From: Amycolatopsis regifaucium
GTDB lineage: Bacteria; Actinomycetota; Actinomycetes; Mycobacteriales; Pseudonocardiaceae
Length of the DNA: 64,000 bases
Direction of reading: 5' to 3'
Assembly: GCF_001613935.1 (NCBI RefSeq)
Contig: NZ_LQCI01000003.1
Location: 416,500-480,499, forward strand
Shown: positions 1 through 64,000 of the stretch, one piece after another
Position numbering within the stretch: position 1 is the first letter of the stretch
Layout of the letters: each line of letters starts with the position of its first letter
Translations under genes and position numbers: made by a program
Notes under the pieces: model-generated
Database searches by the model: none
Seen by the model: the letters and a program-made list of their open reading frames with translations, nothing else
Told to the model about the DNA's origin: nothing

Positions 1-189
1 GGCGGTCTGAGCGCGACCGGATTCGCCAGGATCGGTGCTGCGACGGCTTTCACCGTCCAGCAGCGTCCCCGAAAGCAGGGCGATCAGCACCAGCGCGACC
101 CAGCCGACGAGGGTCAGCGCGCGGTGCCGGATGGACCAGGCGGCGACGCGTTCGGTCACCGGTGTGCGCGATTGGGTTTCGGGCAGCAT
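1..189 (-). CDS. MMPL family membrane transporter, N-terminal fragment (runs off the window)
   Basis: Reading leftward from an ATG at 187-189, the frame stays open to the window edge (63 codons). It begins MLPETQSRTPVTERVAAWS, continues with a basic stretch (SIRHRAL) and a first membrane helix (about residues 27-43), then a polar stretch rich in Ser, Asp, Gly and Glu. This basic stretch, helix 1, then polar start of the outer loop is the usual N-terminus of actinobacterial MMPL (RND-like) lipid or drug exporters. AAAGGA lies about 9 bases upstream of the ATG. It sits downstream of a small membrane protein and an ArsR regulator on the same strand, so it may be under that regulator. Only the N-terminus is visible, so the family call is moderate and the substrate is unknown. 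Confidence 0.6.
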   Translation of the reverse strand, partial: MLPETQSRTPVTERVAAWSIRHRALTLVGWVALVLIALLSGTLLDGESRRSTDPGESGRAQTA

Positions 190-250
190 GAACTACAGTC
201 CTTTGCGTGAAGGAGTGAGATGCCTCGGGCGAGGTTTTTGCTTCTTCTTT

Positions 251-284
251 CCTGGGCCGTCGAGTTGCCGCTCGGCGGCCCAGG
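251..284 (-). terminator. Possible hairpin between a small membrane protein gene and the MMPL gene
   Basis: A perfect 9-bp stem (251-259 with 276-284) encloses a 16-base loop, just after the stop of the gene ending at 320. There is no T-tract on the minus strand, so it may be a weak terminator or a processing site. The rest of 190-319 shows nothing else clear. Confidence 0.3.
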
Positions 285-319
285 GCCTTTCGATCCGGTT
301 CAAGCCGGGGAACGGGTGG

Positions 320-589
320 TCAGTCGACCTCCTTGAGGATCCGCTCGACCGAGCCCACGCTCTTCCGGAGATCGGCGAGGCGTCCGTCGAGTTCGGTGAG
401 TTTGCGCTCGGTCTCTTCCTGCGCCCGGACGGCCTTTTCGGCGAGCCTGCGGTATTCCTGTTCACGCGTGAGCGCGCCCCTGGCCCGGATGGTCGCGCCG
501 AACTGCCAGACGACCACCGTGATCACCACGGTGAGGAACACGAAGATGCCGACCAGTCCGGCGACCTCTTGCCATTGATGCCACTTCAC
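320..589 (-). CDS. Small single-pass membrane protein with coiled coil
   Basis: 89 residues. There is one membrane helix near the N-terminus (about residues 10-30, VAGLVGIFVFLTVVITVVVW), then a charged, heptad-like region (about 38-88) rich in Glu, Arg and Leu that should form a cytoplasmic coiled coil. The start codon overlaps the stop of the upstream ArsR-type gene by four bases, so the two are almost certainly co-transcribed and translationally coupled. I do not recognise a named family. Small helix plus coiled-coil proteins like this often act as scaffolds or partners of membrane machinery, but no function can be assigned. Confidence 0.75.
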   Translation of the reverse strand: MKWHQWQEVAGLVGIFVFLTVVITVVVWQFGATIRARGALTREQEYRRLAEKAVRAQEETERKLTELDGRLADLRKSVGSVERILKEVD

Positions 590-951
590 GGTCGTTCCCC
601 CTCATCGCCCGGTGTACCCGCCGTTGATGTACTCAGCGTCGGCGCCGCGGCGGCGATGGCGTCCGGGCTCAGCTCGACCAGGAACGGTTTCACCTCGTAG
701 AACTTCATCGCCTTCCCGTCCTCCGACAGCTCGAGAGTGGCCGACACGAGCCCAGCCGCCTCCAGTTTGCGCAGGTGGAGCTGCATGAGCGCCCGGCTGA
801 TGCCGAGTTCTCGCGCCAGCTGGCTCACGTACGCGCGCTCCGCGCGGAGCGCCGCGACGATCCGCAGCCGGTGCGGATTCGCCAGGGTCCCCAGCAGCCG
901 CAGCAACTCGTCGCCGGTCGGTCCGGTGGCGGTCATCCCGAGCTCCAGCAC
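586..951 (-). CDS. ArsR-type winged-helix transcriptional regulator
   Basis: 121 residues. The winged-helix domain covers about residues 12-85: the ANPHRLRIVAAL helix, then a helix-turn-helix (YVSQLARELGISRALMQLHL) and the wing (LELSEDGKAMKFYEV). A short, Ala/Ser/Thr-rich tail follows. No metal-binding CxC motif is present, so it is not a classic metal sensor. It overlaps the start of the small membrane protein gene by four bases and follows an acetyltransferase gene with a 13-base gap, giving a probable leftward unit. It likely controls this unit and possibly the MMPL exporter further downstream. A second Met at residue 7 is an alternative start. Confidence 0.8.
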   Translation of the reverse strand: MLELGMTATGPTGDELLRLLGTLANPHRLRIVAALRAERAYVSQLARELGISRALMQLHLRKLEAAGLVSATLELSEDGKAMKFYEVKPFLVELSPDAIAAAAPTLSTSTAGTPGDEGERP

Positions 952-964
952 ATGCCAAAGAAAT

Positions 965-1720
965 CTAGCAGGTGCTGGCTTCAGCTACCAGGTGCTCCAG
1001 CCAGACGTTCGGCTCCACGTAGACGCCGAGGTCCAGCGCCGAGGAGGCGAGTACCGGCGCGATCCCGCCCGGCACGGTCATGAGACCGTCCCGGAGTTCG
1101 ACGCCGGTCCACGCCTTCCATTGGGCGAAGGTGCCCGTCACCGTCATCGCGAACGGCGCCACCTTCACGAACCGGGCACCGAGCCGCTCATGCGTGCGCA
1201 GCCATGGATCCTCGGGCAGCCCGTCGGGGCGACGGCGGGCGATATAGTCCTCAAAGGACAGTCCTGGTTCGTACTCCTTCCCGGCCGGGCGGACCGGCAC
1301 GACGAGTTTGCGCATCCCTGTCGCCGAGGCGCGTTCTTTCAACGCTTCCAACGCTTTTGTGGCCAGGCCGCCACCTCGGCGGCCTGGGGCGACCATCACT
1401 TCGAGTGCGATCAGCGTATTCGTCTCACGGGTGCTCATCAGGTCTTCCGCGGCCCAGATAAGGGCGGCGTCCCAGCCGTGGTCCGGCAGTTCCCGCCGTT
1501 CGGCCGTCGGGAATCCGACCGGGACGGCGGCCGCTCTCGCCACCGGGACGTCGTCTTCCAGCAGGACGAGGAAGTACTCCGGCCAGCGGGCGGCCAGATG
1601 GGACGACTTCGCCAGCCGGGCGGTCTGGTCGTGCTGGAGGAATTCACCGCCGACGCCGCCGAGGCGGAGCGCGGGCTCGCGCAATTCGGGCCGGGTGGAC
1701 AGGTCTTCGATCACGATCAT
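965..1720 (-). CDS. GNAT-fold N-acetyltransferase
   Basis: 251 residues. The acetyl-CoA binding motif A is visible at about residues 106-124 (LEVMVAPGRRGGGLATKAL), with the R/Q-x-x-G-x-G/A signature as RRGGGL. The flanking strands and helices fit a single GNAT domain with an extra C-terminal half. The substrate cannot be inferred. The ATG at 1718-1720 has GAGG only two bases away, so the in-frame GTG at 1712-1714 may be the true start. The gene lies 13 bases upstream of the ArsR-type regulator gene on the same strand. Confidence 0.72.
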   Translation of the reverse strand: MIVIEDLSTRPELREPALRLGGVGGEFLQHDQTARLAKSSHLAARWPEYFLVLLEDDVPVARAAAVPVGFPTAERRELPDHGWDAALIWAAEDLMSTRETNTLIALEVMVAPGRRGGGLATKALEALKERASATGMRKLVVPVRPAGKEYEPGLSFEDYIARRRPDGLPEDPWLRTHERLGARFVKVAPFAMTVTGTFAQWKAWTGVELRDGLMTVPGGIAPVLASSALDLGVYVEPNVWLEHLVAEASTC

Positions 1721-1825
1721 GTCCTCAGTAGACCCGAGGACACGTGCTTGTCACGAGTGGTTTTCAGGTACGGCTTTCGGTTGCGCCGTGGCTGTTCACT
1801 GGGGGAGATTTCAGTGCGGTACGGG

Positions 1826-2560
1826 CTAACGGACCGGCAGCGCGCGGCGCCGTCCGGTGATGCCGGTGGTGTTGAGGTTCGCGCGCTCGCCCGCGGAGTG
1901 CCCGTCGAGGTAGCCGCTGCCGGAAAGCCGCCTCGGCGGGGCCGAACGCAGGTCGCCGTATCGCTCGTCGTAGGCCTGCTTGACCATCGTCGTCCGGTCC
2001 TGGATCACCAGTTCGGCGGAGCGATGCCCCGCGGTGGCGGTGTGGGTGCGGGCCGCGGTGTCCTCGCTGTTGCGGAGCCGTTCGTAGACCGCGCCGGAGA
2101 ACCCGTGCAGCCAGGTGCGCCGGTACGCGGCCAGTGATTCGCCCGCGAACACGCGGTTCTCCGGGCGGACTCTGGTCAGCTGGGTGGTCGCCTGCAGCAA
2201 CAGGCTCGTGTACAGCAGTTCGACCCGCTCCAGATCCGAGCGGAAACCGAAGACGGTCACCCCGGTGACGGACTGGCCGAGCCGGTGCAGCAGGGCCCGG
2301 CAGCGCAGCGGGTGGGCGATGTTGGTGAGCAGTCCCGCCTTGTCCCGGCTGTACGGGTTGTCGATCGGGATCAAGACCTGGGTGATCTCGTCGGCCGTCG
2401 CGACTGAAGCGGCCAGCAGCGCCTGATCGATGCCGTAACGGGCGATCAGTTCGGCGGCCTTGGTGTTGTACGACTCCGCTTCGGCCTCGGTGACCGCCGG
2501 GTCCTCCGCCTTGGCGAGAAGTTTCCGGACGCGTGCGAGCAGCGTGTCATGGTCGGGCAT
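1826..2560 (-). CDS. DUF2786 domain protein
   Basis: 244 residues. The N-terminal 45 residues (VRKLLAKAEDPAVTEAEAES then a helix ending in RYGID) match the DUF2786 motif, a small helical domain found in actinobacterial and phage proteins of unknown role. The rest (about 60-215) is a helical region with no motif I can name. The ATG at 2558-2560 is preceded by an AAGGGGGAG ribosome site. It stands alone between a TetR gene and the acetyltransferase. The 132 bases upstream hold an imperfect inverted repeat around 2607-2641 that could be part of its promoter. Confidence 0.72.
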   Translation of the reverse strand: MPDHDTLLARVRKLLAKAEDPAVTEAEAESYNTKAAELIARYGIDQALLAASVATADEITQVLIPIDNPYSRDKAGLLTNIAHPLRCRALLHRLGQSVTGVTVFGFRSDLERVELLYTSLLLQATTQLTRVRPENRVFAGESLAAYRRTWLHGFSGAVYERLRNSEDTAARTHTATAGHRSAELVIQDRTTMVKQAYDERYGDLRSAPPRRLSGSGYLDGHSAGERANLNTTGITGRRRALPVR

Positions 2561-2692
2561 GGCTCCCCCTTCCTGATTGGGTTGGAGTGGATCAACCTAG
2601 GAGAGGGGTCCGACAATATTCGCCCAGATGTTCGGATCCCGGCAAGGGGGTGGCATGTCGGCCGAGGTGTCGGTGCCCGGACCCGCCAGGGG

Positions 2693-3250
2693 TCAGCCGA
2701 GGTAGGCGTCGAGGGTGACGGCCAGCGCGGTCTCCGGTGACGGCGCGAAACTGGCGCCCGCCAGCCCGCCCCAAAGCCACAGCTGGGCGAGACCGTGCAG
2801 CGACGCCCACAGTGAGGACGCGAGCAACCGCGGATCGGTGGCGGGATGCCAGTTTTCGTGCTGGAGGTCGGCGACCAGCGCGGCGAAGAAGTCGAACACC
2901 GCGCTGCTCACCCGGGTGAGTTCGGGATCGGCCGGATCGATGAGGTCGCGGCGGAACATCAGCTCGAACATCGCCGGATTGGCCAGCGCGAAGTCGAGAT
3001 AGCCGTGGCAGGCCGCGATGAGCCGTTCTCGCGGTGTCGCGTCCGGTAGTCCGGTACCGCGGTCGAGCAGTTCGGTGTAGCCGCGGGTGGCGACGGCGGA
3101 GAGCAGGGCGGCGCGGCCGGTGAAGTGACGCAACGGCGCCCCGTGCGAGACGCCGGCCGCTTTCGCGATTCCGCGCAGGGTCACGGCTGCGACGCCTTCT
3201 TCGGCCAGCAGGTTCGCCGCGGTGTCGATCAAGCGGGTTCGGGCGCCCAT
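2693..3250 (-). CDS. TetR family regulator with WHG-type C-terminal domain
   Basis: 185 residues. The DNA-binding helix-turn-helix lies at about 22-48 (VTLRGIAKAAGVSHGAPLRH). The C-terminal part resembles the TetR_C_33/WHG type, with Leu/Trp-rich helices including WASLHGLAQLWLWGG near the end. The start overlaps the end of the SGNH hydrolase gene by 22 bases and is preceded by GAGGAG, so the pair is co-transcribed. Twin palindromes (4059-4097) in front of the hydrolase are the likely autoregulatory operator, which would make the hydrolase and the divergent DinB gene its targets. Confidence 0.85.
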   Translation of the reverse strand: MGARTRLIDTAANLLAEEGVAAVTLRGIAKAAGVSHGAPLRHFTGRAALLSAVATRGYTELLDRGTGLPDATPRERLIAACHGYLDFALANPAMFELMFRRDLIDPADPELTRVSSAVFDFFAALVADLQHENWHPATDPRLLASSLWASLHGLAQLWLWGGLAGASFAPSPETALAVTLDAYLG

Positions 3251-4029
3251 GGACGGCTCTCCTCGAGGACGGGAAGGAGGTCGGGGCGTTTGGGCAGGAA
3301 GCCGTCGCCCGGCTGGCGGCCGATGAGCCGGTTGCGGAACCGGCTGACCGCGACCGGGAGCACCTCCCTGGTCACCCAGCGCAGGTCCGCCCGCAAGCCG
3401 GGGCGTCCGGCCGGCCCGGGAAGCGGTTCGAGCCAGGACGGGTCGTGCGCGACGCCGAGTTTGCCGAGCACGTGGCCCGCCAGTCGCCGGTGGCCCTGCT
3501 CGGACAGGTGCAGCCGGTCCGGACCGAAGTAGCGGGAATCGTGCGCCGCGTGATCCGGCCAGAGGTCGACGAGCGTCGCGCCGTAGCTGACGGATGCCTC
3601 GCGGACGGCGTCGTTCAACGCGGTGAGACGCGGGCGCATGCGTTGCCCCATCGGCATGCGGTGGGAGATGTCGCTGAGGGTGAAGGTGACGACGGTGGGC
3701 GCGATCTCGGTGCAGGCGCGGATGGCCGTGTCGACGCGGCGGGCTACCGTCCGCGCGTCCCAGCCGCGGCTCATCACGTCGTTCCCGCCGCCGAACAGCG
3801 CGATCAGATCCGGCTGGAGCTTGCTCGCCGCCGGGGTCTGTTCGGCGTGGATCTGATCGAGCCTGCGCCCGCGGACCGCGAGGTTGGCGTACCGGAACCC
3901 CGCCTCGTCCTCGGCGAGGCGTTCCGCGACGAAGTCGGCCCAGCCGCGGTAGTACCCGCCAGCCGGGTGAGGGTCGGCCAGCCCTTCGGCGCAGCTGTCG
4001 CCGAGCGCGACGAAACGTTGGTAGCCCAT
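3229..4029 (-). CDS. SGNH/GDSL-type hydrolase (esterase/lipase fold)
   Basis: 266 residues from the ATG at 4027-4029, chosen because GGAG lies just upstream and the protein then starts at the first strand. The open frame extends further but into the promoter and the opposite gene. Catalytic blocks are visible: GDS at residues 10-12 (nucleophile Ser12), the G-x-N-D block at 81-84, and D171-x-x-H174 near the end (DRLHLSEQGH). No signal peptide is seen, so it should be cytoplasmic. A C-terminal extension rich in Arg and Pro follows the fold. It is the first gene of a unit with the overlapping TetR gene. Confidence 0.85.
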   Translation of the reverse strand: MGYQRFVALGDSCAEGLADPHPAGGYYRGWADFVAERLAEDEAGFRYANLAVRGRRLDQIHAEQTPAASKLQPDLIALFGGGNDVMSRGWDARTVARRVDTAIRACTEIAPTVVTFTLSDISHRMPMGQRMRPRLTALNDAVREASVSYGATLVDLWPDHAAHDSRYFGPDRLHLSEQGHRRLAGHVLGKLGVAHDPSWLEPLPGPAGRPGLRADLRWVTREVLPVAVSRFRNRLIGRQPGDGFLPKRPDLLPVLEESRPWAPEPA

Positions 4030-4058
4030 CCAGATCTCCGTAACCACGAGTTCACCTT

Positions 4059-4097
4059 GTAGACACTGTCTATCAAACTCGTGTAGACGCTGTCTAC
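4059..4097. promoter_or_regulatory. Twin TetR-type operators between the SGNH/TetR unit and the DinB gene
   Basis: Two copies of GTAGAC-N3-GTCTAC occur at 4059-4073 (one mismatch) and 4083-4097 (perfect). Their centres are 24 bp apart, a little over two helical turns. They lie in the 91-bp divergent space between the hydrolase (left) and the DinB gene (right). The linked TetR protein is the obvious candidate to bind them and could control both directions. Confidence 0.7.
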
Positions 4098-4120
4098 TCG
4101 GTGCGTGGCAGCCTGGCGCC

Positions 4121-4720
4121 ATGATCGACGACGTCGCGAAAGAGTCTTTGCACAGTGATCTGCGAGAGATCCGCGAGGTGATGCTCTGGAAGCTGGAGGG
4201 CCTGGGGGAGTACGACATCCGCCGTCCCTTGACCCGGACCGGGACCAACCTTCTCGGGCTGGTCAAGCACCTGGCGCTCTGGGAGGCCCGGTATTTCGGC
4301 GAGGTCTTCGACCGGCCGTTTCCCGAGCCCTTGCCCCGATGGGACGACCTCGGGCAGCGAGGTGCCGACATGTGGGCCACCGAGCACGAGACGCGCGAGG
4401 AGATCGTCGGCCGCTACCGACGCGTCTGGGAACACACCGACGCGACGATCGCGGCTTTGGCCATCGACTCGCCCGGTCACGTGCCGTGGTGGCCACGACC
4501 GCACGTGATGCTGTTCGACATTCTGGTCCACCTCCTCACCGAAACCAGCCGGCACGCTGGCCATGCCGACATCTTGCGCGAACAACTGGACGGCTCGACC
4601 GGAACGGGTACCGACTACTCCACCCAGCGGCGCGACGAGGCCTTCTGGGAAACCCGGCATGACCAGATCGAGCAAGCCGCCAAGGCCGCCGCCCGGCCGG
4701 ATCGCGGTCGTCGGCCCTGA
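4121..4720 (+). CDS. DinB family protein (DUF664-like, four-helix metal-dependent fold)
   Basis: 199 residues. The fold is a DinB four-helix bundle with candidate metal ligands His50 (GLVKHLALWEARYFGEVF region) and His145/His148 (TSRHAGHADIL). The spacing is that of the DinB/YfiT His triad. Actinobacterial members are thiol-dependent transferases, probably using mycothiol, but the substrate is not known here. The gene diverges from the SGNH/TetR unit, with only 23 bases between the second operator and the ATG, so its expression is probably controlled by that TetR. No strong ribosome site is visible. It converges on a second DinB-like protein gene. Confidence 0.82.
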   Translation: MIDDVAKESLHSDLREIREVMLWKLEGLGEYDIRRPLTRTGTNLLGLVKHLALWEARYFGEVFDRPFPEPLPRWDDLGQRGADMWATEHETREEIVGRYRRVWEHTDATIAALAIDSPGHVPWWPRPHVMLFDILVHLLTETSRHAGHADILREQLDGSTGTGTDYSTQRRDEAFWETRHDQIEQAAKAAARPDRGRRP

Positions 4721-4732
4721 CAGCGAGCGAGG

Positions 4733-5317
4733 TCAGAGAATGTCCTTGTCCGAGGGCGTCGACGGAAGCGAACGGCCGAGCAACGCGATGAGCCGCTCGC
4801 CGGCGCCCGCGCCCGGTGGTGCCTCGACAGCGTGGTCGAAGGCACCGCCGGGCCCGCGCACCGGCGTACCGTCGGGGAAGCGGCTCGCCACGCCCAGCGC
4901 GACCGTCGCGAGCTCGTCGTCCCAGCGGTGTTCGCGGCCGAGCGCGGTGTTGAGGTCCCAGTCGTGGACGAGCGTGTCGGCGAAGAGCACGGCCAAGACG
5001 TTCTTGCCGGGCAGCGGGCCGAATTTGCCGAAGTCGAAGGTCTTCTTCAGCGCCTGGTCGTCGAAAGCGGCGAGGAACTCGGCGGAGCTTTCTTCGTAGG
5101 CCGCGGCGAGGTTGTCGACTGTTGTCGAGCGGGTCGTGCGGGGACGATCCGCCGCCCGCGCGGCGGCCCGCTCGTTGTTGTCGATCAGGTGTTCCACGAT
5201 GTCGCGGACGGTCCACTCGGCGCAGGGGGTCGAGCGGTCCCAGTCGTCGGCGCCGATTCCGGTGATCGTGGTTCGGGTGGCGTGATGTGCGCGGGTGGTC
5301 AGGGCGAGAAAGTCCAT
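4733..5317 (-). CDS. TIGR03086 family metal-binding protein (maleylpyruvate-isomerase-like N domain)
   Basis: 194 residues. It has the signatures of the mycothiol-dependent maleylpyruvate isomerase N-terminal fold: TPCAEWTVRDIVEHL at 30-44 with His43, and the H118-D-W-D motif (LVHDWDLNTALG). These should bind a divalent metal and thiol. The length fits a single-domain TIGR03086 protein. It converges with the DinB gene (12 bases apart) and diverges from the MOSC gene. The specific reaction is unknown. Confidence 0.85.
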   Translation of the reverse strand: MDFLALTTRAHHATRTTITGIGADDWDRSTPCAEWTVRDIVEHLIDNNERAAARAADRPRTTRSTTVDNLAAAYEESSAEFLAAFDDQALKKTFDFGKFGPLPGKNVLAVLFADTLVHDWDLNTALGREHRWDDELATVALGVASRFPDGTPVRGPGGAFDHAVEAPPGAGAGERLIALLGRSLPSTPSDKDIL

Positions 5318-5334
5318 GGACTCAAACTATACGA

Positions 5335-5342
5335 ACGATCGT
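5335..5342. promoter_or_regulatory. Possible operator in the divergent TIGR03086/MOSC promoter region
   Basis: An 8-bp palindrome (ACGATCGT) sits in the 39-bp gap between the two divergent starts, flanked by A/T-rich steps that could be -10 elements. The TetR gene two steps downstream is a candidate binder. The site is short, so this is weak. Confidence 0.25.
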
Positions 5343-5356
5343 GCTATCTTCTAGGG

Positions 5357-6055
5357 GTGAGCACTCTCGAAGTGAACGAGGTCTTCGTAGGACGGCCGTC
5401 CGTGCTGGGGATCAAGCGTGACGTGCCGGTGTACAGCGCGATCGCGAAATCACGCGTGGAGTCGTCCTCGCTCGAACTCGGCGAGATCAATTTGGCCGGC
5501 GACGACCAGGCCGATCGCACTGTGCACGGCGGTGTCGACAAGGCGGTCTACGTCTATCCGGCCACGCACTACACGGCCTGGTCCGAGCAGGGTTTCCCGG
5601 TGGTCGCGGGCGATTTCGGGGAGAACGCGTCGGTCACGGGCGCCGACGAGTACGACGTCCGCGTCGGGGATGTCTGGGCGTGGGGAGACGCGCTGGTCCA
5701 GGTCTCGCAGCCGCGGACGCCGTGCTTCAAGCTCGCGATGAAGACCGGGCGCAAGGACGTCATTCCGGCGATGATCGATTCCGGCCGCAGCGGCTGGTAC
5801 CTGCGGGTCCTCCGGACGGGCGAAGTAGTCCCCACTTCGGGGCACATGACCCTCGAAGAACGCGATCCGGTGAACCCGACGATCGCCGAGGTCTACGTCG
5901 CGTCGTTCACCAACGTCACCCAGTTGGACGACGATCGCCGGGCCGCGTACTGGGCGTTGCTGGATCGGGTCCTCGCGGCACCGGCGCTCTCCCGGCAGTA
6001 CCGTGACGGCCTGGAATCGGCGAAACGGCGGCGGGAGGATCGGGATGCCGGTTGA
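5357..6055 (+). CDS. MOSC domain protein, YiiM-like
   Basis: 232 residues from a GTG at 5357. The open frame continues upstream but overlaps the divergent gene, and homologues begin near here. The MOSC domain (about 30-165) shows the HGG at 57-59 (RTVHGGVDKAVYVY) and the conserved Cys123 in TPCFKLAMK, expected for molybdenum-cofactor sulfur handling or for YiiM-type N-hydroxylated base reduction. A C-terminal helical extension matches YiiM. The stop overlaps the start of the next TetR gene by 11 bases, so the two form an operon. Confidence 0.85.
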   Translation: MSTLEVNEVFVGRPSVLGIKRDVPVYSAIAKSRVESSSLELGEINLAGDDQADRTVHGGVDKAVYVYPATHYTAWSEQGFPVVAGDFGENASVTGADEYDVRVGDVWAWGDALVQVSQPRTPCFKLAMKTGRKDVIPAMIDSGRSGWYLRVLRTGEVVPTSGHMTLEERDPVNPTIAEVYVASFTNVTQLDDDRRAAYWALLDRVLAAPALSRQYRDGLESAKRRREDRDAG

Positions 6056-6656
6056 CGGCCGGGTTGCCCGAGGCGACGCGACGAGGCGGATCGTCCTGCG
6101 GCGCGCCGTCGACATCGCGTCGGTCGAAGGGCTTGACGGGTTGTCTCTCGGCAGGCTCGCCACCGAGCTGGAATTGAGCAAATCCGGGGTGTTCGCGTTG
6201 TTCGGTTCCAAGGAGGAACTGCAGCTCGCGGCGATCGAGACGGCGAGCGCGATCTTCGCGGAGAACGTCGTCACCCCGACGCTGGAGTTCGAGCAGGGGA
6301 TCGCCCGGCTGCGCGCGCTCTGCGCGAACTGGCTGGACTACTCGGAACGCCGGGTGTTCCCCGGTGGCTGTTTCTTCTTCAACGCCGGCGCCGAGTTCGA
6401 CGCGCGGACCGGGCGGGTCCACGACGCGGTGGCGAACGCGAGCCGCGCCTTCGCCAAGTTCATCCGGTCCACCGTCGTCGAAGCACGGAAAGCCGGGCAT
6501 CTTCGCGAATCCGTCGACGTGGACAGACTGGCCTTCGAGCTGAACGCCCTCGGCCGCGCCGCGAACGCGGACTCGGTCATGTTCGACGGCAAGGAGCCGT
6601 ACGCGCTGGCGCGGGCCGCCATCACCGCTCGCCTCGACGCCGCGACAGTGACATGA
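6045..6656 (+). CDS. TetR family transcriptional regulator
   Basis: 203 residues from the ATG at 6045, chosen because GGGAGGAT lies five bases upstream. An earlier in-frame start is less well supported. The helix-turn-helix is at about 34-60 (LSLGRLATELELSKSGVFAL). The C-terminal half contains the GGCFFFNAGAEFD stretch common to one TetR subfamily. It overlaps the end of the MOSC gene, so it probably regulates that operon, perhaps through the palindrome near 5335. Its TGA stop lies inside the left arm of a perfect 51-bp palindrome. Confidence 0.85.
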   Translation: MPVDGRVARGDATRRIVLRRAVDIASVEGLDGLSLGRLATELELSKSGVFALFGSKEELQLAAIETASAIFAENVVTPTLEFEQGIARLRALCANWLDYSERRVFPGGCFFFNAGAEFDARTGRVHDAVANASRAFAKFIRSTVVEARKAGHLRESVDVDRLAFELNALGRAANADSVMFDGKEPYALARAAITARLDAATVT

Positions 6657-6701
6657 AAGGCCCCTTCATCGCAAAATTTGCGATGAAGGGGCCTTTCATG
6701 T
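6651..6701. terminator. Perfect 51-bp palindrome, bidirectional terminator
   Basis: Two perfect 25-base arms (6651-6675 and 6677-6701) flank one central base. It lies between the convergent TetR and GH20 genes and even covers the TetR stop codon, so it should end transcription from both sides. Each arm contains a quasi-palindrome (TGAAAGGCCCCTTCA) of the same design as the palindromes at 12256 and 40967. There is no long T-tract. Confidence 0.75.
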
Positions 6702-6714
6702 CGTCCGCGAGGCG

Positions 6715-8307
6715 CTACTTCCAGTCGACCTGAGTAGATCGGTAGAAGTCGATTCCCTGCTGAACCCACCGCGGGCTCTGCTTCGCCAGCCGGAGCCGGT
6801 AGGCGTCCCACGTGCGGGAAGCCTTCGGCGACCAGCCGATCTCGGCGTAACCCGGCAGCCTCGGGAACGCCATGAATTCGATGTCGTCACTGGTGACGAG
6901 CGTTTCCGACCACAACGGTGCCTCGACCCCGGCGACGTTCTGCTCCGTCACGCCCTGCAGATAGGTGGCCGGATCCCAGTCGTAGCCGGTCTTGACCTCG
7001 ATCAACCCGGCCCAGTCCTGGCCGAGCCGCGTCTGCGGGTGGTACTTCATGTCCAGGTAGGCCTTGTTGGCGGGCGACATCAGGATCTTGTTGCCGCGAG
7101 CCGCCGCTTCGGCCACGTGGGCGTCCGTGCCGGTCGTGCCCCAGAACTGCGGAACGGCCGAAACCGGCGGTTTCGTCTTGGCGATGTCGTGCCAGCCGGT
7201 GATCGTCTTGCCGTACTTTGTGACGATCGGATGCACCTTGGTGGCGAAGGTCTGGTAGTCCGCCGGGGTGGTCGAGTGGGCCTCGTCGCCGCCGATGTTG
7301 AGGTACTTCCCAGGGGTGATCGCCGACAGTTCGCGGATGACGTCGTCGACGAATTTGTAGGTGATGTCCTTGTTGATGCACAGTGAGCTGTAGCCGACCT
7401 CGATGTCCGTGCGCGGCGGCACCGCCACGCCGTCGCAGTTCAGTTCGGCGTAGGAGTGCTGGGCCGCGTTGGTGTGCCCCGGCATGTCGATTTCGGGAAC
7501 GATCGTGATGTGCCGCGAAGCCGCGTAGCGCACCAGGTCCTTGTACTGCTCCTGGGTGTAGTAGCCGCCGGGCGCGCCGCCGACGGCGGTCTGCCCGCCG
7601 ACGGTCGCCAGCTTCGGCCAGCTCTTGATCTCGATCCGCCAGCCCTGGTCGTCGGTCAAGTGCAGGTGGAGGGTGTTGATCTTGTACTGCGCGATCTGGT
7701 CGATGTAGAGCTTGACCTGCGCCGGGGTGAAGAAGTGCCGGGCGACGTCGAGCATCGCGCCGCGGTAACCGAAACGCGGATAGTCGAGCACCGTGCCGCC
7801 CGAGATCACCCAGGAGCGGTGCTGGACGGTCTTCGCGTCGATCGCCGACGGAAGCAGCTGGCGCAGCGTCTGCACGCCGAGGAAGAGGCCCTTGTCGGTG
7901 TTCGCCTTCAGTGTCACGCCGCCGGGGGAGACCTTGAGCTGATAGCCCTCGGTGCCGACCCTCCCGCCCGCGTGGCCGGTTTCGAGCGAGATGGCGGGCC
8001 GGCCGCCGCGGTGACCGCTGACGACGGGCAGCCGGTAGCCGGTGGCGGGCCGGAGCAGCCCGGCCAGGTAGTCGGCGACCTGCTTGCCGTCACGGTCGGT
8101 GCGGATGACGGTCGCGGGGTTGAGCCGGAAGTCGGCGCGCGGATCGGGTTTCGCTTCGACCGGCGCGGGGACGACGTCGGAGACGGTCCGCTCGGGCTTC
8201 GCGCGCTGTGCCGCCGCGGGGTCCGCGCTCGCCGTGGCGGGCAGCCCGAAGGTCACGAGACCCAGGACGGCCACGCCGAGCACGGTTCTGGACAGGCGTT
8301 TACTCAT
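6715..8307 (-). CDS. Secreted beta-N-acetylhexosaminidase, glycoside hydrolase family 20
   Basis: 530 residues from the ATG at 8305-8307, which has GGAGGTG upstream. Residues 1-28 are a signal peptide (basic start, hydrophobic core, ATASA cleavage region), so the enzyme is exported. A GH20b-like N-terminal domain (about 45-175) precedes the catalytic barrel. Catalytic Asp341-Glu342 are visible in NIGGDEAHSTTP, with HLHLTDDQGWRIEI at about 214-227 upstream. It should release N-acetylglucosamine from chitin-derived or peptidoglycan-derived oligomers. A DasR-type dre site 40 bp upstream agrees with a role in GlcNAc scavenging. Confidence 0.93.
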   Translation of the reverse strand: MSKRLSRTVLGVAVLGLVTFGLPATASADPAAAQRAKPERTVSDVVPAPVEAKPDPRADFRLNPATVIRTDRDGKQVADYLAGLLRPATGYRLPVVSGHRGGRPAISLETGHAGGRVGTEGYQLKVSPGGVTLKANTDKGLFLGVQTLRQLLPSAIDAKTVQHRSWVISGGTVLDYPRFGYRGAMLDVARHFFTPAQVKLYIDQIAQYKINTLHLHLTDDQGWRIEIKSWPKLATVGGQTAVGGAPGGYYTQEQYKDLVRYAASRHITIVPEIDMPGHTNAAQHSYAELNCDGVAVPPRTDIEVGYSSLCINKDITYKFVDDVIRELSAITPGKYLNIGGDEAHSTTPADYQTFATKVHPIVTKYGKTITGWHDIAKTKPPVSAVPQFWGTTGTDAHVAEAAARGNKILMSPANKAYLDMKYHPQTRLGQDWAGLIEVKTGYDWDPATYLQGVTEQNVAGVEAPLWSETLVTSDDIEFMAFPRLPGYAEIGWSPKASRTWDAYRLRLAKQSPRWVQQGIDFYRSTQVDWK

Positions 8308-8347
8308 GGAGCACCTCCGGTCGGGGAACTGGAGACTCTCTTCTTCT

Positions 8348-8363
8348 AGAGGTATAGACCAAT
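8348..8363 (-). promoter_or_regulatory. dre-like operator (DasR binding site) upstream of the GH20 gene
   Basis: On the minus strand the 16-mer ATTGGTCTATACCTCT agrees at 13 of 16 positions with the DasR consensus ASTGGTCTAGACCAST known from Streptomyces. It ends 40 bp before the GH20 start codon. DasR represses aminosugar-use genes until glucosamine-6-phosphate rises, so this fits the target. The match is by eye only. Confidence 0.65.
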
Positions 8364-8416
8364 AGGGCAACCGCGACAACACCCGATCGGACTACGACGG
8401 CATACCGGTCACCGGT

Positions 8417-10288
8417 TCACTCGCCGCGTAGCACCGCTTTCAGCGCGTCGAGGACGCTCGCGTCTTCGATCGTCGAGGGCACCTGTTCGTCGCGTCCGTC
8501 GGCGATACCCCGCATGGTCTTCCGCAGGATCTTGCCGGATCGCGTCTTCGGCAGCGCGTCCACAATGGACACGTCGCGGAACGCGGCGACCGGGCCGATG
8601 TCGCGCCGCACCAGCGCGACCAATTCGGACTTGAGCGTTTCGGCGTCGGCATCGACACCCGATTTCAGCACCACGAAGCCGCGCGGCAGCTGCCCCTTGA
8701 GCTGGTCACGGACCCCGATCACCGCGCATTCGGCGACGGCGGGGTGCGAGGCCAGCACGGCCTCCATCGAACCGGTGGAAAGCCGGTGGCCCGCGACGTT
8801 GATGACGTCGTCGGTGCGGCCCATGACGAACAGGTAGCCGTCTTCGTCGACGTAGCCGGAATCACCCGTCAGGTAGTAGCCGTCGTACCGCGAAAGATAC
8901 GCCTCTCGATACCGCTCGTCGTCCTGCCAGAGGGTCGGCAGCGAACCCGGCGGCAGGGGCAGCTTGATGGCGATCGCGCCTTCCTTCCCCGCCGGGAGCG
9001 GCTCGCCCGACTGGTCCAGGATCCGCACGTCCCAGCCCGGCACCGGCTTCGTCGCGGAACCGGGTTTGACCGGCATCGGCTCCAGCCCGCGCGGATTCGC
9101 CGCGATCGGCCAGCCGGTCTCGGTCTGCCACCAGTGGTCGATCACCGGGACGCCGAGCTTCTCGCGCGCCCAGTGATAGGTCTCCGGATCGAGTCGTTCC
9201 CCCGCCATGAACAACGTCTCGAACCGGCCGACGTCGTATTTCTTCACTTCGTTCGCGTCCGGATCGACCTTCTTGATCGCACGCAACGCCGTCGGCGCGG
9301 TGAACAACGCCTTCACTCCATGGTCGGCGATGGCCCGCCAGAACGCGCCCGCGTCCGGGGTCCCGATCGGTTTGCCCTCGTACATCAGCGACGTGGCCCC
9401 GATGAGCAGTGGCGCGTACACGATGTAGGAATGGCCGACCACCCAGCCGACGTCGGACGCCGTCCACCACACGTCGCCGGGATGGACGTCGTAGATCGCG
9501 CCCATCGACCAGGCCAGCGCCACCGCGTGGCCGCCGGTGTCGCGCACGACACCCTTCGGCTTCCCGGTGGTGCCGGAGGTGTACAGGATGTACAGCGGGT
9601 CGGTCGCCGCGACCGGGACCGGATCGGCCGGGGACGCCTTCGCGACCAGTTCGTCCCAGTCGACATCGCGTTCGCCGAGTTCGGCGCGGGCCCGTTCTCG
9701 CTGCAGTACGACGACCTTGTCCGGCTGGTGCGCCGTTCCCGCGAGCGCTTCGTCGATGATCGGTTTGTACTCGACGACCTGTGTCGGTTCGATCCCGCAC
9801 GAGGCCGCCACGATCACCTTGGGTTTCGCGTCTTCGATCCGCGCCGCCAGCTCCTTCGGCGCGAAGCCACCGAAGACCACCGAGTGCACCGCGCCGAGCC
9901 TGGCGCAGGCGAGCATCGCGATCGCGGCTTCGGGCACCATAGGCAGGTAAATGATGACGCGATCACCCTTGCCGACGCCGAGCGAGACGAGCGCGCCGGC
10001 GAACCGGGCGACGTCGGCCAGCAATTCCGCGTAGGTGAACCGGCGGACCGAACCGGTGACCGGGGAATCCCAGATCAGCGCGAGCTGCTCACCGCGGCCG
10101 TTTCGCACGTGCCGGTCGAGCGCGTTGAACGCCGTGTTCAGCTCCCCGTCCGGGAACCAGCGGTAGAAGGGCGCTTTCGACGCGTCGAGGGCCCGCGTCG
10201 GCGGGCGGGTCCAGTCGATCGCCTGTGCGGCTTCGAGCCAGAAACCCTCCGGATCTTCGAGGCTCCGCTGGTACGACTCGGCGTACAT
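8417..10288 (-). CDS. prpE: Propionyl-CoA synthetase (acetyl-CoA synthetase family)
   Basis: 623 residues, full length for PrpE/Acs enzymes. The adenylate-forming P-loop YTSGTTGKPKG is at 236-246, the WWQTETGWPI core motif follows, and the catalytic Lys586 lies in PKTRSGKILRK, the site of regulatory acetylation in this family. SVVFGGFAPKELAARI (136-151) is a sequence typical of propionyl- rather than acetyl-CoA synthetases. It activates short acids (propionate first) to acyl-CoA in the cytoplasm with ATP. The gene stands alone. Acetyl-CoA synthetase is the main alternative. Confidence 0.85.
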   Translation of the reverse strand: MYAESYQRSLEDPEGFWLEAAQAIDWTRPPTRALDASKAPFYRWFPDGELNTAFNALDRHVRNGRGEQLALIWDSPVTGSVRRFTYAELLADVARFAGALVSLGVGKGDRVIIYLPMVPEAAIAMLACARLGAVHSVVFGGFAPKELAARIEDAKPKVIVAASCGIEPTQVVEYKPIIDEALAGTAHQPDKVVVLQRERARAELGERDVDWDELVAKASPADPVPVAATDPLYILYTSGTTGKPKGVVRDTGGHAVALAWSMGAIYDVHPGDVWWTASDVGWVVGHSYIVYAPLLIGATSLMYEGKPIGTPDAGAFWRAIADHGVKALFTAPTALRAIKKVDPDANEVKKYDVGRFETLFMAGERLDPETYHWAREKLGVPVIDHWWQTETGWPIAANPRGLEPMPVKPGSATKPVPGWDVRILDQSGEPLPAGKEGAIAIKLPLPPGSLPTLWQDDERYREAYLSRYDGYYLTGDSGYVDEDGYLFVMGRTDDVINVAGHRLSTGSMEAVLASHPAVAECAVIGVRDQLKGQLPRGFVVLKSGVDADAETLKSELVALVRRDIGPVAAFRDVSIVDALPKTRSGKILRKTMRGIADGRDEQVPSTIEDASVLDALKAVLRGE

Positions 10289-10472
10289 CGAATGCTCCTT
10301 CGCGCTCGGGTACGGAACCCATCATGGACTTTCGCCCGCGCCGATGCCTGGTGGTAACGGCGGGGAGACGCCCGCGACAACCCGGCAACCCTGTAAGTGC
10401 GTAGAGCGTCCTAAGCTGAACTAGGGAAAAACCGGCCGGAAACGGCCTCGACTGGCGAGGGGAGCAGGGTCC

Positions 10473-12236
10473 ATGGGACTAGCGAGCGCGCTGCTCTCGT
10501 TCGCGCACGGCCTGTTCGGACCAGGCATCTGGCCTGGGGACTGGGTGTGGGCGACGAGCACCGCGGGAGCGCTGGTCGCGCTGCTGCCCGCACTGGGGGC
10601 GATGGTCGTCGCGATCATCCGCAAAGGCACCGGCAACCGCTACGACGTGGTGACCCTGTCCATTTTCGGCGGGATCGGCGCGGTCGCCGTCTTCCTGCTG
10701 CCGTGGCTGCTGGCGACCGGGGTTTCGCAGACCTATCAAGAGGCGGCCTCGACGAAGTCTGGCGGTCAATCCGGCTTCTCCGCCAGCGACCTGTCGACGT
10801 TCAACACCGACTACAGCCCGCTGATCGGCAAGCAGAGCGAGTACCTCGGCCGCGGCCAAAACGTTTACGAGGTCCTGTTCTATCCGAGCGGGATGCAGCT
10901 GGGTTACGTCTTCTACTTGATCCTGCTGGTCGGGTTGCCCGCGCTGGCGCTGCTGTTCGTGATGCTGCAGGCCCGCACCGCGTTCCGGCGCGGCCCGAAG
11001 TGGCCTTCGCGGTTCTTCTGGATTCCGTTCGTGCTCATGGTGCTGGCGAGTGTCGGCATGGGCGCGAACACCGCCGTGCACTTCTGGCTCGGTTTCCTGC
11101 CGTTCAGCGTGCTGGGCCTGATCCCCGTGGCGCTGGTCGGCCCGCCTCCCTGGTCGGTGATCAACCGCCCGGAGCCGCAGCCGCGGCCGAAGATCGAGCC
11201 GTACCGCCCGGAGCCGCCCGCCCCGAAGCCGCAGCAGCAGTTGCCGCCCCCGCCGCCTGCCAAGCAGTACCCGGCGACGGCACTGGCGCAGGCGCCCGAA
11301 CCGCCGGCGCTGGCCGCGATGCCGGGTCCGGTCCCGGCACCTCCTGGTTCCCGTAACTCCGGCGGCAGCCGTTACAAGCGTGTTCGCCGGCTCGGCCACG
11401 GTGGCTTCGGCACCGTATGGGAAGCGATCGACACGCAGCTCAACCGCACCGTCGCGCTGAAGATCGCGCACGCGCCGGACCGTGACACCGAGGAACGGAT
11501 GCAGCGCGAGGCCCGTGCGCTGGCCGTCGTGAACCACCCCAACTGCGTCCGCGTGTACGACCTCGTCGAAGAGCCCGACGGACTCGCGCTGGTGATGGAG
11601 TACCTCGAAGGCAAGTCGCTGGCCGAGATCGTCGACTCGCAAGGCCCGCTCGACGACATCGCCGCCGGACGGCTCTGGTCGACCATGGCGGGCGCGCTCG
11701 CCGCGGCGCACGAGAAGGGTGTGCTGCACCGCGACCTCAAGCCGTCGAACATCATCCTCGACCGCAACGGCCTCGCCCATCTCATCGACTTCGGTATCGC
11801 CCGCAGCCAGGGCGACTCGAAGATGACCGCGACCGGGATGATGATCGGTACGCCGGACTTCGTCGCCCCCGAGCAGGCGATGGGTTCCCCGGCGAGCCCG
11901 GCGTCGGATGCCTGGCAGCTCGCGGCGACGGTCAGCTACGCGCTGTCCGGCCAACCGCCGCGCGGCACGCGCGAGACCCCGATGGCCGCGCTGATGGCCG
12001 CCGCCCGCGCCGAACCGGTGTCGAAGCTGCCGAACCGCAGCGCGCACGCCCGGATTCTCATCGCGTCGCTGGACCAGGAGCCTCGCCGCCGTCCGACGCT
12101 CGCCGCCGTGCGGCGCGACGTCGAAGGCTGGCTGGCCCGGGCGGGCAAGTCGCCGGACGGCCCGGTGACGCAGATCGTTCCGCGTCGCCCGCCGCAACGG
12201 CAACACCAGCCGCAGCCCCAGCGTCATCCCCGCTGA
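10473..12236 (+). CDS. Membrane Ser/Thr protein kinase with N-terminal membrane domain and C-terminal kinase
   Basis: 587 residues, with GGAGCAGGG just before the ATG. About five membrane helices (near 28-48, 60-82, 143-165, 181-203, 205-224) come first. A Pro/Gln-rich linker follows (about 232-292), then the kinase domain (300-575): glycine loop RRLGHGGFGTVWEA, Lys330 (VALK), HRDLKPSN at 419-426 with Asp421, DFG at 439-441, and VAPEQ. All catalytic residues are intact. Standard PknB-type kinases have the kinase first and one helix after it, so this order is reversed. With the kinase inside, the 60-residue loop at 83-142 would face outward and could be a sensor. The target is unknown. Confidence 0.9.
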   Translation: MGLASALLSFAHGLFGPGIWPGDWVWATSTAGALVALLPALGAMVVAIIRKGTGNRYDVVTLSIFGGIGAVAVFLLPWLLATGVSQTYQEAASTKSGGQSGFSASDLSTFNTDYSPLIGKQSEYLGRGQNVYEVLFYPSGMQLGYVFYLILLVGLPALALLFVMLQARTAFRRGPKWPSRFFWIPFVLMVLASVGMGANTAVHFWLGFLPFSVLGLIPVALVGPPPWSVINRPEPQPRPKIEPYRPEPPAPKPQQQLPPPPPAKQYPATALAQAPEPPALAAMPGPVPAPPGSRNSGGSRYKRVRRLGHGGFGTVWEAIDTQLNRTVALKIAHAPDRDTEERMQREARALAVVNHPNCVRVYDLVEEPDGLALVMEYLEGKSLAEIVDSQGPLDDIAAGRLWSTMAGALAAAHEKGVLHRDLKPSNIILDRNGLAHLIDFGIARSQGDSKMTATGMMIGTPDFVAPEQAMGSPASPASDAWQLAATVSYALSGQPPRGTRETPMAALMAAARAEPVSKLPNRSAHARILIASLDQEPRRRPTLAAVRRDVEGWLARAGKSPDGPVTQIVPRRPPQRQHQPQPQRHPR

Positions 12237-12255
12237 CCCGGGCTGACCTGCGAAA

Positions 12256-12325
12256 AGAGAGCAAGGGACCTTTGCTAGCGTTAGTTAGTACGCTAACGAA
12301 CGCTAGCAAAGGTCCCTTGCTCTCT
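12256..12325. terminator. Long palindrome (33-bp stem, 4-base loop), bidirectional terminator
   Basis: Arms 12256-12288 and 12293-12325 pair with a single mismatch around the loop TACG. It separates the convergent kinase and lipoprotein genes and touches the latter's stop codon. It contains the 17-mer AGCAAGGGACCTTTGCT, which recurs exactly in the palindrome at 40967-41029. The core is itself quasi-palindromic. Confidence 0.75.
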
Positions 12326-12894
12326 CACTTGATGATGACCCAGGTCCCCTCGCGCCAGCCCATGGTGAAGATCTTGGGGTCGCCGTCCATGATCGTCGCC
12401 TTCGGCGCGATCGCCCCGGGCGGGACGATCACCTGGTCGGGCCCCTGGCTCTTCACCTTCGCCCGGTCGACCCGGGTGACTTTCAGGTTCTTCAGATCCG
12501 CGGGCGTGAACATCTCGAATTGAATCGGGGTGAGGCTGCGGCACTCCTTCATCCCGCCGTCGAACGCCGGCGCGGTGATGCGGCAAACGGTGTCGAGGTC
12601 CTTGTTGCCCAACGCGTGGTGATATTCCTCCATCACGGTCGCGGCCCCTTCCAGGGTGTGCGCCACCGCGCCGCCGGTGGCGGGTTTGGTGACCGTCGCG
12701 GCGCTCGCCGAAGGAACGGTCGCGCTGGGACTCGTAGTCGACGCAGGCGCGCTCGAGCTGCTGCTCGGCGCCACCGAAGTGCCCGGAATGGCCGAAGTCT
12801 GCGGTGCCGCGGTGCCCGGCGTCTGCTCTTCGCAGCCCGCGATCAAGAACAGCGCCGCGGCCGCGCAGGTCACTCCGAGCGGTCGGATTGTCAT
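12325..12894 (-). CDS. Secreted lipoprotein of unknown function
   Basis: 189 residues from the ATG at 12892-12894. The open frame has an earlier Met, but only this start gives a proper signal peptide. The lipobox IAG-Cys21 follows a hydrophobic core, so the protein is lipid-anchored on the outer face of the membrane. A Ser/Thr/Ala/Pro-rich linker (about 25-70) could be O-mannosylated by the nearby transferase. The folded part (about 75-189) looks like a small alpha+beta NTF2/DUF4878-type domain with two cysteines (DTVCRITAPAFDGGMKECRS). The next gene on this strand is another lipoprotein, 76 bases upstream. Confidence 0.72.
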   Translation of the reverse strand: MTIRPLGVTCAAAALFLIAGCEEQTPGTAAPQTSAIPGTSVAPSSSSSAPASTTSPSATVPSASAATVTKPATGGAVAHTLEGAATVMEEYHHALGNKDLDTVCRITAPAFDGGMKECRSLTPIQFEMFTPADLKNLKVTRVDRAKVKSQGPDQVIVPPGAIAPKATIMDGDPKIFTMGWREGTWVIIK

Positions 12895-12970
12895 GGTGCC
12901 CCCTGTCGAACTGCTGCTGACCAGGGGAGAGTAACAACTATTGCCCAAGTGTCACAGTTGAACCGGGAAA

Positions 12971-14014
12971 TCAGCCGTCACCGTTGATCAGGGCGAGCAT
13001 CGACACCGACAAGACGAGCTGGGCGGATACGCAGGTCCGGCTCATCGCTTCCTTCTTCTTGCCGACGAAGTCGACCTGGACCACTTGGCCGTTGGTGAGC
13101 TGCACACTCACGGCACACGTCTCCTCGGTCTGTTCGTACCTGGCCTTCAACGTTCCGAACTTCCCGTTACGCACTTCCGCGCCGGGTTTCGGCGGGACGG
13201 CTTCGAGGCCGCCGGTGCCGGTGGTGTACATCCCGACGACCTTCGCGTAGGCGACTTCGTGGGTACAGGTCGGTCCGATCGGGCTCTCGCCCTTCTGCGC
13301 GCCCTCGCGGCCCCCGTTGACGCCCGCGTAATTCGCGTGGGTGAACTTGACGACCTCGCAGATGTCGGCGTTCTTCAGCGCCTCCGCCGACGGCTCCTGG
13401 ACCGTGCTCGGCGCCGGCTTGCCGCCCGCGAGCGGGACGAACTTCTTCAACACCACTTCGGCGACCTTCTTCGCCAGTTCACAGTGCTCGGCGCGGACCC
13501 CTCCTTCGTCGCTGTTGACGTCATAGGCGTCGACGGCGATCGAGGCGTAGGCGCGAACGTCCATGTTGACCGAGCAGAAGGTCGCCGGTTCCGGGTCGAA
13601 GGCATAGGTCCGGCCCTTGATCCCGGCGATCTCCACCGGTTCCATCACCGGGGAGTCCTGCGTGATCCAGCTGTACGGGCTGTAGGCGTGCACCTGCGCG
13701 CCCTTGTTGCCCGGGAACACGAACTGGCAGCCGCTGAGCACGCCCTTGGTGCTGATCAGGCCGAGCGGTTGCAGATCGGGTTTGATCGAATCCAGCCAAT
13801 CGCAGCCTTCTTCACCCTGTTTGGACGGCAGGGCCAGCGGCTGATCGAGCATCTGGTCGCTGAAACCCGATCCGTCGGCGGGCGGCTTGTACTTCGGATA
13901 CTTCGCTTCGCTGGCGCCCGGTGCCGAACCTTCGGGGAAGGCCTTGCCGTCGACGGCGCTGGAGCATCCGGTGAGCAGAAGAGCGATGGCCACGAAATAC
14001 GGCCAACGAGACAT
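12971..14014 (-). CDS. DUF3558-type lipoprotein
   Basis: 347 residues. Signal peptide with lipobox LTG-Cys17. The mature part resembles two DUF3558-like units (about 60-195 and 215-345), each with conserved Cys pairs such as C..W..GC..FVFP and TCAVSV, a family found almost only in actinobacteria and of unknown role. It shares strand and neighbourhood with the lipoprotein at 12325-12894. Its start is close to the end of the O-mannosyltransferase gene, so it may lie in the same region of regulation. Function is unknown. Confidence 0.75.
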   Translation of the reverse strand: MSRWPYFVAIALLLTGCSSAVDGKAFPEGSAPGASEAKYPKYKPPADGSGFSDQMLDQPLALPSKQGEEGCDWLDSIKPDLQPLGLISTKGVLSGCQFVFPGNKGAQVHAYSPYSWITQDSPVMEPVEIAGIKGRTYAFDPEPATFCSVNMDVRAYASIAVDAYDVNSDEGGVRAEHCELAKKVAEVVLKKFVPLAGGKPAPSTVQEPSAEALKNADICEVVKFTHANYAGVNGGREGAQKGESPIGPTCTHEVAYAKVVGMYTTGTGGLEAVPPKPGAEVRNGKFGTLKARYEQTEETCAVSVQLTNGQVVQVDFVGKKKEAMSRTCVSAQLVLSVSMLALINGDG

Positions 14015-14098
14015 GGTGACCCCCAGTAGTCCTCAATTCGGACGGGAGTCTAAGTCGGTTTCAGCGGTCTCGCTGGGTCTTGGGTCAACCGATGGTGG

Positions 14099-15670
14099 TC
14101 ATTTCCAGGACGGAAGCCACAACTCGGCGTTCCAGTGCTCGTTCGTGATCGCGTTGCCGTTCAGGATCGGCCACAACCAGGCGAAATTGGCCACGACGAG
14201 ACCCACGTAGAGCGCGACGACGAGCATGCCGGTGCCCCGCCGTTCGAACCCGCGTTTCGCGCTGCCGAGGATCTGGCCGAGGACCAACGTCAACCCGAGT
14301 ACCAGGAACGGCGCCAGCGGCGTCGCGTAGAAGTAGTACATCTGGCGGTCGAGGTTGGTGAACCAGGGCAGGAATCCGGCGAAGTAGCCGACGAGCACGG
14401 CGGCGTAGCGCCAGTCCGCGCGGAAGAACGACCGCCACAGGCTCCAGCCCAGCATCGGCAGGGCGAGCCACCACATCGCCGGTGTCCCGATCAGCATCGT
14501 CGCCCGCACACAGGTCGACTCGCCACAGCCGGTCGCCTCGGTGCCGCCCGCGTACGCGTAGAGCATCGGCCGCAGCCCCATCGGCCAGGTCCACGGCTTC
14601 GATTCCCACGGATGCGGTTTGTCCTTGGGCGTGACCAGGTTCGCGTGGAAGTCGAGGACGTTCATCGTGTAGTCGCCGAGGGACCGCAGAGCCGGTGGCA
14701 TCCAGGCCCAGAAGCCGGGGTCGATGTCCTTGATCGCCACGTAGTTGCGGTCGGTCGCGGTCTCGCTCGCGAACCAGGCCCAGTAGCAGGCGAGATACAC
14801 CAGGATCGGGATGACGACGATCGCCCACAGCGCGGGAAGCACGTCACGGCGCAGCGTGCCGAGCCACGGCCGCTGCACGCCCGCGGCGCGGCGCGCGGCG
14901 ACGTCGAAGAAGACGGTGAGCAGCCCGAACGCGGCGATGTAGTACAGCGCCGACCACTTGACGCCGAAGGTCAGCCCGATCATCAGGCCGCCGGCGAACC
15001 GCCACCACCGGAATCCCAGCTTCGGGCCGAACCGCGACTCGTCGATCCAGCCTTCGCGGACGGCCACGGCCAGCCGCTGCCGCACCTGGTCGCGATCGCA
15101 CAGCACGCAGGCGAACGCGGCGAGCACGAACACGGCGATGAAGATGTCGAGCATCCCCATCCGCGACTGCAGGTGCAGTACGCCGTCGCTGATGACCAGG
15201 ATCCCGGCGACCGCGCCGAGCAGCGTCGAACGGGTGAGCCGCCGGGCGACCCGGATGGTGAGGAACACGATCAGCGTGCCCGCCAGCGCCGGCATGATCC
15301 GCCAGCCCCAGGCGTTGTAGCCGAACATCCACTCGCCGATCGCGATGAGGTGCTTGGCCAACGGCGGGTGCACGATGAGTTCGTAGCCGTAGTTGTCTTC
15401 GTAACCGCCGTTGCGCAACATCTGCCACGCCTGCGGGACGTAGTGCTTCTCGTCGAAGACGGGGGTGCCCTTGTCCGTGGGCGTGCCCAGGTTCTGGATC
15501 CGGACGATGCCGCCGATGAGCGTCAACACCAGCGTGACGATCCAGCCGCGGAGGCGGTCGGTCGGCATGCCGCGGCCGAGGAGGGTGGCCTCCCGGTCGC
15601 TCGGTGGCCGGAGCGCGTCGACCGGATCCGGCCGCATGCTCTCGTCGTCACGGGTCAGCAGCGCGGTCAC
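14099..15670 (-). CDS. Protein O-mannosyltransferase (GT39, PMT family)
   Basis: 523 residues from the GTG at 15668-15670. The ATG at 15635-15637 is an alternative, and the longer open frame runs into the divergent rsmI gene. It is a multi-pass membrane protein with about 10-11 helices. The first outer loop carries the catalytic acidic motif (PVFDEKHYVPQAW). It transfers mannose from polyprenyl-phosphate-mannose to Ser/Thr of proteins as they cross the membrane, as Rv1002c does in M. tuberculosis. Having rsmI divergently next door is the same arrangement as Rv1002c/Rv1003, as I recall it. The Ser/Thr-rich lipoprotein nearby could be a substrate. Confidence 0.9.
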   Translation of the reverse strand: MTALLTRDDESMRPDPVDALRPPSDREATLLGRGMPTDRLRGWIVTLVLTLIGGIVRIQNLGTPTDKGTPVFDEKHYVPQAWQMLRNGGYEDNYGYELIVHPPLAKHLIAIGEWMFGYNAWGWRIMPALAGTLIVFLTIRVARRLTRSTLLGAVAGILVISDGVLHLQSRMGMLDIFIAVFVLAAFACVLCDRDQVRQRLAVAVREGWIDESRFGPKLGFRWWRFAGGLMIGLTFGVKWSALYYIAAFGLLTVFFDVAARRAAGVQRPWLGTLRRDVLPALWAIVVIPILVYLACYWAWFASETATDRNYVAIKDIDPGFWAWMPPALRSLGDYTMNVLDFHANLVTPKDKPHPWESKPWTWPMGLRPMLYAYAGGTEATGCGESTCVRATMLIGTPAMWWLALPMLGWSLWRSFFRADWRYAAVLVGYFAGFLPWFTNLDRQMYYFYATPLAPFLVLGLTLVLGQILGSAKRGFERRGTGMLVVALYVGLVVANFAWLWPILNGNAITNEHWNAELWLPSWK

Positions 15671-15738
15671 GAGGCATGATCCTACGGGCGGAAGAGTGAA
15701 CTCGGTGTCCGGATCCGTGAACCGGTTAACCTTCGGGA

Positions 15739-16572
15739 ATGACCGAAGGACGCCTCGTGCTGGCAGCCACCCCGCTCGGAGACGTCCGCGACGCTTCGCC
15801 ACGCCTTTCCGAGGCCCTCGCGACGGCCGATGTGATCGCCGCCGAGGACACCCGGCGCCTGCGCACCCTCACCGCCGCTCTCGACGTTTCCCCGGTCGGA
15901 CGCGTGGTCAGCTTCTATGAGGACGTCGAGACCGCCCGCCTGCCGAAACTGCTCGAATCGCTCCGGTCGGGCGAAACGGTGGTGCTCGTGACCGACGCCG
16001 GGATGCCGAGTGTCTCGGATCCCGGGTTCCGCCTGGTCGCGGCGTGTGTCGAGGCGGATGTGCCGGTGACCTGTCTCCCCGGCCCGTCCGCGGTGACCAC
16101 GGCGCTCGCGCTGTCCGGCCTGCCGTGCGACCGGTTCTGTTTCGAAGGATTCGCCCCGCGCAAGCCCGGCGAACGCGCGAAATGGCTCGGTTCGCTGAAG
16201 GACGAGCCCCGCACGGCCGTGTTCTTCGAGTCGCCGCACCGCCTGGCGAGCACGCTCTCCGATGCCGCTGAAGTTCTGGGCCCTGATCGCCGCGCCGCCG
16301 TCTGCCGCGAGCTGACCAAAACGTACGAAGAGGTCAAACGAGGCACCCTCCCGGAGTTGGCCGCGTGGGCCGCCGACGGGGTCAAGGGCGAGATCACCGT
16401 CGTTCTCGCGGGCGCGCCTCCGCGCGCGGTGAGCGTCGCGGATCTGGTTTCGGAAGTTTCGTCGCGGGTCGCGGCGGGCGAACGGCTCAAATCCGCCGCA
16501 GCGGAGGTCGCCGAAGCGACGGGAGTGTCGAAGAAGGAGCTTTACGACGCTGTCCTCGCGTCGCGGAAGTAG
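15739..16572 (+). CDS. rsmI: 16S rRNA (cytidine(1402)-2'-O)-methyltransferase
   Basis: 277 residues, the family's usual length. Family motifs: LVLAATPLGDVRDAS near the start (usually LYVVATPIGNL), AAEDTRRLRTL at about 34-44, the TDAGMPSVSDPG loop at about 88-99, and LPGPSAVTTALALSG at about 116-130. It uses S-adenosylmethionine to methylate the ribose of C1402 of 16S rRNA and helps the fidelity of the P site. It diverges from the protein O-mannosyltransferase with a 68-bp shared promoter region and stops 4 bases before the convergent TetR gene's stop. Confidence 0.95.
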   Translation: MTEGRLVLAATPLGDVRDASPRLSEALATADVIAAEDTRRLRTLTAALDVSPVGRVVSFYEDVETARLPKLLESLRSGETVVLVTDAGMPSVSDPGFRLVAACVEADVPVTCLPGPSAVTTALALSGLPCDRFCFEGFAPRKPGERAKWLGSLKDEPRTAVFFESPHRLASTLSDAAEVLGPDRRAAVCRELTKTYEEVKRGTLPELAAWAADGVKGEITVVLAGAPPRAVSVADLVSEVSSRVAAGERLKSAAAEVAEATGVSKKELYDAVLASRK

Positions 16573-16576
16573 GGGT

Positions 16577-17107
16577 TCAACTCAGTAACGCGGCTGCGGC
16601 CGCATACGCCTTCGTGGCGTCGGGCTCGGCGCCGGTGATGACGTCGGTATAGATGAAGGACTCACTGATCCGCACGAGCAGGTAGGCCAGGTCTTCGACC
16701 GGCAGCGGCGGGGTAAGCCGTCCGGCCGCGACCTCTTCTTCGAGGAACCCGCGCATCTTCGCGATCGCGCGGCTCTGCACCACGCTGGCCTTCGTCGTCA
16801 GGATCCGCAGTGCCCGCTCGGGCTCGTTGCGCAGGAACTCCCGGAACGGCTTCGAGTCGTTCACGGTACGGACGAAAGTGCCGATGAGCTCCGCGATCCC
16901 TTTCGCGCCGCGGCCGAGCTTGCCGGAAGCCCGCGCTTCGAACATCTCCACGGTCATCGACCACAGGATCTCGCCGAGCAACTGATCGCGGCCGCCGACC
17001 CAGCGGTGCAGGGTGGCCCGGCTGATTCCCAGCTCGGCGGCGAGGTCGCCCATGTCGACGCGGCGGCCCTCCAAGAACCAGGCGCGCGCGATCGTGAACG
17101 CGCGCAC
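16577..17107 (-). CDS. TetR family regulator, QsdR-like
   Basis: 176 residues from a GTG at 17105-17107. The helix-turn-helix (MGDLAAELGISRATLHRWVG, residues 19-38) and C-terminal helices fit the QsdR-type TetR group. The frame stays open upstream to about 17165 with a plausible extension (ETALERQLTSPRPDAV) that relatives usually have, but there is no ATG, GTG or TTG in it. Either the GTG is the start and helix 1 is short, or an unusual start codon is used. It diverges from the quinone oxidoreductase gene, and a perfect palindrome between them (17175-17194) is its probable operator. Confidence 0.75.
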   Translation of the reverse strand: MRAFTIARAWFLEGRRVDMGDLAAELGISRATLHRWVGGRDQLLGEILWSMTVEMFEARASGKLGRGAKGIAELIGTFVRTVNDSKPFREFLRNEPERALRILTTKASVVQSRAIAKMRGFLEEEVAAGRLTPPLPVEDLAYLLVRISESFIYTDVITGAEPDATKAYAAAAALLS

Positions 17108-17174
17108 GGCGTCCGGGCGCGGCGAGGTCAGCTGGCGTTCGAGTGCGGTTTCGATGAGTGAAACATATCACGCG

Positions 17175-17210
17175 ATGTCTCAGAGATGAGACATATGCAA
17201 GAATGTCTCA
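17175..17210. promoter_or_regulatory. TetR operator between QsdR-like gene and oxidoreductase gene
   Basis: A 20-bp inverted repeat ATGTCTCA-GAGA-TGAGACAT (17175-17194) is followed by a third copy of the half-site ATGTCTCA at 17203-17210, just ahead of the oxidoreductase ribosome site. Binding here would block both divergent promoters. Confidence 0.7.
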
Positions 17211-17231
17211 TCTCGACGAGGAGGAGTGCGG

Positions 17232-18191
17232 ATGCGTGCAGTACAGGTGACCGAATTCGGCGGCCCCGAGGTCCTCAACCTCGTCGACTTGCCCGATCCC
17301 GTACCCGGCCCCGGCCAGCTGGTCATCGAGGTCGACCGGATCGGCGTCAACTACGCCGATACGCACCAAGCCGAAAACTCTTATCTCGCGCCTAGCAAGC
17401 TCCCGCTCGTGCCCGGCGGCGAGGTCGTCGGCCGCACCAGCGACGGCAAGCGTGTCGTCGCACTGCTCAACGGCGGTGGCGGCTACGCCGAGCGCGCGGT
17501 GGCGGACGAGGCCACCACCTTCGGCGTGCCCGACGGCGTCGACGACCTGACCGCGCTGTCCTTCATCGTGCAGGGCACCACCGCCGCGATCCTGCTCCGC
17601 AAGAACGCCCACCTGGAGCCCGGCGAATCCGTCGTCGTGCACGCGGCGGCGGGCGGGGTCGGCTCCATCGCCGTCCAGCTCGCGAAGGCCTGGGGAGCGA
17701 GCCGCGTCATCGCGACCGCCAGTAGTGATGAAAAGCGCGCACTCGCGCTCGACCTCGGCGCCGATGTCGCCATCGATTCGCGGGCCGAAAACATGACCGA
17801 CGCGCTTCGCGAGGCGAACGGCGGCAAACGCGTCGACGTCGTTCTCGACATGGCCGGTGGGTCGGTCACCGACCAGAGCATCGCGGCGCTCGCGCCCTTC
17901 GGCCGACTCGCGTTCTACGGAATGGCCAGCCGTCAGCAGCCCAAGCCGATCGAGACCCGCAACCTCCTCGGGCACAGCACCACCGTGTCCGGGATGTGGC
18001 TGCCGCACGTTTTCAAGCTTCGCGGGAACGTCTTCGGCCGTGCGCTCGATGACCTCTTCTCGCTGGCGCTCGCCGGTCAGATCCGCGCTGTCGCCGGCGG
18101 CGAGTACGCGCTGTCGGACGCGCGTGCCGCCCATGAGGCCCTGCGTTCGCGCGGCACCTCCGGCAAGCTCCTGCTGGATCCCGGCAAGTAG
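17232..18191 (+). CDS. NADPH:quinone oxidoreductase-like protein (zinc-independent MDR)
   Basis: 319 residues from the ATG at 17232, which has GAGGAG upstream. A GTG two codons earlier is less likely. It is a medium-chain dehydrogenase: GroES-like N-terminal part (about 25-110), then the Rossmann domain with the nucleotide loop HAAAGGVGSIAVQLAKA at about 137-153. No zinc-binding cysteines are seen, so it belongs to the quinone oxidoreductase branch (two-substrate NADPH reduction of quinones or enones). It is divergent from a TetR gene with a clear operator between, which suggests induction by an electrophile or quinone-like ligand. Confidence 0.87.
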   Translation: MRAVQVTEFGGPEVLNLVDLPDPVPGPGQLVIEVDRIGVNYADTHQAENSYLAPSKLPLVPGGEVVGRTSDGKRVVALLNGGGGYAERAVADEATTFGVPDGVDDLTALSFIVQGTTAAILLRKNAHLEPGESVVVHAAAGGVGSIAVQLAKAWGASRVIATASSDEKRALALDLGADVAIDSRAENMTDALREANGGKRVDVVLDMAGGSVTDQSIAALAPFGRLAFYGMASRQQPKPIETRNLLGHSTTVSGMWLPHVFKLRGNVFGRALDDLFSLALAGQIRAVAGGEYALSDARAAHEALRSRGTSGKLLLDPGK

Positions 18192-18192
18192 G

Positions 18193-19461
18193 TCAGCCGA
18201 GCAACCGCTCCAGCGGAGCGGATTTGTGCAGGCACTCCTGCCATTCCGCTTCGCTGTCGGAGTCGGCGGTGATCCCGCCGCCGACTCCCAGCGCGATCGT
18301 GCCGTCGTGGATTTCGAAGGTCCTGATCGCGACGTTCAGCTCCAGGCCGGCGATCGGCGACGCGAGCCCGATCGCGCCCGTGTAGACACCACGCGGCGTG
18401 GGTTCCAGTTCGGCGATCAGATCCAGCGCCCGGATCTTCGGGGCACCGGTCACCGAACCCGGCGGGAACGTGGCCGCGAGCAGATCGGCGTCGTCGACCC
18501 CGTCGGCGAGCGAGCCCTCCACAGTGGACTCGAGATGCCAAACCCCCGGAGCGGGCCGCACCTTGAGCAGTTCCGGAACGCGAACGCTGCCGGTGGCACA
18601 CACGCGGCCGAGGTCGTTGCGGACGAGGTCGGTGATCATCACGTTCTCGGCGACGTCCTTGGTGGATTCCCGCAGCAGCCGCGCGAAGTGCTCGTCGGCC
18701 GCGTCCCGCCGCGGGAGGGTCCCCTTGATCGGCGTCGACCGGACCCGCTGCCCATGCCTGGCAAGGAAAAGCTCAGGGGAGAACGAGACGATCGAGCCCC
18801 AGTCGCCGCCGAGGAACGCCGACCGCCGGGCCCGCAGACGGCGCACACCTTCGGCGAACAACGCGATCGGATCGCCCGTGAATTCTCCGGCGAAGCGAGC
18901 GCAAATGTTCGCTTGGAACAGCTCACCCGCCTCGATGGCGTGCACACACGCCTTGACCGCGTCGTAGTGCTCCGAGGGAAGCGGACGCGACAGCGGACCG
19001 GACTTCCAGGTTGTCTCTTCGAAGCGCCCCGCCAGCGACGACTCCATCGCGGATACCTCGTCGGCCGGGTCCGGATCGCCGTCGGGAAGCAGCGCCTCGA
19101 ACCACCACGAACCGTGCTCGTCCAGGCGCAGCACCCGGTCGACCCAGCCCCAGGCAGCCGGCGGAAGGCCACCTGTACGTGCGGAAGGATCAGTCAGGTC
19201 ATAACCGAGGTAACCGAACCAGCCGCCCCCGACAGCGCCGGGCACCGCGTCACGAATCAGGGGTAGCCGGGTGGGAATCGCGAACGCCTCGGCCACCTCC
19301 CGGACAGGAGACAGGGAAACGCCCGGTGCGATGACCGCGCGCGAGGAGAACCAGTCTCCGCAAAGCGCCGCAGGCGGTGCGAGTCCGAGCGCCTCGGCCC
19401 GTACGCCGAGGGCCGTCAGCGCCCGTTCGGGCGTGACGTCCGTCCGCAGCTTCCGGCACAT
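18193..19461 (-). CDS. pabB: Aminodeoxychorismate synthase component I-like (chorismate-binding enzyme)
   Basis: 422 residues from the ATG at 19459-19461; a GTG three codons upstream is also possible. The chorismate-binding domain fills the C-terminal half: the PIKGTLPRRD motif carries the lysine typical of anthranilate and ADC synthases, then LESTVEGSL, PPGSVTGAPKIRALDLI and GVYTGAIGL. With a PabA-type glutaminase it would convert chorismate to 4-amino-4-deoxychorismate for folate, or for an antibiotic precursor. No glutaminase lies nearby. A stand-alone PabB is common in actinomycetes. Anthranilate synthase component I is less likely. Confidence 0.82.
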   Translation of the reverse strand: MCRKLRTDVTPERALTALGVRAEALGLAPPAALCGDWFSSRAVIAPGVSLSPVREVAEAFAIPTRLPLIRDAVPGAVGGGWFGYLGYDLTDPSARTGGLPPAAWGWVDRVLRLDEHGSWWFEALLPDGDPDPADEVSAMESSLAGRFEETTWKSGPLSRPLPSEHYDAVKACVHAIEAGELFQANICARFAGEFTGDPIALFAEGVRRLRARRSAFLGGDWGSIVSFSPELFLARHGQRVRSTPIKGTLPRRDAADEHFARLLRESTKDVAENVMITDLVRNDLGRVCATGSVRVPELLKVRPAPGVWHLESTVEGSLADGVDDADLLAATFPPGSVTGAPKIRALDLIAELEPTPRGVYTGAIGLASPIAGLELNVAIRTFEIHDGTIALGVGGGITADSDSEAEWQECLHKSAPLERLLG

Positions 19462-19590
19462 CAACCGCACGCGACATTGTCGCTGTCCGAGCGGGCGAAA
19501 AGGCAACCCGCGTCCGTCGGAAAGTGACGTCCGCGACCACGGGCGCCGGCGATTGTCACCGCTCGCGCACCCATGGTGACCGGCGAATCG

Positions 19591-20211
19591 CTACAGGAGC
19601 ACGTCCGCGAGCGTGAAGGGATAGACGACGGTGTCTTGGGCGATCGGCCCGGTCACCCCGGGTAATCCGGTACCGAAGCCGTGCTGATGCAGACCCAGCC
19701 GGGAGTGGAACCATCCCGGCCGTCCCGGGATCTCGTTGTGCCTGACCAGCCACAACACCACTTCGCTGTCCGCCCACTTGTCCGGGTGCAGGCGGTTCGT
19801 CCAGCAGTCGAGTCCGGCGTACACCAGGACGCGCTCGACGCGTGCCGCCTGCCGGACGTGTTTGATCCACGTTTTGATGAAACGGTCGTCGACGCTGGGC
19901 GCCTCCACTTCGAGCGCCGGCGCGAGAGAACCGGGCGCGAAGGCGCCGAGCGCGCTCGCCGTCCGCACGAAATGGTCGGCCTGATCGTGGACGGCACCGG
20001 GACGCGCGTAGTGGCGCGCGCCGGTGTGGATACCGGCGTGCTGCGCACCGGCCAGATTGCGTTCCGCGGCGACGTCCCGCCAGTTGGTGTTCTCGCTGAC
20101 GGTGACCGAGGCGAACCGGATGTCGGCGCCACGCACCGCCGCCCAGTCCGTCACCGTCTCACGGTGGGACAGGGTGACGCCGTGCTCACCTTCCGGATCG
20201 ATCAAAGTCAC
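19591..20211 (-). CDS. GH25-like (lysozyme-fold) protein with altered catalytic residues
   Basis: 206 residues from a GTG at 20209-20211; a TTG two codons in has better spacing from GAGG. The pattern resembles glycoside hydrolase 25: TDWAAVRGADIRFASV, then an HYARPG strand and PALEVEAPS. In active GH25 muramidases the first motif is G-I-D-x-S and the second D-x-E. Here they are G-V-T-L-S (Thr13) and Glu101-Val-Glu103, so two catalytic Asp residues are missing. No signal peptide is seen. It may be a carbohydrate-binding or inactive relative. It follows the ABC exporter genes but is separated by a strong hairpin, so it has its own unit. Confidence 0.6.
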   Translation of the reverse strand: MTLIDPEGEHGVTLSHRETVTDWAAVRGADIRFASVTVSENTNWRDVAAERNLAGAQHAGIHTGARHYARPGAVHDQADHFVRTASALGAFAPGSLAPALEVEAPSVDDRFIKTWIKHVRQAARVERVLVYAGLDCWTNRLHPDKWADSEVVLWLVRHNEIPGRPGWFHSRLGLHQHGFGTGLPGVTGPIAQDTVVYPFTLADVLL

Positions 20212-20240
20212 CTACCTCGCATTTCACCCCACTACGACGG

Positions 20241-20283
20241 AAAGGTCACCTTACGTCCGAGGAGCGGACATAAGGTGACCTTT
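20241..20283. terminator. Hairpin terminator after the DrrAB-type exporter operon
   Basis: A 19-bp stem (20241-20259 with 20265-20283, one G-U pair) closes a 5-base loop. It lies 15 bases after the permease stop and in front of the GH25-like gene on the same strand. Within each arm AAGGTCACCTT is itself palindromic. Confidence 0.75.
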
Positions 20284-20297
20284 CGGTACAGCGTGTC

Positions 20298-21062
20298 TCA
20301 GGCGTTTTCGCGTTGGAACGTCCGTGAGCCCCACCAGATGGCCAGCACCGCCATCACCAGCACCACGACGCCGCCGGTGAACAGCGCGTCCATCGAGAAG
20401 TCACCGCGGAAACTGTTCCGCTCGACATCCACCACATGCCGGAACGGATTGATGCGGGAAATCGTGTACAGCCACTCCGGCGCCGATCCCGCGGTGATCG
20501 GGATCAGGATTCCGGAAAGCAGCAGCAACGGCATGAGAACCGCGTTGAGCAAGGGGGGAAAAGCGTCCTCGCTCTTGAGGGTCAGCGCCAATGCGTAGGA
20601 GCACGACGCCAACGTGACCGCCAGCAGGAAGACGATCGCCAGGCTGAGCACGACCCCGCCGAACGGCGCGTTCAGGTCGAAGACCAGATACGCCAGCGCG
20701 ATGATGAGCAAAGCCTGGACGACGGTCTGCAGCGCGTTGGCGAGCACTTTGCCCAGCAACAGCGCCACCCGGCTCACCGGGGTGACCCGCATCCGCTCGA
20801 CCACGCCCGAGCGGTACTCCGCGAGGAGGCCGAAGCCGACGAACGAACTGCCGAACAGCGCGAGCTGCGCGATGATCGCCGGAGTGAAGATCATCCATCC
20901 GTCCACATCGGACAACCCTTGCGCGTTGAGCGCCTTCACCAGAAGCGGCCCGAAGAAGAACAAATAAAGCAGTGGCTGCATGATGCCGATGGCGAGCCAG
21001 GTCGGGTTGCGCAACGCCGCGAGTATGTCCCGGCGGAAGATCAACCAAGTGTCATGCAACAT
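20298..21062 (-). CDS. ABC-2 type transporter permease (DrrB-like)
   Basis: 254 residues from the ATG at 21060-21062, which overlaps the end of the ATPase gene by 11 bases. It is a membrane protein with six predicted helices. The first (about 20-45) is followed by the ABC-2 pattern, including the RMRVTPVSRVALLLGK stretch at about 93-108 and a GxLIPI loop near the end. This is the ABC2_membrane / DrrB family: exporters of drugs, lipids or polyketides. It pairs with the DrrA-like ATPase upstream, and the pair is probably under the PadR regulator. Confidence 0.9.
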   Translation of the reverse strand: MLHDTWLIFRRDILAALRNPTWLAIGIMQPLLYLFFFGPLLVKALNAQGLSDVDGWMIFTPAIIAQLALFGSSFVGFGLLAEYRSGVVERMRVTPVSRVALLLGKVLANALQTVVQALLIIALAYLVFDLNAPFGGVVLSLAIVFLLAVTLASCSYALALTLKSEDAFPPLLNAVLMPLLLLSGILIPITAGSAPEWLYTISRINPFRHVVDVERNSFRGDFSMDALFTGGVVVLVMAVLAIWWGSRTFQRENA

Positions 21063-22062
21063 GTGTCGCCTCCTGCGCCGGAGCGTCGTCGACCGGCGCG
21101 CCTTCTTCGGCGTCACGCAGGCTTCGGCCCGTCAGGGTCAGGAAGACGTCGTCGAGCGTCGGCCGGTGTACCTGCATGGACGTCATCGTGATGGCACGCG
21201 CGTCCAGCGCACGCAGCAACTCAGGCATCGCGGTGTCCCCGCGCGGTACCCGGAACCGCACCGTACCGTCGGCGACGGTCATTTCGTGGGTCCCTTCGAG
21301 CCTGCCCGCGATCTCCGCGGTCTCCGCCGCCGATTCCGGTGAAACCCCGATGACGACGCTGTCACCGGAGACCCTCGCCTTCAGGGAGTCCGGCGTGCCT
21401 TCGGCGACGATCTTCCCGTCGTCGATGACGATCAGCCGGTCGGAGAGCGCGTCGGCCTCGTCGAGATAGTGCGTGGTCAGGAAGACCGTGACGCCCTGCT
21501 CGTCGCGCAGCCTGCGGATGTGGTCCCACAGGTTCGCGCGGCTCTGCGGGTCGAGCCCTGTCGACGGCTCGTCGAGGAAGACGAGGCCGGGCGAATGGAT
21601 CAGCCCGAGCGCGATGTCGAGACGACGCCGCTGCCCGCCCGACAAGGTCGCGGTCGTCCGCTGGTCGAGCCCGGCCAGGTCCAGCTGTTCGGCGAGGACG
21701 GCCCCGCGCGCGAGCGCGTCCGCCTTGCTCATTCGGTACAACCTGCCCTGGAATTCGATCTCCTCGACGACCTTGCTCGCCGGCGCGGTGCCGCCACCCT
21801 GTGCGACGTAGCCGATTCGACGGCGGACCCCCAGCGGGTCGGTCAGTAGGTCGCAGCCGCCGACGGTCGCTTCGCCCGCCGTGGGCTTGAGCAGTGTGGT
21901 CAGCATGCGCAAGGTCGTGGTCTTGCCCGCGCCGTTCGGTCCGAGGAAGCCGACCAGTTCTCCGGCCGACACGTCGAGATCGACGCCCTTGACGGCGTGG
22001 ACCTCGCCCCCATTGCGGCCCTTGCGGCGGAAGCGCCGCCCAAGGCCGCGTGCCTTGATCAT
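21052..22062 (-). CDS. ABC transporter ATP-binding protein, DrrA (daunorubicin resistance) family
   Basis: 336 residues. Complete ATPase motifs: Walker A GPNGAGKTT at 41-49, Q-loop near 88, signature LSGGQRRRLDIA starting at 140, Walker B VFLDE at 161-165, followed by the D-loop. The C-terminal 100 residues form the DrrA-type DUF4162 extension. It should power export by the adjacent permease. Substrates in this family include anthracyclines and membrane lipids, so the actual substrate is not known. The PadR-type sites at 22086 and 22137 lie just upstream of its ATG. Confidence 0.92.
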   Translation of the reverse strand: MIKARGLGRRFRRKGRNGGEVHAVKGVDLDVSAGELVGFLGPNGAGKTTTLRMLTTLLKPTAGEATVGGCDLLTDPLGVRRRIGYVAQGGGTAPASKVVEEIEFQGRLYRMSKADALARGAVLAEQLDLAGLDQRTTATLSGGQRRRLDIALGLIHSPGLVFLDEPSTGLDPQSRANLWDHIRRLRDEQGVTVFLTTHYLDEADALSDRLIVIDDGKIVAEGTPDSLKARVSGDSVVIGVSPESAAETAEIAGRLEGTHEMTVADGTVRFRVPRGDTAMPELLRALDARAITMTSMQVHRPTLDDVFLTLTGRSLRDAEEGAPVDDAPAQEATHVA

Positions 22063-22085
22063 GACTACTCCTTTCCGGATTCAAC

Positions 22086-22101
22086 TAATCAAACTTGACT
22101 A
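22086..22101 (-). promoter_or_regulatory. PadR-type operator, copy 1 (exporter promoter)
   Basis: TAATCAAACTTGACTA occurs 24 bases upstream of the ATPase start, where it would overlap promoter and leader. The same 16-mer with one change is found in reverse orientation at 22137-22152. The core TCAAAYTTGA is palindromic, as expected for a dimeric regulator. Confidence 0.65.
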
Positions 22102-22136
22102 GTTGCGGGACGCACTCTGCCCTAGGAGTCGATCCA

Positions 22137-22152
22137 TAGTCAAATTTGATTA
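22137..22152 (-). promoter_or_regulatory. PadR-type operator, copy 2 (overlaps the PadR stop codon)
   Basis: Reading the opposite strand to copy 1 gives TAATCAAATTTGACTA, differing from copy 1 at one base. Its centre is 51 bp from that of copy 1, nearly five helical turns, so two bound dimers would lie on the same face of the DNA. The last three bases are the PadR stop codon. Confidence 0.6.
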
Positions 22153-22737
22153 CTTGGGCGGCGAGCCGAACTCCGCTTCGCCCTCGCCCGCCATCACGTA
22201 CTCGCCCGCCTCAAGACGGCCGATCAGATCCTTCATCCAAGTCACGTTCGCCTCGGCATGGACGCTCCACAGGCGGTACAGCTCGCTGACGTGTGCCGGT
22301 TTTCCCAGGTCGGTCGCGTGCTCACGGGCGTAATGGGTCGACTTGGCGTGCGCCTCCATATTCGCCAGCTGCTGTTTCAACAGGGCCAGCACCTGCGCTC
22401 GCGGCAGACTCGGCATGAACGTGACCGCCGCGGACAGCGAGTACCCGGTCGCGTCATCGCTCGACAACGCCCTGCCGAGTTGCACGAGGAACTCGGTCTC
22501 GCCGTCGTCGGTCAGCCTGTACGCGGTCCGGTCGGGCCCGCCGCCCGCCTCGATGTCCTCGACCTGTTCCAGGAGGCCTTCGGCGGTCATCTTCTTCAGC
22601 GCGTGATAGATCGAGCCCGGCTGGACATTGCCCCACTTGTCGGCCGCCCACGAGAGAAGCTCACGCCGGACCTGGTAGCCGTGTGCCTTCCCGTGCATGC
22701 GCACGACACCCAGCACCAGCAGACGCGTGGCGGACAC
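22150..22737 (-). CDS. PadR family transcriptional regulator
   Basis: 195 residues from the GTG at 22735-22737, chosen because GGAGG lies six bases upstream and relatives start near this point. N-terminal winged helix (about 1-85): LLVLGVVRMHGKAHGYQVR, then the recognition part VQPGSIYHALKKMTAEGLL and the wing with TAYRLTDDGE. The C-terminal Vir_reg/AphA-like helical arm (about 100-175) mediates dimerisation. Upstream of the DrrAB-type exporter on the same strand, it most likely represses that operon in response to the exported compound. Confidence 0.9.
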   Translation of the reverse strand: MSATRLLVLGVVRMHGKAHGYQVRRELLSWAADKWGNVQPGSIYHALKKMTAEGLLEQVEDIEAGGGPDRTAYRLTDDGETEFLVQLGRALSSDDATGYSLSAAVTFMPSLPRAQVLALLKQQLANMEAHAKSTHYAREHATDLGKPAHVSELYRLWSVHAEANVTWMKDLIGRLEAGEYVMAGEGEAEFGSPPK

Positions 22738-22799
22738 CGAGGCCTCCGATCCTCTCCCGGACAACAATGCCTTGGACGACGTCCGTAGGCTAAACAAGC

Positions 22800-24593
22800 A
22801 TGAGCACCCCAGTGTTGACTGCGGTGGCCTGGCCCTACGCCAACGGCCCCCGCCACATCGGCCACGTGTCCGGATTCGGCGTCCCGTCCGACGTCTTCTC
22901 CCGTTACCAGCGAATGGCCGGCAACCGGGTGCTCATGGTGTCCGGTACCGACGAACACGGCACCCCGATCACCGTCCAGGCCGACAAGGAAGGCCTGACC
23001 TCCCAGCAGACGGCGGACAAGTACACCCGTCAGATCGGCCAGGACCTGCAGGGGCTGGGCCTCACCTACGACCTGTTCACCCGCACCACCACCGGTAACC
23101 ACGCCGAGGTCACGCAGCAGATCTTCCTCGCGCTGCACCGCAACGGCTACGTGGTCCCCAAGACCGCGCGCGGCGCGATCAGCCCCTCGACCGGCCGCAC
23201 TCTGCCCGACCGGTACATCGAGGGCACGTGCCCGATCTGTGGTTACGACGGCGCGCGCGGTGACCAGTGCGACAACTGCGGCAATCAGCTCGACGCCGCC
23301 GAGCTGATCAACCCGAAGTCCCGCATCAACGGTGAAACGCCGAAGTTCGTCGAGACCGAGCACTACTTCCTCGACCTCACTGCGTTCGTCGACACCTTGG
23401 GCAAGTGGCTGTCCAGCAAGACCGACTGGCGCCCGAACGTCCTCAACTTCACCAAGAACCTGATCGACGACATGCGGCCGCGGCCGATCACCCGCGATCT
23501 CGACTGGGGCGTGAAGATTCCGCTGGAAGGCTGGCGCGACCAGCCGCTCAAGCGGTTCTACGTCTGGTTCGACGCGGTCATCGGCTACTTCTCGGCGAGC
23601 GTCGAATGGGCGCGCCGATCCGGCAACCCGGACGCCTGGCAGGAGTGGTGGAGTAACCCGGAGGCCCGCGCCTACTACTTCATGGGCAAGGACAACATCA
23701 CCTTCCATGCCCAGATCTGGCCGGCGCTGCTGTTCGGTCACAACGGCGAGGGCGACCGAGGCGGAGAGCCCGGTAAATACGGCAAGCTGCACCTGCCGGA
23801 CGAAATCGTCTCCAGCGAGTTCCTCACGATGAGCGGCTCGAAGTTCTCGACCTCGCGTGGCACGGTCATCTACGTCCACGACTTCCTGCGCGACTTCGGT
23901 CCGGACACCCTGCGCTACTTCATCTCGGTCGCGGGCCCCGAGACCCAGGACACCGACTTCACCTGGGACGAATTCGTCCGCCGGACCAACTTCGAGCTGG
24001 CCAACGAATGGGGCAACCTCGTCAACCGGTCCATCTCGATGGCGCACAAGAACGTCGGCGCCATTCCGCGTCCGGACGCACCCATGGCCGCGGACGAGGA
24101 ACTCAAGGAACTTTCCCGCAAGGCGTTCGACACCGCCGGTGCCCACCTCCAGCGGTCCAGGTTCAAAGCGGCGGCGAGCGAGGCCATGCGCGTCGTCACC
24201 GCCGCGAACCGCTACCTCTCGGACCAGGAGCCCTGGAAACTCAAGGACGACCCGGCCCGCCGCGACAGCGTCCTGCACACCGCTCTGCAGGTCGTTTCGG
24301 ACGCCAACACCCTCCTGACCCCCTTCCTACCCCACTCGGCTCAGAAGGTGCACGAGGCACTCGGCGGTTCCGGAGTCTGGGCGGCCCAGCCCGAACTGCA
24401 GGACGTCGAGGACCTCGACATTCCCGGCCGGATCAACCCCATCCTGACCGGGGACTACAAGGCCGAGCAGGCGCGCTGGAAGTCCGTGCCGATCGAGGTC
24501 GGCAAGCCGCTCGAAAAGCCGACCCCGTTGTTCGCCAAGCTGGACCCGGAGCTGGGCGAGACCGGTCCCGAATGGGCGCCGATCTCGAAGTGA
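22800..24593 (+). CDS. metG: Methionyl-tRNA synthetase
   Basis: 597 residues. Class I synthetase motifs: HIGH at 19-22 ([10 protein letters not shown]), and a KMSKS-type loop seen here as KFSTS at 348-352. A zinc knuckle has Cys144, Cys147, Cys157 and Cys160. C-terminal anticodon-binding helices follow (about 400-540), with no extra EMAP-like domain. It charges initiator and elongator tRNA-Met. Eight bases separate it from tatD, a conserved actinobacterial neighbour, and rpfB and rsmA follow. Confidence 0.96.
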
Positions 24594-24600
24594 TCAGCTG

Positions 24601-25437
24601 ATGAGCGCAGAAAAGAAGGAACTGCCGCCGATCCCGGACAGGCTGCCGGTTTCGGTGGTGGACGCGCACACCCACCTTGACGCGTGCGGCGCGGTCACCG
24701 CGGCGGATGTCACCGCCATGGTCGACCGCGCCGAACACGCCGGTGTCTCGCGGGTGATCACCGTCGCGGACGATCTCGCGGCCGCTCGCTGGGCCGCGCA
24801 GGCGTCCACTTGGGACTCTCGGGTCTGGGCCGCCATCGCGATCCATCCGACCCGCACCAAGGATTTCGGCGAGGCCGAGAAATCCGAAGTGGAGAGTCTC
24901 GCGAAGGAGTCCAGAGTGGTCGCGGTCGGCGAGACCGGCCTCGACTACTACTGGGACTACTCACCCCACGATGTGCAGCAGGACGCCTTCCGGTGGCATA
25001 TCGACCTCGCGAAGCGGATCGGTAAGCCGCTGATGATCCATGATCGAGACGCTCACGACGACGTCCTCCGGATCCTCGAGGAAGAGGGAGCGCCCGAGCA
25101 GGTCGTATTCCACTGCTTCTCAGGGGACGAACACATCGCGCGCCGCTGCATCGACGCGGGATATGTGCTCTCGTTCGCCGGTACGGTCAGTTTTCGCAAC
25201 GCGCGCGGACTTCACGAAGCGGCACGAATCGTTCCGGCGGGCCAGTACCTCGTCGAGACGGACGCGCCGTTCCTGACCCCTCATCCGTTCCGTGGGCGAC
25301 CTAACGAGCCCTACTGCGCCGCCTACACCGTTCGTCACCTCGCCTCGTTCAGGGGCGAGGCGGTGCACGAGGTGGCCGAATCGGTGCGAGTCACCGCTGA
25401 ACGGGTCTTCCGTTTGCCGACAGTCACCCCCAGTTGA
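24601..25437 (+). CDS. tatD: TatD family metal-dependent deoxyribonuclease
   Basis: 278 residues, normal for TatD. Metal ligands are visible: His23 and His25 in VVDAHTHLD, the Glu in VAVGETGLDYYWD (about 119), His in PLMIHDRDA, His in VVFHCFSGD, and the final Asp in YLVETDAPFLTPHP. TIM-barrel 3'-5' nuclease family acting on DNA, with roles in DNA quality control. It follows metG closely and probably shares its transcript. The next gene, rpfB, starts only after a long 334-base leader. Confidence 0.93.
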   Translation: MSAEKKELPPIPDRLPVSVVDAHTHLDACGAVTAADVTAMVDRAEHAGVSRVITVADDLAAARWAAQASTWDSRVWAAIAIHPTRTKDFGEAEKSEVESLAKESRVVAVGETGLDYYWDYSPHDVQQDAFRWHIDLAKRIGKPLMIHDRDAHDDVLRILEEEGAPEQVVFHCFSGDEHIARRCIDAGYVLSFAGTVSFRNARGLHEAARIVPAGQYLVETDAPFLTPHPFRGRPNEPYCAAYTVRHLASFRGEAVHEVAESVRVTAERVFRLPTVTPS

Positions 25438-25771
25438 ACGGATTGCGACATTAGTGATCACCGATGGGCCACTCTGCTGAGTGACCAACGTCACGACACT
25501 CCGGGCGGTGTTTGCGCAACCCGCCGAGGTTCGTTACTGTCCCGTGATCGTGCCGGTCGGTGCTGCTCATGCGGTCTCCGGCTGTACGCCCACAGTCACG
25601 TCAGTGCACGTCGGGGAAGCGGAACCAGGAGAGGTACGGCCTGGAACCGTGACGATGGCGCTGGCTGCGGGTGTCGGACTTCTATGAGGTGTGCCGAAGC
25701 GCGCATCGAGACGAAGGACGTTGTGGAGAGGTTGTCGAGCTCCTTGACGTCTTGGGAAAGGGAACGACCCA
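25438..25771 (+). other. Long non-coding leader/promoter region of rpfB
   Basis: 334 bases without a convincing gene. It holds a CRP-like site (25481-25494) and several inverted repeats, among them CCAGG/CCTGG at 25625-25629 and 25640-25644 inside a region where GGAACC occurs twice. RpfB-type genes of actinomycetes often have long regulated leaders. I looked for the c-di-AMP (ydaO) riboswitch core and could not find it, so any riboswitch claim would be speculation. Confidence 0.4.
25481..25494. promoter_or_regulatory. CRP-like operator (GTGA-N6-TCAC) upstream of rpfB
   Basis: GTGACCAACGTCAC fits the GTGA-N6-TCAC core of cAMP receptor protein sites. It is about 280 bases before the rpfB start. 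In M. tuberculosis an rpf gene (rpfA) is known to be controlled by Crp, which makes the site plausible. Chance occurrence cannot be excluded. Confidence 0.4.
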
Positions 25772-27226
25772 GTGACTGGTAGCAGTAGGCAGGATGCCTC
25801 GCGCCTCGGCGCAGAGACGAACACCTTCGCTTCCGCCGGTTCGGTTGCCGTGCTCGACCGCGATACCCACTACGGCGAGCTGGACTACTCCGACGATCCG
25901 CGCATCACGCATCAGGACGTCCTGGCCGCCCTCGGCCCCGACGCCGATGCCCTGATGGCCGAGATCGACGTCGACGTCGACGAGCTGATTCGCCTCATCA
26001 GCGCCGAGACCACCATGCTCCCGCCGATCGTCATTCCGGACGAGGTGGCCGAGGACCGCACCGCGGGCGCGCCGATGAGGGCCGCGACCAAGGACGAGGT
26101 CATCTCGCACTCGACCCGCGTGTGGAAGAAGCGTTTCCTCAAGGGAACCGTCATGGCGGTGCTGCTCACCCTCGGTGGTGGCGGCGCGGCCGCGATGGCG
26201 ATGAACAAGAGCGTCACGCTCGACATCGACGGCCAACAGCGCACCGTTCACAGCTTCGGCGACACGGTCGGCGAGGTCCTCGAAGACGCCGGCCTTTCCG
26301 TCGGCGCGCACGACTCGCTCTCGCCCTCTCCTCAGGCCGAGGTCGGCGACGGCGGAGTCATCAAGCTTGAGCGCGGCCGCAAGCTGAACCTGGTCGTCGA
26401 CGGCGTAGCGCAGGAATCCTGGGTTCGCGCGACCAACCTCGGCGAGGCTTTGAACCAGCTCGGCCGCGCCGACCTCGCGAAGTCCGGTACCTGGACCTCG
26501 ATGCCGCAGAACGGCGAACTCCCGCTCGAGGGCGCCACTGTCGAGGTCAAGACCCTCAAGAACATCACCCTCTACGACGGCGCGAACGAACCCCGGAAGG
26601 TCCAGACCAACTCGGTCACCACCAAGGAATTCCTCGGCGAGCTGCGGATGACCCTCGGCCCGGACGACGAGACTGTCGGCGGCCTCGACGTCAAGCTGGT
26701 CGACGGCGCCGAGGTCCACGTCAGCCGGACCGGCGTCACCATGGTCAAGCAGAACGAGGAAATCGCGCCGCCCGAGCAGAAGGTCGACGACCCGGAGCTC
26801 GAAAAGGGCAAGACCAAGGTCGAAGACCCGGGCACCCCTGGCCAGAAGACCGTGACCTACAAGGTCACCCAGCGCAACGGCAAAGAGGTCGGCCGCGAGA
26901 AGGTCTCCGAAGAGGTCATCACCGAGGCCAAGCCCAAGATCATCAAGGTCGGTACGAAGAAGCCCGCGGACCCGGTCATCGGGGACGCCGGCGCCTGGGA
27001 CCGCATTGCGCAGTGCGAGTCGACCGGGAACTGGGCCGCCAACACCGGCAACGGCTACTACGGTGGCCTGCAGTTCAACAAGAGCACCTGGGATGCCTAC
27101 GGCGGCTCGCAGTACGCCGCTTACCCCCACCAGGCCAGCAAGGCCCAGCAGATCGCTGTCGCCGAGAAGGTCCGCGACGACCGCGGTGGCTACGGCGCTT
27201 GGCCGCACTGTGGCAAGAAGGCCTGA
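25772..27226 (+). CDS. rpfB: Resuscitation-promoting factor, RpfB type
   Basis: 484 residues from a GTG preceded by AAAGGGA. It is an N-in membrane-anchored cell-wall enzyme: a cytoplasmic N-terminus of about 120 residues, one membrane helix (about 121-143), DUF348 repeats (about 145-325), a G5 domain (about 330-400), and the C-terminal transglycosylase-like Rpf domain (404-484). The catalytic Glu416 is in QCESTGNW, with the disulfide pair Cys415/Cys480. It cleaves peptidoglycan and helps dormant cells resume growth. The cytoplasmic N-terminus is longer than in M. tuberculosis RpfB. It is followed by a strong terminator. Confidence 0.95.
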
Positions 27227-27245
27227 CGCCAGATCATTCTCCTTT

Positions 27246-27298
27246 CCTGAAGGCCATCGTGTGGGTTTCTCCCGCAGGGTGGCCTTCAGGCCGTTTTT
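27246..27298 (+). terminator. Rho-independent terminator after rpfB
   Basis: An 11-bp stem (27246-27256 with 27280-27290) is followed by CCGTTTTT, a T-tract, on the plus strand. The stop codon of the convergent DUF222 gene lies within its right arm. Confidence 0.85.
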
Positions 27299-28350
27299 CG
27301 CCCTTGAGAGTGCGTAGCGTTTTCGTCGGAGATTTGCACAACTGATCGGCCATGCGTCGGCGATGGGGTTTCGGCGCCGGGTCTTGATCTCGACAGCCGG
27401 AACCACCAGCGCGGCGGTCGTATGTGGGCTACATCGCGAGCCTTGCCCGACCGCACGCTGTCGCTGCCGCTGTACGGACTTTGGCGGCCCTGTTCCTGCG
27501 GCTGGGCCGTCCTGGAGCTGTCCGTCGATTTCCCGACTGACTCCGCAAGCTCAGGCTGCTCGGTGGCTGGCTCTGACGCCTGCCGGGGCATTGGAACGGC
27601 CGGACCGCTCTCCGCAAGGTCGACGATCTCCGCGAAAGCGTCGCCGCGTCTTTCCGCAGGGGTACGGTCGTCGGCTTTCCCGTTGGGGGCCGGTTGTGCC
27701 AGCGGCACGAGAAGCGCGTTCAGGCGAGCGCCTGTCTCAGGGTCGAGGTTGCCGCGCAGATCCCAACGACCGGTGCGTTTCTGACGCAACCAGAACTCGC
27801 TTCGCGGAGCTCTCGGGGTCGGGTCGTGGGTGTCATTGCCGTCCGGGTCGAGACGCGCGAGCAGGTCTGTCCCGGCGATCGTGACGTCGCGCGGTCTTGC
27901 GACGCTGGCGAGATCGACCAGGACTTTCTCCGCGTCGAGCCGCGCGCTCGCGGCGACGTGCTCTGGCAGCTTGCTCATGACCGTGACGATTCGGTCGATG
28001 CCGGCCTCGGCCAGTACACCGGTGGCGGCTGCGGCTCCGGTCATAGGCGCGACGGGCGGAGTGGTGGTCCCGTCGCGCGTCCGTCTTGAGTTAAGGGCCA
28101 GCGCTCGACCGGCCACCTTCTTCGCCTCGGCTCGGGAAACCCGGGCCACATGCTCGTAGAAGACGGCGATCGAGTTGTACCCGTAGAGGTCTCGGACACC
28201 GCGGGCTTCGATCTCAGCCAGGATCTGGCCGACTTCGGCGAAAAGGCGTCGCCCTTCGCGCAATCGTGTCTGCAACTCATGGAGAAGCAGCTCGGGGTCA
28301 CCTTCCGGCAGGTTCAGCGGGAAGGTCTTAGGGGTGTTTTTGCTGGTCAT
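27286..28350 (-). CDS. DUF222 protein lacking its HNH nuclease domain (3'-truncated relative)
   Basis: 354 residues. Residues 18-250 match the helical DUF222 domain of the actinobacterial 13E12/HNH repeat family (EARGVRDLYGYNSIAVFYEH, RSEFWLRQKRTGRWDLRG). Full members continue with about 150 residues ending in an HNH nuclease motif (CxxPGCxxP...HHxxHW). None of this is present. After about residue 250 the sequence becomes low-complexity (Ser/Gln/Pro/Arg), and the last codons and the stop fall within the rpfB terminator. It looks like a deletion product and may be non-functional. It separates rpfB from rsmA, which are adjacent in relatives. Confidence 0.65.
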   Translation of the reverse strand: MTSKNTPKTFPLNLPEGDPELLLHELQTRLREGRRLFAEVGQILAEIEARGVRDLYGYNSIAVFYEHVARVSRAEAKKVAGRALALNSRRTRDGTTTPPVAPMTGAAAATGVLAEAGIDRIVTVMSKLPEHVAASARLDAEKVLVDLASVARPRDVTIAGTDLLARLDPDGNDTHDPTPRAPRSEFWLRQKRTGRWDLRGNLDPETGARLNALLVPLAQPAPNGKADDRTPAERRGDAFAEIVDLAESGPAVPMPRQASEPATEQPELAESVGKSTDSSRTAQPQEQGRQSPYSGSDSVRSGKARDVAHIRPPRWWFRLSRSRPGAETPSPTHGRSVVQISDENATHSQGRKTA

Positions 28351-28680
28351 CCCTCGATTGTGGAGCCAAATTCGAACTAGTGCACGGTATCGATCGGGTG
28401 GATGATCATCACGCTCCGGCAGCCCGAACTTGCACGCATCACTCCGACGTAGGACCCCGATCGCCTCGGAAACGCTTAAGGATGATGCGGTCGAGTTCCG
28501 GGGGAACGAGGCCTGACGTCATTCATGCGCGCCCACTCCTCATGGAGCCCTCGCCTGGTGCGGGGCTCGGGCGGTCCCCATTAGGCCGAGGCGAGTTCGA
28601 GCGCCGTGGCTTTCTCGCCTCCGAGGGTGACGTCGTCCACCGGCCGATCGCGGCCCACCGGGGCTGGCTACGATCGTCAG
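28351..28680. other. Intergenic region between DUF222 gene and rsmA
   Basis: 330 bases with no gene I can support. It must hold the two divergent promoters. A TTCGAAC half-site near 28371 resembles half of an actinobacterial SOS box, but the other half is missing. No tRNA, no repeat and no clear hairpin were seen. Confidence 0.35.
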
Positions 28681-29517
28681 GTGACTGAACTGCTCGGGCC
28701 TGCGGAGATCAGGGCGTTGGCGGCCGAGCTGGACGTACGTCCGACCAAGAAGCTCGGCCAGAATTTCGTGCACGACCCGAACACCGTGCGCCGTATCGTC
28801 GACCTCTCGGGAGTCGGCGAAGAGGATGTCGTGCTGGAAGTCGGACCGGGGCTGGGCTCGTTGACGCTCGGTCTGCTCGCGACCGGTGCCAAGGTCGTCG
28901 CGGTCGAGATCGATCCCGTCCTGGCCGGGCGGCTGCCGCACACGGTGGCGGAGCGAGGTGGGGCCGACAGGCTGACGGTCGTCGGGGCGGACGCTCTGCG
29001 GATCAAGGCGGAGGACCTGCCCGAACGGCCGACGGCGCTTGTCGCGAATCTGCCGTACAACGTCGCCGTTCCTGTCGTTCTTCACCTGCTCGCCGAGCTG
29101 CCCTCGCTGACCAGCGGTCTCGTGATGGTCCAGACCGAGGTCGCGGACCGGATGGCCGCAGGGCCGGGAAGCCGGACTTACGGCGTGCCCAGCGTCAAGC
29201 TGGCGTGGTACGGGAAGGCGCGCAAAGTCGCCGCGGTGCCGCGATCGGTGTTCTGGCCTGTGCCGAATGTGGATTCCGCATTGGTCGCCTTCGAACGTGG
29301 CGACTTGGTGTGGTCCGTGGATCGGCAGCGGCTGTTCGCGGTCGTCGACGCCGCCTTCTCGCAGCGGCGAAAGACTTTGCGCGCGGCGTTGGCGTCATGG
29401 GCCGGTTCCGCCGAACGCGCGGGGGAGTTGCTCGAGAAGGCGGGTGTCGACCCCAAAGCTCGCGGCGAGCAGTTGGATGTTCACCAATTCGCTCGTATCG
29501 CTGCCGCGGCCGAGTGA
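28681..29517 (+). CDS. rsmA: 16S rRNA dimethyladenosine transferase
   Basis: 278 residues from the GTG at 28681; the frame is open upstream, but homologues start here. KsgA/RsmA motifs: [10 protein letters not shown] at 23-32, SAM-binding EVGPGLGS around 53-60, and catalytic NLPY at 123-126. It dimethylates A1518 and A1519 of 16S rRNA, the last steps of small-subunit maturation and the determinant of kasugamycin sensitivity. Its normal actinobacterial neighbours are rpfB and ispE. Here both sides carry an inserted gene. Confidence 0.95.
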
Positions 29518-29757
29518 CCAGCGGCTGGGCATGAGGGGTGCCGCCGGCGGATGCCGGCCAAGGTCAGCACGATGGCATAAACCCTCTTCTCGATCTGCGC
29601 TGCTCTAACCTGTCTTAGCAGGCAGAGACCTTGGCGCAGATCTGGGGAAACTACTGCTGTCTCATAATATGGACAGCCAATCCTGTAGTATGGACGCGAC
29701 CAGACGTGTGATCTGCGCCTACGCGCTTGCTTTCATCCAGTGGGATCGGTTTTACTC
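29518..29757 (+). other. Intergenic region after rsmA, likely promoter of the riboswitch unit
   Basis: The 9-mer GATCTGCGC (29592-29600) can pair with GCGCAGATC (29634-29642), a possible rsmA terminator, and the 9-mer occurs again near 29710. Two A/T-rich candidate -10 elements (TAATAT near 29665, TAGTAT near 29686), each followed by TGGAC, mark probable promoters for the downstream riboswitch transcript. Confidence 0.35.
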
Positions 29758-29854
29758 AGTGAGCCATCCCGAGCGACTGAGAGACCTGGCTCGCCGAAGT
29801 CGCAGCAACCACCCTCCACAGGGCAGGTGCTACCGCCAGGACCGATGGAGGCTG
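29758..29854 (+). promoter_or_regulatory. SAM riboswitch (SAM-I/SAM-IV clan, S-box leader)
   Basis: The segment has the conserved order of S-box aptamers: P1 CCATC/GATGG (29764-29768 with 29844-29848), P2 GCGACT/AGTCGC with the internal kink-turn pattern GAGAGA...TGGC, the invariant GCAACC, a short P3 (CCCT/AGGG), AGGTGCTA, then the closing P1 strand. It lies about 210 bases before a MetN-like gene. It should bind S-adenosylmethionine and lower expression when SAM is plentiful. I cannot settle whether it is SAM-I or SAM-IV by eye. Confidence 0.78.
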
Positions 29855-29982
29855 TGCCTAATGAACAGGGTCACCCACCCGCTCCTGCTGACCAGGCGAC
29901 GTGTCGTCGATGAAGGTCGCCGCACGGTAAGTGCGTGTCGACGCTCCACCGTTACTGCCTGAGTCTTTCCCTTACCTCTGAA

Positions 29983-30004
29983 ACCCGTCCGGGTCTGGAC
30001 GGGT
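29983..30004 (+). terminator. Candidate expression-platform hairpin of the SAM riboswitch
   Basis: ACCCGTCC pairs with GGACGGGT across the loop GGGTCT, about 60 bases before the MetN-like start. No T-tract follows, so it may act on translation or as an actinobacterial U-less terminator. Confidence 0.35.
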
Positions 30005-30062
30005 AATCGGTGACGGTTGGCGCGCTCGAAAGAAGCGGCGCCCCATTCGCATGGAGCCTTTC

Positions 30063-31073
30063 GTGATCACTGTCGAAAACTTGTCCAAGTCCTTCCCCCT
30101 CAACGGAAATCCCGTCGTCGCCCTGCGCGACGTCAGCGTGGACATCCAAGCCGGCTCGCTGTTCGGAGTCGTCGGTCCGGCCGGCTCCGGCAAGTCCACC
30201 CTCGCTCGTTGCATCGGGCTGCAGGAGCGCCCTGACCGGGGTGTCGTCCGGCTCGACGGCCTCAACACCGGGACCCTGGACGGACGCCGCTTGCGCGAGA
30301 TCCGTCGTCAGGTCGGTGTCGTGAGCACCAAGCCGGAGCTGCTCGCGGAGCGCACCATCGCCGGAAACATCGCGTCACCGCTCGAACAGCTCGGCCTCGA
30401 CGGACCGCAGCGCCGGAACCGAGTGGGCAATCTGCTCGACCTGGTCGGCCTCACGCCGCGAGCAGGGCAACGGCCGGGTGAACTGTCCGAGGGGCAGCTG
30501 CGCCGAGTGGCGATCGCCAAGGCCTTGGCCGCCGGGCCGTCCGTGCTCCTGGCCGACGATCCGACCGCAGGTGTGCGGCCCGAGGAGTCCGGCGCGGTGT
30601 TGACCGTGCTCGACCGTGCGCGCGCCGAGCTCGGCGTGACCGTGCTGCTCACCACGCCTGACGCCGGAGTGGTGCGCCGTGTCTGCGATGACGTGGCGGT
30701 TCTCGAAGCCGGTGCGATCATCGAGCGGGGGACCGTGCTCGACTTGGTCTCCGACCCGAACAGCCGGACCGCGCAGGCGCTGCTTCCTCCGATCGAGACC
30801 AGCCGGGCTCAGGCCTCGAAGTACGACCGCGCGGTGGACGTCGTGCTTGTCGGCTTCGCTTCGGTCGGCGCCCTGCTGCCCGAGGCCGCCGGTCGCTTCG
30901 ACGTCGAACTCGCCACGATCGGGGGCGGTCTGACCCGCATCGGTGACACGCCGGTCGGCCGGTTCCGCCTCGGCGTGCGCGGTGAGCACGCGGACGCCGC
31001 GCTCGCCTGGATCGCCGAACGCGGTGGCCACGTGACCCACCCGGTTCGCGGACCGCAGGGCGTCGCCGCCTGA
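30063..31073 (+). CDS. MetN-like ABC ATPase with NIL domain, orphan and with altered catalytic residues
   Basis: 336 residues from the GTG at 30063, which has TGGAG six bases upstream; the ATG at 30051 has no ribosome site. The order is MetN-like: ATPase (1-230), linker, then a methionine-binding NIL domain (about 250-330). Walker A GPAGSGKST (38-46) is intact. By alignment with E. coli MetN, the Q-loop Gln is Thr89, the signature is LSEGQ (141-145), the catalytic Glu after Walker B is Asp166, and the switch His is Pro199. ATP hydrolysis should be weak or absent. No metI or metQ gene is adjacent. It may act as a methionine- or SAM-linked regulatory protein. Confidence 0.8.
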   Translation: MITVENLSKSFPLNGNPVVALRDVSVDIQAGSLFGVVGPAGSGKSTLARCIGLQERPDRGVVRLDGLNTGTLDGRRLREIRRQVGVVSTKPELLAERTIAGNIASPLEQLGLDGPQRRNRVGNLLDLVGLTPRAGQRPGELSEGQLRRVAIAKALAAGPSVLLADDPTAGVRPEESGAVLTVLDRARAELGVTVLLTTPDAGVVRRVCDDVAVLEAGAIIERGTVLDLVSDPNSRTAQALLPPIETSRAQASKYDRAVDVVLVGFASVGALLPEAAGRFDVELATIGGGLTRIGDTPVGRFRLGVRGEHADAALAWIAERGGHVTHPVRGPQGVAA

Positions 31074-31082
31074 TTTCTCCAC

Positions 31083-31125
31083 GAACGGGCCGCCCTGGAC
31101 GAGATCCGTCCAGGGCGGCCCGTTC
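31083..31125. terminator. Perfect 18-bp hairpin terminator after the MetN-like gene
   Basis: 31083-31100 pairs perfectly with 31108-31125 around a 7-base loop. It starts ten bases after the MetN-like stop and isolates that gene from ispE. No T-tract is present. Confidence 0.75.
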
Positions 31126-31194
31126 ATGTCTGACTCGTCCTGTTCTCTTTCTCCTGGTGGCAGCACAAGTCGGGCGGCCACGTAGGCTTGACTC

Positions 31195-32160
31195 GTGCTC
31201 GCCGTCGTACCGCCTCCAGTCACCGTCAGGGTTCCCGCCAAGGTCAACCTGCACTTGTCGGTCGGTGACGTACGTCCGGACGGCTACCACGAGCTGGTGA
31301 CCGTGTTCCAGGCGCTTTCCCTGACCGATGAGGTGACCGTGGCGGTCACCGAAGACCCGGGTGTCGAGGTCTATGGCGAGGGGGAAGGTGCCGTACCGAC
31401 CGGCGCCAACAACCTGGCGTGGAAGGCCGCGCAGGCCCTGGCGGCTCATGTGGGCAAGGCGGACGGTGAATCCAAGGTTCGCGTGGTGCTCCGCAAAGGC
31501 ATCCCGGTCGCCGGCGGGATGGCGGGGGGCAGCGCTGACGCGGCCGCGACCCTGGTCGGACTCGCGTCGCTGTGGAAACTCGACATCTCCCGCGACGAAC
31601 TGGCCGGTATCGCCGCCAAGCTCGGCAGCGACGTTCCCTTCGCGCTTTACGGCGGGACCGCGCTGGGGACAGGCCGAGGTGAGCAACTGGTTCCGGTCCT
31701 GTCGCGGCACACCTTCCACTGGGTATTGGCGTTCGACCAGCGTGGTCTTTCGACTCCGCGTGTGTTCGGCGAATTGGACAGGTTGCGGGAAGAGGGCAAC
31801 CCGCCGCGGATCGGTTCCCACACTCCGGTGGTCGAAGCGCTGGCGTCGGGTGACCCTCGGCAGCTGGCCCTTCTCCTCGGCAACGACCTGCAGGCGGCCG
31901 CCGTCTCGTTGCGTCCTGGACTGCGGCGCACCTTGCGGGCGGGGGTCAACGCGGGGGCACTCGCGGGTACCGTCTCCGGATCCGGGCCGACCTGCGCGTT
32001 CCTCTGCGCGGACGCCCAGTCGGCGGTCGAGGTCGCCGCGGAGTTGTCCGGTGCGGGAGTGTGCCGGACGGTTCGCGTCGCGCACGGGCCGGTTCCCGGC
32101 GCCCGGCTGGTCGGCGGGGATGACGCGCCGCGACCGGCGCCGCCTCGAGTACATGCGTGA
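31195..32160 (+). CDS. ispE: 4-diphosphocytidyl-2-C-methyl-D-erythritol kinase
   Basis: 321 residues from a GTG start. GHMP kinase family: N-terminal [12 protein letters not shown] (13-24) and ATP-binding glycine loop [15 protein letters not shown] around 104-118, then the SDVPF and GSGPT motifs. It phosphorylates CDP-methylerythritol in the MEP pathway for isoprenoid precursors. The next gene (ABC-F) follows after 67 bases on the same strand. In other actinobacteria ispE comes right after rsmA. Confidence 0.95.
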
Positions 32161-32227
32161 GGGTGTCCGAACGGACGTCTGTCAATTTCTTTGTGGTGCA
32201 AGCTTTTTGGAAAGGATCGGCTGAGGC

Positions 32228-34000
32228 ATGGCCAACTTGGTCAACCTGGAGTCGGTGAGCAAGTCCTACGGGGTGCGCCCGCTGCTCGACGGTGTTTCGC
32301 TTGGTGTGGCGGAAGGACAGCGCGTCGGCGTCGTCGGTCTCAACGGAGGCGGGAAGACGACCTTGCTGGAAGTCCTAGCGGGGCTCAGTGAGCCGGACGC
32401 GGGGCGGGTGAGTCACGTCCGTGGCCTGCGGATGGCCGTCGTCACTCAGAGGACCGAACTTCCCGGTGGTAGCACAATCGGCGACGTCGTGCTGGAGCGA
32501 TACGGCGCGGAGCACGAATGGGCCGCCGACGCGCGAGTCAGGTCCATTATGGACGGTCTGGGAATCACCGCGCTGGGTGTCGACACTCCGACGGCGAACC
32601 TGTCCGGCGGTGAACGGCGCCGAGTCGCGCTGGCCGCGGCTCTCACCGGTGAACTGGACCTCGTGGTCCTCGACGAGCCGACGAACCACTTGGACGTCGA
32701 AGGTGTGCGCTGGCTGGCGGACCACCTGCTCAACCGCAAGATCGCGGTCGTGGTCGTCACCCACGACCGGTGGTTCCTCGACACGGTCGCGAGTGTGACC
32801 TGGGAGGTCGCCAACGGTCGCGTCGAACAGTACGAAGGTGGCTACGCGGACTGGATCTTCGCGCGGGCCGAGCGGGCGAGGTTGGCGGCGACGGCCGAGG
32901 AGAAGCGGCAGAATCTCGCGCGCAAGGAACTCGCGTGGCTGCGGCGCGGTCCACAGGCCAGGACTTCGAAGCCGCGTTACCGAGTCGAAGCGGCAGAGGC
33001 GCTGATCTCCGATGTCCCGGAGCCGCGTGACTCGGTCGAACTGCAGGCGTTCGCGCGGCGACGGCTGGGGAAGACCGTCCTGGAAATCGAGGACGCCACC
33101 CTGACCGTCGGCGACCGCACCCTGCTCGACCACGTCACGTGGCGGATCGGACCCGGCGACCGGATCGGGCTGGTCGGCGTCAACGGGTCGGGAAAGACGA
33201 CGTTGCTCAAGCTGCTCGGCGGTGACAAGGAGCCCGAGACGGGGCGCCGCATCGAGGGGAAGACGGTCAGCCTCGCGCACCTTCGGCAGGAACTCGACGA
33301 CCTGCCGGGTGACCTGCGCGTCCTGCAGGCGATCGAAGAGGTCTCCGGACGCGTCGTGTTCGGCAAGCAGGAGCTTTCCGCTTCGCAGCTGGCCGAAAAG
33401 CTGGGATTTCCCGCGGCGAGGCAGTGGACACCGGTCGAAGACCTTTCCGGTGGTGAACGCCGTCGGCTGCAGCTGTGCCGGCTCCTGATGGCCGAACCCA
33501 ACGTGCTGCTCCTCGACGAACCGACGAACGACCTCGACATCGATACTTTGCAGCAGCTGGAAGACCTGCTCGATTCATGGCCGGGCAGCCTCGTCGTCGT
33601 TTCGCACGACCGGTATCTGGTGGAACGTGTTTGCGACACCATCGTCGCCTTGTTCGGCGACGGGCACGTGACCCATCTGCCGGGCGGTATCGAGGAGTAC
33701 CTCGAACGGCGGGTGAAGAGTCTGGCGAAGGCCAGTGCCGACAGGAAGTCGGGCAGTGGGCAGGCATCCGAGCCCAAGAAGAGCGCCGCGGAACAGCGAG
33801 CGGCGCAGAAGGAGCTGTCCCGCCTCGAGCGCAAGCTCGACCAGTTGCACGCCAAGGAAGAGAAGCTGCACGCGGCACTGCTCGCCGCGGCGACCGATCC
33901 GACGAAGCTCATCGAGCTCAACACTGAGCTGAAATCCGTCGAAACGGAGAAGGCGGAGGTCGAAGCCCAGTGGCTCGAGACCTCCGAAGCGATCGAGTGA
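32228..34000 (+). CDS. ABC-F family ATPase (ribosome-associated)
   Basis: 590 residues with no membrane segment. Two ATPase cassettes: the first has Walker A GLNGGGKTT (37-45) and signature LSGGERRRVALAAAL, the second GVNGSGKTT and LSGGERRRLQLCRLL. An inter-domain linker (about 210-270) and a C-terminal charged coiled coil (about 500-590) follow the Uup pattern. ABC-F proteins act on the ribosome as translation factors or in antibiotic protection. M. tuberculosis has a related gene, Rv1473-like or near ispE. The exact role cannot be told. Confidence 0.88.
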   Translation: MANLVNLESVSKSYGVRPLLDGVSLGVAEGQRVGVVGLNGGGKTTLLEVLAGLSEPDAGRVSHVRGLRMAVVTQRTELPGGSTIGDVVLERYGAEHEWAADARVRSIMDGLGITALGVDTPTANLSGGERRRVALAAALTGELDLVVLDEPTNHLDVEGVRWLADHLLNRKIAVVVVTHDRWFLDTVASVTWEVANGRVEQYEGGYADWIFARAERARLAATAEEKRQNLARKELAWLRRGPQARTSKPRYRVEAAEALISDVPEPRDSVELQAFARRRLGKTVLEIEDATLTVGDRTLLDHVTWRIGPGDRIGLVGVNGSGKTTLLKLLGGDKEPETGRRIEGKTVSLAHLRQELDDLPGDLRVLQAIEEVSGRVVFGKQELSASQLAEKLGFPAARQWTPVEDLSGGERRRLQLCRLLMAEPNVLLLDEPTNDLDIDTLQQLEDLLDSWPGSLVVVSHDRYLVERVCDTIVALFGDGHVTHLPGGIEEYLERRVKSLAKASADRKSGSGQASEPKKSAAEQRAAQKELSRLERKLDQLHAKEEKLHAALLAAATDPTKLIELNTELKSVETEKAEVEAQWLETSEAIE

Positions 34001-34051
34001 GTTCACTCGACAGTGAGCGGGCGTTCCGGGGCGGACAGTAATGTGACGCGC

Positions 34052-35743
34052 ATGAGTCGGTTCGTGGACACGCTCGTCGCCACCGCGGCGGGGCGAGGTC
34101 AGCAGCGGGGAATGGTCACTGGCGAGCCCAAGGAGCCGGTTCGGCGTACCTGGGCCGAAATTCACGAGCAGGCCAAGCGAGTGGCCGGTGGCCTGGTCGC
34201 CGGCGGGCTGGAGCCGGGCAAGGCGGTCGCGGTCCTGGCGGCGGCGCCGTCGTTGATCGCGCCGACGGTGCAGGCCGTATGGCTCGCCGGTGGCAGCGTG
34301 ACGATGCTGCACCAGCCCACCCAGCGCACCGACCTCGCCGAATGGGCCGAGGACACCGTTCGCGTGCTGAGGATGATCGGATCCGGTCTGGTTCTGCTCG
34401 GTGAGCCGTTCGATCAGCTGGCGCCGGTGCTCACCGAGCATGGCATCGCCTTCCAGGTGATCACCGAGCTGCTTGCGGCCGAACCGCTGGCGGAGCCTGT
34501 TCCGACGGCCGAATCCGACACCGCGCTCTTGCAGCTGACCAGTGGGTCGACGGCCGACCCGAAAGCCGTTCAGATCACCTACGGAAACCTCTACTCGAAC
34601 GTCAAGGCGATGGTCGACCGCGCCGAGTTCGATTTCGACGTCGATGTGATGGTTTCCTGGCTGCCCACCTTCCACGACATGGGGATGGTCGGCTTCCTGA
34701 CCGTTCCGATGACCTTCGGCGTCGAACTGGTCAAGATCACGCCGCTCGAGTTCCTGTCGGGGCCGTTGATCTGGCCGCAGCTGATCAGCAAGTACAACGG
34801 GACGACCACGGCCGCGCCGAACTTCGCTTACGCGATCGTGGGAAGGCGGATGGCACGTGTCGACGATGACGACGCCTACGACCTCTCGAAGCTTCGGATC
34901 GCACTGAACGGTGCCGAGCCGATCGATGAGACGGCTGTGCAGACGTTCGTGGAGGCCGGAGCACGGTTCAAAATGCCCGCCGAATGTGTTTTCCCCGCCT
35001 ACGGCATGGCGGAGGCGACTCTCGCGGTTTCGTTCGCGCCGTTGTTCACCGGGCTGACTCTCGACGTCGTCGAAGCCGATGCGCTCGAAACGGACAACCG
35101 CGCGGTGCCGGTGCCCGAGGGCGACCCGCGGCGCGGAACCGACGCCGTCCGCTCGTTCGCGATCCTGGGGCCGCCGCTCGACGGGCTCGAGGCCGAGATC
35201 GTCGACGACAAGGGCACGGTTCTCGGAGAGCGGCAGGTCGGGGAGATTCGCCTGCGTGGTGAGGCCGTCACGCCGGGGTACCTGACGATGGACGGTCCGC
35301 TCGCGACACAGGACGAGAACGGCTGGCTGCTCACCGGCGACCTCGGTTACCTGGTCGACGGCATGATCGTGATCTGTGGTCGCCGCAAGGACGTCATCAT
35401 CATGGGCGGCCGGAACCTGTATCCGACCGATATCGAACGTGCTGCCACGTCGGTCGAGGGGGTTCGCGCGGGGAACGCGGTGGCCGTGCGGATCGACGCC
35501 GGCAGCCGTCGGGAGCGGTTCGCCGTCGTCGTCGAGTCGAAGCTCGCCGGGGATCCCGGCACCGAGAAGGCGCTGGCGAAAGAGGTCGCGGCCAGGGTGC
35601 GCGACGCGGTCGACATGCGGCCGTTCGCGGTCGTCGTGCTTCCGGCCGGAAGCCTGCCCAAGACGCCGTCGGGCAAGGTGAAGCGGGCCGCCACGGCCAC
35701 CCAGTTCGCGGACAAGATCGCCAAGAACGCGGCTACCACCTGA
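34052..35743 (+). CDS. Fatty acyl-AMP ligase (FadD/Pks16-like adenylating enzyme)
   Basis: 563 residues from the ATG at 34052; a GTG three codons earlier is possible. Adenylate-forming motifs: LQLTSGSTADPKAV, the SWLPTFHDMGMVG motif and APNFAYAI, both typical of acyl-AMP ligases, GWLLTGDLGYLVDG, and the C-terminal LPKTPSGKVKR with the catalytic Lys. It activates a fatty acid to acyl-adenylate. Position between ispE and pth matches M. tuberculosis pks16 (Rv1013), which belongs to the same family. No polyketide synthase is near, so its partner is unknown. Confidence 0.88.
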   Translation: MSRFVDTLVATAAGRGQQRGMVTGEPKEPVRRTWAEIHEQAKRVAGGLVAGGLEPGKAVAVLAAAPSLIAPTVQAVWLAGGSVTMLHQPTQRTDLAEWAEDTVRVLRMIGSGLVLLGEPFDQLAPVLTEHGIAFQVITELLAAEPLAEPVPTAESDTALLQLTSGSTADPKAVQITYGNLYSNVKAMVDRAEFDFDVDVMVSWLPTFHDMGMVGFLTVPMTFGVELVKITPLEFLSGPLIWPQLISKYNGTTTAAPNFAYAIVGRRMARVDDDDAYDLSKLRIALNGAEPIDETAVQTFVEAGARFKMPAECVFPAYGMAEATLAVSFAPLFTGLTLDVVEADALETDNRAVPVPEGDPRRGTDAVRSFAILGPPLDGLEAEIVDDKGTVLGERQVGEIRLRGEAVTPGYLTMDGPLATQDENGWLLTGDLGYLVDGMIVICGRRKDVIIMGGRNLYPTDIERAATSVEGVRAGNAVAVRIDAGSRRERFAVVVESKLAGDPGTEKALAKEVAARVRDAVDMRPFAVVVLPAGSLPKTPSGKVKRAATATQFADKIAKNAATT

Positions 35744-35748
35744 CTCGA

Positions 35749-35791
35749 AGGGGCCGGGGCCGGTGAACGAACGTCACCGGCCCCGGCCCCT
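35749..35791. terminator. Perfect 18-bp hairpin, bidirectional terminator
   Basis: 35749-35766 pairs perfectly with 35774-35791 around a 7-base loop, between the convergent acyl-AMP ligase and DivIVA-like genes. Confidence 0.78.
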
Positions 35792-35809
35792 CGCGGCACC
35801 TCCCGTGGG

Positions 35810-36139
35810 TCAGCGGCGCCGCCAGAGCGGCTTACGGGTGTGGGTGTGTTCCAAAGCCGGCGCTATGTAGTAGTCGGTGGACTGGGAGAGTCCGGCAAGC
35901 GTGCCTTCGACATCTCGGAGGAACGCGTCGACGGCTGCCGGGTCATAGCCTCGTTTCGAGAGCGGCGCTTTGGCGAACGCCACGTTGTGGACGTCCGAAA
36001 CCGAGAGGTCGTCGTCGCCGTCGAGGGTCGCCGCGACGCGTTCGAGGAAGGCGTCGACCGCGGGTTCGTGGTATCCCCGGGCGCCGATGGGCGCCCGGTC
36101 GAACTGCCGGGTCCTCGCCTCGAACGCGGTGACGGGCAC
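35810..36139 (-). CDS. Small DivIVA-domain protein, two repeats
   Basis: 109 residues. Two tandem copies of the DivIVA N-terminal motif: FDRAPIGARGYHEPAVDAFL (about 13-32) and FAKAPLSKRGYDPAAVDAFL (about 54-73), each of the form (F)xxAPxxxRGYxxxxVDAFL. In DivIVA/Wag31 this motif is the membrane-binding, polar-growth-targeting head. No long coiled coil follows, only a basic tail ending in RRR. Its GTG start overlaps the stop of the similar upstream gene (TAGTG), so the pair is coupled. Role unknown; perhaps it modulates Wag31 at the pole. Confidence 0.85.
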   Translation of the reverse strand: MPVTAFEARTRQFDRAPIGARGYHEPAVDAFLERVAATLDGDDDLSVSDVHNVAFAKAPLSKRGYDPAAVDAFLRDVEGTLAGLSQSTDYYIAPALEHTHTRKPLWRRR

Positions 36140-36498
36140 TAGCGCTCCTGGAGGAACTCGACGGGACCGCGGTCCGGAACGGCGCGTTCGGCGGTCGTCT
36201 GGCCTTCTTCACGTGCGCCGGGCACTCCGAGTACCTGCTGGCCGGTTCGGTGAGCGAGTTGCGCCTCGACCTTGTCGAGGAACTCGTCGACTTCGCGTTC
36301 GTCGTAGCCGCGCTTCCCGATCAGCGGGCGCGAGAACATGACGTGGTGGACTTCGGCCGCCGTCAGGTCGTCCCGGTCCGAGATCGTGTCCGCGATCCGC
36401 TCCAGGAACGCGTCGACCTCGTGTTTGGCGTATCCGCGCCGCCCGATCGGGGCGTTCGGAAAAGTGGCGCCGGTGATGTCTTCGGCCGTAAACGACAT
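36139..36498 (-). CDS. Small DivIVA-domain protein, two repeats (upstream partner)
   Basis: 119 residues from the ATG at 36496-36498, with GGAGAGAG upstream; the longer frame has no support. It carries the same double repeat: [20 protein letters not shown] (about 13-32) and [20 protein letters not shown] (about 55-74), then an acidic and Pro-containing tail. It is coupled by a one-base overlap to the second small DivIVA-like gene. The two proteins look like duplicates and may pair with each other or with the full-length DivIVA (Wag31), which is not in this window. Confidence 0.85.
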
Positions 36499-36656
36499 GA
36501 AACTCTCTCCGGTTTCGGTGGGGAATGCGATCTCCGCATTCCGTCCTAACGGGTTTGAGAGTTTCCTGGAAGAGTCGCGCAATTCCACGACTCGATCAGG
36601 GGTCTGGTGAAACGCCTTCGAGTGATGAGAGGTAACGCACCGCCATGTGAGCGGGT

Positions 36657-37253
36657 TCACCCAGCGTGGAAGGTGTTCTGGGCCGCCGCGAGTCCAGTGC
36701 TGATAAGCGCTTCAACGGCGTCGGCGCAACGATCGATCTCGAAAGCGAGCTCTTTGCGTTCGACCGTCGAGAAGTCCTTCAGCACGAAATCCGCCGGATC
36801 CTGCCGCCCAGGCGGGCGTCCGACACCGAAACGGACGCGGTAGTAGTCCTTCGTGCCGAGAGATTTGGTGATCGAGCGAAGACCGTTGTGGCCGTTGTCG
36901 CCGCCGCCCAGCTTCATCTTGAGCGCGCCGAAATCGACGTCGAGCTCGTCGTGGACGACCACGAGACCCGCCGGGGGGATCTTGTAGAACCGCGCTACGC
37001 CCACCACAGGACCGCCAGAGAGGTTCATGTACGAGCGCGGCTTGGCCAGGACCACTCGCTGCCCGGCGAGCCTGCCCTCGAGGACTTCAGCGCCGCTCTT
37101 GTGGGCTTTGAACTTCCCGCCGACGCGGGCGGCGAGCTCGTCGAGCACCATGAAGCCGACGTTGTGCCGGTTGCCTGCGTACTGGGGCCCGGGATTGCCG
37201 AGGCCGGCGAGCAGAATCTGCTCGCCGGCCCCGGGAAGTACTGCTTCGGTCAC
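36657..37253 (-). CDS. pth: Peptidyl-tRNA hydrolase
   Basis: 198 residues, GTG start at 37251-37253. Family motifs: [18 protein letters not shown] with catalytic His30, [21 protein letters not shown] with the conserved Asp, and [13 protein letters not shown] with the key Asn. It releases peptides from peptidyl-tRNA that drops off the ribosome, so it is essential. It starts 10 bases after rplY, the normal actinobacterial order, and they form an operon. Confidence 0.96.
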
Positions 37254-37263
37254 AAGAGTGACT

Positions 37264-37869
37264 TTATTCGGCGGCCTCGGCGGTGGTCTCCTCCGCCTCG
37301 GCTTCTTCGCCCTCGAGCGCGGACTCGGACGGCGCCTCGTTCACGGCGACGACCAGCGCGTCGGGGTCGGTGACCAGGGTTGCGCCCTTCGGCAGGGTGA
37401 CGTCCGAGGCGTTGATCTGGGTGCCGGCGACGACGCCCTCGACCGAGACCTCGACCTGCTCGGGAATGTGCAGCGCCTCGACCTCGATCTGGATGGCGTC
37501 GAGGTCGGTGGTGACCAGGGTGCCGGGGCCGGGGGTGCCGGTGACGACGACCGGGATGTCGACGGTGACCTTCTCGCCGCGGATGACGACCAGCAGGTCG
37601 ACGTGCTCGATGTAGTTCTTCAGCGGGTGGACGACGATGGTCTTCGTCAGCGCCAGCTCGCTCTTGCCCTCGAGGTCGAGGGTGATGACGGCGTTGCTGC
37701 CGTTCTCACGCACGACGCGGGCGAACTCGATGGCGGGCAGGGCGTAGTGACGGGGCTCCGAGCCGTGCCCGTACAGCACCGCGGGGATCTTGCCGGCGCG
37801 ACGCGTGCGGCGCGCGGCACCCTTGCCGAATTCGGTGCGGGGCTCGACGGACAGGCGTACCTCGGACAC
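37264..37869 (-). CDS. rplY: 50S ribosomal protein L25 (CTC/TL5 type)
   Basis: 201 residues from the GTG at 37867-37869, with AAGGAG upstream. It has the L25 RNA-binding domain (residues 1-90, [20 protein letters not shown]) followed by the CTC beta domain (about 100-185) and an acidic Glu/Ala tail. It binds 5S rRNA in the ribosome. Stationary-phase CTC-type proteins are longer than E. coli L25, as here. It is first in the rplY-pth operon. Confidence 0.96.
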
Positions 37870-38209
37870 GGTGTAGCACTCCTTCAATTCACCAACATGT
37901 TCAGCGAAATCATGCTGAGGTGGGGATGGTTCGGGGCGGTTCTGGTGTTCGGCGGCGAATTCCACAGGCGTGCTCGACCGCGTGTGGCCACTCAAGCCGC
38001 CGCGTCGATCACGTCGGGCACCAGGTGCTCACGGAACCCGCCTCGCCGAGACCGGGAAAGTGTAGACCAACCGGTCGCACCGGGGTCCCGCCGGGTGGCT
38101 CGTTCAGGTGACAAGTCGGTGACAGCTGCTTCCAGGACCCGCGGATGCGGTGGTGCGCGACCCCTTTTCTAAGGTGTGATCTCTTCGCACGCGAGACACA
38201 GGGGGCGGA
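37870..38209. other. Divergent intergenic region between rplY and a lipoprotein gene
   Basis: 340 bases without a gene. It carries the rplY ribosome site and leader, and presumably the two divergent promoters (a GTGACA-like -35 near 38108 faces right). No operator stands out. Confidence 0.35.
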
Positions 38210-39331
38210 ATGCCGGCACGACGGTTGAGGATCGGCGCTGTCGCCGTCTTGTGCTGCCTTGTGGCCGGCTGCGACGTCGCGATCGACGGTGCGGCGGGGA
38301 TCTCGCCCGCCGAACAGCAGCGGGTGGACCGGCGCGCGGAGCAGCGTGGTGCTGTCGAGAGCGCGTTGAAGGTGCTCGAGCAGACGCCTGCGGTTGTCTA
38401 CAAGTCGACAATCAAGGATGCTTCGGGTAACCCCGCCGAATTGCTGTTCCGGATCACTCGCAACGGGAGCGCGCTCGGCGCGCTGCCGGTGGACGGCCAG
38501 GCCATCCAGGTGATCTCGGCCGACAAGCAGCTGTACCTCTCGGCGACGCCGGAGTACTGGAAGGCGCACGGGCTCGGCAACAGCGACCAGTACGGCACCA
38601 GCTGGGTCCGCACCGACAGCACCGACCTGCCGGTGAACGCCGTCGAGGTGCTTAACCCGCGCAAGGCGGCTTCGACGCTTCGTACCGCGGTTTCCGCGAT
38701 GAACCGGCTGATCGATCCGGTTCGTTCCAAGTTGCCCGACGGGACCGAGGTCTACGACGTCGGGAGCGGAATCGGGATGCTGCGGGTGACCACGGCGGCG
38801 CCGCATCGCGTGATCAGTTTCGCGCCTTCCCTCATCGACGCGGCGGGCGGCAAGACACTCGGCGCCGAGATGCGGGTCGAGCCGCTCGCCGGGGACACGC
38901 TCAAAAAACTCCAGACGGATCTGGACGCCACGATCGGCGGGATCGGCCAGCCGTTCGACGCGCTCACCCAGGTCAGTGTCAGCGTGGTCAACGACAAACT
39001 GGACTGCACGGATTTCGTCGGGACCTGCCGGGCGACCATCGACGTCGCCAACACCGTCATCGGTGACGTGGGCGGGACGCCCGTGCATCTGACGCTGAGC
39101 GTCGAGTTCACGGCCCAAACGCTCGGCGCCCAGACCTGCACGGCGGACGCCAACGCGGCGCCGGACACCACGACGCCCATGAGCTGCGAGGTCAAGTTCA
39201 AGCTTCCGAATCGGAACGCCAGCTATCAGGTGCAGGCCAAGCCGTCGGCTCGCGGCGAGGTCCGTGCCCCGGTCGACGTCAACGGCGTACGCGAGAAGCT
39301 CAAGGCCGAGTTCACCGCTCTGGGTGGCTGA
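38210..39331 (+). CDS. Secreted lipoprotein, LprG/LppX-like fold suspected
   Basis: 373 residues. Signal peptide with lipobox VAG-Cys21, so it is anchored on the outer membrane face. The mature part (about 35-240) reads like the LolA/LppX fold, with beta-rich hydrophobic stretches (LFRITRNGSALGAL, VSADKQLYLSATPEYW). A second part contains two Cys pairs (LDCTDFVGTC and AQTCTADANAAPDTTTPMSC). It occupies the place of lpqT between rplY and prsA in M. tuberculosis but is on the opposite strand, so orthology is uncertain. Possible lipid carrier; unproven. Confidence 0.7.
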   Translation: MPARRLRIGAVAVLCCLVAGCDVAIDGAAGISPAEQQRVDRRAEQRGAVESALKVLEQTPAVVYKSTIKDASGNPAELLFRITRNGSALGALPVDGQAIQVISADKQLYLSATPEYWKAHGLGNSDQYGTSWVRTDSTDLPVNAVEVLNPRKAASTLRTAVSAMNRLIDPVRSKLPDGTEVYDVGSGIGMLRVTTAAPHRVISFAPSLIDAAGGKTLGAEMRVEPLAGDTLKKLQTDLDATIGGIGQPFDALTQVSVSVVNDKLDCTDFVGTCRATIDVANTVIGDVGGTPVHLTLSVEFTAQTLGAQTCTADANAAPDTTTPMSCEVKFKLPNRNASYQVQAKPSARGEVRAPVDVNGVREKLKAEFTALGG

Positions 39332-39425
39332 CCTGCACACTCACCCCGGGGTGCGTTGCATACGTTGAAGTAGCCGATCTTGCGTTCTTAGCATCGGTGC
39401 CATCACCGAGATAAGGGAGAACGTG

Positions 39426-40043
39426 ATGGCGAAGCTGGTTGTGTTCGGAGGAACCGGGTACGCGGGCGGGAAGATCACCGCCGAAGCGCGCGGCCGCGGA
39501 CACGAGGTCCTGGCGGTGTCGAGGAACGCCGAAGGCGAGGGCACCCGGGCGGGGTCGCTGTACGACGAGGCCTTCTTGACCGAGGTCGCCAAGGGCGCCG
39601 ACGTCCTGGTCATCGCGGTTCACGGGCAGAGCGGCTTGCTGGACGCGGTGCCCTCGATCGCCCGGGTCGCGAAGGACAACGGCGCTCGGATCGGCGTGGT
39701 CGGCGGTGCCGGGAGCCTGCACGTGGCCGAGGGTGGCCCGCGGCTGATCGACACCCCCGAGTTCCCGGACGAGTACAAGGGCGAAGCGGGGTCGCACGCG
39801 AAGGTGCTGGAAGCGTTCCGGGCGCTCCCCGAGGACGTCGACTGGTTCTACCTCAGCCCGGCCGCCGAGTTCGGCGCGTGGGCCGAGGGCGAGCGGACCG
39901 GCGAATTCCGGCTCGGGAGCGACGTGCTCCTGACCGACGAGAACGGCGGTTCGAAGATCAGCGGCGCCGACTACGCGATCGCGTTCGTCGACGAGATCGA
40001 GAAGCCGCGGCACCGCCGTCAGCGTTTCTGCGTCGCCTACTGA
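39426..40043 (+). CDS. NAD(P)H-binding oxidoreductase (SDR-like, NmrA/BVR-B type)
   Basis: 205 residues from the ATG at 39426, with GGGAG upstream. The Rossmann motif GGTGYAGG (8-15) at the N-terminus binds NAD(P). The rest matches the YwnB/BVR-B-like atypical short-chain dehydrogenase group, with no Tyr-x-x-x-Lys catalytic pair evident. It could be a reductase or a redox-sensing protein. Its stop overlaps the convergent LLM gene's end by 7 bases. Confidence 0.82.
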   Translation: MAKLVVFGGTGYAGGKITAEARGRGHEVLAVSRNAEGEGTRAGSLYDEAFLTEVAKGADVLVIAVHGQSGLLDAVPSIARVAKDNGARIGVVGGAGSLHVAEGGPRLIDTPEFPDEYKGEAGSHAKVLEAFRALPEDVDWFYLSPAAEFGAWAEGERTGEFRLGSDVLLTDENGGSKISGADYAIAFVDEIEKPRHRRQRFCVAY

Positions 40044-40906
40044 CCGGACAATTGCTTCACGACCGGCGCGAATGTTTCCAGCATCGGTTCGAACACCGTG
40101 ATGTAGGAGAAGCCGTACCGCTCACGACGCTCCTGGAGTTGCCGGACGATCTCGTCGACGGTCCCGAACAGCAATTGTGGTGTTTCGAGCAGCCTGTCCA
40201 CGTCGAGACCGTCTTCGTTCTCTTCATGCCAGGTCCCGGCGGCCGCGCGCCGGTCGTCCGTGACGACGACGCGCTGGACGAGCATGTTCAGTTCGGGATC
40301 CCGGCCGTTGGCGTGGGAGCGGAAGAAGGCGACGCGTTCGTCCATGCGCTCGGCGTCGTCCAGCCGGAAGGTGCCCGGCGGCTTTCCCTGTGCTTGGCGA
40401 AGACCCGCGAAGCCGGCGATGTCGGCTTCGCGGGCTGCGAGGGAAAGCACGCCGTCGCTGTTGCCTGCGAGGAGCAGCGGGGGTGGCGTGATCTTCTCGT
40501 CGGCGAAGTGTTCCCGCAGGTGGTCGAGGCTCTTCGTGAGGTATTCGATGCGTTCCTTGGCGGGAGTCCACGGCAGGCCGGCTCCGTCGAATTCCGACTT
40601 CATGTGGCCGGAGCCGAGGCCGAGGTCCAGCCGGTCGCCGGTCATCTTCACCGTCGTCGCGACTTCGCGGGCGAAGAGCGCGAGGTTGTAGAAGGGGACG
40701 TTGGAGACCAGGGTGCCTACGCGCGGCCGCTGGGTGACCGCGGCGGCCATGGTCAAAGCCGGGAAAGGCGCGTTCCGTCCTGGGCCGAGGTGGTCGGGCA
40801 CGGAGATGACGTCGTAGCCGAGGGCCTCGACGCGGTGGCACTTCCTGACCCAGTCTTCGCGGTTCTCGGCGCCCCAAAGGTTCACGCCGAACTTGAATTT
40901 CCCCAT
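40037..40906 (-). CDS. LLM class F420-dependent oxidoreductase
   Basis: 289 residues from the ATG at 40904-40906. Luciferase-like barrel: GVNLWGAENREDWVRKC at the start, SVPDHLGPGRNAPFP at about 38-52, and the RLDLGLGSGHMKSEFDGAG cofactor region around 93-111. Closest known group is the F420-dependent TIGR03621 type, common in actinomycetes. Substrate unknown. It is convergent with the NAD(P)-binding gene and shares no evident operon. Confidence 0.85.
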   Translation of the reverse strand: MGKFKFGVNLWGAENREDWVRKCHRVEALGYDVISVPDHLGPGRNAPFPALTMAAAVTQRPRVGTLVSNVPFYNLALFAREVATTVKMTGDRLDLGLGSGHMKSEFDGAGLPWTPAKERIEYLTKSLDHLREHFADEKITPPPLLLAGNSDGVLSLAAREADIAGFAGLRQAQGKPPGTFRLDDAERMDERVAFFRSHANGRDPELNMLVQRVVVTDDRRAAAGTWHEENEDGLDVDRLLETPQLLFGTVDEIVRQLQERRERYGFSYITVFEPMLETFAPVVKQLSGQ

Positions 40907-40966
40907 GAACGGCAACCTAGCCAGGTGGGGTGGCTGGGCGCGCCCTGTTTCGCGAGGAGCCGAAAA

Positions 40967-41029
40967 CGAAGCAAGGGACCTTTGCTGTCACTCTCCGGGA
41001 AAGAGCGATAGCAAAGGTCCCTTGCTTCG
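40967..41029. terminator. Long palindrome after prs (23-bp stem)
   Basis: Arms 40967-40989 and 41007-41029 pair with one G-U wobble. The 17-base loop contains its own short CTCT/AGAG helix. It ends the glmU-prs transcript. It shares the 17-mer AGCAAGGGACCTTTGCT with the palindrome at 12256-12325. Confidence 0.78.
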
Positions 41030-41035
41030 ATGGGA

Positions 41036-42016
41036 TCAGGCGTTGCCGTCGAAGAGGGACGTGACCGACCCGTCCTCGAAGACCTGCTGGATCGCCTGCG
41101 CCAGGAGCGGGGCGATGGACAGCACGGTCAGGCCCGGAAACCGCTTCTCCTCCGGGATCGGCAGCGTATTGGTGACGATCACCTCGCGCGCCTTGCAGTT
41201 CGACAGCCGCTCGGTGGCGGGGTCGGACAGGATGCCGTGGGTCGAGGCGATGACGACATCGGCCGCGCCTTCGTCGAGCAGGGCCTCGGTCGCCTTCACG
41301 ATCGTTCCACCGGTGTCGATCATGTCGTCGATCAGCACACACAGCTGACCGCGGACCTTGCCGACGACGCGGTTCGCGACGGCCTGGTTCGGCTTGTCCG
41401 GGTCGCGGGTCTTGTGGATGAACGCGATCGGCCGGTCGCCCAGCTGAGCCGCCCACTTCTCGGCGAGCCGCACGCGGCCCGAGTCCGGCGAGACGACGGT
41501 GATGTTCTCACCGTGGTAGGTCTTGTTGATGTGCGCGGCTAGCACGTTCTGCGCGAGCAGGTGGTCGACCGGGCCGTCGAAGAAGCCCTGGATCTGCGCG
41601 GTGTGCAGATCGACCGTCATGATCCGGTCGGCGCCCGCGGTCTTGAACAGGTCCGCGATCAGGCGCGCGGAGATCGGCTCGCGGCCCTTGTGCTTCTTGT
41701 CCTGCCGCGCGTACGGGTAGAACGGCATGATCACGGTGATCCGCTTGGCGCTCGCCCGCTTCAGGGCGTCCACCATGATCAGCTGCTCCATCACCCATTC
41801 GTTGATGGGCGCCGGGTGGCTCTGGATCACGAACGCGTCGGTCCCGCGCACCGATTCGTTGAACCGGACGAAGATCTCCCCGTTGGCGAAGTTGTGCGCG
41901 GTCTGCGGGACAACCGACACGTTGAGGTGCTTGGCCACCTCCTCCGCGAGCTCCGGGTGCGCGCGCCCGGAAAAGAGCATCAGGTTCTTCTTCGGTGTGC
42001 CGGACTTCGAACTCAT
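41036..42016 (-). CDS. prs: Ribose-phosphate pyrophosphokinase
   Basis: 326 residues. Class I PRPP synthetase: [13 protein letters not shown] near the start, the flexible loop with ATP binding, [32 protein letters not shown], and the PRPP loop [17 protein letters not shown]. It makes PRPP for nucleotide, His and Trp synthesis. The start overlaps the glmU stop by four bases (ATGA), so glmU and prs are co-transcribed, the same as in M. tuberculosis. Confidence 0.96.
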
Positions 42017-43500
42017 GCTGGCGACTCCCCGTCGTTTCCCTTATTTGAATCGGACACGGCGGTGGTGTCCTGCTTCGCGGCGGAAGCTGCTTCCGCCGCG
42101 GGTGTGCCCGGCCTGCGCCGGGACACCCAGTCTTCGATGTTGCGCTGCGGCCCGGTCGACACGGCGAGCGCGCCCGGGGGCACGTCCTGCCTGATCACGG
42201 TGCCTGCCCCACTGTAAGCGCCATCGCCGATGGTCACCGGGGCGACGAACGTGTTGTCCGCGCCGAGCCGCACATGGGAGCCGATCGTGGTGTGGTGCTT
42301 GTTCACCCCGTCGTAGTTGACGAAGACGCTGGAACAACCGATGTTGCTGTTTTCGCCGATGGTCGCGTCGCCGACGTAGGTCAGGTGCGGAACCTTCGTC
42401 CCGGCCCCGATGTCCGCGTTCTTCGTCTCGACGAACGCGCCGAGTTTGCCCTTGGTCCCCAGCTTCGTGCCGGGTCGCAGGTAGGTGAACGGGCCGACCT
42501 TCACGCCGTCGCCGAGTTCCGAATCGGAACCGTGCGTCCGCACCACCGACGCGCCCGCACCGACGGAGACGTTCTCCAGCGTGCTGTCCGGGCCGATCTG
42601 CGCGCCTTCGCCGACCGACGTCGAACCCTTCAGCTGCACACCGGGCTCGATGACTACGTCGCGCGAGAGGGTCACTCCCGCGTCGATCCAGGTGCTCGAC
42701 GGGTCGACGATGGTGACGCCCGCCCGCTGCCAGCCGCGGACGATCCGGCGGTTCAGCTCGGCGCCGAGGACTGAGAGCTGCACGCGGTCGTTGACGCCTT
42801 CGGTCACCCACGGGTCGTCGATGACCAGCGCGCCGACACCCTTGCCGTCGCCGCGGGCGATGCCGAGGACGTCGGTGAGGTAGAGCTCGCCTTGCGCGTT
42901 GTCGGTCGAAAGCTTCGAGAGCCCGTCGACCAGTACCGAAGCGTCGAAGGCGTAGACGCCGGAGTTGATTTCGGCGATTTCGCGCTGCTCCGGGGTGGCG
43001 TCCTTCTGCTCGACGATCGAGGTGACGACGCCGTTCGCGTCACGGACGATCCGGCCGTAGCCGGTCGGGTCCGCGACGACCGCGGTCAGCACGGTGACCG
43101 CGTTGCCCGTCGAGGTGTGCTCGGCGACCAGGGAACCGAGCGTTTCGGTGTCGAGCAGCGGGACGTCGCCGTAGCTGACGACGACGGTGCCGGTCAGTCC
43201 GCCAGGCAGCGCCGAGAGCGCGCACGAGACGGCGTGCCCGGTGCCCTTCTGCTCCTCCTGGACGGCGGTGACGACCTCGCGGCCGAGCGCCTCGCCGACC
43301 TTCGCCAGCTTCGCGCCGACCGAGTCGCGACCGTGGCCGATGACCACGACCAGGTGTTCCGGGTTCAGCCCCGCGGCGGCCCGCACCGCGTGCTCGACCA
43401 GAGGACGGCCGGCGATGGGGTGCAGCACCTTCGGGGTGGACGAACGCATGCGGGTGCCCTCACCCGCGGCGAGGATCAACGTGCTCAGCGGGCCGGTCAC
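42013..43500 (-). CDS. glmU: Bifunctional UDP-GlcNAc pyrophosphorylase / GlcN-1-P acetyltransferase
   Basis: 495 residues. N-terminal uridyltransferase (about 1-240) with [20 protein letters not shown], and C-terminal left-handed beta-helix acetyltransferase (about 260-460), rich in hexapeptide repeats and ending with the acetyl-CoA site ([15 protein letters not shown]). A GGGAG ribosome site precedes the GTG start. It makes UDP-GlcNAc for the cell wall. Operon with prs; the GGDEF gene lies 44 bases upstream on the same strand. A C-terminal tail of about 40 residues is low in complexity. Confidence 0.97.
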
Positions 43501-43544
43501 GGCACTCCCAACATTTCACCAACGGTGGTTGTCGGGCATTGATC

Positions 43545-45302
43545 CTACGTGGGGTGCTCGGAGTCCCACGCGGGGTCGGTCGGAGCATCCTCGCCGGGCC
43601 ATCCGGTCACCGGATCGACGGCCATCGAGTTCACCGACGAAACCTGGTTCCCACCGCCGCGTTTTGCCTGGTACATGGCCGCGTCGGCACGCGCGAGGAC
43701 CTGTTCGGCCCGTTCCTGCGGGCGGAGCGAGACGAGGCCGACGGAGAGGGTGACCCCGTGCGAAAGGTGGTGTGGCAGAGATGCGACGGCATTCACAGAG
43801 CGGCCAAGGGCCTGCTTCGCCGCCGACGCCGGAGCCCCAGGTAGAAGCACGATGAACTCGTCGCCGCCGTATCGGGCGACGACGTCGTCGCCGCGCAGGG
43901 CGTCGCGCAGCGTGCTCGCGATGACACGGAGCACGTTGTCGCCCTCGGCGTGCGACTGCTTGTCGTTGACGTCCTTGAACCCGTCGAGGTCGACCAGCGC
44001 GACCGCGAGCGGCTGGGCGTCCGCGGACGACGCCAGCGAACGCAGCTTTTCGTCGAGCGCGCGCCGGTTCGGCAGCCCGGTGAGCGGATCCTGCAAAGCC
44101 TGCTGGGTGATGGCGCCGTGCTCGGCGGACAGGCGTTCGTGCTCGCGGCGCGCGTTCAGCGTGGCGATCTGCGATTCCCGCAGCGACCACATCTCCGATT
44201 CCAGGATGGTCGCGTAGTCGATCAGCGATTGGCTCGCCCCGGACGCGTAGTCGGGGGTGGTGTCGAGCCTGGCCAGCTCGCGGGCGAGATTCAGCCGCAT
44301 CGAAGGCAGCGAGCCGTCCTCGTTGTCTTCGCGGACCTCCTTGAGGACCTGCAGCGCTTCCTCGCGGCGGCCGGTGTTGTCCAGGCAACGGGCCAGCGCG
44401 ATGGCGATGATCTCGCGTTCGTGCGGGAACACCAGCTCCGGATGCAGCAGGGAGTTCAACCGTTCGATATGCGACGAATCGGGCGACGCCAGCGCGGCGG
44501 CCGCGGCGAGGACGCCGACCTGGTCGATCGCGGGCACCCCGGCCTTGCGCGGGAACAACGACTCGGTGAACGGGCCCTCGGCGGCCTGCGCCATCGAGGC
44601 CGCGGTGCGGAACTTGTCCGCTCCCTCGTCGTAGCGTTCGATGCGTTCGAGCCGCAGACCCCAGCCCAGCAGCATCTTGACCCGGTTGATCAGCTGGAGT
44701 GCGATCTCGTGCGGGCTCGCGCTGTCGCGGATCGCCTGCGCGGCACGGGCGATGGCCTCCTCGGCCGCCTCGTAGACGCCCAGCTGGTTCAGCACGAGCC
44801 AGCAGTCGACCAGTGTCGAGGACAGCATCCGGTCCCAGTTGCGCCTGCCGACCTGACGGTCCGGGACCGCGGAGTCGTCGAGGATGGCCAGCGCCCTGGC
44901 GATCTCGGTGAGGGCGGCGTCCTCCTGTTTGGCGATCACCAGCCGACGTCCGCGCAGGGCGTGCGCGTCGGCCCGCATCAGCGCGAGACCGTGCCGCCTG
45001 GTGTGCGCGAGCATCTCGTCGAGCCTGGGTTCGGCTTCGGCCGCGAGGCCGCGGGTGACCAGCCTGGCCACCGCGGAGTAGCGCAGCAGCTGCGCGACCA
45101 GCAGCGGTTCGCCGCGGCGCTGCGTCTCGTCGAGGAGTTCGTCGAGGCTGGTCACGATGTCCAGCTGCTCGGCGAAGCCGACGCGCTGGATGGCCGCACC
45201 GAGTTCGCGCGCGCGACCGTACAGCCAGGCGTCGGACATCTCCGCAAGCGCCGGCCGCCTGCTACTGGTCGTCGGGTCGATCGCGTCCTCGGTCAGCCGC
45301 AC
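43545..45302 (-). CDS. Cytoplasmic diguanylate cyclase with N-terminal TPR-like helical region
   Basis: 585 residues, GTG start. No signal or membrane helix. Residues 20-400 form an all-helical tetratricopeptide-like array, then a GGDEF domain (about 410-560). The motif RYGGDEF (479-483 for GGDEF) is intact, and an inhibitory RGDD I-site sits five residues before it, so the enzyme should make c-di-GMP and be product-inhibited. The substrate-binding and Mg residues DLDGFKDVND are also present. No EAL domain. It is 43 bases after tRNA-Gln and 44 bases before glmU, but probably has its own promoter. Confidence 0.9.
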   Translation of the reverse strand: MRLTEDAIDPTTSSRRPALAEMSDAWLYGRARELGAAIQRVGFAEQLDIVTSLDELLDETQRRGEPLLVAQLLRYSAVARLVTRGLAAEAEPRLDEMLAHTRRHGLALMRADAHALRGRRLVIAKQEDAALTEIARALAILDDSAVPDRQVGRRNWDRMLSSTLVDCWLVLNQLGVYEAAEEAIARAAQAIRDSASPHEIALQLINRVKMLLGWGLRLERIERYDEGADKFRTAASMAQAAEGPFTESLFPRKAGVPAIDQVGVLAAAAALASPDSSHIERLNSLLHPELVFPHEREIIAIALARCLDNTGRREEALQVLKEVREDNEDGSLPSMRLNLARELARLDTTPDYASGASQSLIDYATILESEMWSLRESQIATLNARREHERLSAEHGAITQQALQDPLTGLPNRRALDEKLRSLASSADAQPLAVALVDLDGFKDVNDKQSHAEGDNVLRVIASTLRDALRGDDVVARYGGDEFIVLLPGAPASAAKQALGRSVNAVASLPHHLSHGVTLSVGLVSLRPQERAEQVLARADAAMYQAKRGGGNQVSSVNSMAVDPVTGWPGEDAPTDPAWDSEHPT

Positions 45303-45345
45303 ACACCCCCACCGTTGAAAACGCCGCTGGTCATCTGTTCGTCTG

Positions 45346-45417
45346 CTCCGCCGCCAGGATTCGAACCTGAACTGTCAGAACCAAAATCTGAAGTGCTGCC
45401 GATTACACTACGGCGGA
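45346..45417 (-). tRNA. tRNA-Gln (anticodon TTG)
   Basis: On the minus strand a 72-nt cloverleaf: acceptor TCCGCCG (45411-45417) pairs with CGGCGGA (45347-45353); anticodon arm TCAGA-TTTTGGT-TCTGA holds TTG; T-arm GGTTCGAATCC. The CCA end is not encoded. A tRNA-Gln near glmU is also found in mycobacteria, as I recall. Confidence 0.92.
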
Positions 45418-45514
45418 TCGATCCTGGTCAGGATAGCCATGCCGGAGACGCCCGCGTGCGCCCGGGGGTTACCTCACGGCCGCGGCCTCTCCCCAGCGGG
45501 CGAAACCTCCTGTA

Positions 45515-45527
45515 CCGTAACTTACGG
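45515..45527. promoter_or_regulatory. Palindromic operator upstream of the desaturase
   Basis: CCGTAACTTACGG is a perfect 13-bp inverted repeat 65 bases before the desaturase start. The FasR-like TetR gene encoded just downstream is its probable ligand. A looser CTTAC...GTAAG repeat follows at 45521-45540. Confidence 0.55.
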
Positions 45528-45591
45528 CATCGTAGGTAAGGACACCCTTAGGGTCGCCCCCAAGGGTTGCACGGAGAAAAGAAGTGACTGC

Positions 45592-46542
45592 ATGACGGCT
45601 ACCCTCGACCGTTCCCAGACGCCCGCGAAGGGCCCCAAGCCGGTACTGGAAGGACACCGATCGAGCGGCGTGCAGCTCTCGGTCTACCTCGGGGTCATCT
45701 TCCCGCTCGCCGCGTTGCTCGCGGCTGTCCCGTTCGCCTGGGGCTGGGGACTGACGTGGGTCGACGTCGGCCTGTTCGTGGTCTTCTACGCGATCAGCGG
45801 ACTCGGTATCACCGTCTCGTACCACCGGTACTTCACGCACGGCTCGTTCAAGGCCAAGCCGTGGCTGCGCGTCGCGATGGCGATCGCCGGCAGCATGGCC
45901 GTCCAGGGCCCCGTGATCACCTGGGTCGCCGACCACCGGCGCCACCACGCCTTCTCCGACCGTGACGGCGACCCGCATTCGCCGTGGCTGTTCGGGACGT
46001 CCCCGGTCGCCATCGCCAAGGGTTTCTGGCACGCGCACATGGGCTGGCTGTTCGACCGCGACCAGACCAACGCGGAGCGTTTCGCGCCGGACCTGGTGAA
46101 GGATCCGGCCATCAAGAAGGTCGACGACCTGTTCTGGCTGTGGAGCCTGCTCACCCTCGTGCTGCCCGGCATCCTTGGCGGGTTGATCACCTGGTCGTTC
46201 TGGGGCGCGGTGACCGCGTTCTTCTGGGCCGGGCTCGTCCGTGTCTGCGTGCTGCACCACGTGACCTGGTCGGTCAACTCGGTCTGCCACATGATCGGTG
46301 AGCGCCCGTTCGCCGCCCGTGACAAGTCGGCCAACTTCTGGCCGCTGGCGATCTTCTCCTTCGGCGAGTCGTGGCACAACCTGCACCACGCCGACCCGAC
46401 CTCGGCGCGGCACGGCGTGCAGCGCGGTCAGATCGACATTTCCGCGCGGCTCATTTGGATCTTCGAGAAGTTCGGCTGGGCCCATGACGTGCGGTGGCCG
46501 ACTCCGCAGCGCCTCGCGCGCATCGCCGCCGAAAGCAAATAG
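45592..46542 (+). CDS. Membrane acyl-CoA delta-9 desaturase
   Basis: 316 residues from the ATG at 45592. Four membrane helices and the three iron-binding histidine boxes of the stearoyl-CoA desaturase family: H78RYFTH83, H115RRHH119 and H262NLHH266. It introduces the delta-9 double bond in membrane fatty acyl chains, using oxygen and an electron donor. DesA3-like proteins are the mycobacterial equivalents. It is followed 23 bases later by a FasR-like TetR gene and preceded by a palindrome, so both are likely regulated by membrane lipid status. Confidence 0.93.
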   Translation: MTATLDRSQTPAKGPKPVLEGHRSSGVQLSVYLGVIFPLAALLAAVPFAWGWGLTWVDVGLFVVFYAISGLGITVSYHRYFTHGSFKAKPWLRVAMAIAGSMAVQGPVITWVADHRRHHAFSDRDGDPHSPWLFGTSPVAIAKGFWHAHMGWLFDRDQTNAERFAPDLVKDPAIKKVDDLFWLWSLLTLVLPGILGGLITWSFWGAVTAFFWAGLVRVCVLHHVTWSVNSVCHMIGERPFAARDKSANFWPLAIFSFGESWHNLHHADPTSARHGVQRGQIDISARLIWIFEKFGWAHDVRWPTPQRLARIAAESK

Positions 46543-46565
46543 CGAGGTCGCGTTAGTCTTCTCGA

Positions 46566-47234
46566 ATGGCGGGGAGACGGCGAAGCAAACGTGAAGCGGT
46601 CACCGGGGCGCGTCCAGTCGCCCCGGTGGCCCGGGTGCGCATGACGGGGACCGAGCGCAGGCAGCAGCTGCTCAACGTCGCCAGAGCCCTTTTCGCGGAG
46701 AAGGGTTTCGAAGGCACTTCCATCGAGGAGATCGCGCATCGCGCGAACGTCTCCAAACCGGTGGTGTACGAACACTTCGGTGGCAAGGAAGGCATCTACG
46801 CCGTCGTCGTCGACCGCGAGACGCAGTTGCTGCTCGACCGGATGGTCTCCACTCTCCACGGCGGGCACCCGAGGGTGATGCTGGAGCAGGCGGCGATCGC
46901 GTTGCTCTCCTACGTCGAGGATTCGCACGACGGTTTCCGCATCCTGGTGCGGGATTCACCGGTCGCGAGTTCGACGGGCACGTTCTCCACGGTGCTGAAC
47001 GACATCGCCAGTCAGGTCGAGCACATCCTCGCGCAGCAGTTCGCCGCGCGGGGTTATGACGAGAAGCTGGCCGCGCTGTACGCGCAGGCGCTCGTCGGGA
47101 TGGTCGCGCTGACCGGGCAATGGTGGCTCGACGCGCGGAAACCGAAGCGGGACGAGGTCGCCGCGCATCTGGTGAACCTCGCCTGGAACGGTCTGTCCAA
47201 TTTGGAGCACAAGCCCAAGCTGCGGGTGTACTGA
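46566..47234 (+). CDS. TetR family regulator, FasR-like
   Basis: 222 residues from the ATG at 46566; the Met at residue 26 (46641) is where several relatives begin. Helix-turn-helix (TSIEEIAHRANVSKPVVYEH, about 51-70) and a C-terminal part similar to FasR (Rv3208) of mycobacteria, which senses long-chain acyl-CoA and controls fatty acid synthesis genes. GFRILVRDSPVASSTGTFS fits that group. It sits directly after the desaturase, so a role in membrane-lipid homeostasis is reasonable. Ligand and target are not shown by the sequence. Confidence 0.83.
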   Translation: MAGRRRSKREAVTGARPVAPVARVRMTGTERRQQLLNVARALFAEKGFEGTSIEEIAHRANVSKPVVYEHFGGKEGIYAVVVDRETQLLLDRMVSTLHGGHPRVMLEQAAIALLSYVEDSHDGFRILVRDSPVASSTGTFSTVLNDIASQVEHILAQQFAARGYDEKLAALYAQALVGMVALTGQWWLDARKPKRDEVAAHLVNLAWNGLSNLEHKPKLRVY

Positions 47235-47316
47235 GATCTGCGTCGCGCGGCAGTAACGTTTGCCCGGCGATGAGCGCTAGGACCCCCATAGAGATCATCT
47301 AGCTGGGGGAACCACC

Positions 47317-47949
47317 GTGGAAAACCATCCCGCGCCCGCCGTGGAACAGTTGGTGCCGAAGAAGAGAACCTGGCTCAAACCGGTCATCCGGCTGGGCATC
47401 TTCGGTGTCGTCGCCTTGATCGCGTTCTTCTTCGCGAATCCGTTCACGGCGTCGAGCACCGAAGTCGGCTCCTGCCTCAAGGGTGACATCGACAACGCGG
47501 ACAGTGTCAAGAACGCCGAATGTGGCACACCGGACGCGAACTTCAAGGTCGTCGGGAAGCAGAACGGCAAGTCGGAAATCGCGCTTCGCATTTCGGGGGG
47601 ATTGGAATGCGACGAATACGCCAATGTCGACGCCTACCTCTTCCAGGGGAAGAAGGCGGCCACTGACGGCGTGCTGCTGTGCCTGGAAGATCTCAAGAAC
47701 CCTGGTCAGCGACCGCCGGTCGTCGGCGACTGCCTTCCCGGCGACGCCGATGAAGCGAAGAAGCTCGCGACGGTCGACTGTGGGTCGGCTGGTTACAAAG
47801 TGCTCGCCGTCGAGAAGAAGCCCGCGGTTGCTTTCGAGGACACCACCTGCGCGCAGGTTCCGTCCACCGATGCGAAGCTCTCTTGGCAACGAGCCGGTGG
47901 CGCGTTGCCACAGGAGCGGGTGCTGTGCCTGGACAAGATCGAGCAGTAG
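47317..47949 (+). CDS. LppU/SCO3897-like membrane-anchored protein
   Basis: 210 residues, GTG start after GGGGGAACC. One membrane helix (about 23-42) follows a short basic cytoplasmic start, then an exterior domain with several Cys pairs (SCLKGD, NAECGTPD, ECDEY, LLCLED, DCLPGD, VDCGSAG), suggesting two tandem disulfide-bonded repeats of about 75 residues. It resembles the LppU / SCO3897 family of actinobacteria. Function unknown. Confidence 0.75.
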   Translation: MENHPAPAVEQLVPKKRTWLKPVIRLGIFGVVALIAFFFANPFTASSTEVGSCLKGDIDNADSVKNAECGTPDANFKVVGKQNGKSEIALRISGGLECDEYANVDAYLFQGKKAATDGVLLCLEDLKNPGQRPPVVGDCLPGDADEAKKLATVDCGSAGYKVLAVEKKPAVAFEDTTCAQVPSTDAKLSWQRAGGALPQERVLCLDKIEQ

Positions 47950-47953
47950 CTCG

Positions 47954-48346
47954 TCAGCGCAGGAGGCCGGTCTCCCGCAGGTGGTCGAAGATGATCTTGT
48001 CCACCGCGGAGACCCGGTCCCTGTCGGCGTAATCGAGCCAGGCGACTTCGTCGATTTCGCTGTCGGCCGCGAGTGTCCCGGTGAAATCGGCGGTGTAGCA
48101 CGTCATCCGGACCACGACGCCCGCCATGTGCCCATCGGCCTGTGCCTCGAAGACCCCGGCGGGCTCGACGCTCGCCGGGACGATCTCGACGGTCAGTTCC
48201 TCGCGGATCTCCCGGATCAGCGCCTCGGCGTCGTTTTCGCCGGGTTCGCGTTTGCCGCCGGGCAGGTAGAACACGGACTTGCCGCGTGAGCGCGTGCTCA
48301 GGATCCGGCCGTCCCGCAGGTGGAGCCAGGCGATCTTGTCGATCAT
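47954..48346 (-). CDS. NUDIX hydrolase
   Basis: 130 residues, one NUDIX domain. The box begins at Gly31 (GKREPGE) and continues EALIREIREELTV: Glu37, Arg45, Glu46, Glu49 and Glu50 are in place, with the usual Gly two residues later replaced by Thr52. This should be active on a nucleoside-diphosphate derivative. It ends just before the LppU-like stop and lies 3 bases after the isochorismatase-like gene on the same strand, so the last two are likely co-transcribed. Confidence 0.88.
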   Translation of the reverse strand: MIDKIAWLHLRDGRILSTRSRGKSVFYLPGGKREPGENDAEALIREIREELTVEIVPASVEPAGVFEAQADGHMAGVVVRMTCYTADFTGTLAADSEIDEVAWLDYADRDRVSAVDKIIFDHLRETGLLR

Positions 48347-48349
48347 GGC

Positions 48350-48871
48350 TCAGCCCAGCGCCGCGGCGGTCTCGGCGGTCGTGAGCACTTCGCCCAGCCG
48401 CGGGAACACCTTCGTGAGCGCCGATTCGTGGGAGATCGCGGCGATACCCGCCATCGCGTCCGAAACGGCGATGGTCTCGTAGCCGTGGTCGATCGCGGCG
48501 CGCAAAGTCGATTCGACGCCGTACTCCGTGGCGATCCCGCCGAGCACCAGTGTCTTCACGCCGAGTCCGCGCAGGAGTTCGTGGAGTCCGGTGCGGTAGA
48601 ACGCGCCGATCGTGTGCTTCGTGATCAGGTGTTCGCCGTCGCGGGGAGTCAGTTCGGCGACCAGTTCACTGCCGGGCGGCTGTTCGTCGACGTCCGGCCG
48701 ATGCGCCCGCACATGGACGATCGGTGCGCCTGCCGCGCTGAAGGCGTCGCGCAGCAAGACGGCGTTCGACACGACTTCGGCACCTTCGATCGGCACGGTT
48801 TCGAGTGCGACGATCCGCGTCTGGAGGTCGATCAGCACGAGCGCGGTCGTCACCGGGTCGATCTTCGTCAT
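48350..48871 (-). CDS. Isochorismatase-fold protein lacking the catalytic cysteine
   Basis: 173 residues. The isochorismatase-like fold shows Asp15 (VLIDLQ) and Lys85 (TKHTIGAF). In hydrolase members of this family the third residue is a Cys in a T-x-x-C-V motif. Here it reads ATEYGVEST, so position 118 is Gly, the same replacement seen in a recognised subgroup with GVES. Cysteine-hydrolase chemistry is then not expected. It follows a NUDIX gene in the same unit. True activity unknown. Confidence 0.8.
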   Translation of the reverse strand: MTKIDPVTTALVLIDLQTRIVALETVPIEGAEVVSNAVLLRDAFSAAGAPIVHVRAHRPDVDEQPPGSELVAELTPRDGEHLITKHTIGAFYRTGLHELLRGLGVKTLVLGGIATEYGVESTLRAAIDHGYETIAVSDAMAGIAAISHESALTKVFPRLGEVLTTAETAAALG

Positions 48872-48903
48872 GCGCGAGAGCCTAGTGTCCCTATGCTGGA
48901 GTC

Positions 48904-49629
48904 ATGGGGAAGCCCAGGGAAGTCGTGATCACCGGCGGTGGAACGGGAATCGGGTACGCGGTCGCGGCGGCGTTCTCCGCGCAGGGCGAACGGGTCACGA
49001 TCGCCGGCCGCCGCGAGCAGGTCCTCACCGAGGCCGCCACGTTGCTCGGCGCGAACCCGGTCCCGTTCGACGCGGCCGATCCGGACGCGGTGGAGCGGGC
49101 GCTGACGGAACTGCCGGAACACGTCGATGTCCTGGTCAACAACGCGGGCGGCAACACCGATTTCCAGAACGGATCGGCCGAAGACCTCAAAGCGTTCGCC
49201 GCGAACTGGCAGGCCAATCTGGACGCGAACGTGTTCAGTGCCGTCCTGGTCACGCGTGCCCTGCGGGACAGGCTCGCCGACGACGCGCGGATCGTCACCA
49301 TCGGTTCCATCGCCGCGCACACCGGAGCCGGTTCCTACGGTGCCGCCAAGGCCGCGTTGGAGGCCTGGAACGTCGACGTGGCAAGGGAATTCGGGCCGCG
49401 CGGGATCACCGCGAACATCGTCGCGCCCGGTCTGGTCGGGGACACCGAGTTCTTCCACGGCAACCTCTCCGACGAACGCCGCGCGACGCTGATCGGCAAC
49501 ACGCTGACCAAACGCGCCGGTGAGCCCGCCGACGTCGCCGAAGTGGTGACGTTCCTGGCGAGCCCGGCCGCGCGGCACGTCACCGGCCAGGTCGTCCACG
49601 TCAACGGCGGTGCTTACTTCGGTCGTTAG
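48904..49629 (+). CDS. Short-chain dehydrogenase/reductase
   Basis: 241 residues, classical SDR. Cofactor motif TGGGTGIG (10-17), the NNAGG motif (VDVLVNNAGGNTD), and catalytic Ser with Tyr-x-x-x-Lys (SYGAAKAALEAW). C-terminal signature GRQVVHVNGG-like ending HVNGGAYFGR. An NAD(P)-dependent oxidoreductase of unknown substrate. It diverges from the isochorismatase-like gene (32 bases) and converges with the sugar dehydrogenase, with the stops overlapping. Confidence 0.92.
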   Translation: MGKPREVVITGGGTGIGYAVAAAFSAQGERVTIAGRREQVLTEAATLLGANPVPFDAADPDAVERALTELPEHVDVLVNNAGGNTDFQNGSAEDLKAFAANWQANLDANVFSAVLVTRALRDRLADDARIVTIGSIAAHTGAGSYGAAKAALEAWNVDVAREFGPRGITANIVAPGLVGDTEFFHGNLSDERRATLIGNTLTKRAGEPADVAEVVTFLASPAARHVTGQVVHVNGGAYFGR

Positions 49630-50810
49630 GCGCCCGGCGTGACACGCAGCAGTTTGTCGTCCTCGCCTTCCGAGGTCGTCACGTAGAGGGAGCCGTCCGG
49701 CGCGCCGCGGACAGCGCGCAGCCTGCCGAACTTGTCGTCGAACTCGGGCGGCAGCGTCACTTCGGTGACGGCGCCGGCGTCGTCGAGGCGGAACAGCAGC
49801 AGCTTCTGGCCTTTGAGCGCGGTGACGGCGAGGGCGCCTTCGAGCGCGCCCCACTGCGATCCGGTGAGGAATTCGGCGCCACAGATCGCCTCGGTGATCT
49901 CCCCGGTCGTCCACAAAGGACGGACAGCGTCCGGGAACCGTCGCGTGTCGGTCATCGGCACGCTTTCGTCGTAGCTGGTCTCGGTGCCGCCCTTCGACGG
50001 GTCCCAACCGTAGTTCCCGCCCGGCCGTTCCAGGTTGACCTCGTCGTCGATGGTCGGCCCGTGCTCGGCCGTGAACACCTGACCGGAGCCGGGCCGCACC
50101 GTCACGCCCTGGACGTTGCGGTGTCCGTAGGTGAACACACGCTGTTCGTTCGGGTTCGCCGAGGTGATGAACGGGTTGTCCGGCAACGGGTTGCCGGTCT
50201 TCGCGTCGACCCGCAGCACCTTGCCGCCGAGGCTGGTGCGGTCTTGCGGATGCTGTGGGCGGGCGGTGTCGCCGGTGCCGACCAGCAGCGCTCCGTCCGC
50301 GCCGAACGTGGGACGGCAGCCCGAGTGGCGGCCGCTGGGGTTCACCGGCAGGCCGGTCAGCAGGTCCTTGACCTTCGTGGCGTTCGCGCCGTCCTCGGAA
50401 AGCCGCCAGGTGACCAGCCGGATGTCGACGGCGTTGTCGCCCTCCTTGTGGGTCTGGCAGGTGATGAACTCACGCGACGTCGCGAAGTCCTTGCTGATCA
50501 CCATCCCCATCAGGCCGCCTTCGCCGCGCACGTGGACGTCGGAGAAGTCGGCGGTGACGTCGCGTTTCGTGCCTCCGTCGACCAGGGCCAGCTTTCCGGG
50601 GCGCTGGGTGACGAGGATCTTCCCGTCGGGTAGGAAACCGACGTCCCAGCCGTGTTCGAGGCCTGCCGTCACCTGCTCGACCTTCAGTTTCGACACGGCG
50701 GGTTTCGAGGTGACCGGCGGCGCGCTCTGCACCGTCTCGCTCGACGCCCCCGAACAGGCCGTGACCAGCAAGGACAAGGACGTGAACGCGACGACAGCCG
50801 TTGAGCGCAT
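49626..50810 (-). CDS. PQQ-dependent sugar dehydrogenase-like lipoprotein
   Basis: 394 residues. Signal peptide with lipobox VTA-Cys19, so it is a surface lipoprotein. The mature part is a six-bladed beta-propeller of the soluble glucose/sorbosone dehydrogenase (GSDH) type: GWDVGFLPDGKILVTQRPGK, GEGGLMGMV, RHSGCRPTFGADG, YGHRNVQGV, and EHGPTIDDEVN. It should use pyrroloquinoline quinone to oxidise sugars, though PQQ binding is not proven for all members. Its stop overlaps the SDR stop. Confidence 0.88.
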   Translation of the reverse strand: MRSTAVVAFTSLSLLVTACSGASSETVQSAPPVTSKPAVSKLKVEQVTAGLEHGWDVGFLPDGKILVTQRPGKLALVDGGTKRDVTADFSDVHVRGEGGLMGMVISKDFATSREFITCQTHKEGDNAVDIRLVTWRLSEDGANATKVKDLLTGLPVNPSGRHSGCRPTFGADGALLVGTGDTARPQHPQDRTSLGGKVLRVDAKTGNPLPDNPFITSANPNEQRVFTYGHRNVQGVTVRPGSGQVFTAEHGPTIDDEVNLERPGGNYGWDPSKGGTETSYDESVPMTDTRRFPDAVRPLWTTGEITEAICGAEFLTGSQWGALEGALAVTALKGQKLLLFRLDDAGAVTEVTLPPEFDDKFGRLRAVRGAPDGSLYVTTSEGEDDKLLRVTPGA

Positions 50811-50831
50811 GGCATCAGCATGCCACCGCTT

Positions 50832-51488
50832 TCACCCTCCGGCGCGGACCAAACCGCTTTCGTAGGCGAACACCACGGCGTGGACCCGGTCGCGGAGCGA
50901 CAGTTTCGCGAGGATCCGGCCGACGTGGGTCTTCACGGTCGTCTCCCCGATGTAGAGCTTCGCGGCGATCTCGGCGTTCGCCAGACCGCGCGCGATGAGC
51001 GAGAGGACGTCCTTCTCGCGTTCCGTCAGTGTCTCGAGCCGCGCGCTCGCGCCGGAGTCCCGTTCGTCGTGCAGGTAGCGGTCGAGCAGCCGTTTCGTCA
51101 CCGAAGGGGAGACCATCGAGTCGCCGCGAAGGACACCTCGGATCGCGACGAGGATCTCGTCGGCGGGGGCGTCTTTGACGAGAAAGCCGCTGGCGCCGGC
51201 ACGCAACGCGGCATACGCGTATTCGTCGAGGTCAAATGTGGTGATCATCAGGACGCGGGTGTCCGGAAGCGCTTCGCAGATCCGCTCGGTCGCCGCGACG
51301 CCGTCGAGCACGGGCATCCGGACGTCCATCAGGACCAGATCCGGGCGCAGCTTCTCAGCGGCTTCGACCGCTTCGGCGCCGTTGGTGGCCTCGCCCGCGA
51401 CGGTCAGGTCGTCCTGGCTCGTGACGATCATTCCCATCCCGACCCGGACAAGCTCCTGGTCGTCGCAGATCAGTACCTTCGTGGTCAT
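50832..51488 (-). CDS. Two-component response regulator, LuxR/NarL type
   Basis: 218 residues. N-terminal receiver with phospho-acceptor Asp55 (LVLMDVRMPVLDG), conserved Lys in GFLVKDAP, and C-terminal LuxR helix-turn-helix (TEREKDVLSLIARGLANAEI). It overlaps the kinase gene by four bases. It controls genes in response to the signal received by that kinase. Target unknown; often cell-envelope stress genes. Confidence 0.94.
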   Translation of the reverse strand: MTTKVLICDDQELVRVGMGMIVTSQDDLTVAGEATNGAEAVEAAEKLRPDLVLMDVRMPVLDGVAATERICEALPDTRVLMITTFDLDEYAYAALRAGASGFLVKDAPADEILVAIRGVLRGDSMVSPSVTKRLLDRYLHDERDSGASARLETLTEREKDVLSLIARGLANAEIAAKLYIGETTVKTHVGRILAKLSLRDRVHAVVFAYESGLVRAGG

Positions 51489-52651
51489 CCCGCCTCCACC
51501 ACCAGGCTCGCGGCGACCCGGTAGCCGCCGTCGCGTGTCGGTCCGGTGTCGAGGGTGCCGTGGAACAGCTCGACGCGCTGGGTCATACCGGCGATTCCCC
51601 GGCCGGACGACGGGAGCCGCGGCGCGACGGGTTCGGTCCCGCCCGTGTTCGTCACCTCGATCCGGACGTTCCGGCGGTGGCCTTCGTGACCGAAATCGAT
51701 CTCGACCTGCCCGCTCGCGTCGCCGGGAGCGTGTTTAATCATGTTGGTCAGCGACTCCTGGACGATGCGGTACGTCTGCAGCACGGCGCTCGGCGGCAGC
51801 CCCTCGGCGTCCCCGGTGACCTGCAGATCCACCTCCCGTCCGCTCGCGCTGACCTGCGCGACCAGGCCGCGCAGCTCCGCGACGGTCGGCTGCGGACTCC
51901 GGGCGGCCTCGCCGGCATGGAGGACTTCCAGCAGGCGGCGCAGCTCGGCGAGGGCGTCGCGACCCGCCTTGCCGATCGTGTCGAGTGTCCGGTCGACGAC
52001 GTCGGGATCCTTGTCGCGCATGAGTTTCGCCCCCTCGGCGTTGACCACGATGACGCTCACGCTGTGCGCGAGGACGTCGTGCAGTTCGCGGGCGATGCGG
52101 GTGCGTTCCTCGGCGACGGCGGCACGGGCACGGGCCTCCTGCTCGGACGCGGCCAACTCTGCCTTCGACGTCTCCTCCGCCGAAAGCCGTTGCCGCGCGC
52201 GGAAGAACTCACCGAGCGCCCACGCCGCGACATGCAGCGGGAGCGTCACGACGATCGCGAGACCGGCTCCCTGGTCGGTGGTCACTCCCCAGGCGAGACC
52301 CCACGCGATGTCCAGCGCGACGATCCAGACGGCGATCAGCGCGGCGAACCGGCGGTTTCCCGCCCGGACCAGCGTGTAGAGCGCGACGGCCATCGCCAGC
52401 TCGCCCCGGCCGCGGTCGTAGGCCCAGAGCTCCGTGGCGTACTGCGCGGTCACCCCGGCGACGATCAGCACGGCGACGATCTCGGGGTGACGCCGCCGCC
52501 ACAGCAACGGGACGAGGAAGAGATACGGCACCAGCAGGACGGCCTTGGGCACCGGTGACGACCCGGTCGGCGCGAGGAACACGAACCACGCGTACAGGGG
52601 AAGGTCGGTCACCCACGGGTGGGCGCGGAACCGGTCGAACAGCCTTTGCAC
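51485..52651 (-). CDS. Two-component sensor histidine kinase (HisKA_3 type)
   Basis: 388 residues. About 4-5 membrane helices in the first 150 residues with short outside loops, then the HisKA_3 dimerisation/phosphorylation domain with His191 (RIARELHDVLAHSVSV), and a C-terminal ATPase domain (HATPase_c, SSGRGIAGMTQRVEL). This is the intramembrane-sensing type of the NarL/FixJ class. It is co-transcribed with the response regulator (4-base overlap). The two form a complete system. Confidence 0.93.
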   Translation of the reverse strand: MQRLFDRFRAHPWVTDLPLYAWFVFLAPTGSSPVPKAVLLVPYLFLVPLLWRRRHPEIVAVLIVAGVTAQYATELWAYDRGRGELAMAVALYTLVRAGNRRFAALIAVWIVALDIAWGLAWGVTTDQGAGLAIVVTLPLHVAAWALGEFFRARQRLSAEETSKAELAASEQEARARAAVAEERTRIARELHDVLAHSVSVIVVNAEGAKLMRDKDPDVVDRTLDTIGKAGRDALAELRRLLEVLHAGEAARSPQPTVAELRGLVAQVSASGREVDLQVTGDAEGLPPSAVLQTYRIVQESLTNMIKHAPGDASGQVEIDFGHEGHRRNVRIEVTNTGGTEPVAPRLPSSGRGIAGMTQRVELFHGTLDTGPTRDGGYRVAASLVVEAG

Positions 52652-52782
52652 CGTTCGAACGTAACTCCGGCCGGTACGAACGCGCGTCGTCCTGGAGTAC
52701 CGCCGGGGTCCTCCCCGGGGAGTACGGACCCGGCCGACGTGGCCGACGCGAGGCCACGACGATCGTTCCTAGCGTCGGGAAC

Positions 52783-53385
52783 ATGTCGATCACCAGGGAA
52801 TTCTTCCGCCATCCCCTCCTGACCGGAGCGGTCGCGGCCAGTTCACCGAAACTCGCGGAGGCCATGACCGCCGGCCTCGGACTGGAAAGCGCCGGGCTCG
52901 TCGTCGAGCTGGGCCCCGGGACGGGCGTGTTCACCGACGCCGTCGTCCGCCGACTGCCCCCGGGCGCGCGGCTGATCGCGGTCGAGATCAATCCGCGGCT
53001 GGCGCGGGAACTGCGGTCCCGGCATCGAGACGTCGAGGTCGTCGAGGGCTCCGCCGAGAACCTGCGTTCGTACGTCGACGAGGCCGCCGACGTCGTGGTG
53101 TCCGGGCTGCCGTGGACGGTCATGCCCGCCGAACGGCAGCTGCGGATCCTCGACCAGGTCACGGAAATCCTCGCCCCGCACGGACGGTTCACCACGTTCG
53201 CCTACGCGCACGCGGCGTGGACCTCGCCCGCCCGCCGGTTCGCCGCGGCGCTGCGGGACCGGTTCGCGGTGACCGGCCGGACCCCACTGGTCTGGCCGAA
53301 CCTGCCGCCCGCCTTCGTGCACCGCGCGGCCTTGCCGCAGAGGACGGGGAGGCGTAGTGGACAGCCTGTTGCGGCCGCTTCTTGA
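52783..53385 (+). CDS. SAM-dependent methyltransferase (phospholipid N-methyltransferase-like)
   Basis: 200 residues from the ATG at 52783. Class I methyltransferase with the SAM-binding motif VVELGPGTGVFTDAVV (39-54), AVEINPRLARELRSR, and DVVVSGLPW in the motif-IV place. The pattern of the catalytic region resembles rRNA adenine dimethylases and PmtA-type phospholipid methylases. The end of the gene overlaps a decayed DedA-like segment by 29 bases. Substrate unknown. Confidence 0.82.
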   Translation: MSITREFFRHPLLTGAVAASSPKLAEAMTAGLGLESAGLVVELGPGTGVFTDAVVRRLPPGARLIAVEINPRLARELRSRHRDVEVVEGSAENLRSYVDEAADVVVSGLPWTVMPAERQLRILDQVTEILAPHGRFTTFAYAHAAWTSPARRFAAALRDRFAVTGRTPLVWPNLPPAFVHRAALPQRTGRRSGQPVAAAS

Positions 53386-53553
53386 GGCGCCGCCCGTGCT
53401 CGTCTACCTCGTTTGCGGCACGCTGATCTTCCTGAAAACCGCGCTGTTGGCGAGGACCAGCTCGCCTTCCTGAGGGCCGGGAGCGGCCGAGATGCCGTAC
53501 CGGCGGTTCGTGCCGAGCTGCTCTTGGGTCACGCCGGCGCCGCCTTGGGCTAA
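53357..53553 (+). pseudogene. Remnant of a DedA-family gene
   Basis: A GTG at 53357, preceded by GGGGAGG, opens a frame of 38 codons whose translation (VDSLLRPLLEAPPVLVYLV then CGTLIFLKTALL) matches the first membrane segment of DedA proteins. It then stops at 53471-53473. In a shifted frame the following bases (to 53553) read GEDQLAFLRAG and LLLGHAGAALG, weakly like later DedA positions. This suggests a large internal deletion plus frameshift. It may just be a short ORF. Confidence 0.45.
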
Positions 53554-54323
53554 CGGGTCAGGATCTCGGCGGTTTCGGCGTCGGCGGGCAGGAACGTCTC
53601 CAGTTTCAGTTCCGACACCGTGACGTCGGCGGCGGTCGCGAACGTCGTGATGGCCGTGATCAGCCGCAGCTCCCCGGCCGAAGTGGACAGGCGCATCGGG
53701 ACGGCGAACCCGAGGTGATCCGGCCCTGGCGGCCCGGGCTCCGGAACGTAGCCTTCGAGTTCGGCCAGCAGTTCCGTGAGCCGCTCGTCGGGGGCGTGCG
53801 CGATCTCCTGCGTCAACCGCTCCAGGATGTGCCGGGCCCAGTCCGCGAGGTTGCGCACCCGCGGCGCCATCCCCTTCGGATGCAGCGCGAGCCGCAAGGT
53901 GTTGACCGGTTCTTCCAGCAGTTCCGGCGCCACGTCCTCGAAGAGCAGGTCGAGCGCGTCGTTGCGGGCGACGAGGACGCCGTAGCGGTCGACCACGATG
54001 GCCGGATACGGCCGGTGCCCGTCGAGCAGCCGCCGCATGCCGTCGAGGACCGGCCGCAGCCTCGGATCGTCCAATTCGGTTTCGGGGAAACCGGGCGCGA
54101 ACCCGGCCGCGAGCAGCAGACCGTTGCGTTCGCGGAGCGGGAGTTCGAGCGATTCGGCGACGCGCAGCACCAGACCGCGGCCGGGGATCGACCGGCCGCC
54201 TTCCAGGAAACTCACGTGCCGCTGGGTGGTACCGGCCCGGAGCGCCAGTTCCAGCTGGGACAACCGCCGACGCTCACGCCAGCCCCGGAGCGCCGGGCCG
54301 AATCCGGAAACCATGGTCGTCAT
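53550..54323 (-). CDS. XRE-type regulator with MmyB-like ligand-binding domain
   Basis: 257 residues. N-terminal helix-turn-helix (about 9-60, RLSQLELALRAGTTQRHVSF) of the XRE family, then an MmyB-like (PAS-related) C-terminal region (about 100-240, YPAIVVDRYGVLVARNDALD and PMRLSTSAGELRLITAITTF). It should sense a small ligand, probably lipid-like. It ends against the DedA remnant and diverges from the LLM oxidoreductase gene with a 77-base shared region, a likely target. Confidence 0.88.
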   Translation of the reverse strand: MTTMVSGFGPALRGWRERRRLSQLELALRAGTTQRHVSFLEGGRSIPGRGLVLRVAESLELPLRERNGLLLAAGFAPGFPETELDDPRLRPVLDGMRRLLDGHRPYPAIVVDRYGVLVARNDALDLLFEDVAPELLEEPVNTLRLALHPKGMAPRVRNLADWARHILERLTQEIAHAPDERLTELLAELEGYVPEPGPPGPDHLGFAVPMRLSTSAGELRLITAITTFATAADVTVSELKLETFLPADAETAEILTR

Positions 54324-54400
54324 CTTGGCCGAGTCGCGCGCGGCGCCGCCATTCCCTCGAAGGAATTGAGGTGATTCCCGGCCGCGGCGATGCTTCCGGC

Positions 54401-55315
54401 ATGAAATTCGGTCTGGTCGTCCCCACCTATCGGTCCATCCTCGACGCCGGGCGCACCGCGCCGGAAATGGTCGCCATCGCGGTCGAAGCCGAACGCCTCG
54501 GTTTCGATTCGGTCTGGGTCGGCGACACCCTCGCGAAGGCGCCCATCGATCCCCTGACGTTGCTCGGCGCGTTCGCCGCCAGAACCGAACGTGTCACGCT
54601 CGGTACCGCCGCGCTGCTTCCGGCGCTACGGGATCCGCTGCTTTCCGCGAACGCGATCCTTTCCCTCGATCTGCTCAGCCAGGGCCGGATCACGCTGGGT
54701 GTCGGCGCCGGGTTCGCGGGCCGCAGCGAACCCGAATTCGCGTTCACCCGGGTGCCTTGGGAACGCCGACGTGCCCGGCTCGACGACATCGTCGCGTTGT
54801 GGCGGCACGTCTGGAGCGGGAAGAGCGGCCCGTTCCACGGCGAAGTCCTGCGTTACGACACTCTTCCGGAGTACCCGGAGCCGTACCGTCCCGGTGGCCC
54901 GCCGGTGTGGCTGGCCGCGTTCACGCCGGGTGCGCTGGAGCGCGCGGGGCGGCTCTACGACGGTTGGCTGCCGTACCCGCCCGACGTCGCGGACTACTCC
55001 GACGGGCTCGCGAAGATTCGCGAAGCAGCCGTACGGCCGGTGACACCCGCGTTGTTCGCGACGGTCCTCATCGAGGATGACCCGATCAGGGCACGCGAGC
55101 GGCTGGAGGACTACGCGCAGCGGAACTACGGCGTCCCGCTGGACTTCGTCGAGAAGATCCAGGTGCAGATCGCGGGCAGCCGGGACGAGGTCGCCGCGAG
55201 GCTTCGCGAATACACGGACGTGGGCGCCGAACACGTGCTGATCCGCATCGCCACGCAGGAACCAGCCGAATTCGACGAGCAGCTTCCGAAAGTGGCCGAG
55301 GCACTGACCAGGTAA
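54401..55315 (+). CDS. LLM class flavin/F420-dependent oxidoreductase
   Basis: 304 residues from the ATG at 54401. Luciferase-like barrel: FGLVVPTYRSILDAG, GFDSVWVGDTL (about 37-47), LGTAALLPALRDPLLSA, RITLGVGAGFAGRSEPEF. Substrate unknown; F420 or FMN possible. It diverges from an MmyB-type regulator that could control it and precedes mfd by 41 bases. Confidence 0.87.
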   Translation: MKFGLVVPTYRSILDAGRTAPEMVAIAVEAERLGFDSVWVGDTLAKAPIDPLTLLGAFAARTERVTLGTAALLPALRDPLLSANAILSLDLLSQGRITLGVGAGFAGRSEPEFAFTRVPWERRRARLDDIVALWRHVWSGKSGPFHGEVLRYDTLPEYPEPYRPGGPPVWLAAFTPGALERAGRLYDGWLPYPPDVADYSDGLAKIREAAVRPVTPALFATVLIEDDPIRARERLEDYAQRNYGVPLDFVEKIQVQIAGSRDEVAARLREYTDVGAEHVLIRIATQEPAEFDEQLPKVAEALTR

Positions 55316-55356
55316 TCGCGCGGCGGACTGTCGGTGGCCCCACGTAGGCTGGGACG

Positions 55357-58926
<3,570 letters not shown>

Positions 58927-58993
58927 CCGACCGAAATCCCGAGCCACGACCTGGTTCTCTCACCGAGGCCGGTATGAGAGGGTATGCGCTGTG

Positions 58994-59998
58994 ATGCGGA
59001 TCATGGGGCGCCGTCGCGCGCTGGTCGGGGTTCTTGCCGGTTCTCTCCTCCTCGCCGGATGCAATGCCGGACCGGGGCAGGTCGGCGCGGCGGTGATCAT
59101 CGACGGCGCGTCCGTCCCGGTGGATCGCGTGCAGCAGATGATCGACAAGGCCGTCCGTGAACATCCGTACGGGCAGCAGCTCGCCAAGGAGCACAAGCTC
59201 GATCTGGTCGGCCGGGAGATCGTGCGGCAGGAGATCCTCCACAAGCTGACCGAGCGCGCGGCGCGGCGTGAGGGCATCCGGGTCGACGAGTCCCTCGTCA
59301 TGGCCGCGCTGCAGAAGGATCCACTGGCGACGCCGATGGAGGCCAAGCAGCAGGACGCGCCCGAGACCAGCGTCGAGCAGCTCGTCGCCCGCGTGCGGGA
59401 TCATCGCGAAGCCCTGATCGACGCCGCGTTGCAGAGCCAGCTCGGGCTGAAGTACCTGGACAAGCTTTCCGTCACGTTCGATTTCAGCTCGGTCTCTTCG
59501 ACCGACGCCACCGGCGGCGACGCGGACAAGCTGCGTGAGCAGGCGATCGAGAAGGCGCGGCGATTCGCCGCCTCGCCGAACGCCGCCGCGGAGCTGATCG
59601 CGCAGGACCAGCAGACGAGCGACACGCAGGCCGGTGCCGGCCAGAAGCTGCCGGCGATGCAGTCGCCCGCGACCGCGGCCACCGTCCTGTTCGGTATCCA
59701 GCCGAACACCGTCGCCGCGTTCCAGCCGTCGCCTCAGCAGCCGTTGTGGGTCGTCGTCGTGATGCGTGAGCGGACCGCCGACAAACCCGTCGCTTCGGAT
59801 CAGGCCACCCAGCCCAGTGCTCAGCAGCTGGCCAAGGTCGGTGTCCGGCTCCTCCAGCCGTACCTCGACCAGGTCGACCTCAAGGTGAACCCGCGTTACG
59901 GCGTGTGGGATGTTGTGGAAATGAACCTCGCGGCCAACGAAGCTTCGAAGAAGGGCATCGTGCTGCCTGTGCACGGTGCCGCCCCGCAACAGCGGTGA
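58994..59998 (+). CDS. SurA-N-like lipoprotein
   Basis: 334 residues from the ATG at 58994; a GTG one codon earlier is possible. Lipobox LAG-Cys23. The middle region (about 30-190) shows a SurA N-terminal-like chaperone helical pattern (EREIVRQEILHKLTERAARR-like), with no clear PPIase domain, then a polar tail. It lies between mfd and mazG in the position of lpqU in M. tuberculosis. Its stop overlaps mazG by four bases (GTGA). Role may be extracytoplasmic folding; unproven. Confidence 0.8.
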   Translation: MRIMGRRRALVGVLAGSLLLAGCNAGPGQVGAAVIIDGASVPVDRVQQMIDKAVREHPYGQQLAKEHKLDLVGREIVRQEILHKLTERAARREGIRVDESLVMAALQKDPLATPMEAKQQDAPETSVEQLVARVRDHREALIDAALQSQLGLKYLDKLSVTFDFSSVSSTDATGGDADKLREQAIEKARRFAASPNAAAELIAQDQQTSDTQAGAGQKLPAMQSPATAATVLFGIQPNTVAAFQPSPQQPLWVVVVMRERTADKPVASDQATQPSAQQLAKVGVRLLQPYLDQVDLKVNPRYGVWDVVEMNLAANEASKKGIVLPVHGAAPQQR

Positions 59999-60921
59999 GC
60001 GCTGCCGTAGTCGTGATCGCCCGCGGGGCGACTCTGCCCGCCGCGGCACTCCCGATCCTGCGAAGCAGCGAAGCCGTGTATGCGGCATCCGACGTCGATC
60101 CCGCCGTTTTCGGGGTGCCTCCGCTCGGTGACGCGCAGGTGCGCGACCTCGTGCTCATCGCCGGTTCGCGAAGGGAACCGAAGGCCGCGGCGTTGATCAG
60201 GTCGGGCGCGCGGGTACTCGAAGCGCCCGTTCCGCCGCTGGTCGAGGCCGCCGAGGTGATGGACCGTCTTCGGTCGCCGGGTGGCTGCCCGTGGGACGCG
60301 GTCCAGACGCACGAGTCGCTGCGCCAGTACCTGGTGGAGGAGACCTATGAGCTGCTCGACGCCATCGAAGAAGGCGATCGGGCCGCTCTGCGCGAGGAAC
60401 TCGGCGACGTCCTGCTGCAGGTGCTGTTCCACGCGCGTGTCGCTGCCGAGGACGCGGGAGATCCGTTCGGGATCGACGAGGTCGCCGCCGACCTGGTCGC
60501 GAAACTCGTCGGACGCCACCCGCACGTATTCACCGACGCCCCACGGGTCGAGAGCGTCGATCACCAGAACCTCAAATGGGAAGAACTGAAACAGGCGGAG
60601 AAGAGCAGGCAGTCCATTGTGGATGGCGTCGCGCTCGGTCAGCCCGCCGTGGCGCTGGCCGGGAAGCTCGGCCAGCGCAGCGGCCGCGCCGGGATCCCGC
60701 TCGACCTGTTCCCCGAAGGTTCCGAAGCCGCGGCCCAGTTGTTCCGGGTGGCCGCGATCGCTCGCCGAGCGGGCGTCGACCCCGAAGGTGAGCTTCGCGC
60801 CGTCGCGAAACGGTTCGCGCGCGACATCCGCGACGCGGAGCAGGCCGCCCGCGACGCCGGTCTCGAACCGACGACGCTCGAAGCCGACGGCTGGCGCAAG
60901 TTCTGGCCGAGGATGTTTTAG
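59995..60921 (+). CDS. mazG: MazG nucleotide pyrophosphohydrolase
   Basis: 308 residues from the GTG at 59995, which overlaps the previous stop. The MazG domain (about 90-205) has the YLVEETYELLDAIEEGD motif with acidic ligands, followed by EELGDVLLQVLFHA. The N-terminal 85 residues are an extra domain seen in mycobacterial MazG as well. It hydrolyses abnormal nucleoside triphosphates to protect DNA. Last gene of the mfd unit, followed by a long palindrome. Confidence 0.93.
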   Translation: MSAAVVVIARGATLPAAALPILRSSEAVYAASDVDPAVFGVPPLGDAQVRDLVLIAGSRREPKAAALIRSGARVLEAPVPPLVEAAEVMDRLRSPGGCPWDAVQTHESLRQYLVEETYELLDAIEEGDRAALREELGDVLLQVLFHARVAAEDAGDPFGIDEVAADLVAKLVGRHPHVFTDAPRVESVDHQNLKWEELKQAEKSRQSIVDGVALGQPAVALAGKLGQRSGRAGIPLDLFPEGSEAAAQLFRVAAIARRAGVDPEGELRAVAKRFARDIRDAEQAARDAGLEPTTLEADGWRKFWPRMF

Positions 60922-60960
60922 ATACCTACGCCGAGGAACTCGACCTTCCCACCTTCCCCC

Positions 60961-61017
60961 AGTACATGATGGCCCCCTTCCTTGCGCCAGGCGCAAGGAA
61001 GGGGGCCATCATGTACT
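60961..61017. terminator. Perfect 57-bp palindrome after mazG
   Basis: Perfect 28-base arms (60961-60988 and 60990-61017) flank one central base, among the longest seen in the window. It ends the mfd-mazG transcript ahead of the ECF sigma promoter. It is close in style (GGCC/CCTT-rich arms) to the other palindromes but does not share their 17-mer. Confidence 0.75.
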
Positions 61018-61071
61018 TCACGCGAGCAAGCCGTAGGCGACGAAGTGGCCCAGAGCTTGCCGCTGTGATGC

Positions 61072-61097
61072 GGAACACAATCGAGTGAGAACCGTTT
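61072..61097 (+). promoter_or_regulatory. ECF-type sigma promoter of the sigma/ABC operon
   Basis: GGAAC at 61072-61076 and CGTTT at 61093-61097 are 16 bp apart, the spacing and sequence of ECF promoters (GGAAC-N16-CGTT). It ends 25 bases before the sigma gene start, so the operon is probably autoregulated. Confidence 0.5.
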
Positions 61098-61122
61098 CCA
61101 TGATCCCGGCGTCTTGCTGGTT

Positions 61123-61665
61123 GTGAAGGGAACGGAACCGGACGAAGAGCAACTCGTCCGCCGCACGGCGAAGGGTGACCGAGCGGCGTTCGAGGAGCTT
61201 TACCGCCGCACGTCACCGTGGCTGGCCGTACGCCTGCGTCGTCGCTGCGCCGACGAGCAGATCGTCGCCGAGGTGATGCAGGAGACCTATCTCGCCGTTT
61301 GGCGGGCGGCCGGGGCGTTCGCCGGTTCGGCCGTCGGCGGGAGTGCCGTCGGCTGGTTGTGGACGATCGCCGCGCGGCGGCTCGTCGACGCTTTCCGCCG
61401 CCGGGCGCGGCACACGCAGCCGCTGCCGGTCGCGGAAACCACCGTCGCGCCGGCCGCCGAGGACGAGGCGCTGGCCGGGTCGGTCGGCGACCACGTCGGC
61501 GACGCGTTGCGCCGGCTCGCTCCCGAACTACGTCAGGTCCTGCAGGCCATGGTGCTCGACGGGCTGACCGTCCGCGAGACCGCGGTCCTGCTCGGGCTGC
61601 CGGAAGGAACCGTCAAAACCCGCGCCAGGCGGGCTCGGATCGCGATGCGGGAGGCGCTGTCGTGA
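61123..61665 (+). CDS. ECF-type RNA polymerase sigma factor
   Basis: 180 residues from the GTG at 61123; a TTG at 61114 is an alternative. Region 2 (about 15-85, AAFEELYRRTSPWLAVRLRR ... EVMQETYLAVWR) and region 4 (about 125-178, LTVRETAVLLGLPEGTVKTR) match group-IV sigma factors. Overlapping the next gene (zinc-finger anti-sigma) by four bases, it is held inactive by that protein until a signal arrives. The regulon likely includes this operon, which carries a matching promoter upstream. Confidence 0.9.
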   Translation: MKGTEPDEEQLVRRTAKGDRAAFEELYRRTSPWLAVRLRRRCADEQIVAEVMQETYLAVWRAAGAFAGSAVGGSAVGWLWTIAARRLVDAFRRRARHTQPLPVAETTVAPAAEDEALAGSVGDHVGDALRRLAPELRQVLQAMVLDGLTVRETAVLLGLPEGTVKTRARRARIAMREALS

Positions 61666-62477
61666 ACAAGGAACACGTGTCCCCACAGCTCCTGACCGGT
61701 TACGTTCGCGGGGACGCCGGTCTGGCGGGCGACGACGTCTGGGCGGTCGAAGCCCATCTGGAGTCGTGTGCGGAGTGCCGGGGACGGCTCGCCGCGCTCA
61801 GCCTGCCCGCGGTGTCGACGCTGGTGGACGACGTCTGGGCCGGACTCGGCCCGAAACTGGCCGAAGCGGGGCCGCAGCCGATGCGAAGCCGGTGGGCCGG
61901 GCGGCTGCACACCTGGGTGACGCCGGTGATGCTGCCGTGGCTGCTGATGATCCTGCTGATCCCGGGAATCGGCTTCGCGCTGGACTGGCTCGGCTTCACC
62001 AAGAACGAGGACTTCTCGTTCGTCCAGCTCTTTTCACCGGTGTTGCCGGTGCTCGGCGTCGCGGTTTCGTGGTCCAAGGGCCTCGATCCCGCCTACGAAA
62101 TCGTCACTTCCTCGCCGAGGGGTGGCCTCTACCTGGTGCTGCGCCGCACGACGGCGGTCCTCGCCGTCGTCCTGCCGACCCAGGCCCTCACGGGCTGGCT
62201 CAGCGGTGCCGGCTTCGGGCTCGGCCTCCTGCCGAGCCTGGCCTTCACCACCGGGACGCTCGCGCTCGGCGGGCTGATCGGGGTGACACGGGCGGCGTAC
62301 GTCCTCGCCGGGATCTGGGTGGCGGTGATCCTGGCTCCCGCGGTGGTTTCGGAAGGGCAGGTCGCCGCACTCGAACCCCGGCTTCTTCCGGCGTGGGGCG
62401 CGGTCTTCGCGCTGACCGCGGCCGTGGTGGCGTTCCGGCGGAACGCCTTCGGTGTGCTCACCGGAACCGAACGATGA
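61662..62477 (+). CDS. Membrane anti-sigma factor with zinc finger (zf-HC2)
   Basis: 271 residues from the GTG at 61662. N-terminal zinc-binding anti-sigma motif His32-x-x-x-Cys36-x-x-Cys39 (HLESCAECRGRL) faces the cytoplasm, then about five or six membrane helices (about 85-265). Most zf-HC2 anti-sigma factors have a single helix, so this is an unusual multi-span form that may sense through the membrane or talk with the ABC transporter encoded next. Confidence 0.85.
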   Translation: MNKEHVSPQLLTGYVRGDAGLAGDDVWAVEAHLESCAECRGRLAALSLPAVSTLVDDVWAGLGPKLAEAGPQPMRSRWAGRLHTWVTPVMLPWLLMILLIPGIGFALDWLGFTKNEDFSFVQLFSPVLPVLGVAVSWSKGLDPAYEIVTSSPRGGLYLVLRRTTAVLAVVLPTQALTGWLSGAGFGLGLLPSLAFTTGTLALGGLIGVTRAAYVLAGIWVAVILAPAVVSEGQVAALEPRLLPAWGAVFALTAAVVAFRRNAFGVLTGTER

Positions 62478-62491
62478 ACGAAGGAGAGAAC

Positions 62492-63298
62492 ATGATGCGT
62501 GCTGTCGGGGCCGCGGAGGTCGCGCCGACGACCTACGCGTGGCAGATCAAGGCGGAGGGGCTGAAGGTCCGGGTCGGCAAGCGCAAGTTCGCCGTGAACG
62601 GCCTCGACCTGGAACTGGGGACGGGGGTGCACGGTCTGCTCGGCCCGAACGGGGCCGGGAAGACCACGCTGATCCGGGCGCTGGCGACGGTACTCCGGCC
62701 GGCGGAGGGAGGGCTGGCGCTGCTCGGTGCTTCTGTCGGGGGACTCACCGATCAGCGCCGCCTGCGCCGCCGGATCGGTTATCTGCCGCAGAATTTCGGT
62801 TTCTACAAGCGGTTCACCGTCCGCGAGTTCGTCGAGTACATCGCTTGGCTCAAGGAGATGGCACGAGAGGACATCCCGGGCGCGGTGCAGCGGTCGATCG
62901 AACGGGTCGGTCTCGCCGATCGCGCCGACGACAAGATGAAGACGTTGTCGGGCGGGATGGTACGGCGGGTCGGGATCGCGCAGGCGATCGTGAACGATCC
63001 GGATATCCTCCTGCTGGACGAGCCGACCGCCGGGCTCGACCCGGCGCAGCGCGTGCGGTTCCGGGAGCTCATGCAGGAACTGGGGCGCGACGCCTGCGTC
63101 GTCGTCTCGACGCATCTCGTCGAGGACGTCGCGACAGCCTGCACCGACGTCGTCCTGTTCGAAGACGGGAAGCTCGTTTTCCAGGGGACTCCGGACGAGC
63201 TGGCCGCGGCCGGGAGCGAGGAGTACGTCGGCGACAGCCCGATCGAGCGCGGCTATTCGGCGTTGCTGGGGCACGAGCCGGGGAAGGGGAACTGGTGA
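62492..63298 (+). CDS. ABC transporter ATP-binding protein
   Basis: 268 residues from the ATG at 62492, which has AAGGAG upstream. Walker A GPNGAGKTT at 51-59, Q-loop PQNFGFYKRFTV, signature LSGGMVRRVGIAQ, Walker B DILLLDEPTAGLDP, and switch His in STHLVEDV. Typical ABC-2/BcrA-type exporter ATPase. It overlaps the permease start (GTGA), so the sigma, anti-sigma, ATPase and permease genes are one operon. Confidence 0.92.
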   Translation: MMRAVGAAEVAPTTYAWQIKAEGLKVRVGKRKFAVNGLDLELGTGVHGLLGPNGAGKTTLIRALATVLRPAEGGLALLGASVGGLTDQRRLRRRIGYLPQNFGFYKRFTVREFVEYIAWLKEMAREDIPGAVQRSIERVGLADRADDKMKTLSGGMVRRVGIAQAIVNDPDILLLDEPTAGLDPAQRVRFRELMQELGRDACVVVSTHLVEDVATACTDVVLFEDGKLVFQGTPDELAAAGSEEYVGDSPIERGYSALLGHEPGKGNW

Positions 63299-64000
63299 AC
63301 ACGCGTGTGTTGCGGACCGAACTCCGCCGTTCCATCGCCCCTTGGGCGACGCTCGCGATCCTCGTGGTCGCGTTCGGCTTCCTGGTTTCGTTCTCCGGGC
63401 CGTGGTCGAAGGGACCGCTCGCCTGGGACGAGCACTGGACGCTGGCCGCGGAGTGGAGCCGGTTCCTGCTGGTGTTCCTGTGGCCGATCGCGATCGGCGC
63501 CGGCGTCATCCAGGGGATGCGCGACAGCCGGTCCGGCATGGTCGAACTCCTGACCACGACGCCGCGTCCAGGATGGCACCGGGCGGCGAAACTCGCCGCC
63601 GCCTTGGGTGGGCTGCTGGTGCTGGGCTATCTGCTGATCTTCGCCGTCGGCGCCGTACAAGTGCTCTTCAGTGGCGCGTTCTTCACCTTCGGCTGGCTGC
63701 CGATCGTGGGGGTCGGGGTACTCGCGATGCTCGCCGGCGCCTGGATCGGACTGGGAATCGGCCGGTTGCTGCCGCATCCGCTGACCGCGCCCGCGGTGGC
63801 CGTCGCCGCTTTGGTGGTCGTGATCGTGTTCCAGGTCGTCCCGTCGGCGGGCAGTGCGTTCGAAGGGGCCCTGCCGCTCCGGCTCGTGCTGCTTTCTCCC
63901 GCGATGGACGTCTTCAAGGATCCGTTTCTGACCACCTCGGGCCGGATGAATCTCGGACAGGCGGTCTGGCTCACCGGACTGGCGGTGACCGGCTTCCTGT
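63295..64000 (+). CDS. ABC transporter permease (partial, runs off the window)
   Basis: Starts at GTG 63295, and 235 codons are visible before the window ends. Beginning VNTRVLRTELRRSIAPWATL, it shows about five hydrophobic helices and an R/T-rich cytoplasmic loop (ELLTTTPRPGWHRAAK). Partner of the ATPase just upstream. It is under the control of the ECF/anti-sigma pair. Substrate and full length unknown. Confidence 0.85.
   Translation, partial: MNTRVLRTELRRSIAPWATLAILVVAFGFLVSFSGPWSKGPLAWDEHWTLAAEWSRFLLVFLWPIAIGAGVIQGMRDSRSGMVELLTTTPRPGWHRAAKLAAALGGLLVLGYLLIFAVGAVQVLFSGAFFTFGWLPIVGVGVLAMLAGAWIGLGIGRLLPHPLTAPAVAVAALVVVIVFQVVPSAGSAFEGALPLRLVLLSPAMDVFKDPFLTTSGRMNLGQAVWLTGLAVTGFL

Follow-up and report, generated by a model that had tools for sequence, protein, structure and literature searches.

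An orphan MetN-like protein between ksgA and ispE in Amycolatopsis: a possible sensor or regulator behind a SAM riboswitch and a cysteine-codon leader peptide

What keeps the gene for an importer ATPase in a genome when the genes for its transport partners are gone and the residues for hydrolysis have been replaced? The question is raised by a locus of Amycolatopsis regifaucium in a stretch of 64,000 nucleotides (contig NZ_LQCI01000003.1, positions 416,500 to 480,499 of the forward strand), which is called the window here and to which all positions refer unless another locus is named. Antibiotics in medical use come from Amycolatopsis, and many natural products have SAM or cysteine among their precursors. 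An earlier description of this DNA, referred to below as the sequence-only reading, had reported a gene of MetN order behind an S-box-type leader, with no metI or metQ beside it and with altered hydrolysis residues, and had suggested a regulatory or sensing role rather than transport.

The MetN-like protein and its missing partners

The gene (30063–31073, plus strand) lies between ksgA (28606–29517, plus strand), the upstream neighbour that fixes the locus, and ispE (31195–32160, plus strand), both of them open reading frames in conserved synteny with relatives. The location given earlier, an rsmA–ispE locus, stands as a conserved site, and its rsmA is the gene called ksgA here. The likely translation start is the GTG at 30063 rather than the ATG at 30051 given by the ORF caller, because the GTG is preceded by a Shine-Dalgarno sequence, GGAG (30053–30056, plus strand), which is kept a few nucleotides 5′ of the GTG in aligned relatives. 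With this start the protein has 336 residues, and the numbering of Thr89, Asp166 and Pro199 is correct. Upstream, a SAM (S-box, SAM-I) riboswitch aptamer (RF00162; 29761–29851, plus strand) scores 51.7 bits in cmscan against a gathering score of 44.4. The protein itself has the MetN order of a nucleotide-binding domain (NBD) followed by a NIL domain, with Pfam matches to ABC_tran (E = 3.6e-27, above the cut-off) and NIL (E = 1.3e-8, 35 bits against a cut-off of 24). Both the S-box-type leader and the MetN order are thus borne out, and neither metI nor metQ occurs in the metN–ispE interval of the window, as had been reported.

The NCBIfam equivalog model for MetN (TIGR02314) gives the protein 200 bits against a cut-off of 499.7, and a motif-intact operonic relative also reaches just 270 bits. 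By sequence comparison, the best relatives among solved structures are E. coli MetN chains. An AlphaFold model built with 39 relatives (pLDDT 90.9) has the MetN fold; in a fold search with this model the nearest structure was MetN, matched over its full length (TM about 0.8, 35% identity), and 7z15 was also among the matches.

When the window protein is aligned with E. coli MetN and 78 close relatives, the Q-loop Gln is replaced by Thr89, the catalytic Glu by Asp166 and the switch His by Pro199. The signature reads LSEGQ rather than LSGGQ, its first Gly being gone and its closing GQ retained, and the D-loop SALD, which was not among the residues listed earlier, is gone as well. Walker A (GPAGSGKST) is intact, with the Lys and Ser of GSGKST present, and so is the Walker B Asp (LLADD). 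The three replacements, the LSEGQ signature and the intact Walker A had originally been read from an alignment made by eye; misalignment as their cause was rejected, since the computed alignment agrees, also across about 75 Amycolatopsis-type sequences. The joint loss of the hydrolysis motifs with the reading frame, the NIL domain and the riboswitch kept, as stated in the sequence-only reading, is likewise supported.

The protein resembles E. coli MetN of MetNIQ (3DHW, 3TUI, 6CVL) in its domain order, full-length fold, NIL domain and, at its ancestral locus, an operon with metI and metQ, but it differs in lacking metI and metQ and in the loss of the Q-loop, the signature Gly, the catalytic Glu, the D-loop and the switch His. 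Because these elements are gone, neither good hydrolysis nor coupling to a permease is expected. With the Walker A Lys and Ser and the Walker B Asp retained, the protein can probably still bind ATP, and Asp in the position of the catalytic Glu may leave weak hydrolysis.

To find partners for such a protein, genome-wide profile and query searches were run over 52 contigs (99.99% complete). The NIL domain gave a single match above threshold in the whole genome; a second, weak match (locus L010) was judged by its sequence to be a FabH-like enzyme and rejected. The earlier idea of unlinked metI and metQ genes was followed in the same way: the MetI query returned only matches at E = 7e-4 from the whole genome, and the single weak MetQ match in the genome (C3, 212 kb) was rejected as an SsuA-family sulfonate-binding protein. 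No partner or target of the window protein was found in these searches. Loss of the hydrolysis motifs together with the transport partners is accordingly the state that the sequences show. These results bear on the reading that the protein still hydrolyzes ATP, if slowly, on behalf of a permease or another machine, with Asp and other residues as substitutes. The Glu-to-Asp change is conservative, and the protein retains Walker A, the Walker B Asp and the closing GQ of the signature; however, Gln, the signature Gly, the D-loop Asp and His are lost in the same proteins, and the genome offered no permease candidate, so that we regard a working ATPase as very unlikely.

Origin and retention of the orphan gene

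The NIL gene is present in 79 of 80 Amycolatopsis genomes and occupies the ksgA–ispE site in every retrieved locus that covers both flanks, whereas a true MetQ occurs in just 2 of the 80, beside a second, intact MetN. Elsewhere in the family, a complete ksgA-metN-metI-metQ-ispE arrangement with intact motifs is found in Lentzea, Saccharothrix, Kutzneria, Actinosynnema, Actinoalloteichus, Streptoalloteichus and others. The operonic motifs read VPQG, LSGGQ, LADEPTSALDP and VTHD, and they are intact in all of the operonic sequences tabulated. A metN gene alone, without metI or metQ, is found in Amycolatopsis, Prauserella and about 12 other genus-level groups.

Judged from these sequences, ksgA-metNIQ-ispE is the ancestral locus in the Pseudonocardiaceae. 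On a tree of ksgA plus ispE from 62 loci, the state switches between orphan and operonic five or more times. Constraining the orphans to one all-orphan clade was rejected (lnL difference 309, p-AU 1.6e-46), and with it a single origin. The orphans of genus codes g6, g22 and g47 are nested within an operonic clade with starred support. The direction of change is not fixed by the tree alone; our reading, that metIQ was lost, follows from the intact motifs, which must be the ancestral form. The sequence-only reading had offered this gene as the window's best candidate for an undescribed system; the orphan state is real, but it is not unique to the window, having arisen repeatedly in the family.

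Decay of the motifs is graded among the orphans. Two recent ones (L159 and L089) are without metI and have all motifs present, L154 and L146 have lost some, and the Amycolatopsis orphans have lost all. Because L159 and L089 are still motif-intact, decay appears to come after the loss of metIQ. The tally of motifs covered 30 orphan sequences, with less than 88% identity inside each group and without the two recent motif-intact ones, and 15 operonic sequences chosen in the same way. The first signature Gly was lost in all 30 orphans, His in 29, Gln in 28 and Glu in 25 (Glu is kept in some, His in one and Gln in two), whereas the Walker A Lys and the Walker B Asp were each retained in 29/30 and all motif residues were invariant in 15/15 operonic sequences. 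A lineage-paired test of decay against orphan state yielded 3/4 informative pairs, too few for significance. It is rare to catch a pseudo-ATPase derived from a transporter subunit in the middle of its evolution. The present family has, at one chromosomal site, intact operons and recent, half-decayed and fully decayed yet constrained orphans, which makes the order of events testable.

Several related loci depart from this picture in other ways. L179 and L200 (genus code g40) have also lost the Walker A Lys (GTST), their Walker B reads AEE, and the riboswitch is retained. At L033, L039, L041 and L045 an MFS-efflux-like gene occupies the metI–metQ site in the metN–ispE interval, with a TetR-like regulator beside it in L033 and L045. 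A second, intact metQ-metN-metI set lies elsewhere in two Amycolatopsis genomes (G005 and G058), which are exceptions. Sets of this order with FQQ and THE motifs constitute a second importer type, found at L109 and L111 (in these two genomes) and at L144, L152, L160, L163 and L167, and this type may have replaced the ksgA-linked importer in some genomes.

A gene in this state could be a relic on its way out, metN having outlived metIQ and now drifting. Key motifs do vary among the orphans, decay follows loss as the motif-intact L159 and L089 indicate, and the orphan metN at L172 (1885–2750; g32) has a frame break 5′ of NIL, either a pseudogene or a sequencing error. However, the median dN/dS of orphan metN in three Amycolatopsis groups is 0.028, 0.091 and 0.070, next to 0.015, 0.107 and 0.067 for ispE and 0.067, 0.174 and 0.048 for ksgA in the same groups, and to 0.081 (Lentzea) and 0.071 (Saccharothrix) for operonic metN. 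Values of 0.03–0.09 in three species groups, close to those of ispE and of operonic metN, largely refute a relic; retention in nearly every Amycolatopsis genome also counts against one, and the riboswitch, the leader peptide described below and the Shine-Dalgarno sites of both leader and metN are retained throughout the related loci. Given strong purifying selection together with this retention, we do not take the orphan metN for a relic or pseudogene, a reading that now seems highly improbable.

The NIL domain is the most constrained part of the orphan, with dN/dS for NIL alone of 0.008, 0.051 and 0.018 in the three groups, and its identity is 0.80 in Amycolatopsis orphans vs 0.76 in operonic sequences. 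Between genera, identity drops in the orphan Q-loop, D-loop, signature and H-loop, and the Q-loop is the least conserved orphan motif (0.50/0.42 vs 0.96). This pattern matters for the reading in which the protein forms the degenerate half of an ABC heterodimer, together with a catalytically intact NBD and with a permease encoded elsewhere. Type I exporters are known to include some with a degenerate site (PMC7756269), ABC-ATPase-like matches in the genome number well over 100, and Walker A and the Walker B Asp are retained. But the Q-loop that suffers most is the motif that contacts the permease, MetI and MetQ were not found genome-wide, and no ABC gene is linked in the metN–ispE interval of orphan loci, so a heterodimer appears quite unlikely.

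A possible role for the protein

The reading that we favour, with about even confidence, is that the orphan MetN is a soluble NBD–NIL sensor, or a regulator or clamp, kept after metNIQ lost its transporter. A regulatory role is what we infer from the loss of the transport partners combined with retention of the gene; this role, like the binding of ATP and methionine, the absence of ATPase activity and the two-input logic described below, is proposed from sequence. In this history, a metNIQ importer operon stood between ksgA and ispE, metI and metQ were lost with metN as the sole survivor, and the NBD–NIL subunit would then have been remodelled into a soluble protein that binds ATP, hydrolyzes it poorly and is uncoupled from a permease. 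The NIL domain would read an intracellular sulfur metabolite, the NBD dimer could hold another protein in an ATP-dependent clamp, much as MalK holds a regulator or PhnK/PhnL act on a soluble enzyme, and the protein would switch between open and closed dimers.

MalK and other NBDs double as regulators, and PhnK/PhnL act in C–P lyase; all of these keep ATPase activity. The analogy would lie in an ABC ATPase with a role beyond pumping and, for MalK, an extra C-terminal domain, whereas the window protein differs in that its transporter is gone and its hydrolysis residues are lost. The NIL ligand is uncertain because the position of E. coli Asn295, which we take to be a methionine-site residue of MetN, is Ala in the window protein, although it varies among Asn, Ala and Ser in operonic relatives too, many of which have Ala or Ser. 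In E. coli MetN, methionine binds at the C2/NIL dimer interface and props the NBDs open (PMC10710835).

The PhnK/PhnL comparison also lends itself to a different emphasis, in which the protein clamps a soluble sulfur-metabolism enzyme in an ATP-dependent way and is neither sensor nor regulator. There are soluble ABC dimers that partner an enzyme (7z15, noted above, is one) and the strong constraint on NIL would suit this role, but no sulfur-metabolism enzyme gene is linked at the locus and the searches found no partner; we consider an enzyme clamp unlikely. Returning to the sensor or regulator, the recurrence of the orphan state points to several separate recruitments of a transporter part for such a role in Amycolatopsis and its relatives. 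That MetN was repeatedly and selectively retained after the loss of MetI and MetQ also suggests that it already served this second function within the operon.

The SAM riboswitch and the leader peptide

Between the aptamer and metN lies a feature that the sequence-only reading had overlooked, a cysteine-attenuator-like leader peptide ORF of 33 aa (29861–29962, plus strand; MNRVTHPLLLTRRRVVDEGRRTVSACRRSTVTA). The aptamer exceeds the gathering score in all 60 related loci scanned with Rfam, orphan and operonic alike. At 29844–29851 (plus strand), GATGGAGG forms the P1 3′ strand and contains the Shine-Dalgarno sequence of the leader ORF (GGAGG); in a tally of related loci, GATGGAG was found in 160/160 and GATGGAGG in 135, and the leader start codon lies 3–11 nt 3′ of GATGGAG(G) among the loci listed. 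Since the leader Shine-Dalgarno sequence is within the P1 3′ strand, SAM binding should block leader translation. The locus is in this respect different from SAM-I riboswitches (RF00162), as the Shine-Dalgarno site in P1 belongs to a leader peptide and not to the metabolic gene.

The leader ORF is found directly 3′ of the riboswitch in 166/166 loci. Its core is LTRRRVVDxxRRxxxAC, generalized as L[TV]xRR[VC][VI]DxxRRxxxxC, with a few loci deviating at one core position, and the final Cys codon is invariant across the 166. Entropy at codon positions 1, 2 and 3 is 0.52, 0.31 and 1.38 bits (102 distinct DNA cores), and this third-position-rich variation is the expected mark of a translated sequence. 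A conserved small ORF with Cys codons before a sulfur gene, as seen in all 166 loci, is a feature of cysteine-attenuation leaders. The actinobacterial leader families Ms5788A and cis_reg_atten share an RRxVDxxR...C core, but the metN leaders differ in being sub-threshold, in having one to three Cys codons and in being coupled to a SAM riboswitch: relatives of the leader reach at best 20 of 45 bits for Ms5788A and 13.4 of 27 bits for cis_reg_atten in NCBIfam, and the window leader peptide itself matches neither. Cysteine-rich uORFs 5′ of mycobacterial cysA2 have been proposed as cysteine attenuators (PMC4633059). In S. lividans, a leader with Cys codons, metL, lies 5′ of metNIQ (PMC8079986). 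The latter is alike as a Cys-codon leader peptide before metN and differs in its sequence (MSTTSDRTPATEATTTPGARCMCRRMCAF), in being leaderless and in that a SAM riboswitch is not reported there.

In the leader–metN interval, an inverted repeat, ACCCGTCC-GGGTCT-GGACGGGT (29983–30004, plus strand), could form an attenuator stem, although one without a U run. A stem of at least 6 bp occurs in this interval in 69 of 76 Amycolatopsis-type loci, with varying position and sequence. The fold of the whole 5′ region is not unusually stable (z −0.72), and structural claims are therefore limited to the aptamer.

The two elements could act in series. SAM would close P1 and hide the leader Shine-Dalgarno site; at low SAM the leader would be translated, and its conserved Cys codon would let the ribosome report the cysteine supply before metN is expressed. 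The MetN-like protein would then be produced at low SAM, and cysteine would be the second signal. More broadly, and more tentatively than for the sensor itself, there may be a recurrent route by which the ATPase of an ABC importer, carrying a sensor domain, discards both transporter and hydrolysis and becomes a stand-alone pseudo-ATPase sulfur sensor, under a leader that reads SAM and then cysteine in series. The leader is a possible natural two-input gate, and whether a SAM-I riboswitch can gate the translation of an attenuator peptide would become testable. A limited literature search, weak as evidence, gave no report of a cysteine-type leader paired with a SAM riboswitch, none connecting such a riboswitch with Amycolatopsis and none of an orphan MetN.

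Elsewhere the two elements are found apart. The only other SAM riboswitch of the genome (L012 1501–1633; C11:155914–156046) precedes a threonine-synthase-like gene, and no leader of the metN kind was seen there. Similar leaders (LTxRRAVDxCRVRSSLC) occur here, as well as in further actinobacterial families, before sulfurtransferase and DUF4395-type genes, the gene types being read from sequence, and none of the non-metN leaders tested has a SAM riboswitch. The second leader of this genome (L210 1477–1641, minus strand; C12 near 372780), LTQRRAVDLCRVRSSLC, is followed by genes for a DUF4395-like protein and a rhodanese-like sulfurtransferase.
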